Below are positions 1 to 58,005 of a stretch of DNA of 58,005 bases, piece by piece; position 1 is the stretch's first letter; the number at the start of each line of letters is the position of its first letter. The DNA is from an uncultured Pseudomonadota bacterium (GTDB lineage: Bacteria > Pseudomonadota > Gammaproteobacteria > Steroidobacterales > Steroidobacteraceae). A program made the translations under genes and the position numbers. The stretch is from the NCBI GenBank assembly GCA_903885195.1, contig CAISHQ010000112.1, forward strand, positions 1 to 58,005, written 5' to 3'. The notes beneath the pieces are model-generated. The model searched no databases, was not told where the DNA came from, and worked only from the letters and a program-made list of their open reading frames with translations.

Positions 1-634
1 GTGCGAGCACTTTGGCGGTCGTCACGGTCGGCTGTCGGTAGCCTTGATCGAGCGCAGCGGAGGCGCGCTGGCGGACCGACTCGAGGTGCTGCGCGAAACC
101 TTGCAAGCGCTCGAGGCCCCGTTGGTAGTCTTCGGCGGTGTTGAACGGTGCGCCGGCCCCAGAGACGTAGTCAGGCAGTTCGACATGCAGTCCGCTCATG
201 GAGTCGAGGGGCGTCGCCAGTGCCAGTTGTACGAGCCCGCTCTCGTGACGGCGGACAATTTCACTGGCGCTGAAGTTCAATACGTCGCGGGCAATCTGTT
301 CCGTCGGGCCGAGTCGGTTGCGGTCGATGCCCTCGAGCGCCCGCAGATCAGCCCGGGCCTGTGCGAGTTGCCGTTGCAACGTGCTGTCGGCGAGCGGATC
401 GACGAACGCAGGCGAACCCGCAGGCACCGCTGCGCGCGGCAGTGGGTCGAGCAAGGCGTTGGCCGCTTCGCTGTCGGCAATCAGTCGGCGCAAGCGCAGT
501 CCGAGTTGCTCGTCGGCGGAGCCGGCGGCGGCAGCGCCGCCTTCGGCCGATCCGCTGATGGCGGGCCAAAGCGGTTGGCTCGCGAGGACCAGCAGGCCTT
601 GCAAGGTGGCTCGACGCAAAGAATTGATGCTCAT
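1..634 (-). CDS. DUF885 family protein, N-terminal part (cut by window edge)
   Basis: The reading frame opens with ATG at 634 and runs off the left edge, so only about 211 N-terminal residues are visible. The N-terminus (MSINSLRRATLQGLLVLAS) has a twin-arginine-like pair followed by a hydrophobic stretch, which suggests export. After it comes an Ala/Gly linker and a helical region resembling the start of DUF885 proteins, which are often secreted and have a metallopeptidase-like fold with unknown substrate. The ATG overlaps the TGA of the upstream aminotransferase by four bases (631-634), which implies translational coupling. The family call is moderate because the conserved C-terminal HExxH-like region lies outside the window. 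Confidence 0.65.
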   Translation of the reverse strand, partial: MSINSLRRATLQGLLVLASQPLWPAISGSAEGGAAAAGSADEQLGLRLRRLIADSEAANALLDPLPRAAVPAGSPAFVDPLADSTLQRQLAQARADLRALEGIDRNRLGPTEQIARDVLNFSASEIVRRHESGLVQLALATPLDSMSGLHVELPDYVSGAGAPFNTAEDYQRGLERLQGFAQHLESVRQRASAALDQGYRQPTVTTAKVLA

Positions 635-1551
635 GCAGACTCCAGTGGACCATCGACGACCGTCGTGCCCTCATGCTCCGTCAAGGCACGGAATTTCTCA
701 CTCAGATGTTGGGTGATCGGGCCCACCTCGCCGTGGCCGATGCGCCGCCCATCGATGCGAATTACCGCAGCCAGCTCTCCCATCGTGCCGGTGCAAAACA
801 CTTCGTCGGCTCGATAGAACTCCGCGAGCGACAGATCGGTGATCTCGTGGGGGACACCGTGACTGCGACACAGTTCGAGCACGGTGGCCCGCGTGATGCC
901 CTCCGGGCAGGCCACCGTGCGCGGCGTACGAACCATGCCGCCTGCGACCGCGAACAGATGCGTGGCATTGGTCTCGGCCACGAAACCATTCATATCGAGC
1001 ATGACGGCATCGTCCGCCCCTGCGGCGTTGGCTTCAATCTTGGCGAGGATCGACTGCAGTAAATTGTTGTGATGGATCTTTGGATCGAGGCAGTCAGGTG
1101 GAAAACGTCTCACGCTGCTCGTAACGAGCGTCAGGCCACCTTTCGAGTACACCGGCGCCTTGTGCTCGGCCAGCACGATCAGGGTCGGCCCCGACTGGTT
1201 GAGTCGCGGATCCATGCCGGAGGTGATTTTCACGCCTCGCGTCAGCGTCAGTCGGATGTGCACGCCATCGAACATCTTGTTGGCCTCGAGCGTGTGGCGG
1301 ATCTGCTGCGTGATTTCCTCGTGACTCGGAATGCTCTCGAACGCCAGGGCCAGAGCTGAATTGCGCAGACGATCGAGATGTTCGGTGAGGCGGAAAATCC
1401 GCCCGCGGTAGAGGCGTAGACCCTCCCATACGGCATCGCCGCCCTGCACGGCGGAGTCGAAGGGCGACACGGCAGCCTCGTCGCGGTGCGTCAGGCGTCC
1501 GTTGACGTTGACGATGAGATGGCGATTGCGTTCGTTGAAAGCTTGCAGCAC
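631..1551 (-). CDS. PLP-dependent class IV aminotransferase (branched-chain/D-amino-acid type)
   Basis: This 306-residue protein has class IV aminotransferase (IlvE/DAAT fold) features. These are an early NVNGRL strand, the GDAVWEGLRLYRGRIFRL block, the likely PLP lysine K158 in DPKIHHNN, and CPEGITRATV near residue 215. The length matches the family. The substrate cannot be read from sequence; branched-chain amino acids or a D-amino acid are both possible. It begins 18 bases after a sulfotransferase-like gene and its stop overlaps the next ORF. Plant BCAT-like proteins fuse a sulfotransferase-like domain to a class IV aminotransferase (from memory), so the pairing may be functional. It may therefore not be the biosynthetic IlvE. 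Confidence 0.85.
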   Translation of the reverse strand: MLQAFNERNRHLIVNVNGRLTHRDEAAVSPFDSAVQGGDAVWEGLRLYRGRIFRLTEHLDRLRNSALALAFESIPSHEEITQQIRHTLEANKMFDGVHIRLTLTRGVKITSGMDPRLNQSGPTLIVLAEHKAPVYSKGGLTLVTSSVRRFPPDCLDPKIHHNNLLQSILAKIEANAAGADDAVMLDMNGFVAETNATHLFAVAGGMVRTPRTVACPEGITRATVLELCRSHGVPHEITDLSLAEFYRADEVFCTGTMGELAAVIRIDGRRIGHGEVGPITQHLSEKFRALTEHEGTTVVDGPLESA

Positions 1552-1569
1552 GGCGGCTCCTGCTTTGAA

Positions 1570-2319
1570 TCAGCTCGGGACTGCGCGCAGCGCGTGCGCG
1601 CGCAGGTAATCGTACATGGGTCGGACCGTTCGCTCGACGGCGAGCAGGGCCGCGGGCAATTCACCGCGACTCGGCGCACTGCGCACGAACCCGGTCGAGC
1701 GCTCGACTTGGTCGTACCAGTATTTCGCCCAGATGCCGTCGGTGGTGCGTCGGCCCGGCGGCCAACGCAACATCGAGGGCTGAAAATCGATGCCGAGCCG
1801 ATCGCACAGGGCGCTGAGCAGAGCGCGCGGATCTTCGAGCAGATCCGCCGCATCAATGACGGGCGGGATCTGTCCCGTCGTCGCGCGCACCCGATCGAAG
1901 ATCTCCACCTGTTGCGGCAATCCCGTGTCTTCCGGCCGGATATGCGCGAGCTTCTGATCGAGCGAGCGCAACATGTCGGCGGGGTCTCGCAACAGGAACG
2001 CGTGCTGCAGACCCTGCAACCAGTCGCGTCCCATGTTGGGCAGCAGGTGATGCGACATGTGCTTTTGATAGAAAACCCGCACGCCCGCGCTCAGTGGCTC
2101 ATGCAGCGCCTGGGCGACGCGTTGCCAGTCGTTATCCTGATGCGCCAGCACTTCCTCACGCCCGGGGTGATCGAGTCCGGTGTGTCTCAGGTAGTGGGCG
2201 TAGAACGGCTCGTCGATCACGACACTGTCGTTACGGTTGCCGAACGATCGCATCAAGGCCGTGGAGACGTTGCGCGGTCCGGACCACATGGCGATGCGGA
2301 TGTCGGGCAGGGCAGTCAT
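1570..2319 (-). CDS. Sulfotransferase-like P-loop protein
   Basis: The 249-residue protein starts at ATG 2319, with GAGG upstream; the frame stays open further but that extension lacks conserved sequence. Residues 12-22 (WSGPRNVSTAL) form the phosphosulfate-binding-like loop of the sulfotransferase superfamily. It is followed by VVIDEPFYAHYL and by a central FLLRDPADMLRSL resembling the 3'-phosphate-binding segment. It is the first gene of a cluster with an aminotransferase and a DUF885 protein. Whether it uses PAPS is unknown: related aminotransferase-linked homologues are annotated only as sulfotransferase-like. It could equally be a P-loop kinase-like enzyme. Confidence 0.75.
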   Translation of the reverse strand: MTALPDIRIAMWSGPRNVSTALMRSFGNRNDSVVIDEPFYAHYLRHTGLDHPGREEVLAHQDNDWQRVAQALHEPLSAGVRVFYQKHMSHHLLPNMGRDWLQGLQHAFLLRDPADMLRSLDQKLAHIRPEDTGLPQQVEIFDRVRATTGQIPPVIDAADLLEDPRALLSALCDRLGIDFQPSMLRWPPGRRTTDGIWAKYWYDQVERSTGFVRSAPSRGELPAALLAVERTVRPMYDYLRAHALRAVPS

Positions 2320-2399
2320 GGCGCCCTCATGGTACGCGCAGCCATGGGCTTCGGCATAATGCATCGGCTCCGCTTGTCCGCAACGCAAAGGGGAAACAC

Positions 2400-4553
2400 A
2401 TGCTGCATCGACTGGTACTTCTTGGGCTTGCTGCGCTCGGCCTCGGCGCGCCTGTCGCTCTTGCGAGCGAACCGGCGGCACTGCGACCGATCACGCATGA
2501 GGACCTGTGGTTGATGCGGCGCGTCGGCGCCCCCGTACCCAGTCCCGATGGGCGCTGGGCCGTGGTCTCCGTGCTCGAACCCTCGTACGACGAAAAGTCG
2601 CAAGTGTCGGATCTCTTCCTCGTGCCCACCGACGGCAGCGCGCCGCCCCGCCGGCTCACCTCCACCGAGGGTGGCGAAAGCGGAGTCGAGTGGAGCCCCG
2701 ATAGTCAGCGCCTGGTGTTCTCCGCCCGGCGTGAGGGCGATGAGTCGGCGCAGTTGTATCTGCTCGACCTGCGCGGTGGGGAGGCGCGACGCCTGACCAG
2801 CCTCGTCAACGGCGCTCGGGCTCCGGAGTTCTCGCCCGATGGACGTCGTCTGGTGTTCTCGAGCAGTGATTATCCTGGCGCTCGCAGCGAGGAAGACAAC
2901 CGACGGCTCGCTGGCGAGCGCAAGGCGCGCAAATGGAACGCGCGGATCTACGACGGTTTTCCCATCCGCAATTGGGATCGATGGATCGATGAACGCAAGG
3001 CGCGACTGCTCGTGCTGGAACTGGATCCCTACGGGGTCCCGGTTGGGGAGCCGCGGGAGTTGCTGCGTGGCACAAAGCTCGTGGCGTTGCCAGGCTTTGC
3101 CGGTCGAGTCGGTGATTCGGGCGAGACGCTCGAGGCGGTGTGGACAGCGGATGGTGCGGGCCTCGTGTTCGTCGCCAGCACCGACCGGAGTACAGCGGCC
3201 TATCGGTTTACCTCCACGCAGCTGTGGTGGGTGAGCGCCTCGGGGGGCGAGCCGCGTCGACTGACGAGTGCGCCGGATTCATGGGCGCAACCGACCTTTA
3301 CGGCGGATGGCCGCCAACTGCTTGCCGCGCTCGAGCGCAGCACGGGCAAGGCGTACGTCAAGACCGAACTCGTCGCGCTCGAGTGGCGTTCGCCTGCAGC
3401 GCTTGCCGCGGATGCCGAGATCACTTTGAAAGTGACTCCGCTCACCCGGCAGCTCGATCGCTCGGTGACTTCGTTCGCACCCACGGCCGATTCGCGGCAG
3501 GTGTATTTCCTTGCCGAGGAGGCGGGGCACGAGACGCTGTTTGCGGCGCCGCTGCGCGGGTCGGGTACGGCGCAACGCGTGATCGAGATGAAGGAGGGCG
3601 TGTATTCGAATCTCGCCATCGCCCAAGGGGCAAAGTCGGCGGTACTGCTGGCCACCTTCGACAGTGCCACGAAGCCGCCCGAAGTGGTGCGGCTCGATCC
3701 GGCGCGCGCCGCGCACTCGCTGTTGACCCAGTTCAACCTCGATCGCGTGCGGGGGATCGACCTGCCGCCGGTCAAGCATTTCTGGTTCACCAGCCGCAAG
3801 GGTCGCTCCATCCACAACATGCTGGTGCTGCCGCCCGGTTTCGATGCGAGCAAGAAGTACCCGCTGTTCGTGGTCATCCATGGCGGACCGCATACGATGT
3901 TCCGCGACCAGTGGTTCCTGCGTTGGAACTACCATCTCTTGGCGGCGCCGGGCTACGTGGTACTGCTCACCAACTACAGCGGGTCGACCGGTTTCGGCGA
4001 GGCGGCGGCGCAAACCATCCAGGGTGATCCGTTGCGTACGGCTGGCGAGGAGATCAACGAGGCCGCCGATGTGGCCTTGCGCGATAACCCCTTCATCGAC
4101 GGCAGCCGTCAGTGCGCTGGCGGGGCCAGCTATGGCGGCCATCTGGCCAACTGGCTGCAGGCCACCACGACCCGTTATCGCTGTCTGATCAGCCATGCGG
4201 GCCTCGTCAATCTCGAATCGCAGTGGGGCACAAGCGATACGGTGTACGGTCGCGAGGTCAACAATGGCGGGCCGGTCTGGGAGCAGGGCCCGGTGTGGCG
4301 CGAGCAGAATCCGATCCGCTACGCCGCGCAGTTCAAGACCCCAACCTTGGTGACCATCGGCGAGCAGGACTTCCGTGTGCCGCTCAACAACTCCCTCGAG
4401 TACTGGACCGTGCTGCAGCGTCAGCAGGTGCCGAGCCGACTCGTGGTATTCCCCGATGAGAACCACTGGGTTCTGAAGGGGGAGAATAGCCGCCTGTTCT
4501 ACGCGGAGATTCACGGCTGGCTTGCTCGCTGGCTTGAGGTTCCTGCGAAGTAG
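2400..4553 (+). CDS. Secreted S9 family prolyl oligopeptidase/dipeptidyl aminopeptidase
   Basis: The 717-residue protein begins with a clear signal peptide (MLHRLVLLGLAALGLGAP..ALAS), so it is expected in the periplasm or outside the cell. Residues of about 40-450 contain repeated blade-like motifs (VPSPDGRWAVVSV, EWSPDSQRLVFSA, FSPDGRRLVFSS) of a WD40-like beta-propeller. The C-terminal alpha/beta hydrolase has a complete triad: Ser577 in GGASYGGH, Asp657 in GEQDFRVP and His689 in DENHWVL. The closest family is S9C acylaminoacyl/dipeptidyl peptidases, which release short peptides. The ATG at 2400 is chosen because the signal peptide starts there. It diverges from the sulfotransferase-like gene across 80 bases with no strong promoter consensus. 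Confidence 0.9.
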   Translation: MLHRLVLLGLAALGLGAPVALASEPAALRPITHEDLWLMRRVGAPVPSPDGRWAVVSVLEPSYDEKSQVSDLFLVPTDGSAPPRRLTSTEGGESGVEWSPDSQRLVFSARREGDESAQLYLLDLRGGEARRLTSLVNGARAPEFSPDGRRLVFSSSDYPGARSEEDNRRLAGERKARKWNARIYDGFPIRNWDRWIDERKARLLVLELDPYGVPVGEPRELLRGTKLVALPGFAGRVGDSGETLEAVWTADGAGLVFVASTDRSTAAYRFTSTQLWWVSASGGEPRRLTSAPDSWAQPTFTADGRQLLAALERSTGKAYVKTELVALEWRSPAALAADAEITLKVTPLTRQLDRSVTSFAPTADSRQVYFLAEEAGHETLFAAPLRGSGTAQRVIEMKEGVYSNLAIAQGAKSAVLLATFDSATKPPEVVRLDPARAAHSLLTQFNLDRVRGIDLPPVKHFWFTSRKGRSIHNMLVLPPGFDASKKYPLFVVIHGGPHTMFRDQWFLRWNYHLLAAPGYVVLLTNYSGSTGFGEAAAQTIQGDPLRTAGEEINEAADVALRDNPFIDGSRQCAGGASYGGHLANWLQATTTRYRCLISHAGLVNLESQWGTSDTVYGREVNNGGPVWEQGPVWREQNPIRYAAQFKTPTLVTIGEQDFRVPLNNSLEYWTVLQRQQVPSRLVVFPDENHWVLKGENSRLFYAEIHGWLARWLEVPAK

Positions 4554-4564
4554 GCCGGCGGGGT

Positions 4565-4593
4565 TTGTACCTCGGACCGGATTCCTTTATGAT
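4565..4593 (+). promoter_or_regulatory. Probable sigma70 promoter of the rimP-nusA operon
   Basis: TTGTAC (4565-4570) and TATGAT (4588-4593) are separated by exactly 17 bases. They lie just after the S9 peptidase gene and before the structured rimP leader. A start near 4600 would give a leader of about 180 bases. Confidence 0.6.
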
Positions 4594-4672
4594 TGCGCCC
4601 CCGCGCGGCTCCTCGGGCCGTGTGGGGGCGCAGTTGGTTACAAGCAAATGCGCGTATGTGCTTGATGTGTAA
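4589..4672 (+). other. Possible 27-residue leader ORF ending on a terminator hairpin
   Basis: An ATG at 4589 opens 27 codons with a TAA at 4670-4672, exactly where terminator hairpin 1 begins. The geometry resembles an attenuator leader peptide. Against it, there is no good ribosome binding site, no run of one amino acid, and the best promoter's -10 box overlaps the ATG, so this promoter would not transcribe the start codon. Confidence 0.15.
4595..4631 (+). promoter_or_regulatory. Long GC-rich inverted repeat at the start of the rimP leader
   Basis: The arms 4595-4609 and 4617-4631 can form a 15-pair stem (two G-U pairs) around a 7-base loop, beginning with GCGCCCCC and closing with GGGGGCGC. 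It lies at the predicted transcription start, so only its inner part may be in the RNA. It is not a tRNA: no T-loop sequence is present. Confidence 0.6.
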
Positions 4673-4697
4673 GCCCCCCGAGGGGCTTTTCTTTTTT
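4671..4697 (+). terminator. Intrinsic terminator 1 in the rimP leader
   Basis: AAGCCCC (4671-4677) pairs with GGGGCTT (4682-4688) across a four-base loop, followed by TTCTTTTTT. It lies between the promoter and rimP, so it could terminate stray upstream transcripts or attenuate the operon. Confidence 0.8.
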
Positions 4698-4730
4698 GGG
4701 CCCCTGGCCGGGGCGGGATGAGTCAGCGGG

Positions 4731-4750
4731 GGGCCCTAGGGGCCCTTTTT
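4731..4750 (+). terminator. Terminator-like hairpin 2 in the rimP leader
   Basis: GGGCCC (4731-4736) pairs with GGGCCC (4740-4745) around TAG, followed by five T. A third hairpin, GCCCC (4700-4704) with GGGGC (4710-4714), lies between the two terminators and may compete in folding. Confidence 0.6.
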
Positions 4751-4781
4751 CGTTCCCGGACGGCGCGGGGTGTGTGAGCGA

Positions 4782-5252
4782 ATGGCAACTTCGTCGGCAG
4801 TGCGAGATCGGCTGATCGGAATGCTCGAGCCTCTGGTCGAGCAGCTCGGTTACGAGCTCGTCGATATCGAGTGGGCGTCGGCGCCGCGATCGGGCGTGCT
4901 GCGCATCTACCTCGATCAGCCGGTCGGCCACGGTGGCCACATCGGCATCGAGGACTGCGAGACGGTCAGCCGCGAAGTGTCGGCACGACTCGACGTCGAG
5001 GATCCGCTGCCGGGGGCGTACACCCTCGAGGTGTCCTCGCCGGGGTTCGATCGGGTGCTGCGCAAGCCTGCGCACTTCGAGCGCTTCGTCGGCCAGCGCG
5101 TGTGGGTGGAGTTGCAAGTGCCGAGGGACGGGCGGCGCCGGTATACCGGGACGCTCGCCAAGGTGTCGGATCGAGGCGTAGAGCTCGAGGTCGACGGACA
5201 AACAGTGCAGGTGGCTTTCGCCGATATCGGCAAGGCTCGACTGGTGGCGTGA
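4782..5252 (+). CDS. rimP: Ribosome maturation factor RimP
   Basis: The 156-residue protein matches RimP. It has an N-terminal alpha/beta domain (PLVEQLGYELVDIEW) with a GVLRIYLDQP strand, the conserved EVSSPGFDRVL motif in the middle, and a C-terminal SH3-like barrel. It assists late 30S assembly. It opens the operon just ahead of nusA, the standard gammaproteobacterial position. I chose ATG 4782; an in-frame GTG at 4770 would add four residues, and no strong Shine-Dalgarno distinguishes them. The gene follows a leader with two terminator-like hairpins. Confidence 0.95.
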   Translation: MATSSAVRDRLIGMLEPLVEQLGYELVDIEWASAPRSGVLRIYLDQPVGHGGHIGIEDCETVSREVSARLDVEDPLPGAYTLEVSSPGFDRVLRKPAHFERFVGQRVWVELQVPRDGRRRYTGTLAKVSDRGVELEVDGQTVQVAFADIGKARLVA

Positions 5253-5264
5253 AGGGGATAGACG

Positions 5265-6764
5265 ATGAGCAAGGAAATCATGATGGTGGTCGATGCCGTC
5301 TCGAACGAGAAGGGCGTCGATAAGGAAGTGATCTTCGAGGCCCTCGAGGCCGCGTTGGCATCGGCGACTCGCAAGAAGCATGGCGAGGAGTGGGATGTGC
5401 GCGTGGCGATCAACCGCAAGAGCGGTGACTACGACACCTTTCGGCGCTGGAAAGTGTTTGCCGATGACTCGAAGGAACTGGAAGTTCCCGACCGGGAGCT
5501 GCGTCTCGAAGATGCGCTCGATGTAAACCCGGCGGCACTCGTCGGCGGTTTCGTCGAGGAGCCCATCGAGTCGGTCGCCTTCGGCCGCATCGCGGCGCAG
5601 CAGGCCAAGCAGGTCATCGTGCAGAAGGTCCGCGAGGCCGAGCGCGCGCAGGTCGTCGATGCGTACAAGGATCGCGTCGGGCAGCTCGTCAGCGGCGTCG
5701 TCAAGCGCGTCGATCGCAATGGCATTTACGTCGATCTCGGCGGTAACGCCGAGGGTTTTGTGTCGCGCACCGACATGATCGTGCGCGAGCAGGTCAAGCC
5801 GCAGGATCGTATCAAGGCCTTCCTCAAGGAAGTGCGCCCGGAGCCCCGCGGTCCGCAATTGTTCCTCACGCGCTCGGCACCCGAGTTCCTGATCGAGCTC
5901 TTCAAGCTCGAGGTGCCCGAAGTGGGTCAGGGCCTGATCCAGATCCTCGGCGCTGCCCGTGATCCCGGCATTCGCGCCAAGATCGCCGTGCGCAGCAACG
6001 ATCCGCGCATCGACCCCGTCGGTGCCTGCGTCGGCATGCGCGGCTCGCGCGTGCAGGCGGTGTCCAACGAAATCGCCGGTGAGCGCGTGGACATCATCCC
6101 GCACGACGAGAACCCGGCGCAGTTCGTGATCAATGCGATGTCGCCCGCAGAAGTCATTTCCATCGTGGTCGACGAAGACTCGCACAGCATGGATATCGCC
6201 GTCGCCGAGGACAAGTTGTCGCAGGCGATTGGTCGCGGCGGGCAGAACATCCGTCTGGCGAGCCAGCTCACGGGCTGGGAGCTGAACGTGATGACCGAGA
6301 CGGATGCCGAGGCGAAGAGCGAGTCCGAAGCGCGAGCCCTCGTCGAGAACTTCATGAAGCAGCTCGACGTCGACGAGGACGTGGCCACCATTCTCGTCCA
6401 GGAGGGTTTCTCCACGGTCGAGGAAATCGCGTACGTGCCGCAGGCCGAGCTCAACGCCATCGAAGAGTTCAATGAAGACATCGTCAAAGAATTGCGCAGT
6501 CGCGCCCGCGATGTGTTGCTGACGCAGGCGATCGCCAGCGAAGAGAGCATCGAGTCGCAATTGCCGGCCGATGACCTGCTGCTGCTCGAGGGCATGCAGC
6601 CGGATCTCGCGCTGGCGCTGGCGCGTCGCGGCGTTCGAACCCGCGAAGATCTTGCCGAGCAGGCCGTCGATGACCTGCTCGATATTCAGGGACTGTCGGC
6701 CGAAGAGGCTGGCAAGCTCATCATGAAGGCGCGCGAGCACTGGTTCGCGCCCGGTCACGGCTGA
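5265..6764 (+). CDS. nusA: Transcription termination/antitermination factor NusA
   Basis: The 499-residue protein has the full NusA layout: an N-terminal RNA polymerase-binding domain, an S1 domain around residues 135-200 ([21 protein letters not shown]), and tandem KH domains including [15 protein letters not shown] and [12 protein letters not shown]. Two C-terminal acidic helical repeats follow (about 365-495), as in E. coli, where the C-terminal repeat contacts the RNA polymerase alpha subunit. AAGGGG precedes the ATG. It acts on pausing, termination and rRNA antitermination. In E. coli NusA influences its own operon, which makes the hairpins upstream of rimP of interest. Confidence 0.98.
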
Positions 6765-6783
6765 GAGGCCCGAAGGATCAGAC

Positions 6784-9330
6784 ATGGCAGATGTAACCGT
6801 TGCCCAATTCGCCGAGGTGCTGAAGGTGCCGGTCGACAAGCTGCTCGTGCAGCTTGAGCAGGCCGGCATCAAAGTCAGCGGCCCAACCGATCGCATCAGC
6901 GACGAGGCCAAGCTTGAACTGCTGTCGCACTTGCGTCGCAGTCACGGCCAGTCCAATGAGGACGCCGGCGCTACCGCGGCGCCGCGCAAGATCACGCTGC
7001 AGCGAAAGCAGCAGAGCGAGATCAAGCTGGCCGGTGCCGCGGGTCGCGCTCGTACGGTCAACGTTGAGGTGCGCGTCAAGCGAACCTACGTGAAGCGCGA
7101 CGTGCTCGAAGAGCAGTCGAAGGTCGGTACCGAGGACAGCGAAGCGAAGAAGCGTGAGCTCGAGGAGGCCGCCCAACTCGAGCGCGAGCGCATCGATAAC
7201 GAGCGCCGCGAAGCTGAGCGGATGGAAGCCGAGAATCGGCGCCGCGTCGAGGAAGAGGCGGCTGCACGCAAGGCTGCTGAGGAAGCTCGCCGCGCGGCAG
7301 AGCAGCGCGATCGCGAACAGGCCGAAGCCGAGAAGAATCAGCGTGGTCGTGGCGCGCGCACCGAACCTGCGGCGCCGACCCCGGCCGATGCGCGTCCGGC
7401 GAAGGCGGCCACCGCGACGGAGGCTGATCGAGACCGGCGTACCAAGTATGGTCGCGAGGAGCTGCACGTCAGCACCGACGCAAGTTCGCGCCTGAAGAAA
7501 AAGAAGAAGGTTCGCGAGCGCAAGGCGCCGTTCGGCGTGGAAGTGCGCCATGGTTTCGAACTGCCGACTGCGCCTGTGGTGCGCGAGGTAGCGATCGGCG
7601 AGACCATCACGCCGCAGGAACTCGCGCAGAAGATGGCGGTCAAGGCGACCGAAGTCATCAAGACCATGATGAACATGGGCGTGATGGCGACCATCAATCA
7701 GCCGATCGATCAGGATACGGCCGTGCTCGTCGTCGAGGAGATGGGGCACACCGCGAAGATTCTCAAGGAAAACCAGCTTGAGAGCGATTTGCAGGTTGCG
7801 GACGGCGAAACGCTCGAAATTATGCCGCGCGCGCCGGTGGTGACCGTGATGGGCCACGTCGATCACGGCAAGACGTCCTTGCTCGACTACATCCGCAAGA
7901 CCAAGGTGGCCTCGGGCGAAGCCGGTGGCATCACGCAGCACATCGGTGCGTATCACGTGCAGACACCGAAGGGCGGCGTCACCTTCCTCGATACCCCGGG
8001 TCACGCGGCCTTCACGGCCATGCGTGCGCGTGGTGCAAGGGCAACCGACGTAGTGGTGCTTGTTGTCGCGGCCGATGACGGTGTCATGCCGCAGACCATC
8101 GAGGCGATCCAGCACGCCCGCGCCGCCGGGGTGCCGATCGTCGTGGCCGTCAACAAGATCGACAAGGGCAGCGCCGATCCCGATCGCGTCCGTACGGAGC
8201 TCTCCAAGCAGGAGGTCATCCCTGAGGAGTGGGGCGGCGATACGATTTTCGTCAACGTGTCGGCCTACACCGGGCAGGGCATTGATGCCTTGCTCGACGC
8301 GATCCTGCTGCAGGCCGAAGTGCTCGAACTCGCGGCCCCGCTCGGCGGTCTCGCCTCGGGCCTCATCATCGAAGCGAGCATGGAAAAGGGCCGTGGTGCC
8401 GTGGCGACCGTGCTCGTCAAGAAGGGCACGCTGCGTCTCGGCGATCCGATTATCGCCGGCCAGGAATTCGGACGCGTGCGCGCCATGTTCGACGAGAGCG
8501 GCAAGTCGGTCACCGAGGCCAAGCCCTCGATGCCGGTGCTGGTGCTCGGTCTCTCGGGCGCGCCGAACGCGGGCGATGAGATCCTCGCCGTCGAGAGCGA
8601 GCGTAAAGCGCGTGAAGTGGCCCTCTACCGTCAGGGCAAGTTCCGCGACGTGAAGCTCGCCAAGCAGGCGGCTGCAGTGGGCGATGTGTTCTCGCAGATG
8701 ACCGAAGAAAAAGCCGGCGTCATCGGCGTGCTCATCAAGGCGGACGTGCAGGGCAGTGCCGAGGCGCTGCGCGATGCACTCGGCAAGCTCTCGACCGACG
8801 AGGTGCAGGTCAAGGTCGTCGCGAGCGGCGTCGGCGGCATCACTGCGTCGGACGTGCAGCTGGCAGCAGCTTCCAAGGCCATGGTCCTCGGCTTCAACGT
8901 GCGTGCCGATGGTGGCGCACGCGATGCAGTCAAGGAAACCGGTGTCGAGGTCCGCTACTTCTCGATCATTTACGAAGCCATCGACGACATCAAGCAGCGC
9001 ATGAGCGGCTTGTTGGCGCCGGAGGTTCGCGAGCAGATCGTCGGTACCGCACAGGTTCGCGATGTGTTCCGCTCGAGCAAGTTTGGCGTCGTGGCCGGTT
9101 GCCTCGTCATCGAGGGCTCGGTCAAGCGCAACAATCCGATCCGCGTGCTGCGCGACAACGTGGTGATTTTCGAAGGTGCGCTGGAATCGCTGCGCCGCTT
9201 CAAGGACGACGTTGGCGAAGTGCGTGCCGGTACCGAGTGCGGCATCGGCGTGAAGAACTACCAGGACGTGCGCGTCGGCGATCAGATCGAGTGCTACGCG
9301 CGGGTGGAGGTCGCCCGGGCCATCGCCTGA
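6784..9330 (+). CDS. infB: Translation initiation factor IF-2
   Basis: The 848-residue protein carries an N-terminal IF2N domain ([21 protein letters not shown]) and a long charged Glu/Arg/Ala-rich coiled linker (about 115-230). A second IF2N-like segment ([20 protein letters not shown]) precedes the GTPase. G motifs are GHVDHGKT from about residue 357, DTPGHAAF and NKID. Domains II-IV bind initiator tRNA. It promotes fMet-tRNA binding to the 30S subunit and subunit joining. It starts 19 bases after nusA in the same operon. In-frame internal starts may give shorter isoforms, as in enterobacteria, but nothing here proves that. Confidence 0.98.
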
Positions 9331-9355
9331 TGGCGTACCCGGTCGTCCTCCCGTC

Positions 9356-9727
9356 ATGGCGAACTCGGCGCGACAGCAACGCATCGGAGCGGAACTGCAG
9401 AAGGTTCTCGCTGAGTTGATCGCCCGCGAGGTCAAGGATCCGCGCGTGGGCAGCGTCACGGTCACGGCCGTCAAGGTTGCGCCGGACATGAGCTCCGCGA
9501 AGGTGCTGTTCGTGCCCTTCGGGGGCAAGCATCCCGCCGAAGACGTCCAAGCAGGGCTCACGCGGGCGGCGGGTTTCCTGCGTGGCGAGGTCGGGCGGCG
9601 GCTGTCGCTGCGGCATGCGCCGAAACTGGAATTCGAATACGACGAAACGCTCGAACGGGCTGACCACCTGACTCGCCTGATCGATCGGGCCATTCACGGC
9701 AAGGGCCCTACGGGCGGGCAAGATTGA
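9356..9727 (+). CDS. rbfA: 30S ribosome-binding factor RbfA
   Basis: This 123-residue KH-fold protein shows the RbfA signatures: an N-terminal RQQRIGAELQKVLAELI helix, EVKDPRVGSVTVTAVKV, and the C-terminal RHAPKLEFEYDETLERADHL. It assists 16S rRNA 5' end maturation and cold adaptation. It sits between infB and truB as in other proteobacteria. Its TGA overlaps the TTG start of truB by four bases, suggesting coupled translation. Confidence 0.96.
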   Translation: MANSARQQRIGAELQKVLAELIAREVKDPRVGSVTVTAVKVAPDMSSAKVLFVPFGGKHPAEDVQAGLTRAAGFLRGEVGRRLSLRHAPKLEFEYDETLERADHLTRLIDRAIHGKGPTGGQD

Positions 9728-10653
9728 TCGACGGTGTCTTGCTGCTCGACAAGCCACTCGGCTTGTCCTCGACGGCGGCTGGCCTTCGGGTACGGCGCTT
9801 GTTGGGTGCTGCCAAGGCGGGTCATGTCGGCAGCCTCGATCCGCTCGCCACCGGCATGCTGCCCATTTGTCTCGGCGAAGCCACCAAGCTCGCCGGTGAA
9901 ATCCTCGATGGGGACAAGGTGTACCGGTTTCGCGTCCGGCTGGGTCGCCGCACATCGACCGGAGACGTCGAGGGCGAGGTGACCGAGACCGCACCGGTGC
10001 CGATGCTCGAACGCACTGCGGTCGAAGCCGTGTTGCGCGGATTTATCGGCGAGCACATGCAGGTGCCGCCGATGTACTCGGCCATCAAGCAGGCGGGTCA
10101 GCCCCTCTACAAGCTCGCCCGGGCGGGCGTAACGGTTGAGCGTGCACCGCGGCGAGTCCGGATTGAACGGTTGGAGATGCTGGCCCTGGAGCCCGAGGCC
10201 CTCGAGCTGCAGGTGGAGTGCGGTAAGGGTACCTATGTTCGGGTACTCGCCGAGGACATCGCCGCCGCGCTCGGGACCGTGGGTCACGTGGAGTTGCTGC
10301 GACGCCAGAGCGTGCAGCCTTTCCCGGCCGAGCGCATGGTGACGCTCGAGGCCCTGCAAGCGGCCCTCGAGGCAGGGCAGCCACTGCCGTTGATCAGCCC
10401 GAGCGAAGCGGTCGGTCATCTGCCGATGGTGACGCTCGCGGCGGCGGAGGCACGCCGCCTGCAGCAGGGACAGACCGTCTCCGCCGCGGCTGCCACGCGC
10501 GCTGCACCTCTCGCGTTGGGCGGGTCTGCGTCCGAGTCGGAGGCCACCGTGCGCGTGCTCGGTCCGCAGGGTCAGTTCCTCGGTTTGGGGCGTCTGTTGA
10601 GCGATGGCCGATTGGCGCCGAAACGGCTTGTCGCACAACCCCTCAGCGAGTAG
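9724..10653 (+). CDS. truB: tRNA pseudouridine-55 synthase TruB
   Basis: The 309-residue protein begins with TTG at 9724, inside the rbfA stop, and reads into the family-typical GVLLLDKPLGLSS. The catalytic aspartate is Asp39 in GSLDPLATG. Downstream motifs include GDKVYRFRVRLG, the conserved QVPPMYSAIK and the GTYVRVLAED segment. A C-terminal PUA-like region is present. It makes pseudouridine 55 in the T-loop of tRNAs. No ATG lies at a plausible position, so TTG is the likely start. Its last codons contain the promoter for rpsO. Confidence 0.96.
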   Translation: MIDGVLLLDKPLGLSSTAAGLRVRRLLGAAKAGHVGSLDPLATGMLPICLGEATKLAGEILDGDKVYRFRVRLGRRTSTGDVEGEVTETAPVPMLERTAVEAVLRGFIGEHMQVPPMYSAIKQAGQPLYKLARAGVTVERAPRRVRIERLEMLALEPEALELQVECGKGTYVRVLAEDIAAALGTVGHVELLRRQSVQPFPAERMVTLEALQAALEAGQPLPLISPSEAVGHLPMVTLAAAEARRLQQGQTVSAAAATRAAPLALGGSASESEATVRVLGPQGQFLGLGRLLSDGRLAPKRLVAQPLSE

Positions 10654-10656
10654 AAT
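10628..10656 (+). promoter_or_regulatory. Probable rpsO promoter within the end of truB
   Basis: TTGTCG (10628-10633) and TAGAAT (10651-10656) are separated by 17 bases. This would start transcription near 10663, giving rpsO-pnp an independent promoter as known in E. coli. Confidence 0.6.
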
Positions 10657-10708
10657 GCGCGGCCTTCAATAGGGTCGTAACTACCAAGTTTTTAAAGGGT
10701 TTTTCAGA

Positions 10709-10978
10709 ATGCCTCTCAGCACAGAGAAAAAAAGCGGAGTGATCTCTCAGTTCCGCCGTGAAGCCAATGACACCGGATCGCCGGAAGTCCAGATTGCCTT
10801 GCTCTCCGAGCGCATCAGCGGTCTCGGTCAGCATTTCGCCTCGCATGCAGGAGACCACTCCTCGCGTCGCGGCCTCGTGAAACTCGTCAACCAGCGTCGC
10901 AAACTCCTCGATTACCTCAAGGCTCGTCAGCCGCAGAAGTATCAGGACGTCGTCGAACGCCTCGGACTGCGCCGCTAA
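10709..10978 (+). CDS. rpsO: 30S ribosomal protein S15
   Basis: The 89-residue protein is a full-length S15. It has the conserved [16 protein letters not shown] segment that contacts 16S rRNA, and the [13 protein letters not shown] helix. A leader of about 45 bases with AAAGGG ten bases ahead of the ATG separates it from its predicted promoter. In E. coli S15 represses its own translation through a leader pseudoknot; I do not see an obvious equivalent by eye. An intrinsic terminator follows, between it and pnp. Confidence 0.98.
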
Positions 10979-10991
10979 GCCGTCCGGTTGC

Positions 10992-11029
10992 AAAGGCCGC
11001 GACTCGGACGAGCGCGGCCTTTGTGTTTT
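10992..11029 (+). terminator. Intrinsic terminator or attenuator between rpsO and pnp
   Basis: AAAGGCCGCG (10992-11001) pairs perfectly with CGCGGCCTTT (11013-11022) around an 11-base loop, followed by a broken T-run (GTGTTTT). In E. coli the hairpin here is partly read through and is an RNase III processing region for pnp. Confidence 0.8.
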
Positions 11030-11058
11030 CCATCCCCATTTTTTTCGAGGTTTCCCGC

Positions 11059-13146
11059 GTGGCTGCATTCAAGAAAACATTCCAGTACGGTCCCCACACC
11101 ATGACGCTCGAGACGGGCGAGGTGGCTCGGCAGGCCAACGCCGCCGTCATCGTCAGCCTGGGCGACACGGTCGTGCTGTGCACGGCGGTTGCTGCCAAGT
11201 CGGCGGCGCCGGGTCGCGACTTCTTTCCGCTCACCGTCAACTATCAGGAAAAGACCTACGCCGCCGGGCGCATCCCGGGAGGTTTTTTCAAGCGTGAAGG
11301 TCGTCCCACCGAAAAGGAAACGCTGACCTCGCGCCTGATCGATCGGCCGATTCGTCCGCTTTTCCCTGATGGTTTCTACAACGAGGTCCAGGTTGTCGCC
11401 ACGGTGGTTTCGCTCGATCCGCAGATCGACGCCGATATCCCGGCGATGGTCGGTGCCTCGGCGGCGCTTGCCTTGTCGGGCGTGCCCTTCAACGGACCGA
11501 TCGGTGCGGCGCGCGTCGGTTACCGGGATGGCAAGTATCTGTTGAACCCGGACGCCAAAGACGTCAAGACGTCGGCACTCAACCTCGTCGTCGCCGGTAC
11601 GCGCGATGGCGTGATGATGGTCGAGTCCGAAGCGAACTGCCTCTCCGAAGAAGTGATGCTGGGCTCGGTTGTGTTTGGTCACGAGCAGATGCAGGTGGCC
11701 ATCAACGCCATCAACGAACTCGTCAAGGAGTGCGGCAAGCCGCGCTGGGAGTGGTCGCTGAACGCGGCCACGGTCGAAGTCGAGCAGGCGGTCAAGGCGG
11801 CCGCGCACGATTCGCTCGCCGAGGCCTATCGCATCACCGAGAAGCAGTCGCGCTATGCGCGCGTCGGCGAAATCAAGAAGGCGGTGATCGAGCAACTCTC
11901 GGGCGGTGAAGCGCCCAAGTACTCCGCCGATCAGGTCGACGGTCAGCTCTTCAAGCTCGAGAGCAACATCGTCCGTGAGCGCATCCTCAACGGCGAGCCG
12001 CGCATCGACGGTCGTGATTCCACCACAGTGCGTCCGATCACCATCAAGGTGGGCGTGCTGCCGCGTACTCACGGGTCGGCGCTCTTCACCCGCGGTGAGA
12101 CGCAGGCGCTCGTGGTCACGACGCTCGGCACGGGTCGCGATGCACAGATCATCGATGCGCTTGAAGGCGAGCGTCGCGAGCCGTTCATGCTGCACTACAA
12201 CTTCCCGCCGTTCTCGGTGGGCGAGACCGGCATGATGTCGGGTCCGAAGCGCCGCGAGATCGGCCACGGCAACCTCGCGCGTCGCGGCGTCAATGCCGTA
12301 ATGCCCGATATGGAGAAGTTCCCGTACGTCGTGCGCGTCGTGTCGGAAATCCTCGAGTCCAACGGCTCATCGTCGATGGCTTCGGTCTGCGGCGCTTCGC
12401 TCGCCATGATGGATGCCGGCGTGCCGCTCAAGGCGCCGGTCGCGGGCGTTGCCATGGGTCTCGTGCTCGAGGGCAAGCGTTACAAGGTCATCACTGACAT
12501 CCTGGGTGACGAAGATCATCTCGGCGACATGGACTTCAAGGTCGCGGGAACCAAGGACGGCGTTACCACGCTGCAGATGGACATCAAGGTCGAGGGCATT
12601 ACGCCCGAGATCATGCAGGTTGCACTCGAGCAGGCGAAGGCCGGCCGTCTGCACATCCTCGGCGAAATGAACAAGGTGCTCTCGTCACCGCGCGAGAAGA
12701 TGTCCGAGTGGGCGCCTTCCATCATCACCCTGAAGATCGACCCGGAGAAGATCCGCGACGTGATCGGCAAGGGCGGTGCGGTGATTCGCCAGATCACGGA
12801 GGAGACGGGCACCACCATCGACATCGAGAACGACGGTACGGTGAAGATCGCCTCCGTCAACGGTACGGCCGGTCGCGAGGCGCAGGCGCGAATCGAACTC
12901 ATCACGGCCGACGTCGAAGTGGGTCGGGTGTATGAGGGTCGGGTGGCGCGGCTGATGGACTTCGGCGCGTTCGTCACCATCCTGCCGGGTCGCGATGGTC
13001 TCGTGCACATCTCGCAGATTTCCAACGAGCGTGTGGAGCGTGTCTCCGACAGTCTCAAGGAAGGCGATGTCGTCAAGGTGAAGGTGCTCGAAGTCGACCG
13101 TCAGGGTCGCGTGCGCCTGTCCATGAAGGACGTCGAAGCGCGCTAA
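11059..13146 (+). CDS. pnp: Polyribonucleotide nucleotidyltransferase (PNPase)
   Basis: The 695-residue protein has two RNase PH domains joined by a helical domain, then a KH domain ([17 protein letters not shown], about 565-620) and a C-terminal S1 domain ([18 protein letters not shown]). It degrades RNA 3' to 5' using phosphate and is usually part of the degradosome. I chose GTG at 11059, eight bases after GAGG. An upstream in-frame start would add only unconserved residues crossing the terminator. Length matches the family (about 700). Confidence 0.97.
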
Positions 13147-13160
13147 GTCGCAGTAAGTCT

Positions 13161-14042
13161 TCAGGAGCCGAGCGGGAGACGGATCTCCCGCTCGCCTTTG
13201 AATCTCTCGGGTTGCCACGCTGCAGCCGCCGCCCTCAAGAGTTCGCGGGGCTCGCTGATTCCGATCGGCGGGCTAGGCTGTCTCAGCTGATGGAGTGCGT
13301 CGCGAAGCGTCTGCACCGCATTCTGACCTTCGAGCCGCACGGAGTGGCGGGTCTTGGCCAGTTTCTGTCCATCCGCTTCGACTACGAGCGGCAAATGCAG
13401 GTATCGCGGAACCGGCAGCTTGAGCGCCTTCAGCAATCCCAGTTGCCACGGGGTGCTGTCGAGCAGGTCGGCGCCGCGAACTACATCCGTGACGCCTTGA
13501 TCGGCATCGTCGATCACCACCGCAAGCTGGTAGGCCAATACGCCATCGCGGCGGCGCACGATCACATCGCGGTGCACCATCGGGTCGAAGCGAACTTCGC
13601 CGAGACTTCGGTCCTGGATGCTTGCAGGGTCGAGGACGCTGAGGTCGGCGCGCAGCGCCGAGTCACGGGGATCGCAACGACGCCTGCGGCACTCACCGAC
13701 ACAGCAGGTTTCACCCTCGGCCGCCAACTGCCGGCGGCTGCACTGGCAGTGGAATAGGGGGATGCGTCGCTGAAGCTGGGTCAGCGCGTGCTGGTAGCGC
13801 TCGAGTCGGCTGCTTTGGCGCCAGGGCGGTTGCGGCCACTCGAAACCGAATGCCGTCAACGTAGCCAGAATCGAGGCTTCCGAGTCGGCCCGCACCCGCG
13901 CGACATCGAGATCCTCGATGCGCAGCAGCCACTGACCGTCCGGTGATGATTTGGCATCGAGCCAACTGCCGAGCGCCGCAATCAGCGAGCCGCGATGCAG
14001 TTCGCCCGTGGGGGAGGGTGCAAAGCGGCCCACCGACCCCAT
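13161..14042 (-). CDS. gluQ: Glutamyl-Q tRNA(Asp) synthetase
   Basis: The 293-residue protein is a truncated GluRS-like enzyme without an anticodon-binding domain. It has RFAPSPTGELHRGSL (HIGH region), a short zinc-binding cysteine cluster (CQC with CCVGEC, about 99-118), and GQKLAKT in place of KMSKS. It attaches glutamate to queuosine at position 34 of tRNA(Asp). It follows dksA on the same strand with a 9-base gap, a pairing conserved in gammaproteobacteria. The nearby queF gene makes the queuosine precursor, so substrate and enzyme are linked in context. Confidence 0.94.
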   Translation of the reverse strand: MGSVGRFAPSPTGELHRGSLIAALGSWLDAKSSPDGQWLLRIEDLDVARVRADSEASILATLTAFGFEWPQPPWRQSSRLERYQHALTQLQRRIPLFHCQCSRRQLAAEGETCCVGECRRRRCDPRDSALRADLSVLDPASIQDRSLGEVRFDPMVHRDVIVRRRDGVLAYQLAVVIDDADQGVTDVVRGADLLDSTPWQLGLLKALKLPVPRYLHLPLVVEADGQKLAKTRHSVRLEGQNAVQTLRDALHQLRQPSPPIGISEPRELLRAAAAAWQPERFKGEREIRLPLGS

Positions 14043-14051
14043 GTGTCGGAC

Positions 14052-14936
14052 TCAGCGGTAGCGGTCGTCGCGGTCGCCGTACTGCTTCTCGCGCCGCTCG
14101 CGGCGCTCCTGGGCTTCGAGGCTCAGCGTCGCCACCGGCCGGGCCTCGAGGCGCTTGACGCCGATCTCTTCGCCCGTCTCCAAGCAGTAGCCGTACGAGC
14201 CGTCTTCGATGCGCTGCAGGGCTTCTTCGATCTTGCGAATCAGCTTGCGTTCGCGGTCGCGCGTGCGCAGCTCGAGGCTGAACTCCTCTTCCTGCGTGGC
14301 ACGATCGTTCGGGTCCGGGAAATTGGCCGCTTCGTCTTTCATGTGCGAGACCGTGCGGTCGACTTCGCGCATCAGATCCCGCTTCCAGCTCTCAAGAATG
14401 GTGCGGAAGTGATCGAGCTGCTCGCGGCTCATGTACTGTTCGCCGCGCTTGACGATGTACGGCTGGACGTTGCGAGGCCCGGACAGCAAGTTGCCGTCCT
14501 CGCCCTCGTCGTTGTCCTGCGGTACCTCGACCGGCCGCGGATTCACGCGGACGTAGGTCGCGACGACCTCGCGCTCGGGCGCCTTGCTGGGAGTCTTGGT
14601 CTGCTTGCCCGTTGTGGCAGAGGCCGCAACCGGTGCCGCGGCGGCAGAGGTCTTCTCCGGCTTGGCGGCAGACTTGCCCGCCGCAGCCGTCGGTTTGGCG
14701 GCCCCAGCCTTGGGCGCAGCCGATGGCGACTTGGTTGCCGGCGAGGTCTTGGTTGCGACAGGGGCTTTGGTGGCGGGTTTCTTTGCGGCGGTCACGGTGC
14801 TCTTCGCGGGTGCTTTGGGCGCGACCGCCTTGCCCGAGGGCTTGGCAGCGCGCTTTTCCGGAGCGACTGGACGCTGTCCAGCCGCGGGGGATTTGTGGGA
14901 TTTGGCAGCCTTGACTGCAGGTTTCTTTGCCGACAT
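14052..14936 (-). CDS. dksA: DksA family RNA polymerase-binding regulator with long basic N-terminal extension
   Basis: The C-terminal half (about 157-294) is DksA-like. It has a long coiled coil with the tip motif DPNDRA (Asp208, Asp211, Ala213), matching the functional DxxDxA of E. coli DksA, and a globular end. Two oddities stand out. First, residues 1-120 form a Lys/Ala/Pro-rich, histone-H1-like tail absent from E. coli DksA. Second, the zinc finger has one cysteine: Cys251-x2-Thr254 and Ser272-x2-Ala275 replace the usual four, so it probably does not bind zinc, like DksA2-type proteins. It acts with ppGpp in the stringent response. AGGAG precedes the ATG by seven bases. Confidence 0.93.
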   Translation of the reverse strand: MSAKKPAVKAAKSHKSPAAGQRPVAPEKRAAKPSGKAVAPKAPAKSTVTAAKKPATKAPVATKTSPATKSPSAAPKAGAAKPTAAAGKSAAKPEKTSAAAAPVAASATTGKQTKTPSKAPEREVVATYVRVNPRPVEVPQDNDEGEDGNLLSGPRNVQPYIVKRGEQYMSREQLDHFRTILESWKRDLMREVDRTVSHMKDEAANFPDPNDRATQEEEFSLELRTRDRERKLIRKIEEALQRIEDGSYGYCLETGEEIGVKRLEARPVATLSLEAQERRERREKQYGDRDDRYR

Positions 14937-14999
14937 CAGGCGCTCCTCTTTAAGTCAAGGCGCTCTGCGGGACGCGCGAGGATACCGTCAAAGAAGCGT

Positions 15000-15389
15000 T
15001 CAGGGAAGGGTGATGTCAGGTTGCGGAACCCAGCCCGGCTGACGACGGGTGGCGACCACGGTCGTGTAGACGCCACCGCGGACGTTGAAGCGCGCCGACA
15101 GCTTCATGTAGCGCGGCGCCGTGACAGCGGCCAGGGCGTCGGCGATCTCATTGGTGACCGCCTCGTGAAAGGCCCCACGATCCCGGAACGACCAGATATA
15201 GAGCTTCAGCGACTTCAACTCGACGCAGCGCTGGTCTGGCACGTACTCGAGTTCCAGCGTGGCGAAATCCGGCTGACCGGTCTTCGGGCACAGGCAGGTG
15301 AACTCCGGCAAGGTCATGCGGATGGTGTAGTCGATCTCCGGCTTGGGGTTCGGAAACGTGTCGAGTTGCGTGGTCGGTTGGGAGGGCAT
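15000..15389 (-). CDS. queF: NADPH-dependent 7-cyano-7-deazaguanine reductase (QueF, short form)
   Basis: The 129-residue protein is the unimodular QueF. The nucleophile is Cys34 (CPKTGQPDF) with Asp41 seven residues on, and His75-Glu76 lie 41-42 residues after the cysteine, the same spacing as in B. subtilis Que[10 protein letters not shown] is the QueF family motif. It reduces preQ0 to preQ1 in queuosine synthesis. It diverges from smc across 91 bases. No Shine-Dalgarno is visible ahead of the ATG, so the start is the only shaky part of the call. Confidence 0.95.
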
Positions 15390-15445
15390 GTGAGGTGTCG
15401 CAAGGAGGGCGTTACTGGGCCGGATAATTTACACTAGCGGACAGT

Positions 15446-15476
15446 CGGCGGGCATTCCGCCGTGGAGAAATTTCCA
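15446..15476 (+). promoter_or_regulatory. Two adjacent hairpins over the smc ribosome binding site
   Basis: CGGCGG (15446-15451) pairs with CCGCCG (15457-15462). Directly after it, TGGAG (15463-15467) can pair with TTCCA (15472-15476), hiding the GGAG ahead of the smc ATG at 15481. Confidence 0.4.
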
Positions 15477-15480
15477 AGCG

Positions 15481-18400
15481 ATGCGTCTCACCAAAATCAA
15501 GCTGGCGGGCTTCAAGTCCTTCGTGGATCCGACCACAGTGTCCTTCCCCAGCAATCTCACCGGTGTCGTTGGCCCCAACGGCTGCGGCAAATCCAACGTC
15601 ATCGACGCCGTCCGTTGGGTGATGGGCGAATTGTCCGCCAAGCACCTGCGCGGCGAGTCGATGGCTGACGTCGTGTTCAATGGCTCGAGCGCGCGCAAGC
15701 CTGTGGGCAAGGCGTCGGTCGAGCTCGTGTTCGACAACTCCGACGGCAAGATTTCCGGCAACTATGCCGCATTCGCCGAGGTGTCTCTGCGGCGCGAAGT
15801 CTCGCGTGACGGGTCGAGCGCGTACTACATCAATGGTGCGCGCTGCCGTCGCAAGGACATCACGCAGTTGTTCCTCGGTACCGGGCTCGGTTCGCGCAGT
15901 TACGCGATCATCGAGCAGGGCATGATCTCGCGCCTGATCGAAGCGAAGTCCGACGACATGCGGGCCTTCGTCGAGGAGGCCGCCGGCATCTCCAAGTACA
16001 AGGAGCGCCGCAAGGAGACGGAAAGCCGCATCGCCGATACGCGCGAAAATCTGGAGCGATTGCAGGACCTGCGTGACGAAATCGACAAGCAGATCCGACA
16101 TCTGCAGCGTCAAGCGGCCACCGCCCGCCGATATCAGACGCTGAAGGAACAGGAGCGGCGGTTGACTGCTGAACTGCTGGCACTGCGTCTGCGGGATCTC
16201 GACAGCGGCGCCGAGGTGCACGATTCGGCCGTACGTGAACGCGAGCTCGCCATGCAGGCCGCGCTCGCGGATTTGCGCTCGGCGGAGGCGGCCATCGAGA
16301 CGCAACGCCAGTTCCATGGTGAGCAGACTGAGGTCGTCTCGCAGATCCAAGGCCGCTACTACGCGGTGGGCGCGGACATCTCGCGCACGGAGCAGCAGAT
16401 CCAGTTCGCGCGTGAGACGCGTGATCGCAAGCGCAACGATCTTGACCAGTCGCGTCTGACCCTGGAGTCGCTCGCGGCACAGATCGCCCGCGACGAGCAG
16501 GAACTCGTGCAGATCCGCGAGGAGCTCGCACGGCTCGCTCCCGAGCTCGAGCAGGCGCAGGCGACTGAGCGTGGCGCCGCAGCGGGTCTCGAGGGCGCCG
16601 AGACGGCGCAGTCCCATTGGCAGCAGCAGTGGGAGATTTTCAATCACGACGTGGGTGCAGCGAATCAGACCGTGCAGGTCGAGCGCGCCCGCATCGAGCA
16701 GTTAGAGAATCAATTGCGTCGCTTGCGCACGCAGCGCGATCGGCTGGACGTCGAGCGCGATGCGCTGGTGGCCCAGGAAAGCCAGGGTCAGTTGTTCGAA
16801 CTGGGCGAACGGGAATCGCAGGCCCGCAGCACCGCCGAGGAACTGGCGCGTGGTCTCGCAGCAGCCCTTGCCGATGTTCAGCGACTGCGCGGCGAACAGT
16901 TTGCCGCAGAGGAGCGGCTCGAGGGTGTGCGGTCAGACCGGGAACGGGCGCGTGCCGAAGTGATGTCGGTGGAGGCGCTGCAACGCGCCGCCCTCGGCCA
17001 GGCCGACGCCCGAGCGGGCGAGTGGCTGCGTTCAGCCGGCTTGTCGTCGCGGCCTCGCGTCGCCGAGGCCATCGTGGTGGACCCTAGCTACGAGCGTGCG
17101 GTGGAGACGGTACTAGGCGATTACCTCGAGGCGGTCTGCGTCGACGGACTCGATGAACTCGCCGATTCGCTAGGCCGCGTCGAAGGCACGAACGTCGCCA
17201 TCTTCGAGCATTCGGCGGGTGGCATTGCCTCGGCTGAGGGCAGTCTGGCCAGCAAGGTCACGGGACCGGATTCGGTGCGCGAGTGGCTTGCCCCCGTGCG
17301 CGTCGCTGCAAGTCTGGGCGAAGCGCTCGTGCTGCGACGGACGCTGCAGGCGGGTGAGTCGGTCGTTACGCGCAGCGGCGAGTGGCTCGGTCGTGGCTGG
17401 ATTCGCGTCGCACGCGGTGGCGATGATCATGCCGGCGTGCTTGAACGCGAGCAGCGCCTCAAAACCCTGCGTGGCGAATTCGCACAAGCCGAAGCTCGCG
17501 TGCGCGACAGCGAGGCGGCGTTGCAGGCAGCCCGCACGGCACTGACGGTGGCCGAGGGGTCGCGAGACACCGTGCAGGGACGCATCCAGCAGGCGCATCG
17601 GCAGCACGCCGATCTGCTTGGTCAGCTCGAGGCCTCGCGCGCCCGGGCGCAGGAGTCGACGCTGCGGCGCGAGCGGCTGGAAGAAGAGTCGGCCGAGGTG
17701 GCTCGCGAGATCGGCGTGGCTGAGGAGGCGATCACTCGAGCGCGGGGCGAACTCGAGCGTGGTCTTGTCCGCGTGGGCGATCTCGATGCGCGTCGACCCG
17801 AACTCGATGCGGCACGTGAGCAGGCGCGCGACGAGCTCACCCGTGCCCGCGCTGCGGCGCAGGCCGCGCAGCTTGCGGCGCGCGATCTGCTCGTCCGGGC
17901 CGAGGGTCGTCGCACTGCTCAGTCGTCCATGGGCGTAGGCTTGCAGCGCGCGGCCGAGCAGCGTGGTGCGTTGCAGTCGCGGGCCGCGCAGCTCGAGATG
18001 GAACTCGCCGGCGGCGAGTCGCCCATCCTTGAACTGCAGGGCGTACTCGATGGTCTGCTGTCCCGACGCCTCGAGGTGGAGGGTGATTTGGCACAAGCTC
18101 GGCGCGTCCTCGAACAAGCCGACGCGGAGTTGCGCTCGCTCGATGAGCGGCGGCAAGCGGCTGAGCGGCGTGTGGGCGAGGCGCGCGAGGCCATGGAAGA
18201 AGCGAAGCTCGCCGCCCAGGAAACTCGCGTTCGACGTGAGTCGATCGCCGAGCAGTTCGCTGCCACGCAGTTCGTGCTCACCGAAGTGCTGCAAACACTC
18301 GCCGAGGGTGCAGAAGTACCAGCCTGGGAGACGCAGTTGGGCGAGGTTCGCGCCGACATCGAGCGACTCGGGCAGGTCAATCTCGCGGCCATCGACGAGT

Positions 18401-18981
18401 TGAAAGAGAACACGGAGCGCAAGGAATACCTCGATCGCCAGCACGCCGACCTCACTTCGGCGCTCGACACGCTCGAGGAGGCGATGCACAAGATCGACAA
18501 GGAAACTCGGACCCGCTTCGAGGATACCTTCAACAAGATCAACGCGGGTCTGCAGGAAAAATTCCCGCGGCTGTTCGGCGGCGGTCACGCCTATCTCGAA
18601 CTGGTCGGCGAGGATCCTCTGGCGGCCGGTGTATCGGTGATGGCGCGCCCGCCGGGCAAGCGCAACGTGACGATTTCGCAGCTCTCGGGCGGTGAGAAGG
18701 CACTCACTGCGGTGGCGCTCGTGTTCTCAATCTTCGATCTGAACCCCGCGCCGTTCTGTCTGCTCGACGAAGTCGATGCGCCGCTCGACGAAAATAACGT
18801 CGGTCGTTTCTGCGACATCGTGCGCGAGATGGCCAAGCAGGTGCAGTTCATCTTCATCACACACAACAAGGTCACGATGGAGCTGGCATCGCAATTGCTC
18901 GGCGTCACCATGAATGAGCCCGGCGTGTCGCGTCTGGTGGCAGTCGATGTCGACGAGGCCGTCCGCCTCGCAGCGAGCTGA
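15481..18981 (+). CDS. smc: Chromosome segregation ATPase SMC
   Basis: The 1166-residue protein has the complete SMC architecture. The Walker A (GPNGCGKSN, about 32-40) is near the N-terminus, and two long coiled coils flank a hinge around residues 500-630. The ABC signature LSGGEK and Walker B (FCLLDEVDAPLD) lie near the C-terminus. It forms the MukB-independent condensin with ScpA and ScpB, which are both encoded about 9.6 kb downstream (25127-26706). The presence of SMC-ScpAB argues against an Enterobacterales or Vibrionales origin, which use MukBEF. zipA follows after five bases. Confidence 0.98.
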   Translation: MRLTKIKLAGFKSFVDPTTVSFPSNLTGVVGPNGCGKSNVIDAVRWVMGELSAKHLRGESMADVVFNGSSARKPVGKASVELVFDNSDGKISGNYAAFAEVSLRREVSRDGSSAYYINGARCRRKDITQLFLGTGLGSRSYAIIEQGMISRLIEAKSDDMRAFVEEAAGISKYKERRKETESRIADTRENLERLQDLRDEIDKQIRHLQRQAATARRYQTLKEQERRLTAELLALRLRDLDSGAEVHDSAVRERELAMQAALADLRSAEAAIETQRQFHGEQTEVVSQIQGRYYAVGADISRTEQQIQFARETRDRKRNDLDQSRLTLESLAAQIARDEQELVQIREELARLAPELEQAQATERGAAAGLEGAETAQSHWQQQWEIFNHDVGAANQTVQVERARIEQLENQLRRLRTQRDRLDVERDALVAQESQGQLFELGERESQARSTAEELARGLAAALADVQRLRGEQFAAEERLEGVRSDRERARAEVMSVEALQRAALGQADARAGEWLRSAGLSSRPRVAEAIVVDPSYERAVETVLGDYLEAVCVDGLDELADSLGRVEGTNVAIFEHSAGGIASAEGSLASKVTGPDSVREWLAPVRVAASLGEALVLRRTLQAGESVVTRSGEWLGRGWIRVARGGDDHAGVLEREQRLKTLRGEFAQAEARVRDSEAALQAARTALTVAEGSRDTVQGRIQQAHRQHADLLGQLEASRARAQESTLRRERLEEESAEVAREIGVAEEAITRARGELERGLVRVGDLDARRPELDAAREQARDELTRARAAAQAAQLAARDLLVRAEGRRTAQSSMGVGLQRAAEQRGALQSRAAQLEMELAGGESPILELQGVLDGLLSRRLEVEGDLAQARRVLEQADAELRSLDERRQAAERRVGEAREAMEEAKLAAQETRVRRESIAEQFAATQFVLTEVLQTLAEGAEVPAWETQLGEVRADIERLGQVNLAAIDELKENTERKEYLDRQHADLTSALDTLEEAMHKIDKETRTRFEDTFNKINAGLQEKFPRLFGGGHAYLELVGEDPLAAGVSVMARPPGKRNVTISQLSGGEKALTAVALVFSIFDLNPAPFCLLDEVDAPLDENNVGRFCDIVREMAKQVQFIFITHNKVTMELASQLLGVTMNEPGVSRLVAVDVDEAVRLAAS

Positions 18982-18986
18982 GTCTG

Positions 18987-19946
18987 ATGGACGGGGTGTT
19001 GCAAGCGCTCGGCGGAGACTTGCGGCTGTCCTTGCTGCTGCTTGGCGGTCTGCTCGTGCTCGGGATCGTCGTTTGGGAGCTGGTTCAGCGACGACGCGCG
19101 CGCCGCGCGGATGCCGTTCACCGCGCAGGCCCCCTCGGTCAGCCGCGTGAGCCCACGACGGAGTTTTCGGCCGCGACGTCCGACGATCCGCTGTTCGCAT
19201 CCCGGCCTCAGCCGTCGCGACGTGGCGAGGAGCGTCGAGAGCCTACGCTCGGGATGGCGGACATGCCGATCCGCGAGCGCATTCCGGATCCTCCGTTGGT
19301 CGATCTCGAGTCGGCCCGCAGCATCGATGCGCGTGGTGGCACCATTCCGGTGGTGGAGTCGGTGCCGATGGCCACAGAGACGGCGTCGGCCGCCGTCGAA
19401 CCCGCTGCAGTGGCAGCCGGACCCACTGCGGCCGGACCCACTGCGGCCGAGCCAAGCGGCGCCGAGCCAACCGCCGCCGGCTCAGACGCAGCCGGCAGTG
19501 ATAGCTCTGCCACGCCACGCGTCGAGTGGCCCTCTGAAGAGCAGCGAGTCATCGTCAGCCTGCGTGTGGTGGCCCGCAACGGCGAGCGTTTCACGGGCGC
19601 AAGTCTGCGGCAGGCTCTGCTCGGGGAGGGCTTCGTCCACGGTGACATGGAGATTTTCCATCGCGCTCAGGGCGATGGACAGGTCATCCTGAGCGCCGCG
19701 AGCCTGACGCGGCCCGGTAGCTTCGATCTGGCCACCATGGATTCGGGACTCTACCTTGGTTTGAATCTGTTCGCCGTGTTGCCCGGGCCACTCGCCGGCA
19801 AGGACACGGTCGATAAATTGCTGACGGCAGGTCACACCTTGGCGCGTCGCCTACGCGGCGAGTTGCTCGATGGGCGTGGCGAAGCGCTGAGCGAGGCGCG
19901 CCTCGCCGACATGCGGCGCGAGGCCGCAACCGCCGACCCACGCTAA
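18987..19946 (+). CDS. zipA: Cell division protein ZipA
   Basis: The 319-residue protein has ZipA topology: a short N-terminal segment, one transmembrane helix (LSLLLLGGLLVLGIVVWEL, about 11-29), a basic stretch, and a variable linker of about 140 residues rich in Ala, Pro and Glu. A C-terminal FtsZ-binding domain runs from about 185 (RVIVSLRVVARNGERFTG). It anchors FtsZ to the inner membrane. The linker includes a perfect tandem DNA repeat. It sits between smc and ligA, a common gammaproteobacterial order, and ligA starts three bases after its stop. Confidence 0.9.
   Translation: MDGVLQALGGDLRLSLLLLGGLLVLGIVVWELVQRRRARRADAVHRAGPLGQPREPTTEFSAATSDDPLFASRPQPSRRGEERREPTLGMADMPIRERIPDPPLVDLESARSIDARGGTIPVVESVPMATETASAAVEPAAVAAGPTAAGPTAAEPSGAEPTAAGSDAAGSDSSATPRVEWPSEEQRVIVSLRVVARNGERFTGASLRQALLGEGFVHGDMEIFHRAQGDGQVILSAASLTRPGSFDLATMDSGLYLGLNLFAVLPGPLAGKDTVDKLLTAGHTLARRLRGELLDGRGEALSEARLADMRREAATADPR
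19419..19448 (+). repeat. Perfect 15-bp tandem repeat in the zipA linker
   Basis: GGACCCACTGCGGCC occurs twice head to tail (19419-19433, 19434-19448), adding the five-residue unit GPTAA twice without changing frame. It is a likely length-variable site. Confidence 0.85.
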
Positions 19947-22005
<2,059 letters not shown>

Positions 22006-22031
22006 CGTTCTGTGCCGCTAACGCGGCTGGA

Positions 22032-22853
22032 TCAGATTTTCTTTTCGACCTTGGCTGCTTTGGCGAGCTCGTCGCTGTAGGTGCGCAGCTTCTTCGCGAG
22101 CACCGCCTGGTTCAGCTGTTCCTTGACCTGCTCGAACGGCGGCGGCTGGACTTCGCGGACGTCATCAACACGGATGATGTGCCAGCCAAACTGCGTCTGC
22201 ACGGGCTTGGCAATGGTTTCGCCTTTCTTGAGCGCCACCACGGCTTCGGCGAACGGCTTCACCATGCTGCTCGGGCTGAACCAGCCGAGATCGCCACCGC
22301 GATCACGCGAGGCATCGAGCGAATCTTTGGCCAGGGTCTCGAACTTCTCGCCCTTGCGCAGACGCTCGAGGATCTGGGTGGCCGCGATCTCCGTGGGCAC
22401 GAGGATGTGCCGCGCGCGGTACTCGTTGCGCGAGAGCTGGGCGACCTGCGTGTCGTATTCGGCACGCAGTTCCTGCTCGGTCGGCGTCTTGTCCTTCAGA
22501 TACTTTTCAGCGAGCGCCTGCTGCAGCATGTTCATGCGATCGAGCTGCAGGCGCGAGGCCATGTCGGCCTCCTTGTCGAGACCGTCTTTCTCGGCCTGGG
22601 CTGACAGCACATGCATGCTGATCAGCGAATCGAGCGCGCGCTGCTTCAGCTCCGGCTCGAGGTCCGCCACCGAGCGACCGGTCGCGCTTTTGACGTATGT
22701 GTCGAACACTCCCTGGGTAATGGGCTTTCCCGCCACCGTGGCAACGGGCTTGTTGGCCGGATCGTCGGCCGCGCCGGCTGCATCGGTCTTGGCCTGGCAG
22801 GCGGCAAGCAGGAGGCTGGCCGTGGCCAGGGTCACAAAGCGCAGGGTTTTCAT
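22032..22853 (-). CDS. PpiC-type peptidyl-prolyl cis-trans isomerase lipoprotein
   Basis: The 273-residue protein starts at MKTLRF, giving a lipoprotein signal peptide with lipobox LLAAC and lipidated Cys19. A SurA-like N-terminal helical region follows, then a parvulin domain at about 125-225 (EYRARHILV, GGDLGWFSPSSMVKPFAEAV, TQFGWHIIRV). It probably assists folding of envelope proteins from the membrane, like PrsA/PpiD-type chaperones. It lies 36 bases downstream of bolA in the same direction. Seven extra in-frame residues upstream (from 22874) are not needed for the signal peptide. Confidence 0.92.
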   Translation of the reverse strand: MKTLRFVTLATASLLLAACQAKTDAAGAADDPANKPVATVAGKPITQGVFDTYVKSATGRSVADLEPELKQRALDSLISMHVLSAQAEKDGLDKEADMASRLQLDRMNMLQQALAEKYLKDKTPTEQELRAEYDTQVAQLSRNEYRARHILVPTEIAATQILERLRKGEKFETLAKDSLDASRDRGGDLGWFSPSSMVKPFAEAVVALKKGETIAKPVQTQFGWHIIRVDDVREVQPPPFEQVKEQLNQAVLAKKLRTYSDELAKAAKVEKKI

Positions 22854-22889
22854 GTCGGCAGATCTCATGGTCACAGTGGAAGGGGCGAA

Positions 22890-23156
22890 TTATGAGGGCA
22901 AGCGGGCATCGATGGACAGGGCGTGGATGTCTCTGCCCATCAGTGGCGCCACGGCTGCGTACACGAGGCGATGGCGGGCGAGGGGGGCGAGTCCGACGAA
23001 TTGGGCGCTGCGGATGAGTACGTGGAAGTGGCCGCCTTCGCGAGCTCCAGCGTGGCCCGCATGCAGCGCACTGTCGTCGCGGATCTCCAGCAGATCCGGC
23101 TCCAGGGCCGACTGTAGAGAGGCGCGCAGGCGCTCAAGGCGTGGGGTATCGGTCAT
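22890..23156 (-). CDS. bolA: BolA family protein
   Basis: The 88-residue protein opens at ATG 23156 and contains the BolA fold signature: LLEIRDDSALHAGHAGAREG, then GHFHVLI, RHRLVYAAV and the C-terminal IHALSIDARLP. The histidines and loop match those used by BolA proteins to share an iron-sulfur cluster with monothiol glutaredoxins. The length agrees with the family. It diverges from yciO by only 21 bases. A palindromic -10-like element in that gap could place its transcription start on the start codon. It may equally be called a YrbA/IbaG-type paralogue. Confidence 0.9.
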   Translation of the reverse strand: MTDTPRLERLRASLQSALEPDLLEIRDDSALHAGHAGAREGGHFHVLIRSAQFVGLAPLARHRLVYAAVAPLMGRDIHALSIDARLPS

Positions 23157-23161
23157 GCCGC

Positions 23162-23170
23162 GTATGATAC
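23162..23170. promoter_or_regulatory. Palindromic -10 element for divergent bolA and yciO
   Basis: GTATGATAC reads the same on both strands about its central base. On the plus strand it gives TATGAT ten bases before yciO; on the minus strand it gives TATCAT seven bases before bolA. Neither direction has a good -35 box, and neither gene has a Shine-Dalgarno. Confidence 0.45.
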
Positions 23171-23177
23171 GTCCCCC

Positions 23178-23798
23178 GTGCAACACTTCGAACTGCATCC
23201 GCTCAACCCGCAACTGCGATTGATCCGTCAGGCCGCGAACATCGTCCGCGAGGGCGGCTTGATCGCGTACCCGACGGATTCGTGTTACGCACTCGGGTGC
23301 CACATCGGCGATAAGGACGCCCTCGAACGGATTCGCCGTCTGCGCCAGGCCGATCGTCACCACCACTTCACCTTGGTGTGTCGAGACCTCACCGAGATCG
23401 CCCGCTATGCCAAGGTCGACACCTGGCAATTCCGTCTGCTCAAGGCCTGCACGCCGGGTCCCTACACCTTTATCCTCGAGGCCACCCGCGAGACGCCCCG
23501 GCGGCTGCAGCACGAGAAACGCCGGACCATCGGCATTCGCGTGCCCGATCACCCCGTTCCGCAGATGCTGCTCGCCGAACTGGGTGAACCGATCATGAGT
23601 TCGACGCTGATGTTGCCGGGGGATGAGTTTCCGCTGAACGACGGCGTGGAAATCGCTTCGCGCCTCGCGCGTGACCTCGACGCCTTGCTCGACAGCGGGT
23701 CATGCGGGCTTGAGCCCACCACGGTGGTGGATCTGGCGGCGAAGCCGGCCGTCGTGGTGCGTCAGGGGCGCGGGTCCATTGAGCCGTTCGGTCTGTGA
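23178..23798 (+). CDS. yciO: Sua5/YciO/YrdC/YwlC family protein, YciO type
   Basis: The 206-residue protein starts with GTG at 23178, the only start compatible with the conserved N-terminus. It matches YciO: GGLIAYPTDSCYALGC, the KxxxR-like RIRRLRQADRHHHFTLVC block, TPGPYTFIL and RRTIGIRVPDHPV. The family shares the nucleotide-binding fold of TsaC, which makes threonylcarbamoyl-AMP for the t6A modification of tRNA. YciO is usually regarded as a paralogue with weak or different activity. No leader or Shine-Dalgarno is visible. Confidence 0.9.
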   Translation: MQHFELHPLNPQLRLIRQAANIVREGGLIAYPTDSCYALGCHIGDKDALERIRRLRQADRHHHFTLVCRDLTEIARYAKVDTWQFRLLKACTPGPYTFILEATRETPRRLQHEKRRTIGIRVPDHPVPQMLLAELGEPIMSSTLMLPGDEFPLNDGVEIASRLARDLDALLDSGSCGLEPTTVVDLAAKPAVVVRQGRGSIEPFGL

Positions 23799-23826
23799 GG
23801 GCGCGCGTGCGGGGGTCGGCCTCCGG

Positions 23827-23857
23827 TATACTGCGTCGGCCTCGGTCGAACCGACGC
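23827..23857 (+). promoter_or_regulatory. trpS upstream -10-like box and leader hairpin
   Basis: TATACT (23827-23832) is followed at once by GCGTCGG (23833-23839) pairing with CCGACGC (23851-23857) over an 11-base loop, then an AT-rich stretch to the TTG start. No -35 consensus lies 16-18 bases upstream. Confidence 0.35.
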
Positions 23858-23907
23858 GTATCATCTTAAAATATAACAAACACTGATAAAACAAAGGGTT
23901 GCGCTGA

Positions 23908-25122
23908 TTGAGTAATGTTTCACAGTCAAATCGCGTGCTCTCGGGCATGCGTCCGACCGGTCAATTGCACCTGGGTAACTACCACGGTGCGCTGCGCAAC
24001 TGGGTCGACCTGCAGTACCAGTATCCGTGCTTTTTCTTCGTCGCCGACTGGCATGCCCTGACCACCGGCTACGAGGACACGAGCAAGCTGCCCGAGTACA
24101 CGCACGAGATGGTCATCGACTGGCTCGCCGCCGGACTCAATCCTGGCGTCGCGACCCTGTTCGTGCAGTCGCACGTGCCCGAGCACGCGGAACTGCATCT
24201 GCTGTTGTCGATGATCACGCCGCTCTCCTGGCTCGAGCGCGTTCCAACCTACAAGGACCAGCAGGCCGAGCTCGCGGAGAAGGATCTGGCCACCTACGGC
24301 TTTCTGGGATACCCGTTGCTGCAGTCGGCCGACATCCTGCTGTACCGGCCGGGCTACGTGCCCGTCGGCGAGGATCAGGTCGCGCACGTTGAAATCACCC
24401 GTGAGGTGGCACGGCGCTTCAACCACCTGTTTGGTCGCGAGGCGGATTTCGAGAACAAGGCGGAAAAGGCCGTGTCCGAACTTGGAGGCCGCAACAGCAG
24501 CCTCTATCGCCAGATGCGCAAGAAGTTTCAGGAGACGGGCGACGCCGAGTCGCTCGAGAAAGCGCGCGCCCTGGTCACCGGCAACACGCGCATCACCGTC
24601 GCCGACCGGGAGCGTCTGCTTGGCTATCTCGAAGGCTCGAGCGTGGCGATCCTGCCTGAGCCGCAGGTGTTGCTGACACCGACTCCGAAGTTACCCGGAC
24701 TCGATGGCCGCAAAATGTCGAAGTCTTACGGCAACACCATCGGACTGCGCGAGGATCCCGACTCCGTCGCGAAAAAGCTTAAGACAATGCAGACCGACCC
24801 CGCGCGGGTTCGTCGCAGTGACGCGGGCGATCCGGACAAATGTCCGGTGTGGTCGTTGCACCAGGTGTACTCCGATCAAGCCACGCGCGACTGGGCGGCC
24901 GCCGGTTGTCGCAGTGCCGGCATCGGCTGCCTCGAATGCAAGAAGCCGCTGATCGATCGGGTGGTCGAGGAGTCGACCGCCATGCGCAAGCGGGCCGAGG
25001 AGTACGAAAACAACCCTGAACTCGTTCGCGCGATCCTCACCGAGGGTTGCGAGAAGGCCCGCGATGCGGCCCGCGAGACCCTCGATGAGGTTCGTCGCGC
25101 GATGCACCTGCGTGGGGACTGA
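23908..25122 (+). CDS. trpS: Tryptophanyl-tRNA synthetase with a cysteine-motif insertion
   Basis: The 404-residue class I synthetase has HLGNYH in the HIGH position and GRKMSKSYGN as KMSKS. It is about 70 residues longer than E. coli TrpRS. The extra C-terminal segment holds Cys312, Cys334, Cys341 and Cys344, spaced C-x21-C-x6-C-x2-C. This nearly matches the [4Fe-4S]-binding motif described for Thermotoga maritima TrpRS (C-x22-C-x6-C-x2-C, from memory). It charges tRNA(Trp). I take TTG at 23908, nine bases after AAAGGG; no in-frame ATG precedes the conserved core. scpA starts four bases after its stop. Confidence 0.96.
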   Translation: MSNVSQSNRVLSGMRPTGQLHLGNYHGALRNWVDLQYQYPCFFFVADWHALTTGYEDTSKLPEYTHEMVIDWLAAGLNPGVATLFVQSHVPEHAELHLLLSMITPLSWLERVPTYKDQQAELAEKDLATYGFLGYPLLQSADILLYRPGYVPVGEDQVAHVEITREVARRFNHLFGREADFENKAEKAVSELGGRNSSLYRQMRKKFQETGDAESLEKARALVTGNTRITVADRERLLGYLEGSSVAILPEPQVLLTPTPKLPGLDGRKMSKSYGNTIGLREDPDSVAKKLKTMQTDPARVRRSDAGDPDKCPVWSLHQVYSDQATRDWAAAGCRSAGIGCLECKKPLIDRVVEESTAMRKRAEEYENNPELVRAILTEGCEKARDAARETLDEVRRAMHLRGD

Positions 25123-25126
25123 GCCG

Positions 25127-26017
25127 ATGGCCAAAGCTGATTTGCGATTGGTCCAACCGCCTGCCGAGCCGGCCGACTTGCTGACCCCAGCGCAGGCGGA
25201 GATGCCCTTTGCGGTGGTGCAAGGTGAGCCTGTTACGCAGTTGCCCCGCGATCTCTACATCCCGCCGCAGGCGCTCGAGGTGTTTCTCGAGGCGTTCGAG
25301 GGCCCGCTCGATCTGCTCTTGTATCTGATCCGCCGGCAGAATCTCGACATCCTCGACATTCCCCTCGCGGACATCACGCGTCAGTACATGAACTACATCG
25401 AGTTGATGAACGAGATGCAGCTCGAACTGGCGGGTGAATACCTGGTGATGGCTGCGACGCTTGCGGAGATCAAATCGCGCATGCTGCTGCCGCGCTCGAG
25501 CGAGGCGCAGGCCGAGGAGAGCGACCCGCGCGCCGATCTGGTGCGTCGCCTGCAGGAGTACGAGCGGTTCAAGCAGGCGGCCGAAAGCGTCGATCGCCTG
25601 CCGCGCCTCGAGCGCGACGTGTGGCTGGCACGGGCGGAGAATACGGCCCGTCGACCGGTGACCCAATTGCCGACCGTCACGCTGCAGGAAATGATTGTCG
25701 CGTTCCGCGAGGTAGTGGTCCGCGCGGCGATGTTCCAGCACCATCATGTGCAGCGCGAGCGCCTGTCGGTGCGTGCGCGCATGACCGACGTGCTGGTCGC
25801 GGTCGAGGGCGGTGGGTTCGTGGAGTTCCTCAAGTTGTTCCGACCGGAGGAGGGGCGCATGGGGGTCACCGTGACTTTCATGGCCATTCTGGAGTTGGTG
25901 CGAGAAGGCTTGCTGGATCTCGTGCAGACCGAGCCCTACGGCCCATTGCATGTACGCGGTGCGCACAATCCGCCGGTGCGCCTCGCCATCGATAACGAGG
26001 ACGGCCAACCCGAATGA
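25127..26017 (+). CDS. scpA: Segregation and condensation protein A
   Basis: The 296-residue kleisin shows the ScpA signature FEGPLDLLLYLIRRQNLDILDIPLADITRQY (about 54-85), the conserved GEYLVMAATLAEIKSRMLLP and a C-terminal winged-helix region. It bridges SMC heads in condensin together with ScpB. ATG at 25127 follows the trpS stop closely. Its own stop overlaps the scpB ATG by four bases (26014-26017), implying coupled, stoichiometric synthesis. Confidence 0.96.
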   Translation: MAKADLRLVQPPAEPADLLTPAQAEMPFAVVQGEPVTQLPRDLYIPPQALEVFLEAFEGPLDLLLYLIRRQNLDILDIPLADITRQYMNYIELMNEMQLELAGEYLVMAATLAEIKSRMLLPRSSEAQAEESDPRADLVRRLQEYERFKQAAESVDRLPRLERDVWLARAENTARRPVTQLPTVTLQEMIVAFREVVVRAAMFQHHHVQRERLSVRARMTDVLVAVEGGGFVEFLKLFRPEEGRMGVTVTFMAILELVREGLLDLVQTEPYGPLHVRGAHNPPVRLAIDNEDGQPE

Positions 26018-26706
26018 GTGAGAATCACATCCGCAATGTCATCGAGGCTGCGTTGCTGGCCGGCGGAAAGCCGCTGCAGGTGGCTGAAATCGCGCAGCTG
26101 TTCGACGAAGAAGCTCGACCGGAGAAGGAGCAGATCGTCGAGGGCCTGCGCGCGCTCGAAACCGAGTACGCCGATCGCGGTATCGAACTGAAGGAAACGG
26201 CGAGTGGATGGCGCGTGCAAATCCGCACGGCCTACGGTCGCGAGATTGGTCGGCTGTGGCCGGAGCGGGCGCAGAAGTATTCGCGCGCGCTGCTCGAGAC
26301 GCTCGCCTTGGTCGCCTATCGACAGCCGATCACCCGCGCCGAGATCGAGTCGGTGCGCGGTGTGGCCGTGAACCCCAACATCATCAAGACACTGATGGAG
26401 CGCGACTGGGTGCGCGTGGTGGGGCATCGCGACGTACCCGGTCATCCGGAGCTGCTCGGAACCACGCGCGAGTTTCTCGATTACTTCGGGCTGCGCAGCA
26501 TTGACGAGTTGCCGCCGCTCGCCGAGCTCAAGGCGATGAGCGACATCAACCCGCAGCTCGCACTGCCAGCGCTCGCCGACGAGTCGGGCGTACTCGTGCC
26601 CGTGGCGGAAGGCGATGCCGAAGGCGTCGCGGTTGCCGCTTCGCCGGCGAGCGAACCGCTGCCCGAGGGGCTGCCGGGCCCGGGCGATGAAACCGTCTAC
26701 GTCTGA
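26014..26706 (+). CDS. scpB: Segregation and condensation protein B
   Basis: The 230-residue protein has two winged-helix domains. Motifs include NVIEAALLAGGKPL near the start, then ALLETLALVAYRQPITRAEIE and GVAVNPNIIKTLMERDWV, and the C-terminal LGTTREFLDYFGL. An acidic Ala/Glu/Pro-rich tail of about 45 residues follows. It binds ScpA as a dimer. It shares 20 bases with the start of the next gene (26687-26706), in a different frame. Confidence 0.95.
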   Translation: MSENHIRNVIEAALLAGGKPLQVAEIAQLFDEEARPEKEQIVEGLRALETEYADRGIELKETASGWRVQIRTAYGREIGRLWPERAQKYSRALLETLALVAYRQPITRAEIESVRGVAVNPNIIKTLMERDWVRVVGHRDVPGHPELLGTTREFLDYFGLRSIDELPPLAELKAMSDINPQLALPALADESGVLVPVAEGDAEGVAVAASPASEPLPEGLPGPGDETVYV

Positions 26707-27466
26707 TCCATCCGGCGAGCGTCTGCAAAAAGTGCTGGCGCAGGCGGGGCTTGCCTCTCGCCGTGAGGCCGAAGTCTGGATCACCCGCGGGCGGGTGACG
26801 GTCAACGGCTCACCGGCCGTGCTTGGACAGCGGGTCAGCGGGCGGGACGAAATACGCGTCGATGGCCGGGTGGTTCGGCGCAGCCGCGACGCCAGTAAAC
26901 TCGGCGCCGAAGACACCGTCTTTCTCTGCCACAGATCCACCGGCCAGTCGCTCGCCGAGGAGCTGGTGCCGCGCCTGCCACGGCGCGCCGGTAAGCGTTT
27001 TCTCGCCGTTTCGCCCATGCCGCGTATCGACGGTGGGCTTGAGCTGATGACGAGTGATGGTGCGCTGGCAGCGCGCCTGCAACGCTTGGTGCGCGAGTGG
27101 CCGGTAGAGTTTCTGGTGCGGATCCGCGGCGAACTCGATGAGCCGCATCAGGCCGCGATTCTTCGCGGCGAACTCGACGATGGTCGCGCGCTGGCTGTCG
27201 AATCTCTCGAGGGCTCGGAGGAAGAGGCCGAGATCAGCAATCGTTGGTATCGCGTTCGTATCACGGGTGCGAGCGGCAAGGACGTCAGGCAGTTGTTCGA
27301 ACGCCAAGGCGCACTCGTGAGTCGCGTGCAGCGCACGGCGCTCGGGCCTCTGGCGCTGACGCGCGATCTGAATCGCGGTCAGTTCCGGGCGCTCACGTCC
27401 GAGGAAGCAGCGCTGCTGCGCAGCTCGAAACGCGTCGCTACTGCGCCGAAAACGCCCGACCGCTGA
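26687..27466 (+). CDS. RluB/RsuA-family pseudouridine synthase-like protein with altered catalytic motif
   Basis: The 259-residue protein has an N-terminal S4 RNA-binding domain (ERLQKVLAQAGLASRREAEV) and a RsuA/RluB-type core with NRWYRVRITGASGKDVRQLFE and LVSRVQRTALG. The usual catalytic GRLD motif is not intact. Aligned by distance to the following GL-x-L-x-T-x-DG motif, its aspartate position is Pro112 (segment VSPMPRID); the nearest aspartate is Asp115. It is either a divergent active enzyme with a shortened loop or a catalytically dead RNA-binding paralogue. The start at 26687 gives the S4 domain directly. It sits after scpB, the usual place for rluB. Confidence 0.85.
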   Translation: MKPSTSDPSGERLQKVLAQAGLASRREAEVWITRGRVTVNGSPAVLGQRVSGRDEIRVDGRVVRRSRDASKLGAEDTVFLCHRSTGQSLAEELVPRLPRRAGKRFLAVSPMPRIDGGLELMTSDGALAARLQRLVREWPVEFLVRIRGELDEPHQAAILRGELDDGRALAVESLEGSEEEAEISNRWYRVRITGASGKDVRQLFERQGALVSRVQRTALGPLALTRDLNRGQFRALTSEEAALLRSSKRVATAPKTPDR

Positions 27467-28214
27467 CGCCTCGCGAACGAGGCCCGAGCAGCGCGACGAA
27501 GGGATCGACGATGGTCTCGGGCGCGGGCAGCGTATCGGGATTTTCCGACGGATAGGCCTGACGCCGCATCGGGGTGCGGCAGCGACCGGGGTCGACCGAA
27601 TTCACTCGCACGGAAGTCTTCTCGAGCTCGTCTGCGAGCACCTGCACGAATCCTTCGAGCGCGAACTTCGATACCGAGTAGGCGCCCCAGTACGCACGGC
27701 CGCGTCGGCCGACGCCGCTCGAGGTGCAGATCACCGAGGCATCGCTTGAGGCACGAAGTGCCGGCAGCAGCACCTGTGTCAGGGCGAACATCGCCGTGAC
27801 GTTGACGTGCATGACCTTGACCCAGGTCGGCACATCGAAGTGCTCGATCGGGCTCAGAATGCCGAGGAGTCCCGCGTTGTGCACCAGTCCGTCGAGTCGA
27901 CCCCAGCGCTTCTCGATGGCCGTGGCGATGGCGTCGTAGTCACCGGCGACCGCCTTTTCGAGATCGAGCGGCGCAATGAGCGGCTCAGCCACCGCGCTGC
28001 CGTCAGATCGGCGCAGCGCAACGATCTCGTCGTAGACAGCTTCGAGCTTCTTGACGTTGCGACCGAGCAGAAGCACCTCGGCGCCGCGGCGTGCGCATTC
28101 GAGTGCCAGCGCCCGGCCTATGCCGCTCGTTGGCCCTGTTATGGCGATGACCCGGCCCGCGAGTTCATCGGGCTCCAACGCGATCCGTCTTGGATCGAAA
28201 CTGATGTCGTTCAT
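27438..28214 (-). CDS. YciK-like short-chain dehydrogenase/reductase
   Basis: The 258-residue SDR has the cofactor motif TGPTSGIGRA (about 26-35), LVHNAG, an active-site serine region (CTSSGVGRR), and YSVSK for the Tyr/Lys pair. PGRCRTPMRRQAYP near the C-terminus is typical of YciK-type proteins. The substrate is unknown. It is the last gene of the ubiG operon, and its ATG overlaps the upstream stop by four bases (28211-28214). Its 3' end overlaps the convergent RluB-like gene by 29 bases. Confidence 0.9.
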   Translation of the reverse strand: MNDISFDPRRIALEPDELAGRVIAITGPTSGIGRALALECARRGAEVLLLGRNVKKLEAVYDEIVALRRSDGSAVAEPLIAPLDLEKAVAGDYDAIATAIEKRWGRLDGLVHNAGLLGILSPIEHFDVPTWVKVMHVNVTAMFALTQVLLPALRASSDASVICTSSGVGRRGRAYWGAYSVSKFALEGFVQVLADELEKTSVRVNSVDPGRCRTPMRRQAYPSENPDTLPAPETIVDPFVALLGPRSRGVSGRAFSAQ

Positions 28215-29017
28215 GCGGCTCCCTGCAAGGCGCGGACGGCGACCTGCCATGCGTGAATGGTACGACGCAGCGGCTCGGTGCGTCCGAGTTCGCCGCGCAA
28301 CCGGGCCGTGCGCCGGGCGAGGCGAGCGGTTCGCTGGGCGAGCCGCGCCCAGACGATGGTGCTCGAGAGTGCGGCACGGGCCTCGGTGGGTATGTCGGCC
28401 ACGGCAGCATCGAGCTGCACCTCGAGGTGCGTCAGTCGCTCGTTCAGCTGAAGTCGCTGCGCGTGAGCCATGGGCTGCGCCGTCCAGAGCGAGGCCTGCT
28501 CGGGTTCGATCGGCGTGTACACGCGTCCCGCCCAGGCATGGACCTCGAAATTGAAGAGCAACTCGACTTCGCGGATTAACGGGCCAGCGCGTTCAGCAAA
28601 GCGTTCGGCTGGCGCCACGGGTGCTTCGATCTGCGCTGCGCAAGACACGGCGAGTTCGCGGAACACGCTGCTCGACCACAGCCGCACATGGGTGTCGAGC
28701 TCCGCACGATCGACGAATGCGAGGCAGGCGAGCGCCTCGCTCGCATGCTCGGCGAGCGCCCGAAGATCCGGCGCACTGCGGCGACGCTCGCGTGCCGCAC
28801 GCCTCACTGTGACCGCGGCGGGATGTCTGGGCTCATCGACGACGAGCCGCTCAAGCTCTTCGGTCCACCAGCCGAGTTTGGCATGACTCACGGCGTGCTC
28901 CAGCCCCGGACGCAGCGTATCGAGGGCTTCTTTCTCGATGCTGAGCAGGGCGACCAGAGCAGGGCGCTGCGGCGACGGCGTGAACCGTTGCACGAGCTCG
29001 CGATCGAGCGTAATCAC
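28211..29017 (-). CDS. Squalene/phytoene synthase-fold protein lacking catalytic aspartates
   Basis: The 268-residue protein begins with GTG inside the ubiG stop (29014-29017). Its order of motifs is that of the squalene/phytoene synthase family: LLSIEKE near residue 24, AKLGWWTEEL (46-55), a HP pair near 65, and LLFNFEVHAWAGRVYTP (153-169) at the position of the second aspartate-rich motif. Neither DxxxD motif is present, so prenyl diphosphate binding by Mg is unlikely. I infer a pseudoenzyme. NDUFAF6, a mitochondrial complex I assembly factor, belongs to the same superfamily. The location between ubiG and an SDR suggests a quinone or respiratory role, which is unproven. Confidence 0.65.
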   Translation of the reverse strand: MITLDRELVQRFTPSPQRPALVALLSIEKEALDTLRPGLEHAVSHAKLGWWTEELERLVVDEPRHPAAVTVRRAARERRRSAPDLRALAEHASEALACLAFVDRAELDTHVRLWSSSVFRELAVSCAAQIEAPVAPAERFAERAGPLIREVELLFNFEVHAWAGRVYTPIEPEQASLWTAQPMAHAQRLQLNERLTHLEVQLDAAVADIPTEARAALSSTIVWARLAQRTARLARRTARLRGELGRTEPLRRTIHAWQVAVRALQGAA

Positions 29018-29724
29018 GGCACGGCAGGCTTGCGCAGGTGCAGCAGGTAATTGACCGAAGGATCGGCGGTGAGTCGGCAGAGCGAGGTGACCGGGTTGAA
29101 CTCGAGCCCGGCAATCTCCTGCGCCTCAAGCCCAGCGCCGCGCGCCCAGGCCGCCAGCTCCGAGGGGCGGATCAGTCGTTCGTATTCGTGCGTTCCCGCT
29201 GGCACGAGGCGCGTCACGTACTCGGCCCCCACGATCGCGACGACGAAAGAACGCAGGTTGCGATTGATGGTCGATACGAAGAGCGACCCGCCCGGCCGCA
29301 GCAGACGGGCGAGGGCATCGACAGCGCCGGCGGGCTCGGGCAGATGTTCGAGCATCTCCATGCAGGTGACGACATCGAAACTGCCCTCGCGCTCGTCGGC
29401 CAGCGTCTCGACCGACTGCAAGCGGTAGTCGATGTCGAGACCGGCGCCCGTTGCATGCAGCCGCGCGACGTCGATCATGGTGGGGGCGAGGTCGATGGCC
29501 GTGACCCGGGCGCCTGCGCGGGCGAGGCTTTCGGCCAGCAGGCCGCCTCCACAGCCGACATCCACGACGGTGGCGCCAGCGAGCTGGCAGCGTTCGGCGA
29601 CGAAAGCCGTGCGCACGGGGTTCAGGATGTGCAGCGGCCGAAACTCACCCTGCTCGTCCCAGAAGCGATGGGCGATCGCATCGAATTTGGCGAGTTCTGC
29701 AGGGTCGGTGGTGGCGTGCAGCAT
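29014..29724 (-). CDS. ubiG: Ubiquinone biosynthesis O-methyltransferase UbiG
   Basis: The 236-residue SAM-dependent methyltransferase matches Ubi[21 protein letters not shown] at the start, the SAM motif [27 protein letters not shown], and the family-specific [14 protein letters not shown]. It carries out both O-methylations in ubiquinone synthesis. It leads a three-gene operon in which each junction is a four-base overlap. It diverges from gyrA across 79 bases. Confidence 0.96.
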
Positions 29725-29803
29725 GGCGTCGGGACTCGGGCCGGAAGCGGGGGTCTATGGTACTATTTCCGTCTTAGTTTCGACTGCGGAATCGACCTGC
29801 CGA

Positions 29804-32452
<2,649 letters not shown>

Positions 32453-32454
32453 TC

Positions 32455-32484
32455 GTCGCCGCACTCAAATTGTCGCCGCACTCA
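32455..32484 (+). repeat. Duplicated 13-bp unit between gyrA and serC
   Basis: GTCGCCGCACTCA occurs at 32455-32467 and 32472-32484 (17-base period), filling most of the gap upstream of the serC ATG at 32500. Confidence 0.8.
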
Positions 32485-32499
32485 GGGTTGGGCTCTCAC

Positions 32500-33579
32500 A
32501 TGCGCGTATTCAATTTTGCCGCGGGTCCAGCGACTCTGCCGCTACCAGTGCTCGAGCAAGCCAGTCGTGAAATGACCGATTGGCAAGGTAGCGGGATGTC
32601 AGTGATGGAGATCAGCCATCGCAGCAAGGCCTTCGTGGCCGTGGTCGAGCAGGCGGAGCAGGATCTGCGCGAGTTGATGCGGATCCCGTCGAACTACAAA
32701 GTATTGTTTCTGCAGGGCGGCGCGACGGGGCAGTTCACCGCAATTCCGCTCAATCTCTCGGCACCGGGCGCTGTGGTGGACTACCTCAACACCGGCACCT
32801 GGTCGCAAAAAGCAATCACCGAAGCACGACGCTACTGCACAGTAAACGTAGTGGCCGATGAGGCCGCGAGCCGCTACAGCACGGTGCCCGCGGCGGGCAG
32901 CTGGACGGTCAGTCCCGGGGCGACCTACGTGCATTACACGCCGAACGAAACCATCGGCGGTGTGGAGTTCAACTACGTTCCCGACACAGGTTCGGTGCCG
33001 CTTGTCGCCGACATGTCCTCGACGATCTTGTCGCGCCCCATCGACGTCAGTCGTTTTGGGCTCATCTACGCCGGTGCCCAGAAGAACATCGGTCCATCGG
33101 GTCTCGTGCTCGTGATCGTGCGCGAGGATCTGCTGGGGCGGGCGAGGCCGCAGACTCCACCGATCTGGGACTACGCGGTGATGGCAAGGGAGGGGTCGAT
33201 GCTCAACACCCCGCCGACATTCGGCATTTACATCGCGGGACTGATCTTCGAGTGGCTGAAGCGTGAGGGCGGCCTCGAAGTGATCGGCGAGCGCAATCGC
33301 CGCAAGGCAGCGCTGCTCTACGACTTCATCGATGCGTCGGGCTATTACCGCAGTCCAGTCGCGCGCAACGCGCGCTCCTGGATGAACGTGCCGTTCACCA
33401 TTCCCGATCCGGCGCTGGAGAAGATGTTTTGCAGCGAGGCCCTCGCTGCGGGTCTCGCCAACCTCGAAGGGCATCGTCTGGTGGGCGGCATGCGCGCTTC
33501 GATCTACAACGCAATGCCGTTGCAAGGCGTCGAGGCGCTGATCGCGTTCATGCGCGACTTTCAGCAACGCCACCGCTGA
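32500..33579 (+). CDS. serC: Phosphoserine aminotransferase
   Basis: The 359-residue class V aminotransferase begins with the family-typical MRVFNFAAGPATLP. It has LFLQGGATGQF, HYTPNETIGG and the PLP lysine Lys195 in AGAQKNIGPSG. It converts 3-phosphohydroxypyruvate to phosphoserine (serine synthesis) and acts in pyridoxal phosphate synthesis. The gyrA-serC-pheA-aroA order is typical of related gammaproteobacteria. An AGGG lies rather far from the ATG, so translation signals are weak. Confidence 0.97.
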   Translation: MRVFNFAAGPATLPLPVLEQASREMTDWQGSGMSVMEISHRSKAFVAVVEQAEQDLRELMRIPSNYKVLFLQGGATGQFTAIPLNLSAPGAVVDYLNTGTWSQKAITEARRYCTVNVVADEAASRYSTVPAAGSWTVSPGATYVHYTPNETIGGVEFNYVPDTGSVPLVADMSSTILSRPIDVSRFGLIYAGAQKNIGPSGLVLVIVREDLLGRARPQTPPIWDYAVMAREGSMLNTPPTFGIYIAGLIFEWLKREGGLEVIGERNRRKAALLYDFIDASGYYRSPVARNARSWMNVPFTIPDPALEKMFCSEALAAGLANLEGHRLVGGMRASIYNAMPLQGVEALIAFMRDFQQRHR

Positions 33580-33605
33580 GTAGTGCGCGTGCGCTGTCGC
33601 ATCCA

Positions 33606-33657
33606 GATCACGCGCAGTTTGGTTGGTGCGAGTCTGCCCGGTCGAATTCGCGTGATC
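33606..33657 (+). promoter_or_regulatory. Nine-bp inverted repeat in the serC-pheA spacer
   Basis: GATCACGCG (33606-33614) is perfectly inverted as CGCGTGATC (33649-33657), 34 bases apart, about 40 bases before the pheA start. It could be an operator or an RNA stem. No leader peptide rich in Phe codons is visible here. Confidence 0.35.
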
Positions 33658-33698
33658 GATCGCGTACTCTCCGCTCGGGTGTCGTGAAGGGGGTAGGG

Positions 33699-34889
33699 GT
33701 GGCCAGCAGGAAGTCCAGCAAAAAGACCGTTCGGGGTAAAGCTCGCTCCGCCGCGGCACCGCCGATCGCCGACTTGCGCGGTCGCATCGATTCGGTCGAC
33801 CGGCAATTGCATACGCTGCTCAACGAACGGGCGGCCCTGGCGCGTCAAGTCGGCATTTCCAAGAGCAAGCAGGGACGTCTGGTCGATTTCTATCGCCCGG
33901 AGCGAGAGGCGCAGGTGCTGCGCATGGCGCTCGAGCGCAACGTGCAGGCGCGGGCTGCGAGTCGGGCCGCGGCACGAGAGCCGACCGAGAGCGGCGCTGC
34001 GCTGCGCGACGAGGAAATCGTGCGCCTGTTCCGCGAGATCATGTCCGCCTGTCTGGCGCAGGAAGAACCCCTGAAGATCGGTTTTCTTGGGCCGGAGGGC
34101 ACCTTTTCGCAATCGGCCGTGTACAAACATTTCGGGCATTCGGCACGCGCATTGCCGTTGTCGACCATCGACGAGGTCTTCCACGAGGTAGAGGCCGGCA
34201 ATGCAGACTTCGGGGTCGTGCCCATCGAAAATTCCACCGAGGGCAGCGTCAACCACACCCTCGATCGGTTTCTCTCCTCACCGCTGCACATCTGTGGTGA
34301 GGTGGAGCTGCGCATCCGCCAGAACCTGATGGGCAAGCTGAAGTCGCTGCGGGAGATCAAGCGAGTCTGCAGTCATCCTCAGTCGCTGGCCCAGTGCCGG
34401 CAGTGGCTGCAGGCGAACCTGCCGGACGTTGAGCTGATCCCCGAGTCGAGCAACGCAGAGGCCGCCCGGCGGGCCCGAGACGAGAAGGGGACCGCCGCCA
34501 TTGCCGGTGAGACGGCTGCCGAGGTCTATGGTCTGACCGTCCTGTGTGCGGATATTGAAGATCGCCCCGACAACACGACCCGTTTCCTGGTCATCGGGCG
34601 ACGGATGTTTGGCCCGAGCGGTCACGACCGGACGACCCTGTTGGTGTCGACGGGCCACACTGAGGCGCCCGGGGCGTTGCATCGGCTGCTCGAGCCCCTG
34701 GCCCGTAATAAAGTCAGTCTGTCGCGGATCGAGTCGCGGCCCTCGCAGCGGCGCAAGTGGGACTACGTGTTTTTCATCGACCTCGAGGGGCATATCGACG
34801 ACCCGCCGGTCGCCAAAGCCCTGGCTCGGTTGAAGACCCGGGCCTCCCTTTACAGGGTGCTGGGTTCCTATCCCCGCGCAGTTCTGTAA
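33699..34889 (+). CDS. pheA: Bifunctional chorismate mutase/prephenate dehydratase
   Basis: The 396-residue P-protein has a basic Ser/Lys-rich start, a chorismate mutase domain (LRGRIDSVDRQLHTLLNERA, about 25-100), a prephenate dehydratase domain (GFLGPEGTFSQSA, VVPIENSTEGSV) and a C-terminal ACT domain with ESRPSQRRKW, the phenylalanine feedback site. It turns chorismate into phenylpyruvate. I chose GTG 33699 because AAGGGGG ends five bases ahead of it; GTG 33684 is possible. aroA follows 14 bases downstream. Confidence 0.96.
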   Translation: MASRKSSKKTVRGKARSAAAPPIADLRGRIDSVDRQLHTLLNERAALARQVGISKSKQGRLVDFYRPEREAQVLRMALERNVQARAASRAAAREPTESGAALRDEEIVRLFREIMSACLAQEEPLKIGFLGPEGTFSQSAVYKHFGHSARALPLSTIDEVFHEVEAGNADFGVVPIENSTEGSVNHTLDRFLSSPLHICGEVELRIRQNLMGKLKSLREIKRVCSHPQSLAQCRQWLQANLPDVELIPESSNAEAARRARDEKGTAAIAGETAAEVYGLTVLCADIEDRPDNTTRFLVIGRRMFGPSGHDRTTLLVSTGHTEAPGALHRLLEPLARNKVSLSRIESRPSQRRKWDYVFFIDLEGHIDDPPVAKALARLKTRASLYRVLGSYPRAVL

Positions 34890-34903
34890 ACTCAGGCGGG
34901 ATT

Positions 34904-36247
34904 ATGGCCGGCCCTGCCTCCGAAACCGAAACCCCCGCCCGCTGGCGAGTGTCGCCCGTCGACGCCGTCGAGGGCGAAGTTACCGTGCCGGGCGACAAGT
35001 CGATCTCCCATCGGGCACTGCTGTTGGGAGCCATCGCCGAGGGTCTGACCGAAATCGAAGGTTTCTTGGAGAGCGAGGACTGTCTTCGTACCCTTGAGGC
35101 ACTGCGCAGCATGGGCGTGCGCATCCAGCAGGAGGGCGAACAGTCGGTTCGTGTGCGCGGTGGCGGCTTGTTTTCTTTGCAGGCGCCGAGTGCCCCGCTC
35201 GATCTGGGCAATTCGGGCACGGCGATGCGCCTGCTCATCGGCTTGCTGTCCTGGCAAAAGTTCGACGCGACGCTGGTCGGCGATGCATCGCTAATGAAAC
35301 GGCCGATGGAGCGCGTCGCCTTGCCACTGCGCATGATGGGCGCACGCATCGAGACACGCGAGGGGACTCCTCCGGTGATCGTGCGCGGCTGGGATCGCCT
35401 GCGCGGCATTCCCTACAAGAGCCCGATGGCGAGCGCACAGGTCAAGTCGGCGCTGTTGCTCGCGGGCTTGCGGGCGAGCGGCGAGACACGCATCACCGAA
35501 CCGTCGACCTCGCGCGATCACACGGAACGCATGCTCAAGGCCTTCGGGGTGCCACTGCGCCACGATGGCACGACGATTGCGGTCAAGCCGGTGCAGCGAC
35601 TGCGCGGCACCCGCATCGACGTCCCCGCTGACTTTTCGTCGGCCGCGTTTTTCCTGGTGGGCGGCAGCATCGCGCGCTCCGGTACCCTGCGGCTGCGCAA
35701 TGTCGGCATGAACCCGACGCGTACCGGGCTGCTCGAGATTTTGAGCGCCATGGGTGCGGACATTGCCGTCGAGGGCCTGTCAACCCACGGTCCCGAGCCA
35801 GTGGCGGACCTGGTGGTTCGGCCGGCTTCGCTGCGTGGCATCGAGGTGCCCCTCGAGCTTGTGCCGCGCGCCATCGACGAATTTCCGGCGTTCTTCATCG
35901 CTGCGGCCTGCGCAGAGGGGCCCTCGATCCTGCGCGGTGCCGAAGAACTGCGCGTCAAGGAGACCGACCGCATCGCCGTGATGTCACGTGGTCTGACCGC
36001 GCTCGGCGTGCGGCATCGTGTATTGCCCGATGGCATGTTGATCGAAGGCCGCAAGGCCGCCGGGCCCGCGTTCGCGGGCGGCACCGTCGACAGCGGTGGT
36101 GATCATCGGGTCGCCATGGCCTTCGCCATGGCTTCGCTGCAGGCCGCGGCCCCGATCGAGGTGTTGAACACGGCCAACGTTGCCACCTCCTTTCCGGGCT
36201 TTGCCGAACTCGCCCGCAGCTGCGGCTTCGAGTTGGAGGAATCTTGA
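34904..36247 (+). CDS. aroA: 3-phosphoshikimate 1-carboxyvinyltransferase (EPSP synthase)
   Basis: The 447-residue protein has the EPSP synthase substrate motifs: PGDKSISHRALLLGA, LGNSGTAMRLL, RPMERV, TSRDHTERML and the late KETDRIAVM and GDHRVAMAFA. It catalyses the sixth step of the shikimate pathway, supplying chorismate to PheA encoded just upstream. The PEP-binding segment LGNSGTAMRL resembles class II glyphosate-tolerant forms in outline, but tolerance cannot be judged from this alone. Its stop overlaps the TTG start of cmk. Confidence 0.97.
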   Translation: MAGPASETETPARWRVSPVDAVEGEVTVPGDKSISHRALLLGAIAEGLTEIEGFLESEDCLRTLEALRSMGVRIQQEGEQSVRVRGGGLFSLQAPSAPLDLGNSGTAMRLLIGLLSWQKFDATLVGDASLMKRPMERVALPLRMMGARIETREGTPPVIVRGWDRLRGIPYKSPMASAQVKSALLLAGLRASGETRITEPSTSRDHTERMLKAFGVPLRHDGTTIAVKPVQRLRGTRIDVPADFSSAAFFLVGGSIARSGTLRLRNVGMNPTRTGLLEILSAMGADIAVEGLSTHGPEPVADLVVRPASLRGIEVPLELVPRAIDEFPAFFIAAACAEGPSILRGAEELRVKETDRIAVMSRGLTALGVRHRVLPDGMLIEGRKAAGPAFAGGTVDSGGDHRVAMAFAMASLQAAAPIEVLNTANVATSFPGFAELARSCGFELEES

Positions 36248-36945
36248 CGGATCTCGGCCCCGCCGCGCCGGTGGCGGTGGTGGCAGTGGATGGTCCTTCC
36301 GGGTCCGGCAAGGGCACTGTGTGCCGCCGACTCGCCCAAACTCTCGGTTGGCACTTGCTCGATAGCGGCGCGCTGTACCGCCTCGTGGCCTTGGCCGGGC
36401 AGCGAGCAGGGCTCTCGGCCGATGACGTCGAAGGTCATGCGGGCCTCGCCCGCTCGATGGATGTCGCGTTTACAGTTTCGGCGGATGGCGGCGAGTGCAT
36501 CCGGCTCGCCGGTATGGACGTCACGGCAGGCGTTCGCGACGAGCGCACGGGGCAGGGCGCTTCGCGGGTGGCAGCATGGCCTGCGGTGCGCGAGGCCCTG
36601 TTCGACCGTCAGCGTCGATTCGCTGAGTCCCCGGGTCTGATCGCCGATGGGCGGGATATGGGAACCGTGGTTTTCACCGACGCACCGCTCAAGGTATTCC
36701 TCACCGCGAGCGCCGAGGAGAGGGCCCTGAGGCGGTATAAGCAGTTGAAAGATAAGGATCCCGCTGTTAGTCTTGCCGCCCTTTCGCGGGAGATCGCCGA
36801 GCGCGACCTGCGGGATTCAACCCGCAGCGTGGCACCGCTCAGGCCTGCGTCCGACGCGTTCGTCATCGATTCGACCGGTGTGCCGGTTGAGGTGGTGGTC
36901 GAACGGGTGATCGAACTCGGACGCACGCGCGCCTTGTGGCGCTGA
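36244..36945 (+). CDS. cmk: Cytidylate kinase
   Basis: The 233-residue kinase starts with TTG at 36244, overlapping the aroA stop by four bases. It has a P-loop [10 protein letters not shown] (about 16-25), the conserved LDSGALYR segment, GRDMGTVVF and RRYKQLKDK of CMP kinases. It phosphorylates CMP and dCMP. The cmk-rpsA order is conserved across many bacteria. It is the last gene before the structured rpsA leader. Confidence 0.97.
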
Positions 36946-37020
36946 ACCCTACGAAATCATTCGATCCGGTTTGAAGGTGGCTGCGCAAGGATGCGTGGCT
37001 TGTTTGGCAACCCCGGGTGT

Positions 37021-37069
37021 CCACGGAGCGTGGCGGCTCGGATTTACGGCGCGGTGCCCTTTGCACCGC
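37021..37069 (+). promoter_or_regulatory. Structured rpsA leader, candidate S1 autoregulatory site
   Basis: CCACG (37021-37025) pairs with CGTGG (37029-37033) around GAG, and GCGGTGC (37051-37057) pairs with GCACCGC (37063-37069) around CCTTT. The second hairpin ends 12 bases before the rpsA ATG, where no Shine-Dalgarno exists. E. coli rpsA also lacks a strong one and is controlled by S1 through leader hairpins. Confidence 0.45.
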
Positions 37070-37081
37070 ATGAGTGACAAC

Positions 37082-38770
37082 ATGACTGAAAGTTTTGCGC
37101 AACTGTTCGAGCAGAGCCTGGCGAGCCAGCGGATTCGCCCCGGGCAAATTCTCTCGGGTCTCGTGGTGGATGTCGGCGATGACATGGTCATCGTCAACGT
37201 TGGCCTGAAGTCCGAAGCGGTCATCCCAGTCGAGCAGTTCAAGAACGAGCGCGGCGAGATCGAAGTCAAGGCCGGCGACATGGTCGAAGTGGCCCTCGAT
37301 TCCGTCGAGGACGGCACCGGCGAGACCCGCCTGTCGCGCGAGAAGGCCAAGCGCGCCCGCACCTGGACCCGACTCGAAGATGCGTTCTCCAAAGCCGAGA
37401 TCGTCGTCGGCATCATCACCGGTCGCGTCAAGGGTGGTTTCACTGTCGAGATCGAACACGTCCGCGCGTTCCTCCCCGGTTCGCTCGTCGATGTGCGGCC
37501 GGTTCGCGACACTGCCTACCTTGAGAACAAGCCGCTCGAGTTCAAGGTCATCAAGCTCGACCAGAAGCGCAACAACGTCGTCGTCTCGCGTCGCGCCGTC
37601 GTGGAACAGGAGTTCTCGGCCGAGCGCACGGCGCTTATGGACAACCTGCAGGAAGGCGCGGTCGTACGCGGCTCGGTCAAGAACCTCACCGATTACGGTG
37701 CGTTCGTTGACCTCGGCGGCATCGACGGCCTGCTGCACATCACCGACATGGCGTGGAAGCGCGTCAAGCACCCCTCGGAAGTCGTCAAGGTGGGCGATGA
37801 GGTCGAGGTGCGCATCCTGAAGTTCGATCGCGAGCGCTCGCGCGTCAGCCTCGGCCTCAAGCAGCTGGGTGCCGATCCGTGGGAGAGCATCTCGCGTCGC
37901 TACCCGCCCAACACCCGCGTGTTCGGCAAGGTCACCAACATTGCCGACTACGGCGCGTTCGTCGAGATCGAGGACGGTGTCGAGGGTCTCGTACACGTCT
38001 CCGAGATGGACTGGACGAACAAGAACGTCAATCCGGCCAAGGTCGTGCAGACCGGCCAGGAAGTCGAAGTCATGGTGCTCGATTGCGACGAAGAGCGTCG
38101 CCGCATCAGCCTCGGCCTCAAGCAGTGCGCGGCCAACCCGTGGCGTGAGTTCTCCGAGAACTACAACCGCGGCGACAAGGTGTCGGGTCAGATCAAATCG
38201 ATCACCGACTTCGGCATCTTCATCGGCTTGTCGGGCAACATCGACGGCCTCGTGCACCTCTCGGACATCTCCTGGGATGTGCCTGGCGAGGAAGCCGTGC
38301 GCAACTTCCAGAAGGGCCAGACGGTCGAGGCGATGGTCCTTGCCATCGACCCTGAACGCGAGCGCATCAGCCTCGGCATCAAGCAGTTGGCGAAGGACCC
38401 GTTCGCGGGCTACATCGCCGACAACCCGAAGGGCAGCATCGTCCGCGGTGTCGTCAGGGAAGTAGACGCGCGCGGGGCGATCATCGATCTCGGCAACGGA
38501 ATCGAAGGTCAGCTGCGGGCTTCGGAACTCGGCCGGGACCGCGTCGAGGATGCTCGCCAGTTCCTGAAGGTCGGCGACGAGATCGATGCCAAGTTCATGG
38601 GCGTCGATCGCAAGACCCGCTCGATCTCGCTGTCGATCAAGGCCAAGGAAGCCCACGAGGAAGCCGAGGCCGTGCAGAGCTACCGTTCCGAGCAGACGGG
38701 CCCGACCGCGGGTACGAGTCTCGGCGAGCTGCTCAAGGCGCAGATCAACTCGGATCGCGATCGCGGCTAA
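37082..38770 (+). CDS. rpsA: 30S ribosomal protein S1
   Basis: The 562-residue protein contains six S1 domains, the E. coli-type number. Each has a recognisable core such as [45 protein letters not shown] and [23 protein letters not shown]. It binds mRNA at the ribosome and helps initiate on leaders without a Shine-Dalgarno. ATG 37082 ([13 protein letters not shown]) matches the E. coli N-terminus; ATG 37070 would add four residues. Confidence 0.98.
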
Positions 38771-38788
38771 GGGTTAGGGAATTTGGGC

Positions 38789-38818
38789 GAGGGTGCGGGG
38801 CTTGGGTTCCGCATCCTC
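38789..38818 (+). promoter_or_regulatory. Hairpin in the rpsA-ihfB spacer
   Basis: GAGGGTGCGG (38789-38798) pairs with CCGCATCCTC (38809-38818) with one G-U pair, across a 10-base loop. No T-run follows, so it is more likely a stability or processing element than a terminator. Confidence 0.45.
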
Positions 38819-38842
38819 GTCCGACGACGTCACGGGGCTGTC

Positions 38843-39145
38843 ATGACGAAGTCGGAACTCATCGAACTCATCACTGCCAAGCAGAAGCATCTGCCGGCTA
38901 AGGATGTCGAGCTTGCCTTGAAGCAAATGCTCGAGATCATGAGCGATGCTTTGGCGGCGGGCGAGCGCATCGAGATTCGCGGCTTTGGCAGTTTCTCCCT
39001 GCATTTTCGGCCGCCGCGTCAGGGTCGAAACCCGAAGACCGGCGAGGCTGTCGCCCTGTCCGGCAAGTACGTCCCGCATTTCAAACCGGGCAAAGATTTG
39101 CGCGAGCGCGTCAACGACAGCATCGTGCACCCGATCCGCGACTAG
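38843..39145 (+). CDS. ihfB: Integration host factor subunit beta
   Basis: The 100-residue protein is an HU/IHF-family DNA-bending subunit starting [10 protein letters not shown]. It has the [22 protein letters not shown] arm region and the [13 protein letters not shown]-terminal helix. It forms the IHF heterodimer with IhfA, encoded at 57224-57523. The rpsA-ihfB order is conserved. An intrinsic terminator follows. Confidence 0.96.
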
Positions 39146-39166
39146 TCGCGATTGCTCGCTCCCTAA

Positions 39167-39188
39167 TCCGCGTCTTTGCGGGTTTTTT
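39167..39188 (+). terminator. Intrinsic terminator after ihfB
   Basis: CCGC (39168-39171) pairs with GCGG (39178-39181) around GTCTTT, followed by six T. The stem is short but placement after the long gyrA-ihfB gene run fits. Confidence 0.6.
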
Positions 39189-39260
39189 CCACGCTTTGAG
39201 TTCTCGCCCGCACGCTCGGTGCGCCTCTAGCCTGCCTGGGTCCAACCCAAGGAGGCTTCC

Positions 39261-39653
39261 ATGACCATCAAACATGTGTTGTTGCTGCTACTCACATTGC
39301 TGCCGCTCGCCGGTGCTGCGCAGACTCTCGTCAATCTCAATACGGCCGATGCGGCAACGCTCGCCCGCGATCTCGAGGGCATCGGTGAGTCCAAGGCCCG
39401 AGCCATCGTCGAGCACCGCACGCGCAACGGCGCGTTCCGCTCGATCGACGAACTCGCGCTCGTGAAGGGCATCGGCCCGAAGACGCTCGAGCTCAACCGT
39501 TCGCGCCTGCGAGTCGGTCCTGCGGCCTCGGCAGCCACGGGTTCGGGTGGCGCCAAGGCGCCGGCCCGCGCCGCGGCGCCGGCCCGCGCCACGGCGAAGC
39601 CCGGTTCATCGGCCTCTTCGGGTGCCGGGAGTACCGCAGGTCGATCACGCTGA
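39261..39653 (+). CDS. Secreted ComEA-like helix-hairpin-helix protein
   Basis: The 130-residue protein has a signal peptide (MTIKHVLLLLLTLLPLAGA) and then a paired helix-hairpin-helix DNA-binding domain: VNLNTADAATLARDLEGIG and LALVKGIGPKTLELN. An Ala/Pro-rich tail follows that contains a DNA repeat. Small periplasmic HhH proteins like this resemble ComEA, the DNA receptor of natural transformation, but most homologues are uncharacterised and no other com gene is present here. A perfect AAGGAGG lies six bases before the ATG. It stands alone between a terminator and galU. Confidence 0.85.
   Translation: MTIKHVLLLLLTLLPLAGAAQTLVNLNTADAATLARDLEGIGESKARAIVEHRTRNGAFRSIDELALVKGIGPKTLELNRSRLRVGPAASAATGSGGAKAPARAAAPARATAKPGSSASSGAGSTAGRSR
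39557..39590 (+). repeat. 16-bp direct repeat in the comEA-like tail
   Basis: GGCGCCGGCCCGCGCC occurs at 39557-39572 and 39575-39590 with an 18-base (six-codon) period, encoding APARAA-type units in frame. Confidence 0.8.
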
Positions 39654-39671
39654 GTCCTGGGGCGTTTGGTT

Positions 39672-39677
39672 TATTAT
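39672..39677 (+). promoter_or_regulatory. -10-like box just before galU
   Basis: TATTAT lies six bases before the galU ATG (39684), with no Shine-Dalgarno between. If it is a -10 element, transcription would start on or next to the A of the ATG. No matching -35 is seen. Confidence 0.35.
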
Positions 39678-39683
39678 TCGTAC

Positions 39684-40622
39684 ATGACCAAACGCCCCCT
39701 TATCGAAACGGCCGTCTTTCCGGTGGCCGGCCGCGGCACGCGGTTTTTGCCCGCCACCAAGGCAAGCCCCAAAGAAATGCTGCCAGTGGTCGACAAGCCG
39801 CTGATCCAGTACGCCGTCGAGGAGGCCCTCGCAGCAGGCGCGCGGCGTCTGGTGTTCATCACGGGGGCATCGAAGCGCGCCATCGAAGATCACTTCGACT
39901 CCGATCGGGAACTCGAAAGTTTGCTCAAGTCGCAGGGCAAGTCGGAACTCGTCAAGCAACTCCACAGCGTGTTGCCGAGTTACGCCACCTGCATCTACAT
40001 CCGCCAACCGGCGCCACTCGGTCTTGGTCATGCGGTGCTCTGTGCGCGTCCTGCGGTGGGCAACGAGCCGTTCTTCGTGCATTTGGCTGACGATCTGATT
40101 ACGGCGGAGCCCGGTTGCCTCAGCCAAATGGCGGAGGTGTATTCGGCCAAACGCGCGAGCGTCATCGGCTGCGAAGTCGTGCCCCGCAGCGAGACGGACA
40201 AATACGGCATCGTCGAGGTCGAAGCCCGTGGCACGACCGCGCGCATCCGCAGCATCGTCGAGAAGCCCAAGCCTGCCCAGGCGCCTTCCAATCTGGCGGT
40301 GGTCGGTCGCTACCTGCTCTCGCCGGCGATCTTCGATCACCTTGAGCGCATCGGCAAAGGGGCGGGTGGCGAGATCCAGCTCACCGACGGTATCGCGCGG
40401 TTGCTGGGCGAGGAGGCCGTGTACGCGCATCGATTCAGCGGCCAGCGCTTCGACTGCGGCAGCAAACTCGGGTATCTGCAAGCGACCGTCGCTTACGCAC
40501 TTGCGCACCCGCAGCTTGGGTCCGAGTTTCGGGCCCATTTACGCCGAGTGGTCTCGGCGGGTGAGGGGAGATCCGCGGCTCAGCCGAAGCGATCGGCTCA
40601 GGGGCGACCGAGGAAAAGGTAG
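39684..40622 (+). CDS. galU: UTP-glucose-1-phosphate uridylyltransferase
   Basis: The 312-residue nucleotidyltransferase begins [26 protein letters not shown], which carries the GalU nucleotide-binding motif. [19 protein letters not shown] and the LADDLI metal-binding segment follow, with the late [11 protein letters not shown] block. It makes UDP-glucose for lipopolysaccharide, osmoprotectant and exopolysaccharide synthesis. An upstream in-frame extension (from 39666) lacks conservation. Its 3' end overlaps the convergent patatin gene by 25 bases. Confidence 0.97.
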
Positions 40623-42850
40623 GCCGCGCGCTCGCCACCTTCGCCAAAGCCCAGGGCAAGATAGAGCGGGCCGAGCGCCGTATCGGCGGCGAAGAACACC
40701 GAAGAAGCCAGCAGAACGTCGTCGATTCGACTGCCGAGGCGCTGGTTTGTGGGCGCGGCGACAGAATTGATGCGACCGCGGATTTGGCCCACCTCGAATG
40801 AACCGCCGAGATAGAAGCTGCTCGCCACGGGTCCCGCGCCTCCGAGTCGCCAGGCGTAGACGGCGCGCCCGAAGCCCGCGCGATTGGCGATGATCTGTCG
40901 GTCGGCATACCCCGAGAGATTCTGGAAGCCGCCGAGTGAGAAGCCCTCGACGAGCGGCAAGTCAGTGCCGAGCGAGCTGCCATAGCGACCGAGCAAGGAA
41001 AGGCTGTGACGGTCGCTCCCAAAGGCTCGCTGTAATTCCCACTCGGCCTTGCGGTAAATGGTTTCTCCGCCCAGCGCGTCGAACGACTGTTCGTAACTGA
41101 GCAGCGAATAGAGGCCCGAACGCGGAAAATCCCAATCGTCGAGTCGATCGTAGGCGTAGCGGAAGAACGCGCCGCTGGCATCCTGTTTGACGGTGGCGAA
41201 GGGCACGCCGCTCTCGCGACGAACCCGATACCAGCTGCGCTGCACGCCGAGGCGCAGTTCTTGATCTGTAGCATGGCGACTGCGCAACTCGAACCCAGCT
41301 CGGAACAGGCCATTGTCGTACTCGGCGTAAGGCTCCTCGTCGATGAACAATGTGTCGATGCGATTCTTCGAATCGATGAATACGCCCGCCAGCCAGCGTT
41401 GGCGTTGCTCGAGCGGCTGGAAGAGTTCGGAGCGCAGCCGCATGGTGTCGCCGAGCGCGAAGCTTGTTTGCCATTCGAGTCCGCGAGCGTTGAGCCACGT
41501 GGAGCGCAGGCTCCCGAAGATCGAGAAGCCACTCTGACCCTCGAGATTGGTGCTGAGGGTTGTGCCAAAGCGCAGATAGTTCGGGCCCCAGGATTTTTCC
41601 TTCGGTTCGATGACGATGGCATCACCCTGCGGCAGGCTTTCTGCCCGAAGGGTGACTTGCTGGAAGTCGTCGGTCGCGAACAGAGCCTCGACCGCTGCAT
41701 CGACAAACTGCTCCGGTGACACGCTCTGGCGCACGTCCTCCACCACGGTCTTAACGAAGGTGGGTGCGACCGTGCGCAGATCGTCCGTATTGACGTTCAC
41801 GCTGACGATCGAGCGGGTTGCGCTCGCCGCTTCACGCCGCGCCGCCTGCCATGCGGCCCAGCGCTCGGCCGATACACGCAGCGGCGCCAGTTGTGGGATC
41901 GCCTCGCGCGCGGCGCGTTCGCCGAGTTCGATCGTGGTCCATGACTCGGCGAAATTGGCCGCGCTGAAACTGCCGAGCGCAGGCTGGATGAGTACGTCGC
42001 CCGGACGCAGCTGGCCGAGCGACACGTTCACGTTCTGGTCGGTCAGGATGTTGATCATCTGGCCTGCTACACCGAACAGCGAGTTGACCTCGTCGCGCGA
42101 GGCGAGACTCGTGCCGAGATTCACCGCAATGATTCGTGTGGCTCCCATGTCGCGCGCGACGTCGATGCCAAGGTTGCGTACGAGCCCGCCATCGACGTAC
42201 AGCCGACCGTCGATCTCCTGCGGCGCGAACACGCCAGGGACCGACATGCTCGCTCGGACAGCCGCATTGAGGATGCCCTCGTCGAGCACCTTCATTCGCC
42301 CCGACTCGATGTCGGTGGCAATCGCGCGGAATGGGATCGCAAACTCATCGAACGACTCCCGAGTGACCGGGGGGCCGAGGAGCGACTGCAGGAATCCCTC
42401 GAGTTGTTGACCGATGACCGCGCCGCCGGGCAGCAGGGCGCCGCTACGACCGATGCCGATCTCGGCACCGACCACCCGATCCCGCTCCCGATCCTTGCTG
42501 CGCCAGGAGCGCCGCGGCCGCTCGGGCTCATCGCCGAGCACCACATCCCAGCGGGCGTTACGAACTACCGATTCCATTTCCGCGGGGCTGCGCCCCGAAA
42601 CCCAGGCTGCACCGACGATCGAGCCCATGCTGGTGCCGACGACGCAATCGACCGGCACGCGCAGCTCCTCTAGGACGCGCAGTACACCGATGTGGGCGAC
42701 ACCGCGGGCGCCGCCCCCGCTCAGCACGAGACAGGTCTTGCCCGCGGTAGATGCGGACTGAAGCGGCTCTAGTCCGTCGGTCGCCGGCACGGCAATCGAG
42801 GCGACGCAGCCCACGGCGAGTAGAACGAGAGTGGCAAAACGACGAGTCAT
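40598..42850 (-). CDS. Patatin-like phospholipase with outer membrane barrel (PlpD-like, type Vd)
   Basis: The 750-residue protein has a signal peptide, then a patatin domain (about 38-260). This holds the oxyanion motif SGGGARG, nucleophile Ser74 in GTSMGS and Asp220 in YVDGGLVRN, a complete catalytic dyad. A POTRA-like region lies near 360-430, and the last 310 residues have the alternating pattern of a surface-antigen/BamA-type beta-barrel. This is the layout of PlpD, a self-transporting lipase A1. It is expected in the outer membrane. The C-terminus ends in ..LFLGRP rather than in a terminal aromatic residue, a small departure. Confidence 0.92.
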
Positions 42851-42948
42851 GACTGCCGAATTGTGACCGCAGCGATGGGAAGAAGGCGAGCCAAATGCTA
42901 TCGTTTTTGCCTTGGTCGAACGATCCTGATTGCCGGAGTTCCCTGCTC

Positions 42949-44094
42949 ATGCTGCCCTACGAATCACCATGGATGGATGATGACCTGCGTACCTTTCGCG
43001 AGACGGTGGCGCGTTTCCTCGAGGCCGAGATGGTGCCCAACGACGCGCGTTGGCGTGCGCAGCACGGGGTCGGCAAGGACATCTGGCGCCAGGCAGGGGA
43101 CATGGGGTTGCTGTGCCTCGATCTGCCGGCTGAATACGGTTGCGGGGGCGGGGACTTCCGGCACGAGGCCGTGCTCTACGAGGAACTTGCCCGCCGGGGT
43201 CTTTCCGGGTTCGGCCAGGGCGTGCACAGCATGTGTGCCCACTACGTCTATAACTATGGCACCGAGGCGCAGAAGCAGCGCTGGTTGCCGCGCATGGCCC
43301 GGGGCGAACTCATCGGCGCGATCGCCATGACCGAGCCCGGCGCGGGCTCGGATCTGCAGGGCGTGCGCACTCGAGCGGTGCTCGAGGGCGATCACTACCG
43401 CATCAACGGCTCGAAGATCTTCATCACCAATGGTGGGCAGGCCTCGCTGCTGATGCTGGTGACGCGGACCAACCCGGATGATCGCAAGCGCGGTCTATCG
43501 CTCATCATGGTGGAGACCGAGAATCTGCCGGGTTACCGTGTCGGTCGGGTCCTCGACAAGATGGGTATGCCGGCTCAGGACACGGCGGAGCTTTTCTTCG
43601 AAGACGTACGAGTGCCGGCGGACTGTCGTCTCGGCGGCGAAGAGGGCCTCGGCATGTACCAGCTGATGGGCGATCTGCCCTACGAGAGGCTGGTCATTGC
43701 GCTCTGCGGTGTCGGCGCGATGGAAGGTGCGTTGGCCGAAACCTCCAAGTACGTGAAGGAGCGCAAGGCATTCGGTCAGGTGATCGGTCAGATGCAGCAC
43801 ATTCGCTTCAAGCTCGCCGAGTGCGCGACCCTGACCCGCGTGGCACGGGTGTTCGTCGATGACTGCATCCAGAAATTGCTGCAGGGTAAACTCGATACCG
43901 AGACGGCCTCGATGGCCAAGTACTGGGTGACCGACATGCAGCAGCAAGTGCTCGACGAGTGCGTGCAGCTGCATGGCGGTTACGGCTACATGAACGAGTA
44001 TCTGGTCTGCCGCATGTACGTGGATTCACGGGTGCAACGCATCTACGGCGGCACCAACGAAATCATGAAGGAACTGATTTCGCGCTCCGTGTAG
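42949..44094 (+). CDS. Acyl-CoA dehydrogenase (long-chain/isovaleryl-type arrangement)
   Basis: The 381-residue flavoprotein has AMTEPGAGSDLQG (FAD/substrate site), INGSKIFITNGG, RKAFGQVIGQMQHIRFKLAE and QLHGGYGYMNEY. The C-terminus reads IYGGTNEIMKE, so the medium-chain catalytic glutamate position is a glycine. Instead Glu246 in LPYERLVI fits the catalytic glutamate of long-chain and isovaleryl-CoA dehydrogenases. It oxidises an acyl-CoA in fatty acid or branched-chain amino acid breakdown. It is transcribed away from the patatin gene and stands alone, with no electron-transfer flavoprotein genes nearby. Confidence 0.92.
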   Translation: MLPYESPWMDDDLRTFRETVARFLEAEMVPNDARWRAQHGVGKDIWRQAGDMGLLCLDLPAEYGCGGGDFRHEAVLYEELARRGLSGFGQGVHSMCAHYVYNYGTEAQKQRWLPRMARGELIGAIAMTEPGAGSDLQGVRTRAVLEGDHYRINGSKIFITNGGQASLLMLVTRTNPDDRKRGLSLIMVETENLPGYRVGRVLDKMGMPAQDTAELFFEDVRVPADCRLGGEEGLGMYQLMGDLPYERLVIALCGVGAMEGALAETSKYVKERKAFGQVIGQMQHIRFKLAECATLTRVARVFVDDCIQKLLQGKLDTETASMAKYWVTDMQQQVLDECVQLHGGYGYMNEYLVCRMYVDSRVQRIYGGTNEIMKELISRSV

Positions 44095-44146
44095 GGGCGC
44101 GATTTTTCGCGAAGTTTGAACTGCAAAAGCCAAGGAGGCACGCAGC

Positions 44147-44695
44147 ATGGCGCTTGATCTCGTACCCACCGGCAGGGACGTGCCGAACGACGTCAACGTG
44201 ATCGTCGAGATTCCGAAGGATGCGGACCCCGTCAAGTACGAGGTTGATAAGGCCACGGGGGCGATCTTCGTCGATCGCATTCTCTCGACGCCGATGCGCT
44301 ATCCCTGCAACTACGGCTACATCCCGCACACGCTCTGTGGCGATGGCGACCCCGCGGACGTGCTGGTGATTTTGCCGCTGCCTCTGGTGCCAGGCTCGGT
44401 GATCCGTTGCCGACCGGTTGGTGTCATGATGATGCAGGATGAAGCGGGCTCTGACGAAAAGCTGCTCGCCGTGCCCATCGACAAGGTCTTCTCGGGCTAT
44501 ACGCACGTGCACGACATCGGACAGGTGTCCAAGCACTGGCTCGAGCGCATCGGCCACTTTTTTCAGCACTACAAGGATCTCGAGCCCGGCAAGTGGGTGA
44601 AGATCAGTGGCTGGGGTGATGCCGAGCAGGCGCGACGAATCATTGGTGAAGCCGTCGAACGATTTAACGCCTCGACGGACAAACCGCACTTCTGA
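44147..44695 (+). CDS. ppa: Inorganic pyrophosphatase (family I)
   Basis: The 182-residue soluble enzyme has the family I sites: VNVIVEIPKDADPVKYE, MRYPCNYGYIPHT and the metal-binding DGDPADVLV, with a C-terminal FQHYKDLEPGKWVK. It hydrolyses pyrophosphate released by biosynthetic reactions, including tRNA charging. AAGGAGG precedes the ATG. The tRNA-Asn gene on the opposite strand ends two bases from its stop. Confidence 0.97.
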   Translation: MALDLVPTGRDVPNDVNVIVEIPKDADPVKYEVDKATGAIFVDRILSTPMRYPCNYGYIPHTLCGDGDPADVLVILPLPLVPGSVIRCRPVGVMMMQDEAGSDEKLLAVPIDKVFSGYTHVHDIGQVSKHWLERIGHFFQHYKDLEPGKWVKISGWGDAEQARRIIGEAVERFNASTDKPHF

Positions 44696-44697
44696 AG

Positions 44698-44773
44698 TGG
44701 CTCCCCGGGTTGGACTCGAACCAACGACCTGCGGATTAACAGTCCGACGCTCTACCGACTGAGCTACCGGGGA
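44698..44773 (-). tRNA. tRNA-Asn (anticodon GTT)
   Basis: On the minus strand the gene reads TCCCCGGTAGCTCAG... with a seven-pair acceptor stem (TCCCCGG/CCGGGGA), anticodon GTT at tRNA positions 34-36 (44738-44740), T-loop GGTTCGAGTCC and an encoded CCA. Total 76 bases. Confidence 0.97.
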
Positions 44774-44797
44774 ACGGGCGGCAGAAAGAAGGCGCGC

Positions 44798-44826
44798 ATT
44801 CTCAAGAAAGCGCCGGGTGACGTCAA
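44798..44826 (-). promoter_or_regulatory. Probable tRNA-Asn promoter
   Basis: On the minus strand TTGACG (44826-44821) and GAGAAT (44803-44798) are 17 bases apart, about 24 bases before the tRNA. The -35 box overlaps the end of the upstream aminotransferase gene. Confidence 0.6.
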
Positions 44827-46010
44827 GCGGAGCGCAAAAAGCGTCCGAGACGCTCCAAGGCGGCCTCGAGCTGTGCGCGACTCGTGGCGAACGACAATCT
44901 GACGTGGCCGGGCGCGCCAAAGCCACTGCCCGGCACGAGCGCCAGACCCTCTGCCTCGAGTAACCGGTCGCAAAACACCTGATCGTCGGGCAGCCCAAGA
45001 CGCTGCAGCGCGCCCGTGATGCGTACGAAAGCGTAGAAACTGCCCTCGGCTCGCCGGCACTCGAAACCGGGTAGGGCGGCCAGAGCCGGGATGAAGAAGT
45101 CGTGCCGACGCTGATACTCGGCGTTCATGTCGGCGACGCAGCGCTGATCGCCGCGCAGCGCGGCCAGTGCCGCGCGCTGCGACACGCTGGAGGGGTTCGA
45201 GGTGCTCTGTCCCTGGATGGTCGCCATCGCCGTGATGATTTCCGCGGGTCCCCCGCAGTAGCCGATACGCCAGCCGGTCATCGCGTGGCTCTTCGAGACG
45301 CCGTTGATGGTGATGGTCCGCTCGTAGAGCGCGGGGCACACTTCGGCGAGTGTGCTGAAGGGCTCATCCGCCCACCAGATCTTCTCGTAGATGTCATCGG
45401 TGCCGATGAGCACGCGCGGGTGCGCCGCCAGTACCTCACCGAGTTGCTGCCACTCGAGGCGCGAGTAGGCGGCACCGGTCGGGTTACACGGTGAGTTGAT
45501 GAGCAGCAGACGGGTCGCCGGGGTGATGGCGGCTGCCAGTTGTTGCGGTGTGAGCTTGTAGCCCGACTCGATCGTGGTGTCGACGATCACGGGGGTCGCA
45601 TCGGCCAGGCGCACCATGTCGGGGTAGGACACCCAGTAGGGCGCTGGAATGATCACTTCGTCGTCCGGATCGAGCACCGCCATGCACAGGTTGAACAGCG
45701 TTTGCTTGGCTCCGCAGGAGACGAGAATCTGCGCGCGGCTGTAGTGCAGATGATTATCGGCGGCGAACTTGTCGCAGATCGCCTGCTTGAGCTCAGCCGT
45801 GCCGCCCACGTCGGTGTATCGCGTGGCACCGTCGCGGATGGCGGCGATACCCGCCTCGGCCGCCTCGACCGGAGTCGCGAAATCGGGTTCGCCGGCCGTG
45901 AGGCTGATGATGTCGCGGCCTTCCGCCTTGAGACGCGCCGCGCGTGCGGTCGCTGCCATCGTGGGGGAGGGTTTGACGCGTTGCACGCGACGAGAAAGCT
46001 GGATCGACAC
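44823..46010 (-). CDS. Class I/II aminotransferase, probable aspartate aminotransferase
   Basis: The 395-residue protein resembles type Ib/AatA-like aspartate aminotransferases: RVQRVKPSPTMAATARAARLKAEG at the start, then LTAGEPDF, CNPTG, SDDIYEK-like TDDIYEK, and PLP Lys240 in GVSKSHAMTGWR. An arginine near the C-terminus in HVRLSFA binds the carboxylate. It most likely interconverts aspartate and oxaloacetate, possibly also prephenate or aromatic substrates. The GTG at 46010 is preceded by GGAG at nine bases; the open frame continues upstream without conservation and into uvrB. It diverges from uvrB across 66 bases. Confidence 0.9.
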   Translation of the reverse strand: MSIQLSRRVQRVKPSPTMAATARAARLKAEGRDIISLTAGEPDFATPVEAAEAGIAAIRDGATRYTDVGGTAELKQAICDKFAADNHLHYSRAQILVSCGAKQTLFNLCMAVLDPDDEVIIPAPYWVSYPDMVRLADATPVIVDTTIESGYKLTPQQLAAAITPATRLLLINSPCNPTGAAYSRLEWQQLGEVLAAHPRVLIGTDDIYEKIWWADEPFSTLAEVCPALYERTITINGVSKSHAMTGWRIGYCGGPAEIITAMATIQGQSTSNPSSVSQRAALAALRGDQRCVADMNAEYQRRHDFFIPALAALPGFECRRAEGSFYAFVRITGALQRLGLPDDQVFCDRLLEAEGLALVPGSGFGAPGHVRLSFATSRAQLEAALERLGRFLRSA

Positions 46011-46060
46011 CGCGAGGTACTCCGCCTGCTTCGGGGCTGGGGGGAATGAGGTTCGGGGTT

Positions 46061-46066
46061 TATAGT
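46061..46066 (+). promoter_or_regulatory. -10-like box just before uvrB
   Basis: TATAGT lies ten bases before the uvrB ATG, with no Shine-Dalgarno between, so the transcript would have a leader of only a few bases. No LexA-type box (CTGT-N8-ACAG) and no clear -35 were found. Confidence 0.4.
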
Positions 46067-46076
46067 AGCCGAAGCC

Positions 46077-48158
46077 ATGACTGCCTTTCGTCTGCATTCC
46101 GAGTACACCCCCGCGGGCGATCAGCCGGCTGCCATCACTTCGCTCGTCGAGGGGCTGCAAACGGGGCTTGCGCATCAGACGCTGCTTGGCGTGACGGGCA
46201 GTGGCAAGACCTTCACGATCGCCAACGTCATTCAGGCAATACAGCGCCCCACACTCGTGCTGGCGCATAACAAGACTCTCGCGGCACAGCTATACGGTGA
46301 GTTTCGCGAGTTTTTTCCCGACAACGCGGTCGAGTATTTCGTCTCGTATTACGACTACTACCAGCCCGAAGCCTACGTACCCTCGAGCGACACCTTCATC
46401 GAGAAGGATGCCTCGATCAACGAGCACATCGAACAGATGCGCCTCTCGGCAACCAAGGCACTGCTCGAGCGGCCCGATGCCATCATTGTCGCAACGGTCT
46501 CGTCGATCTATGGCCTCGGTGATCCGCAGGCTTACCTTGCGATGGTGCTGCATCTCGTGCGTGGCGAGATTCTCGATCAGCGCAAGCTGCTGCGGCGTTT
46601 GGCCGACATGCAGTACACGCGCAACGAAATCGATTTCAGCCAAGGCACCTTCCGCGTGCGAGGCGACATCGTCGACATCTTCCCGGCCGAGTCCGAGCGC
46701 GAGGCGATTCGGGTCGAGTTGTTCGACGAGACCATCGAATCGCTCGCGGTGTTCGATCCGCTGACGGGCAACGTCCTGCGCAAGGTGCCTCGGTACACGG
46801 TGTACCCCGGCACCCACTTTGTCACGCCCAAGGATCGGCTGATCGGGGCCATCGATCTGATCCGCGACGAACTGCGCGAGCGGCTTACGGAATTGCGCGC
46901 CGCGGACAAGCTCGTCGAGGCGCAGCGCCTCGAGCAGCGCACAATGTTCGATATGGAGATGATGAAAGAGGTCGGTTACTGCGCCGGCATCGAAAACTAT
47001 TCGCGCTACCTCTCGGGGCGCGAGCCGGGAGAGCCGCCGCCCTGTTTGTACGATTACTTGCCGCCGAATTCGCTGCTCGTGGTCGACGAGAGTCATCAAA
47101 CGCTGCCGCAACTAGGCGCCATGTACAAGGGTGATCGTTCGCGCAAGGAGACGCTCGTCGAGTACGGTTTTCGCCTGCCCTCGGCACTCGACAATCGACC
47201 GTTGAAGTTCGAGGAATGGGAGCGCCTTGCACCGCAGATGATTTTCGTTTCGGCCACGCCCGGCGACTACGAGGCGAGGCATGCATCCCAGGTGGTAGAG
47301 CAGGTGGTGCGTCCCACGGGGCTCGTCGATCCGCAGGTTGAAGTGCGGCCGGTGCGCACCCAGGTGGATGATGTGCTCTCGGAGATCCGCCAGTGCGTCG
47401 AGCGCGGCGAGCGTGTGCTGATCACCACACTGACCAAGCGCATGGCGGAGGATCTGAGCGAGTACCTCGATGAGCACGGCATCAAAGTTCGCTACTTGCA
47501 CTCGGACATTGAGACGGTCGAGCGTAGCGAGATCATTCGTGATCTGCGGCTTGGCGTTTTTGACGTGCTGATTGGCATCAATCTGCTGCGTGAGGGGCTC
47601 GACATGCCCGAGGTCGCGCTTGTGGCGATCCTCGATGCCGACAAGGAAGGATTTCTGCGCTCGGAGAATTCATTGATCCAGACCATCGGGCGCGCGGCGC
47701 GCAACCTCAACGGCCGCGCCATTCTCTATGCCGACCGAGTCACCGGGTCGATGCAGCGGGCGATGGAGGAGACGGCTCGCCGGCGACGCAAGCAGCTCGA
47801 GTTCAACGAGGTTCATGGCATCGTGCCGCGGGGTATCGTCAAACAAGTGGTCGATGTCATGGAGGGCGCGCGCAGCCAGGGGTTCGCGGCTGCGCTGTCG
47901 GGGCGGGGCACCGGGCAGGGCGGCAAGTCGGCGGGTCGCTCGGCGGCCGACGGCCGCGTGGCCGGTCGCGCAGGCTCTGCTGCAAACGCGCCGGTCGCGC
48001 TCGCGCCCGAGCAGGCGATGCGCCGCATGAAGCAGCTTGAAGCGGAAATGTTCAAGCGGGCTCGCAACCTCGAGTTCGAGGAGGCGGCGCGGCTGCGCGA
48101 CGAGATCGAGCAACTCAAACGATCCGCATTCGGTTTGCCGGGGGCACGCGCAGTATGA
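46077..48158 (+). CDS. uvrB: Excinuclease ABC subunit B
   Basis: The 693-residue helicase-like protein has the Walker A motif GVTGSGKT (about 39-46) and the beta-hairpin region [12 protein letters not shown] that clamps damaged [14 protein letters not shown] is the DExx-type motif II, and QTIGRAARN is motif VI. A C-terminal UVR domain ([14 protein letters not shown]) binds UvrC. An Ala/Gly-rich insert of about 45 residues precedes that domain. It verifies lesions in nucleotide excision repair. Its stop overlaps the next gene by four bases. Confidence 0.98.
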
Positions 48159-50434
48159 AACGCAGGACATTTCTTTGGGCGACCGTCGGTACGGTGGGCG
48201 CGTTAGCGGGGCTCGCCGTCGGTTGGGCCGCGTGGCCGGTGCGCCAGCGCCTGCATCGACGCGACGGGGAGAACTCCACTGCGCAGCTGTTCGAGCCCAA
48301 TGCCTGGGTACGCATCGGCGCCGATGACACGGTCACGCTGTACATGCCGCGTGCCGAGATGGGGCAGGGGACGCACACGGGTCTGTTGATGCTGCTTGCC
48401 GAGGAGCTTGATTGCGAGCCGGCGGCGGTGCGCATCGCCGCTGCCCCCATCGATAGCGTGTACAACAATCTGGCTGCTGTCGTCGATGGGCTGCCGTTTC
48501 GCCCGGATCAGCAGGGCCTACTGCGTGATGCGACTGAGCACGTCGTGGGGCGCGTGGTTCGCGAGTTCGGCGTGATGATGACCGGTGGCTCGAGCAGCAT
48601 TCGTGATCTGTGGCAGCCGTTGCGGGAGGCCGGCGCCATGGCCCGTGCCTCGCTGGTGCAGGCCGCCGCCAAACAGTGGGGGGTGCCCGCCGGGGAGTGC
48701 GGCGTTGCACGTGGCGTGATCTCGCACGCCAGCGGTCGGCAGTTGCGATTTGGTGAAGTCGTTGCGGCGGCCGGAGCCGACTTGCCGATCGTCGATGAGT
48801 ACGTGTTGAAGACGCGCGAGCAGTTCACGCTCATCGGCCAGCCGCTAAGACGCATCGATTCGCGTGAGAAGGTGTCGGGCAAGGCGGTTTTCGCCGCCGA
48901 CGTGCACGAGCCCGACATGCTGTACGCAGAGATCCAGTTTGCCCCGCAGCGTGATGGGCAACTGCAGGCCTGGGACGATTCGGCAGCGCGCGGCATGCCG
49001 GGCGTCGTGGAGCTGGTGCAGCTGCCGCCGCTCTGGGGTGCCGCCGCCTGCGTGGCCGTAATCGCCGATCAGCGCTGGCGCGCGCGGCGCGCGCTCGATG
49101 CGCAGTTTCCGCAGTGGGTGGCGGGCCCGGCGGGCCTGTTTGACCAAAGCCTCATCCAGAAGACGCTCGCGACGGCCATCGAGTCGACTGATGCGCACGT
49201 TTACCGCGACACCGGCAATGCCGATTCGGCGCTGTCTCGGGCGGCCGCCGTCGTACGCGCCGATTACGAGGTGCCGTACCTCGCTCACGCGGCGATGGAG
49301 CCCGTGTGCTGTGCAGTGAAATACACCGGGACGGCCGCGACCGTGTGGGCCGGCGTGCAGGTCAACGATCTGGCGCGCAAGGCCGCAGCGCAGGCCTTGG
49401 GCCTGGCCGAAGAGCAAGTGACGCTGGTGCCGACCTATCTTGGCGGAGCGTTCGGTCGGCGACTCGATAACGATTTCGTCGCCATCGCAGCCGCGTTGGC
49501 GGCGAAGGTGCCCGGTCGACTCTTGCAGTTGCAGTGGCGGCGCGAGGATGACATGCGCTACGACTTCTACCGACCTGCTGCCCGCGTTCGGCTGCGCGGC
49601 TGCCTGGACGCGCAAGGTCGCATCGATGCCTGGCAAGCCACCTCCGCGGGTCAGTCGATCGTTGCGCAGGTCATGCCGCGCAGTTTCGGCATGAACGCGA
49701 TGGGTCCCGACAAGACCACCGTCGAGGGCGCGTTCGATCAGCCGTATGACATCCCGAACCTGCAGGTCGCACATCAGGCGGTGGATTTGCCGGTGCCCGT
49801 CGGCTTCTGGCGCGCGGTCGGTCATTCGTACACGGCATTTTTCAACGAGTGCTTCATCGACGAGCTCGCCACCGTGGCGCAGGCCGATCCGTTGGCGTTT
49901 CGCATCGCGCATTTGCAGAAGCAGCCGCGTCACCTGAAGGTGCTGCGGTTTGCGGCCGAAAAAGCGGATTGGGCAGGGCGCCCGATCGAGACGGCCGATG
50001 GCGCCCGCGTGGGCCGCGGTCTCGCCCTGCATGCCTCCTTCGGCAGCATTGTGGCTGTGGTGGCCGAGGTGTCCCTGAGCCCGGAGGGGCGCCCCCGGGT
50101 GCATCGAATCGTCACCGCCATCGATTGCGGGCAGGTGGTGAATCCGGCGCTCGTCACCCAGCAGATGGAGAGTTCGATCATCTACGGGCTCTCGGCAGCC
50201 CTCTACGGGCAGATCACGTTCAAGGACGGCTCGGTCGAGCAGGGCAACTTCGATACCTACCCGGCGCTGCGCCTCGCGGATACGCCAACCATCGAGACCT
50301 GGATCATGCCGAACGGGGAGCCACCGGGCGGCGTCGGCGAGCCTGGGCTGCCTCCGGTCGCCCCCGCCGTTGCCAACGCCCTGGCCGCCCTGACGGGTCG
50401 ACGGAATCGCAGGTTGCCGCTGATCGGTGCCTAG
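48155..50434 (+). CDS. Xanthine dehydrogenase-family molybdopterin-binding subunit (isoquinoline oxidoreductase beta type)
   Basis: The 759-residue protein begins with a twin-arginine signal ([12 protein letters not shown]), so it should be exported folded with its cofactor. Molybdenum-site motifs include [23 protein letters not shown], the ALDC-like [23 protein letters not shown], and Glu729 in [10 protein letters not shown], the expected catalytic glutamate. The layout matches IorB-like subunits that pair with a small [2Fe-2S] subunit (IorA) and a cytochrome. Neither partner is within the window, and the genes around are unrelated. It overlaps uvrB by four bases, so it is translated from the uvrB message. 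Substrate is unknown. Confidence 0.88.
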
Positions 50435-50442
50435 GGTATCGT
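50414..50442 (+). promoter_or_regulatory. Probable tRNA-Val promoter
   Basis: TTGCCG (50414-50419) and TATCGT (50437-50442) are exactly 17 bases apart, with the tRNA 5' end 15 bases after the -10 box. The -35 box lies inside the end of the molybdoenzyme gene. Confidence 0.6.
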
Positions 50443-50457
50443 TCGCGGCCTTTGTGC

Positions 50458-50532
50458 AGGCGCGTAGCTCAGTGGTAGAGCACCACCTTGACATGGTGGT
50501 GGTCGGTGGTTCGATCCCACTCGCGCCTACCA
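50458..50532 (+). tRNA. tRNA-Val (anticodon GAC)
   Basis: AGGCGCG pairs with CGCGCCT in the acceptor stem. The D-arm reads GCTCAGTGGTAGAGC, the anticodon GAC is at 50490-50492 in a CTTGACAT loop region, the T-arm contains GGTTCGATCCC, and CCA is encoded. Total 75 bases. Confidence 0.97.
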
Positions 50533-50541
50533 ATTCGACAG

Positions 50542-50574
50542 GGGGCGTTTTCGCGTCGCGGAAGCGCCCCTTTT
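50542..50574 (+). terminator. Intrinsic terminator after tRNA-Val
   Basis: GGGGCG (50542-50547) pairs with CGCCCC (50565-50570), with partial inner pairing, followed by TTTT. It separates the tRNA from thrS and could also serve as a thrS leader element. Confidence 0.65.
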
Positions 50575-50608
50575 GCGATGCGGGAAGCCCGTTGGGAGCG
50601 CTGCGACC

Positions 50609-52537
50609 ATGCCTGTGATCACGCTGCCGGATGGCAGCCAACGAACTTACGATCGGACCGTAACGGTGGCCGAGGTGGCCGCGAGCATCGGCGCTGGCCT
50701 CGCGCGCGCCGCACTTGCGGGCAAGGTGGCCGGCAAGTTGGTCGATACCTCGTTCCCAATTGTCGCGGACGCGCCGCTCGAGATCGTCACCGACAAGCAC
50801 CCCGATGCGCTTGAAGTGATCCGTCACTCAACCGCGCACCTGCTGGCTCAGGCAGTGCAGGCGCTCTTTCCTGAGGCCCAGGTCACCATCGGGCCCGTGA
50901 TCGACGACGGGTTTTATTACGACTTCTCGTACAAGCGGCCGTTCACGCCTGAAGATCTTGCCGCCATCGAGGCGAAGATGCAGGAGCTCGCGGCGGCCGA
51001 TCTCGGCGTGACTCGGCGCGAGATGCCGCGTGATGAGGCGGTGGGCTTTTTCAAGGGTCTCGGCGAGCACTACAAGGCCGAGATCATCGCCAGCATCCCG
51101 TCCAACGAACCCATCAGTCTCTATGGGCAGGGCGGTTGGGTCGATCTGTGCCGCGGTCCGCACGTGCCGAGCACGGGCAAGCTCAAAGTATTCAAGCTCA
51201 TGAAGGTCGCGGGCGCCTATTGGCGCGGCGATTCGCGCAACGAGATGCTGCAGCGCATCTACGGAACAGCGTGGACGAACGACAAAGACCTCAAGGACTA
51301 CCTGCACCGCCTCGAGGAGGCCGAGAAGCGCGACCATCGTCGCATCGGCCGCGAGCTCGATCTCTTCCACATGCAGGAAGAGGCGCCGGGAGCCGTGTTC
51401 TGGCATCCGAAGGGCTGGAGCGTGTTTCAGTCGCTCATCGGTTACATGCGCGACAAGCAGCGCGCTGCGGGCTTCCAGGAGGTCAACGGTCCTGAGTTGA
51501 TGGATCGAAGCCTGTGGGAAGCCTCGGGGCACTGGGAGAAGTTCGGCGAGAACATGTTCACGACGCAGACGCCCGACGAGCGCGTCTACGCCATCAAGCC
51601 GATGAACTGCCCGGGCCATGTGCAGATCTTCCGTCAGGGACTGCGCAGTTACCGCGATCTGCCGATCCGCTACGCCGAGTTCGGCAAGGTGCACCGCTAC
51701 GAGCCCTCGGGCGCGCTGCACGGGCTGATGCGGGTGCGGGCCTTCACCCAGGACGACGCGCACATCTTCGTGAGTCCGGAGCAGATCACGGCCGAGTCCG
51801 TGGCCGTGACTCGGCTGATCCTCGACATCTACAGTGACTTCGGTTTCGACGACGTGCGTATCAAGTTCTCCGACCGCCCCGAAAAGCGGGTCGGGTCCGA
51901 TGACATCTGGGACAAGGCCGAGGCCGCGCTCAAGGAGGCCGCGCGCGTGGCCGGCATCGACTACACCCTCAATCCGGGCGAGGGCGCGTTCTACGGGCCC
52001 AAGCTCGAATTCGTGCTGCGCGATGCGATCGGGCGCGACTGGCAGTGCGGCACCCTGCAGGTGGATCTGAACCTGCCCGGACGTCTCGGCGCGCACTACA
52101 TCGACGAGCACAGTCAGCGACAAACGCCGGTGATGCTCCACAGAGCGATTTTCGGCAGTCTGGAGCGGTTTTTCGGCATTTTGCTCGAACACCACGCCGG
52201 GAAACTGCCCACTTGGTTGGCGCCGACGCAGGTGGTCCTGCTCAGCATTACCGAGCGGCAGGACGCGTACCTCAATGAAGTTGCCGAAGTCCTTAAAAAT
52301 CAGGGGCTTCGGGTTGAAACTGACTTGCGTAACGAAAAGATCGGCTTTAAGATTCGCGAACACACGCTGCAACGCGTGCCATACCTATTGGTGGCGGGCG
52401 ACAAGGAAGTAGCGGCGCAACAGTTGTCCGTGCGTACCCGCAGCGGCAAGGATCTGGGTCAGATGTCCCCGCAAGCCTTCATTGAGCGGCTGGGCGTCGA
52501 ACTCGAGAGCCGCGGGCGCCGAACTTTGGAGGATTGA
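50609..52537 (+). CDS. thrS: Threonyl-tRNA synthetase
   Basis: The 642-residue class II synthetase has an N-terminal TGS domain ([23 protein letters not shown]), the editing domain with [10 protein letters not shown] (HxxxH), and the catalytic core with [18 protein letters not shown] and [13 protein letters not shown]-terminal anticodon-binding domain follows. It charges tRNA(Thr) and removes mischarged serine. In E. coli it represses its own translation through an operator in the leader; the short spacer after the tRNA-Val terminator offers little room for one. ATG 50609 is the canonical start. The GGAGG of infC lies within its last codons. Confidence 0.98.
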
Positions 52538-52543
52538 CGTATC
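52528..52543 (+). promoter_or_regulatory. Shine-Dalgarno and ATC start codon of infC
   Basis: GGAGG (52528-52532) is eight bases before ATC (52541-52543). The infC frame is bounded upstream by the stop codon at 52535-52537. No ATG, GTG or TTG lies in frame before GTG 52595, which would cut conserved residues. ATC fits the rule that IF3 genes use a start codon that IF3 itself rejects. Confidence 0.75.
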
Positions 52544-53062
52544 TCGACTGCAACGAAGCGCATACGGCGCAATGAGGACATCACGGCGCCGCAGGTGCGT
52601 GTGATCGCGGCAGATGGATCCCAAGCGGGGATCATGACGCGGTTTGAGGCTCTGCAACTCGCACAGTCCAGTGAACTGGACCTGGTCGAAGTCTCGCCGA
52701 TGGCCGAGCCGCCGGTGGTGCGCATCATGGACTTCGGGAAGTTCCTCTTCGAACAGAAGAAGAAAACCCACTCCGCGCAGAAGAAGCAGAAGCAGCAGCA
52801 AATCAAGGAAGTGAAGTTTCGTCCCGGTACGGAAGAGGCGGATTACCAAGTCAAACTGCGTAATCTCACCCGCTTCCTGACCGAGGGTGACAAGGCCAAG
52901 GTAACCCTGAGGTTCCGCGGCCGAGAAATGGCGCACCAAGAGATCGGGCGCCGTCTTCTCGATCGGTTGGTTCAAGACCTCGCCGCACAGGCGATGGTCG
53001 AGCAGAACCCGCTGATGGAGGGTCGGCAAATGGTCATGGTATTTGCGCCGAAGAAGAAGTGA
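52541..53062 (+). CDS. infC: Translation initiation factor IF-3
   Basis: The protein is 173 residues if read from ATC at 52541. It opens with a [17 protein letters not shown] segment typical of IF-3 N-termini. The N-domain ends with [13 protein letters not shown] and the linker is Lys-rich. The C-domain has [21 protein letters not shown] and [16 protein letters not shown]. It keeps the 30S subunit free and checks the start codon and initiator tRNA. Starting at GTG 52595 would remove 18 conserved residues. The non-standard start suggests IF3 represses its own translation, as in E. coli where the codon is ATT. Confidence 0.95.
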
Positions 53063-53079
53063 GGCGCTGAGCCGAGTAG

Positions 53080-53151
53080 CCAACCCATGGTGGGTTGGCG
53101 CAAGGCCGGCACCTCCGCCCGTAGCGGGTTCGCAAGAACCCTGTGAACGGG
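53080..53151 (+). promoter_or_regulatory. Structured infC-rpmI spacer, candidate L20 regulatory site
   Basis: CCAACCCA (53080-53087) pairs with TGGGTTGG (53091-53098). Then CCCGT (53118-53122) pairs with ACGGG (53147-53151), enclosing GGGTTC (53126-53131) and GAACCC (53136-53141) closed by a GCAA tetraloop. In E. coli L20 represses rpmI-rplT from this same intergenic position. Confidence 0.5.
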
Positions 53152-53172
53152 GCCACAACAAGGAGATGAGCA

Positions 53173-53373
53173 ATGCCCAAGCTGAAAAGCAACCGGGCGG
53201 CAGCGAAGCGTTTTCGCAAAACGGCCAAGGGCTTCAAGTCCTACTCGGCCGGCCGCCGCCACAACCTCGGACACAAGCCCCGCAAGACCAAGCGCCAGCT
53301 GCGCTCGGGCGGGTCCAGTCTCGTTCACGAGAGCGACGTCGGCCGTTTGGCCCAGTTGCTGCCGAACGCCTAA
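53173..53373 (+). CDS. rpmI: 50S ribosomal protein L35
   Basis: The 66-residue basic protein is a full-length L35: MPKLKSNRAAAKRFRKTAKG, then RRHNLGHKPRKTKRQLR and a C-terminal VGRLAQLLPNA. AAGGAG lies ahead of the ATG, downstream of a structured spacer that may hold the L20 control site. It is followed by rplT after 23 bases. Confidence 0.97.
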   Translation: MPKLKSNRAAAKRFRKTAKGFKSYSAGRRHNLGHKPRKTKRQLRSGGSSLVHESDVGRLAQLLPNA

Positions 53374-53396
53374 CAGACACTCCGAGGTAATCGAAC

Positions 53397-53759
53397 ATGG
53401 CAAGAGTCAAACGTGGCGTGACCGCGGGTCGTCGTCACAAGAAAGTTCTCGGCAAGGCGAAGGGTTACTACAACGCCCGCCGCAAGGTCTATCGCACAGC
53501 CAAGCAGGCGGTCATCAAGGCCGGCCAGTACGCCTACAAGGGTCGTCGTCTCAAGAAGCGCGACTACCGTGCTCTGTGGATCCAGCGCATCAACGCGGCG
53601 GCGCGTGAAGTGGGCCTGTCCTACAGCCGCATGATGAATGGCCTGAAACTCGCGAACATCGAGATCGATCGCAAGATGCTGGCCGATATTGCCGTGCACG
53701 ACGCGGCGGCCTTCGGCGCGCTCGCCACCAAGGTCAAGGCAGCTCTCGGCATCGCCTGA
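53397..53759 (+). CDS. rplT: 50S ribosomal protein L20
   Basis: The 120-residue protein is a standard L20: [25 protein letters not shown] at the N-terminal rRNA-binding tail, then [24 protein letters not shown]. It is an early 23S rRNA assembly protein and, in E. coli, the repressor of its own operon. GAGG precedes the ATG. Confidence 0.98.
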
Positions 53760-57205
<3,446 letters not shown>

Positions 57206-57223
57206 GACAGAGAAACCATCGTA

Positions 57224-57523
57224 ATGGCGTTGACGAAAGCAGAAATGGCCGAGGCGCTGTTCAACCAATTGGGTTTGAACAAGCGTGAGGCGCGCGAACT
57301 CGTCGATCTCTTCTTCGAAGAGGTCCGGGCCGCACTCTCGAGTGGCGCTCAGGTCAAGCTCTCAGGCTTTGGTAATTTCGATTTGCGGGACAAGAATCAG
57401 CGTCCCGGTCGCAATCCGAAGACCGGTGAGGAGATACCGATCAGCGCACGACGGGTGGTCACGTTCCGTCCGGGGCAAAAGTTGAAGGCACGCGTCGAAG
57501 CGTATGTTGGAAGCCAAGAATAA
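57224..57523 (+). CDS. ihfA: Integration host factor subunit alpha
   Basis: The 99-residue HU/IHF protein starts [23 protein letters not shown] and has the [13 protein letters not shown] helix and the arm [22 protein letters not shown]. With IhfB (38843-39145) it makes the DNA-bending IHF heterodimer. The pheT-ihfA-merR order is conserved. Its last 20 bases overlap the start of the next gene. Confidence 0.97.
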
Positions 57524-57860
57524 CGACGAACTGCCGGCGATTCCCGGCAAGCGGTATTTCGCCATTGGTGAGGTGGCGGAGTTGTGCGGGGTCAAGGCGC
57601 ACGTGCTGCGCTATTGGGAACAGGAGTTCCCCCAGCTCAAGCCCGTCAAGCGGCGAGGCAACCGCCGCTATTACCAGCGCCAGGACGTGATCATCATTCG
57701 CCAGATCCGGGCGCTGCTGTACGAACAGGGTTTCACGATCGGCGGTGCCCGCAACAAGTTGCAGGGCGAAGAAGCGCGCAGTGATGTCACGCAGAGTCAG
57801 CAGATCGTGCGCCAGATGCGCATCGAACTCGAGGACATTCTGCGCATCCTGCGGCGCTGA
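57504..57860 (+). CDS. MerR-family transcriptional regulator
   Basis: The 118-residue protein has an N-terminal MerR winged helix: [27 protein letters not shown], then the wing [14 protein letters not shown] and a helix [25 protein letters not shown] short C-terminal helix for dimerisation follows. It has no metal-binding cysteine set beyond one Cys in the helix-turn-helix, so no ligand can be assigned. This small protein is regularly found immediately downstream of ihfA in gammaproteobacteria. The function is not established. Confidence 0.9.
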
Positions 57861-57901
57861 TCGAGACGCGGTATCATCCGCGCGTAGGTTTCAAGGTCGG
57901 T

Positions 57902-57978
57902 CGGGACGTGGCGCAGCCTGGTAGCGCACTTGCATGGGGTGCAAGGGGTCCCGAGTTCAAATCTCGGCGTCCCGACCA
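57902..57978 (+). tRNA. tRNA-Pro (anticodon GGG)
   Basis: CGGGACG pairs with CGTCCCG in the acceptor stem, the anticodon GGG (57936-57938) lies in the loop ATGGGGT, the T-arm holds GAGTTCAAATCTC, and CCA is encoded. Total 77 bases. A TATCAT at 57872-57877 could be its -10 box, but no -35 is evident. Confidence 0.97.
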
Positions 57979-58005
57979 TTGGAACCTGACTACGGGTTGG
58001 CATGA

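Follow-up and report, generated by a model that had tools for sequence, protein, structure and literature searches.

Two genes lie one behind the other on the minus strand at the start of the window, the whole 58,005-nucleotide stretch of DNA analysed here, which comes from a bacterium of the Steroidobacteraceae. The first, referred to here as ST, runs from an ATG at 2319 to a stop codon at 1570, and its product matches the Pfam family Sulfotransfer_5 (E = 1.8e-59; 201.3 bits against a gathering score of 23.2). The second, AT, opens with a GTG at 1551 and its product matches Aminotran_4 (E = 1.5e-45; 156.2 bits against a gathering score of 28.5). This is the layout described in the original prediction, which had noted a sulfotransferase-like protein with the motif WSGPRNVSTAL, a short gap, a class IV aminotransferase-fold protein and an overlapping DUF885 gene; each of these was confirmed (Table 1). 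A search for RNA structure at the junction of ST and AT found none. The source assembly (2.72 Mb in 201 contigs) has one PF19798 gene and three class IV genes. Further along the window (4770-13146) is an ordinary housekeeping block, in which rimP, truB and pnp were recognized by Pfam and frames between them resemble nusA and infB, as judged by eye.

Table 1. Coordinates of the ST/AT gene pair and of the residues discussed in the text.
Feature	Position in window	Strand	Remarks
Sulfotransferase (ST), PF19798	1570..2319	-	249 aa; profile match, model, fold matches
Class IV aminotransferase-fold protein without Schiff-base lysine (AT), PF01063	631..1551	-	306 aa
Intergenic gap ST/AT	1552..1569	.	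18 bases; ST upstream of AT
WSGPRNVSTAL, ST residues 12-22, presumed 5'-phosphosulfate loop	2254..2286	-	S13, P15, R16, N17 and S19 invariant
ST residues 111-119 (R..P.....S), presumed 3'-phosphate site	1963..1989	-	R111, P113 and S119 invariant; alignment with CurM and olefin synthase
AT His160 codon, column of the PLP-binding lysine	1072..1074	-	alignment (K150 of 5mqz, N174 of 7z79)
AT Glu193 codon, column of the PLP pyridine-nitrogen glutamate	973..975	-	alignment

The AlphaFold2 model of ST (pLDDT 95.2) has its nearest folds in the sulfotransferases 4gox (olefin synthase, Z 14.0) and 4gbm (CurM of the curacin pathway, Z 13.7), followed by tyrosylprotein sulfotransferases with PAP. The CurM and olefin-synthase enzymes are also its closest relatives by sequence profile, being the only matches in the PDB (2.9e-9 and 3.6e-8). 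They are domains of polyketide synthases that act on carrier-bound chains, where they sulfate a beta-hydroxyl group that then leaves; the ST of the window, in contrast, is free-standing and only 18-20% identical to them. Residues S13, P15, R16, N17, S19, R111, P113 and S119 are invariant in 57 aligned ST sequences. They fall in the WSGPRNVSTAL motif and in the stretch 111-119, which we take to be the 5'-phosphosulfate loop and the 3'-phosphate site, as expected for PAPS binding; the latter stretch aligns with the corresponding one of the CurM and olefin-synthase sulfotransferases. As a member of this family, ST is probably PAPS-dependent, and a match to APS kinase in the same genome suggests that PAPS is made there.

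The other neighbours of the pair are less constant. The DUF885 frame (window 2-634, minus strand; E = 4.7e-14) begins at 634, where its ATGA overlaps the stop codon of AT, and leaves the window at its start with 211 residues visible. It had been put forward as a third component of the system. When these 211 residues were compared with 87 loci by tblastn, the only matches apart from the window itself lay downstream of the pair in two distinct loci of the nearest relatives (L002/L109 and L005/L108), and DUF885 was absent at L110 despite about 4 kb of downstream sequence. This idea was abandoned, since the gene is confined to the nearest relatives and missing from the remaining loci. A divergently oriented S9 peptidase with a beta-propeller, of the dipeptidyl-peptidase type (2400-4553, plus strand), was likewise rejected as a partner, as its place beside the pair is conserved only among the closest relatives of the window. 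Among gene clusters inspected by eye, nothing else recurred as a partner; what was seen was the family-level synteny of one family (f56), and response regulators and ABC genes of a generic kind. In the f56 genomes (L065-L086 and kin), the genes around ST are shared and, again judged by eye, include an argG-like frame; this setting persists even where AT has relocated.

The linkage between ST and AT was assessed over 81 distinct main-type ST loci. These comprise 32 genome-contig loci, 36 additional ST genomes out of 398 sampled across the phylum, another 14 carriers from a set of 40 relatives, and the window, minus two repeats (L108 = L005 and L109 = L002; same contigs, identical AT). A weak PF19798 subgroup (L101-L104, L119) was left out by a decision made before counting, and further weak matches in G445, G448 and G449 were excluded as well; the subgroup forms a clade of its own and has no adjoining AT, and the one genome with only a weak-type PF19798 protein (G344) has no AT of the clade described below. 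In 61 of the 81 loci AT and ST are same-strand neighbours, whichever of them comes first; this count takes in contig-end AT fragments at L032 and L106. The gaps between the two domains range from 2 to 282 bases and are mostly under 100. ST precedes AT in the relatives of the window and in several Planctomycetota, while AT-ST is mostly the order elsewhere. Carriers in culture include Kordiimonas marina (L007) and a Marinicella (L024). Within the 398-genome sample, the window included, 28 of the 37 main-type ST genomes show the adjacency. With class IV genes numbering just 2 to 6 per genome, the linkage is far above chance expectation.

A fusion of the two proteins, also suggested as a check, was not seen: no matching frame carries both domains in the pair loci examined, and in the window the genes are separate. 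Two ST frames are unusual in structure, one being spread over two frames (L032, 380-1101) and one having additional sequence between its two matched pieces (L031, 6001-6819). No relatives of ST or AT were found on viral contigs. Plasmids gave five weaker ST matches (27-35% identity). One of these, a distant relative at 35% identity (L120, 7989-8774), lies on a conjugative plasmid of Dolichospermum (CP070234.1), upstream of cysC, the gene for adenylyl-sulfate kinase, the enzyme that makes PAPS.

Because all 52 genomes examined carry PF01063, presence of that family is uninformative for pairing, and the partner proteins have to be told apart by descent. A tree was built by a quick method from the AT rows linked to ST (61) and from other class IV rows of the same genomes (60). 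All 61 linked rows fell into a single clade together with five of the 60 others (SH-aLRT 99). Those five (L143, L149, L150, L154 and L158) all come from genomes in which ST stands alone. The clade is divided into a subclade of 21, which includes the window and is entirely of the ST-AT order, and a subclade of 45. In the tree of ST, the two kinds of partner were grouped far more than under shuffled labels.

The same clade accounts for the ST genes that lack an adjoining AT. There are 20 such loci (L010, L011, L013, L014, L017, L022, L027, L029, L030, L033, L066-L070, L076-L078, L086 and L116), and in all 20 genomes a member of the AT clade is present at another place. Across the 398 genomes, main-type ST occurs in 37 and the AT clade (above 400 bits) in 41: both are present in 37, ST alone in none, AT alone in four and neither in 357 (Fisher p = 5e-48, related genomes being treated as independent). 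Five f40 genomes with weaker matches of 226-238 bits were set aside, as the matching proteins have the lysine discussed below and fall outside the clade. The four genomes with AT only (G222, G334, G247, G280) have no PF19798 match, so AT is able to work without a PF19798 sulfotransferase, or with another one. Among the 40 relatives the two sets are identical, with 15 genomes carrying both genes and 25 neither; within the genus, the pair is found in 7 of 24 genomes. For the combined 437 genomes the figures are 51 with both, none with ST alone, four with AT alone and 382 with neither.

The partnership proposed in the original prediction is therefore borne out by adjacency in both orders, by co-occurrence and by the way in which close relatives have either both genes or neither. 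The wider synteny common within f56 might be taken to mean that the genes are neighbours by chance or by family synteny, with no functional link. That explanation is barely credible: both gene orders occur, in many families and several phyla, the partner is present in every unlinked case, and presence is identical among the 40 relatives. The pairing is real and old, co-inherited across several phyla: ST and one clade of class IV-fold proteins share their gains, their losses and their placement.

The AT of this clade differs from its relatives in the active site. One paper describes the catalytic lysine of the internal aldimine as conserved in class IV aminotransferases (PMC12429042). When the AT of the window was aligned with solved transaminases, His160 was found in the column of that lysine. 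Of 67 rows of the AT clade, 7z79 among them, 46 have Asn in the column and 21 have His, whereas 54 of 55 comparison class IV rows have Lys; the remaining row (L171) has a gap there, and the protein itself has a lysine in a similar stretch. A further 19 clade members (L183-L186, L192-L206) also have His or Asn, and the five nearest outsiders (L187-L191) have Lys. In total, all 86 AT clade rows, two of them repeats of the same contigs, have His or Asn in the column, whereas all 59 other class IV rows that are not gapped at this point have Lys. The two subclades divide accordingly, with His in 21 of 21 rows of the subclade of the window and Asn in the other.

Other parts of the active site are kept or replaced in a regular way. 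The PLP-phosphate cup is intact, with the Arg, the Thr of GITR and the second Thr of TGT present in 67 of 67 rows. The class IV glutamate, which in transaminases holds the pyridine nitrogen of PLP, is present in 21 of 67 rows (the subclade of the window, Glu193) and is replaced by Thr in 41 and Ser in five, all of the other subclade. Several residues are almost exclusive to the clade, namely N9, W42, H98, E129, N195 and C215 (67 of 67 rows), D156 (66 of 67) and M93. No position of the AT alignment (A1) has an invariant lysine. The nearest candidate is Lys158, two residues before His160. Of the 67 rows, 58 have Lys at this position and nine have R, Y, M, Q or G; this lysine could conceivably take over the role of the lost one in part of the clade.

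As a consequence of this substitution, the class IV aminotransferase of the original prediction stands as a matter of family and fold, whereas aminotransferase activity is unsupported, since AT and its whole clade are without the catalytic lysine. On alignment grounds AT probably cannot form an internal aldimine. The loss of the Schiff-base lysine across the clade means that AT is probably not a transaminase, and with the second protein so altered, the pair probably performs some reaction other than transamination. An ordinary branched-chain or related aminotransferase working through Lys158 or another lysine, with ST acting on the same or a nearby metabolite, would agree with the strong PF01063 match, the fold, the intact phosphate cup and the frequency of Lys158. 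Yet the Schiff-base column is without exception His or Asn, Lys158 itself is replaced in nine rows, and the depositors of a related structure (9j32, below) introduced a lysine at exactly this column. AT also misses every NCBIfam cut-off for branched-chain aminotransferases (BCATs), the best score being to PRK08320 (262.4 against a cut-off of 363), with ilvE_I (TIGR01122) at 204.9 against 245.55. We regard this alternative as very unlikely.

Genome content speaks in part for an ordinary role. The other class IV genes of the same genome are one that is D-amino-acid-transaminase-like (below cut-offs) and one of pabC type (read from sequence), so that none was recognized as an ordinary BCAT of class IV. 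Even so, the AT of the window is not the indispensable BCAT of the genus, as 17 of 24 genus genomes lack it. Several AT genes that are not linked to ST lie near transporters: those at L183 (5830-6870), L184 (5992-7023), L185 (5953-6870) and L195 (3983-4906) are near ABC transporters with family 3 solute-binding proteins (called by Pfam for L183 and L195 and by similar frames for L184 and L185), and those at L192 and L193 are near other ABC ATPases. An MmgE/PrpD gene is found near AT at L183 and L193. Such amino-acid-type transporter and MmgE/PrpD neighbours fit a role in amino-compound metabolism.

Two solved structures bear closely on AT. The BCAT of Archaeoglobus fulgidus (5mqz) resembles it in fold (Z 33.7) and in the phosphate cup, and the two are 43% identical over 282 residues; unlike class IV BCATs, AT has no Schiff-base lysine and falls below the NCBIfam cut-offs. 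The second structure, 7z79 from Variovorax paradoxus, is titled an 'aminotransferase-like protein' and matches the fold of AT with Z 34.5 (rmsd 2.1, 289 aligned residues, 41% identity). It belongs with the AT clade by its alignment residues (Asn174 and the clade-typical residues), the tree having been built without it, and lies on the side of the other subclade, with Asn where the AT of the window has His. A companion entry, 9j32, is titled its 'mutant N174K', a substitution that falls exactly on the lysine column of the clade; the titles make clear that others have already noticed the lysine gap. Three sampled genomes that share the DLRLNSHSR stretch of 7z79 gave no PF19798 match. In the open literature, with subscription journals outside the search, we found no paper on 7z79 or 9j32, though the Variovorax protein may well have been described; nor did we find any on the ST-AT pair or on PF19798 together with an aminotransferase. 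A lysine-less class IV-fold protein is thus already known from the PDB, while the literature searched gave no sign of its link to one sulfotransferase family.

Two further systems invite comparison. Plants have proteins that join a sulfotransferase-like domain to a BCAT-like domain. These may have the same two domains in the same ST-AT order as the window, the difference being that the genes of the window are unfused. The open literature yielded no paper naming At3g05190 or At5g27410. One survey searched 42 plant genomes with nine Pfam families, PF19798 among these, and its text does not contain the word 'aminotransferase' (PMC12506393). The other comparison is with ColD and concerns the lysine column. 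ColD is a PMP-dependent dehydratase in which His replaces the PLP lysine, as it does in 21 of 21 rows of the subclade of the window, the other subclade having Asn; ColD, however, is of PLP fold type I, and AT has the class IV fold (type IV).

Taken together, we think it reasonably probable that ST and AT form one module in one pathway, in which AT is not a standard transaminase. In this module ST would use PAPS to sulfate the hydroxyl group of a small amino compound. AT would take up PLP, PMP or an adduct of PLP with an amino acid, with no covalent bond to a lysine. Its reaction, with that same compound as substrate, would be something other than ordinary transamination. In the version that we prefer, the sulfated hydroxyl would be a leaving group and AT would promote elimination or replacement. 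Two hints point to leaving-group chemistry. The nearest relatives of ST sulfate a hydroxyl that then leaves; and Thr or Ser facing the pyridine nitrogen, as in the larger subclade of AT, is the usual state of fold type II enzymes that catalyse beta-elimination, a reaction that these residues suit better than transamination. Taken by itself, this version, drawn from homology and general chemistry, is a tentative suggestion that is more likely wrong than right.

A different account would make AT a pseudoenzyme. Catalytically dead, it would sense PLP, PMP or an amino acid, or else present the substrate, and would serve as regulator or scaffold for ST, which alone would do chemistry. In favour of this, the clade has kept the fold although the lysine is gone throughout and one subclade has lost the glutamate as well. 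The clade-typical invariant residues (N9, W42, H98, E129, N195 and C215, with D156 nearly so) look instead like a remade active site, and AT is kept without ST in four genomes; we consider a dead AT unlikely.

The remaining alternative concerns sulfonates. AT would turn serine into 2-aminoacrylate, and ST would move the sulfonate of PAPS to carbon, giving cysteate. Thr or Ser at the glutamate column would suit aminoacrylate chemistry. We know of no precedent for a lysine-free beta-elimination from serine, and among the clusters inspected by eye no recurrent third gene near the pair fits a role in cysteate or taurine metabolism. A 2-aminoacrylate C-sulfotransferase reaction leading to cysteate is included in a diatom model, though no gene is named for the activity in the passages concerned (PMC7990286). 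Altogether, this route to cysteate appears quite improbable.

Returning to the version that we prefer, its broadest form would be a widespread pairing of two enzymes, one creating a leaving group on an amino compound by PAPS-dependent sulfation, the other, of fold type IV with His or Asn in place of the lysine, carrying out the elimination or replacement, and the two possibly fused in plants; in that full form the proposal is doubtful. If true, it would mean a PLP or PMP chemistry that is not known for fold type IV and is misannotated as that of a branched-chain aminotransferase. Family matches alone would label members of the AT clade as branched-chain aminotransferases, even though the lysine that defines the reaction is gone. 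The genomic tie to one sulfotransferase family provides a lead both to the role of the AT clade and to the substrates of PF19798, and, if the plant fusion indeed joins these two kinds of domain, the answer would also account for a conserved plant protein.
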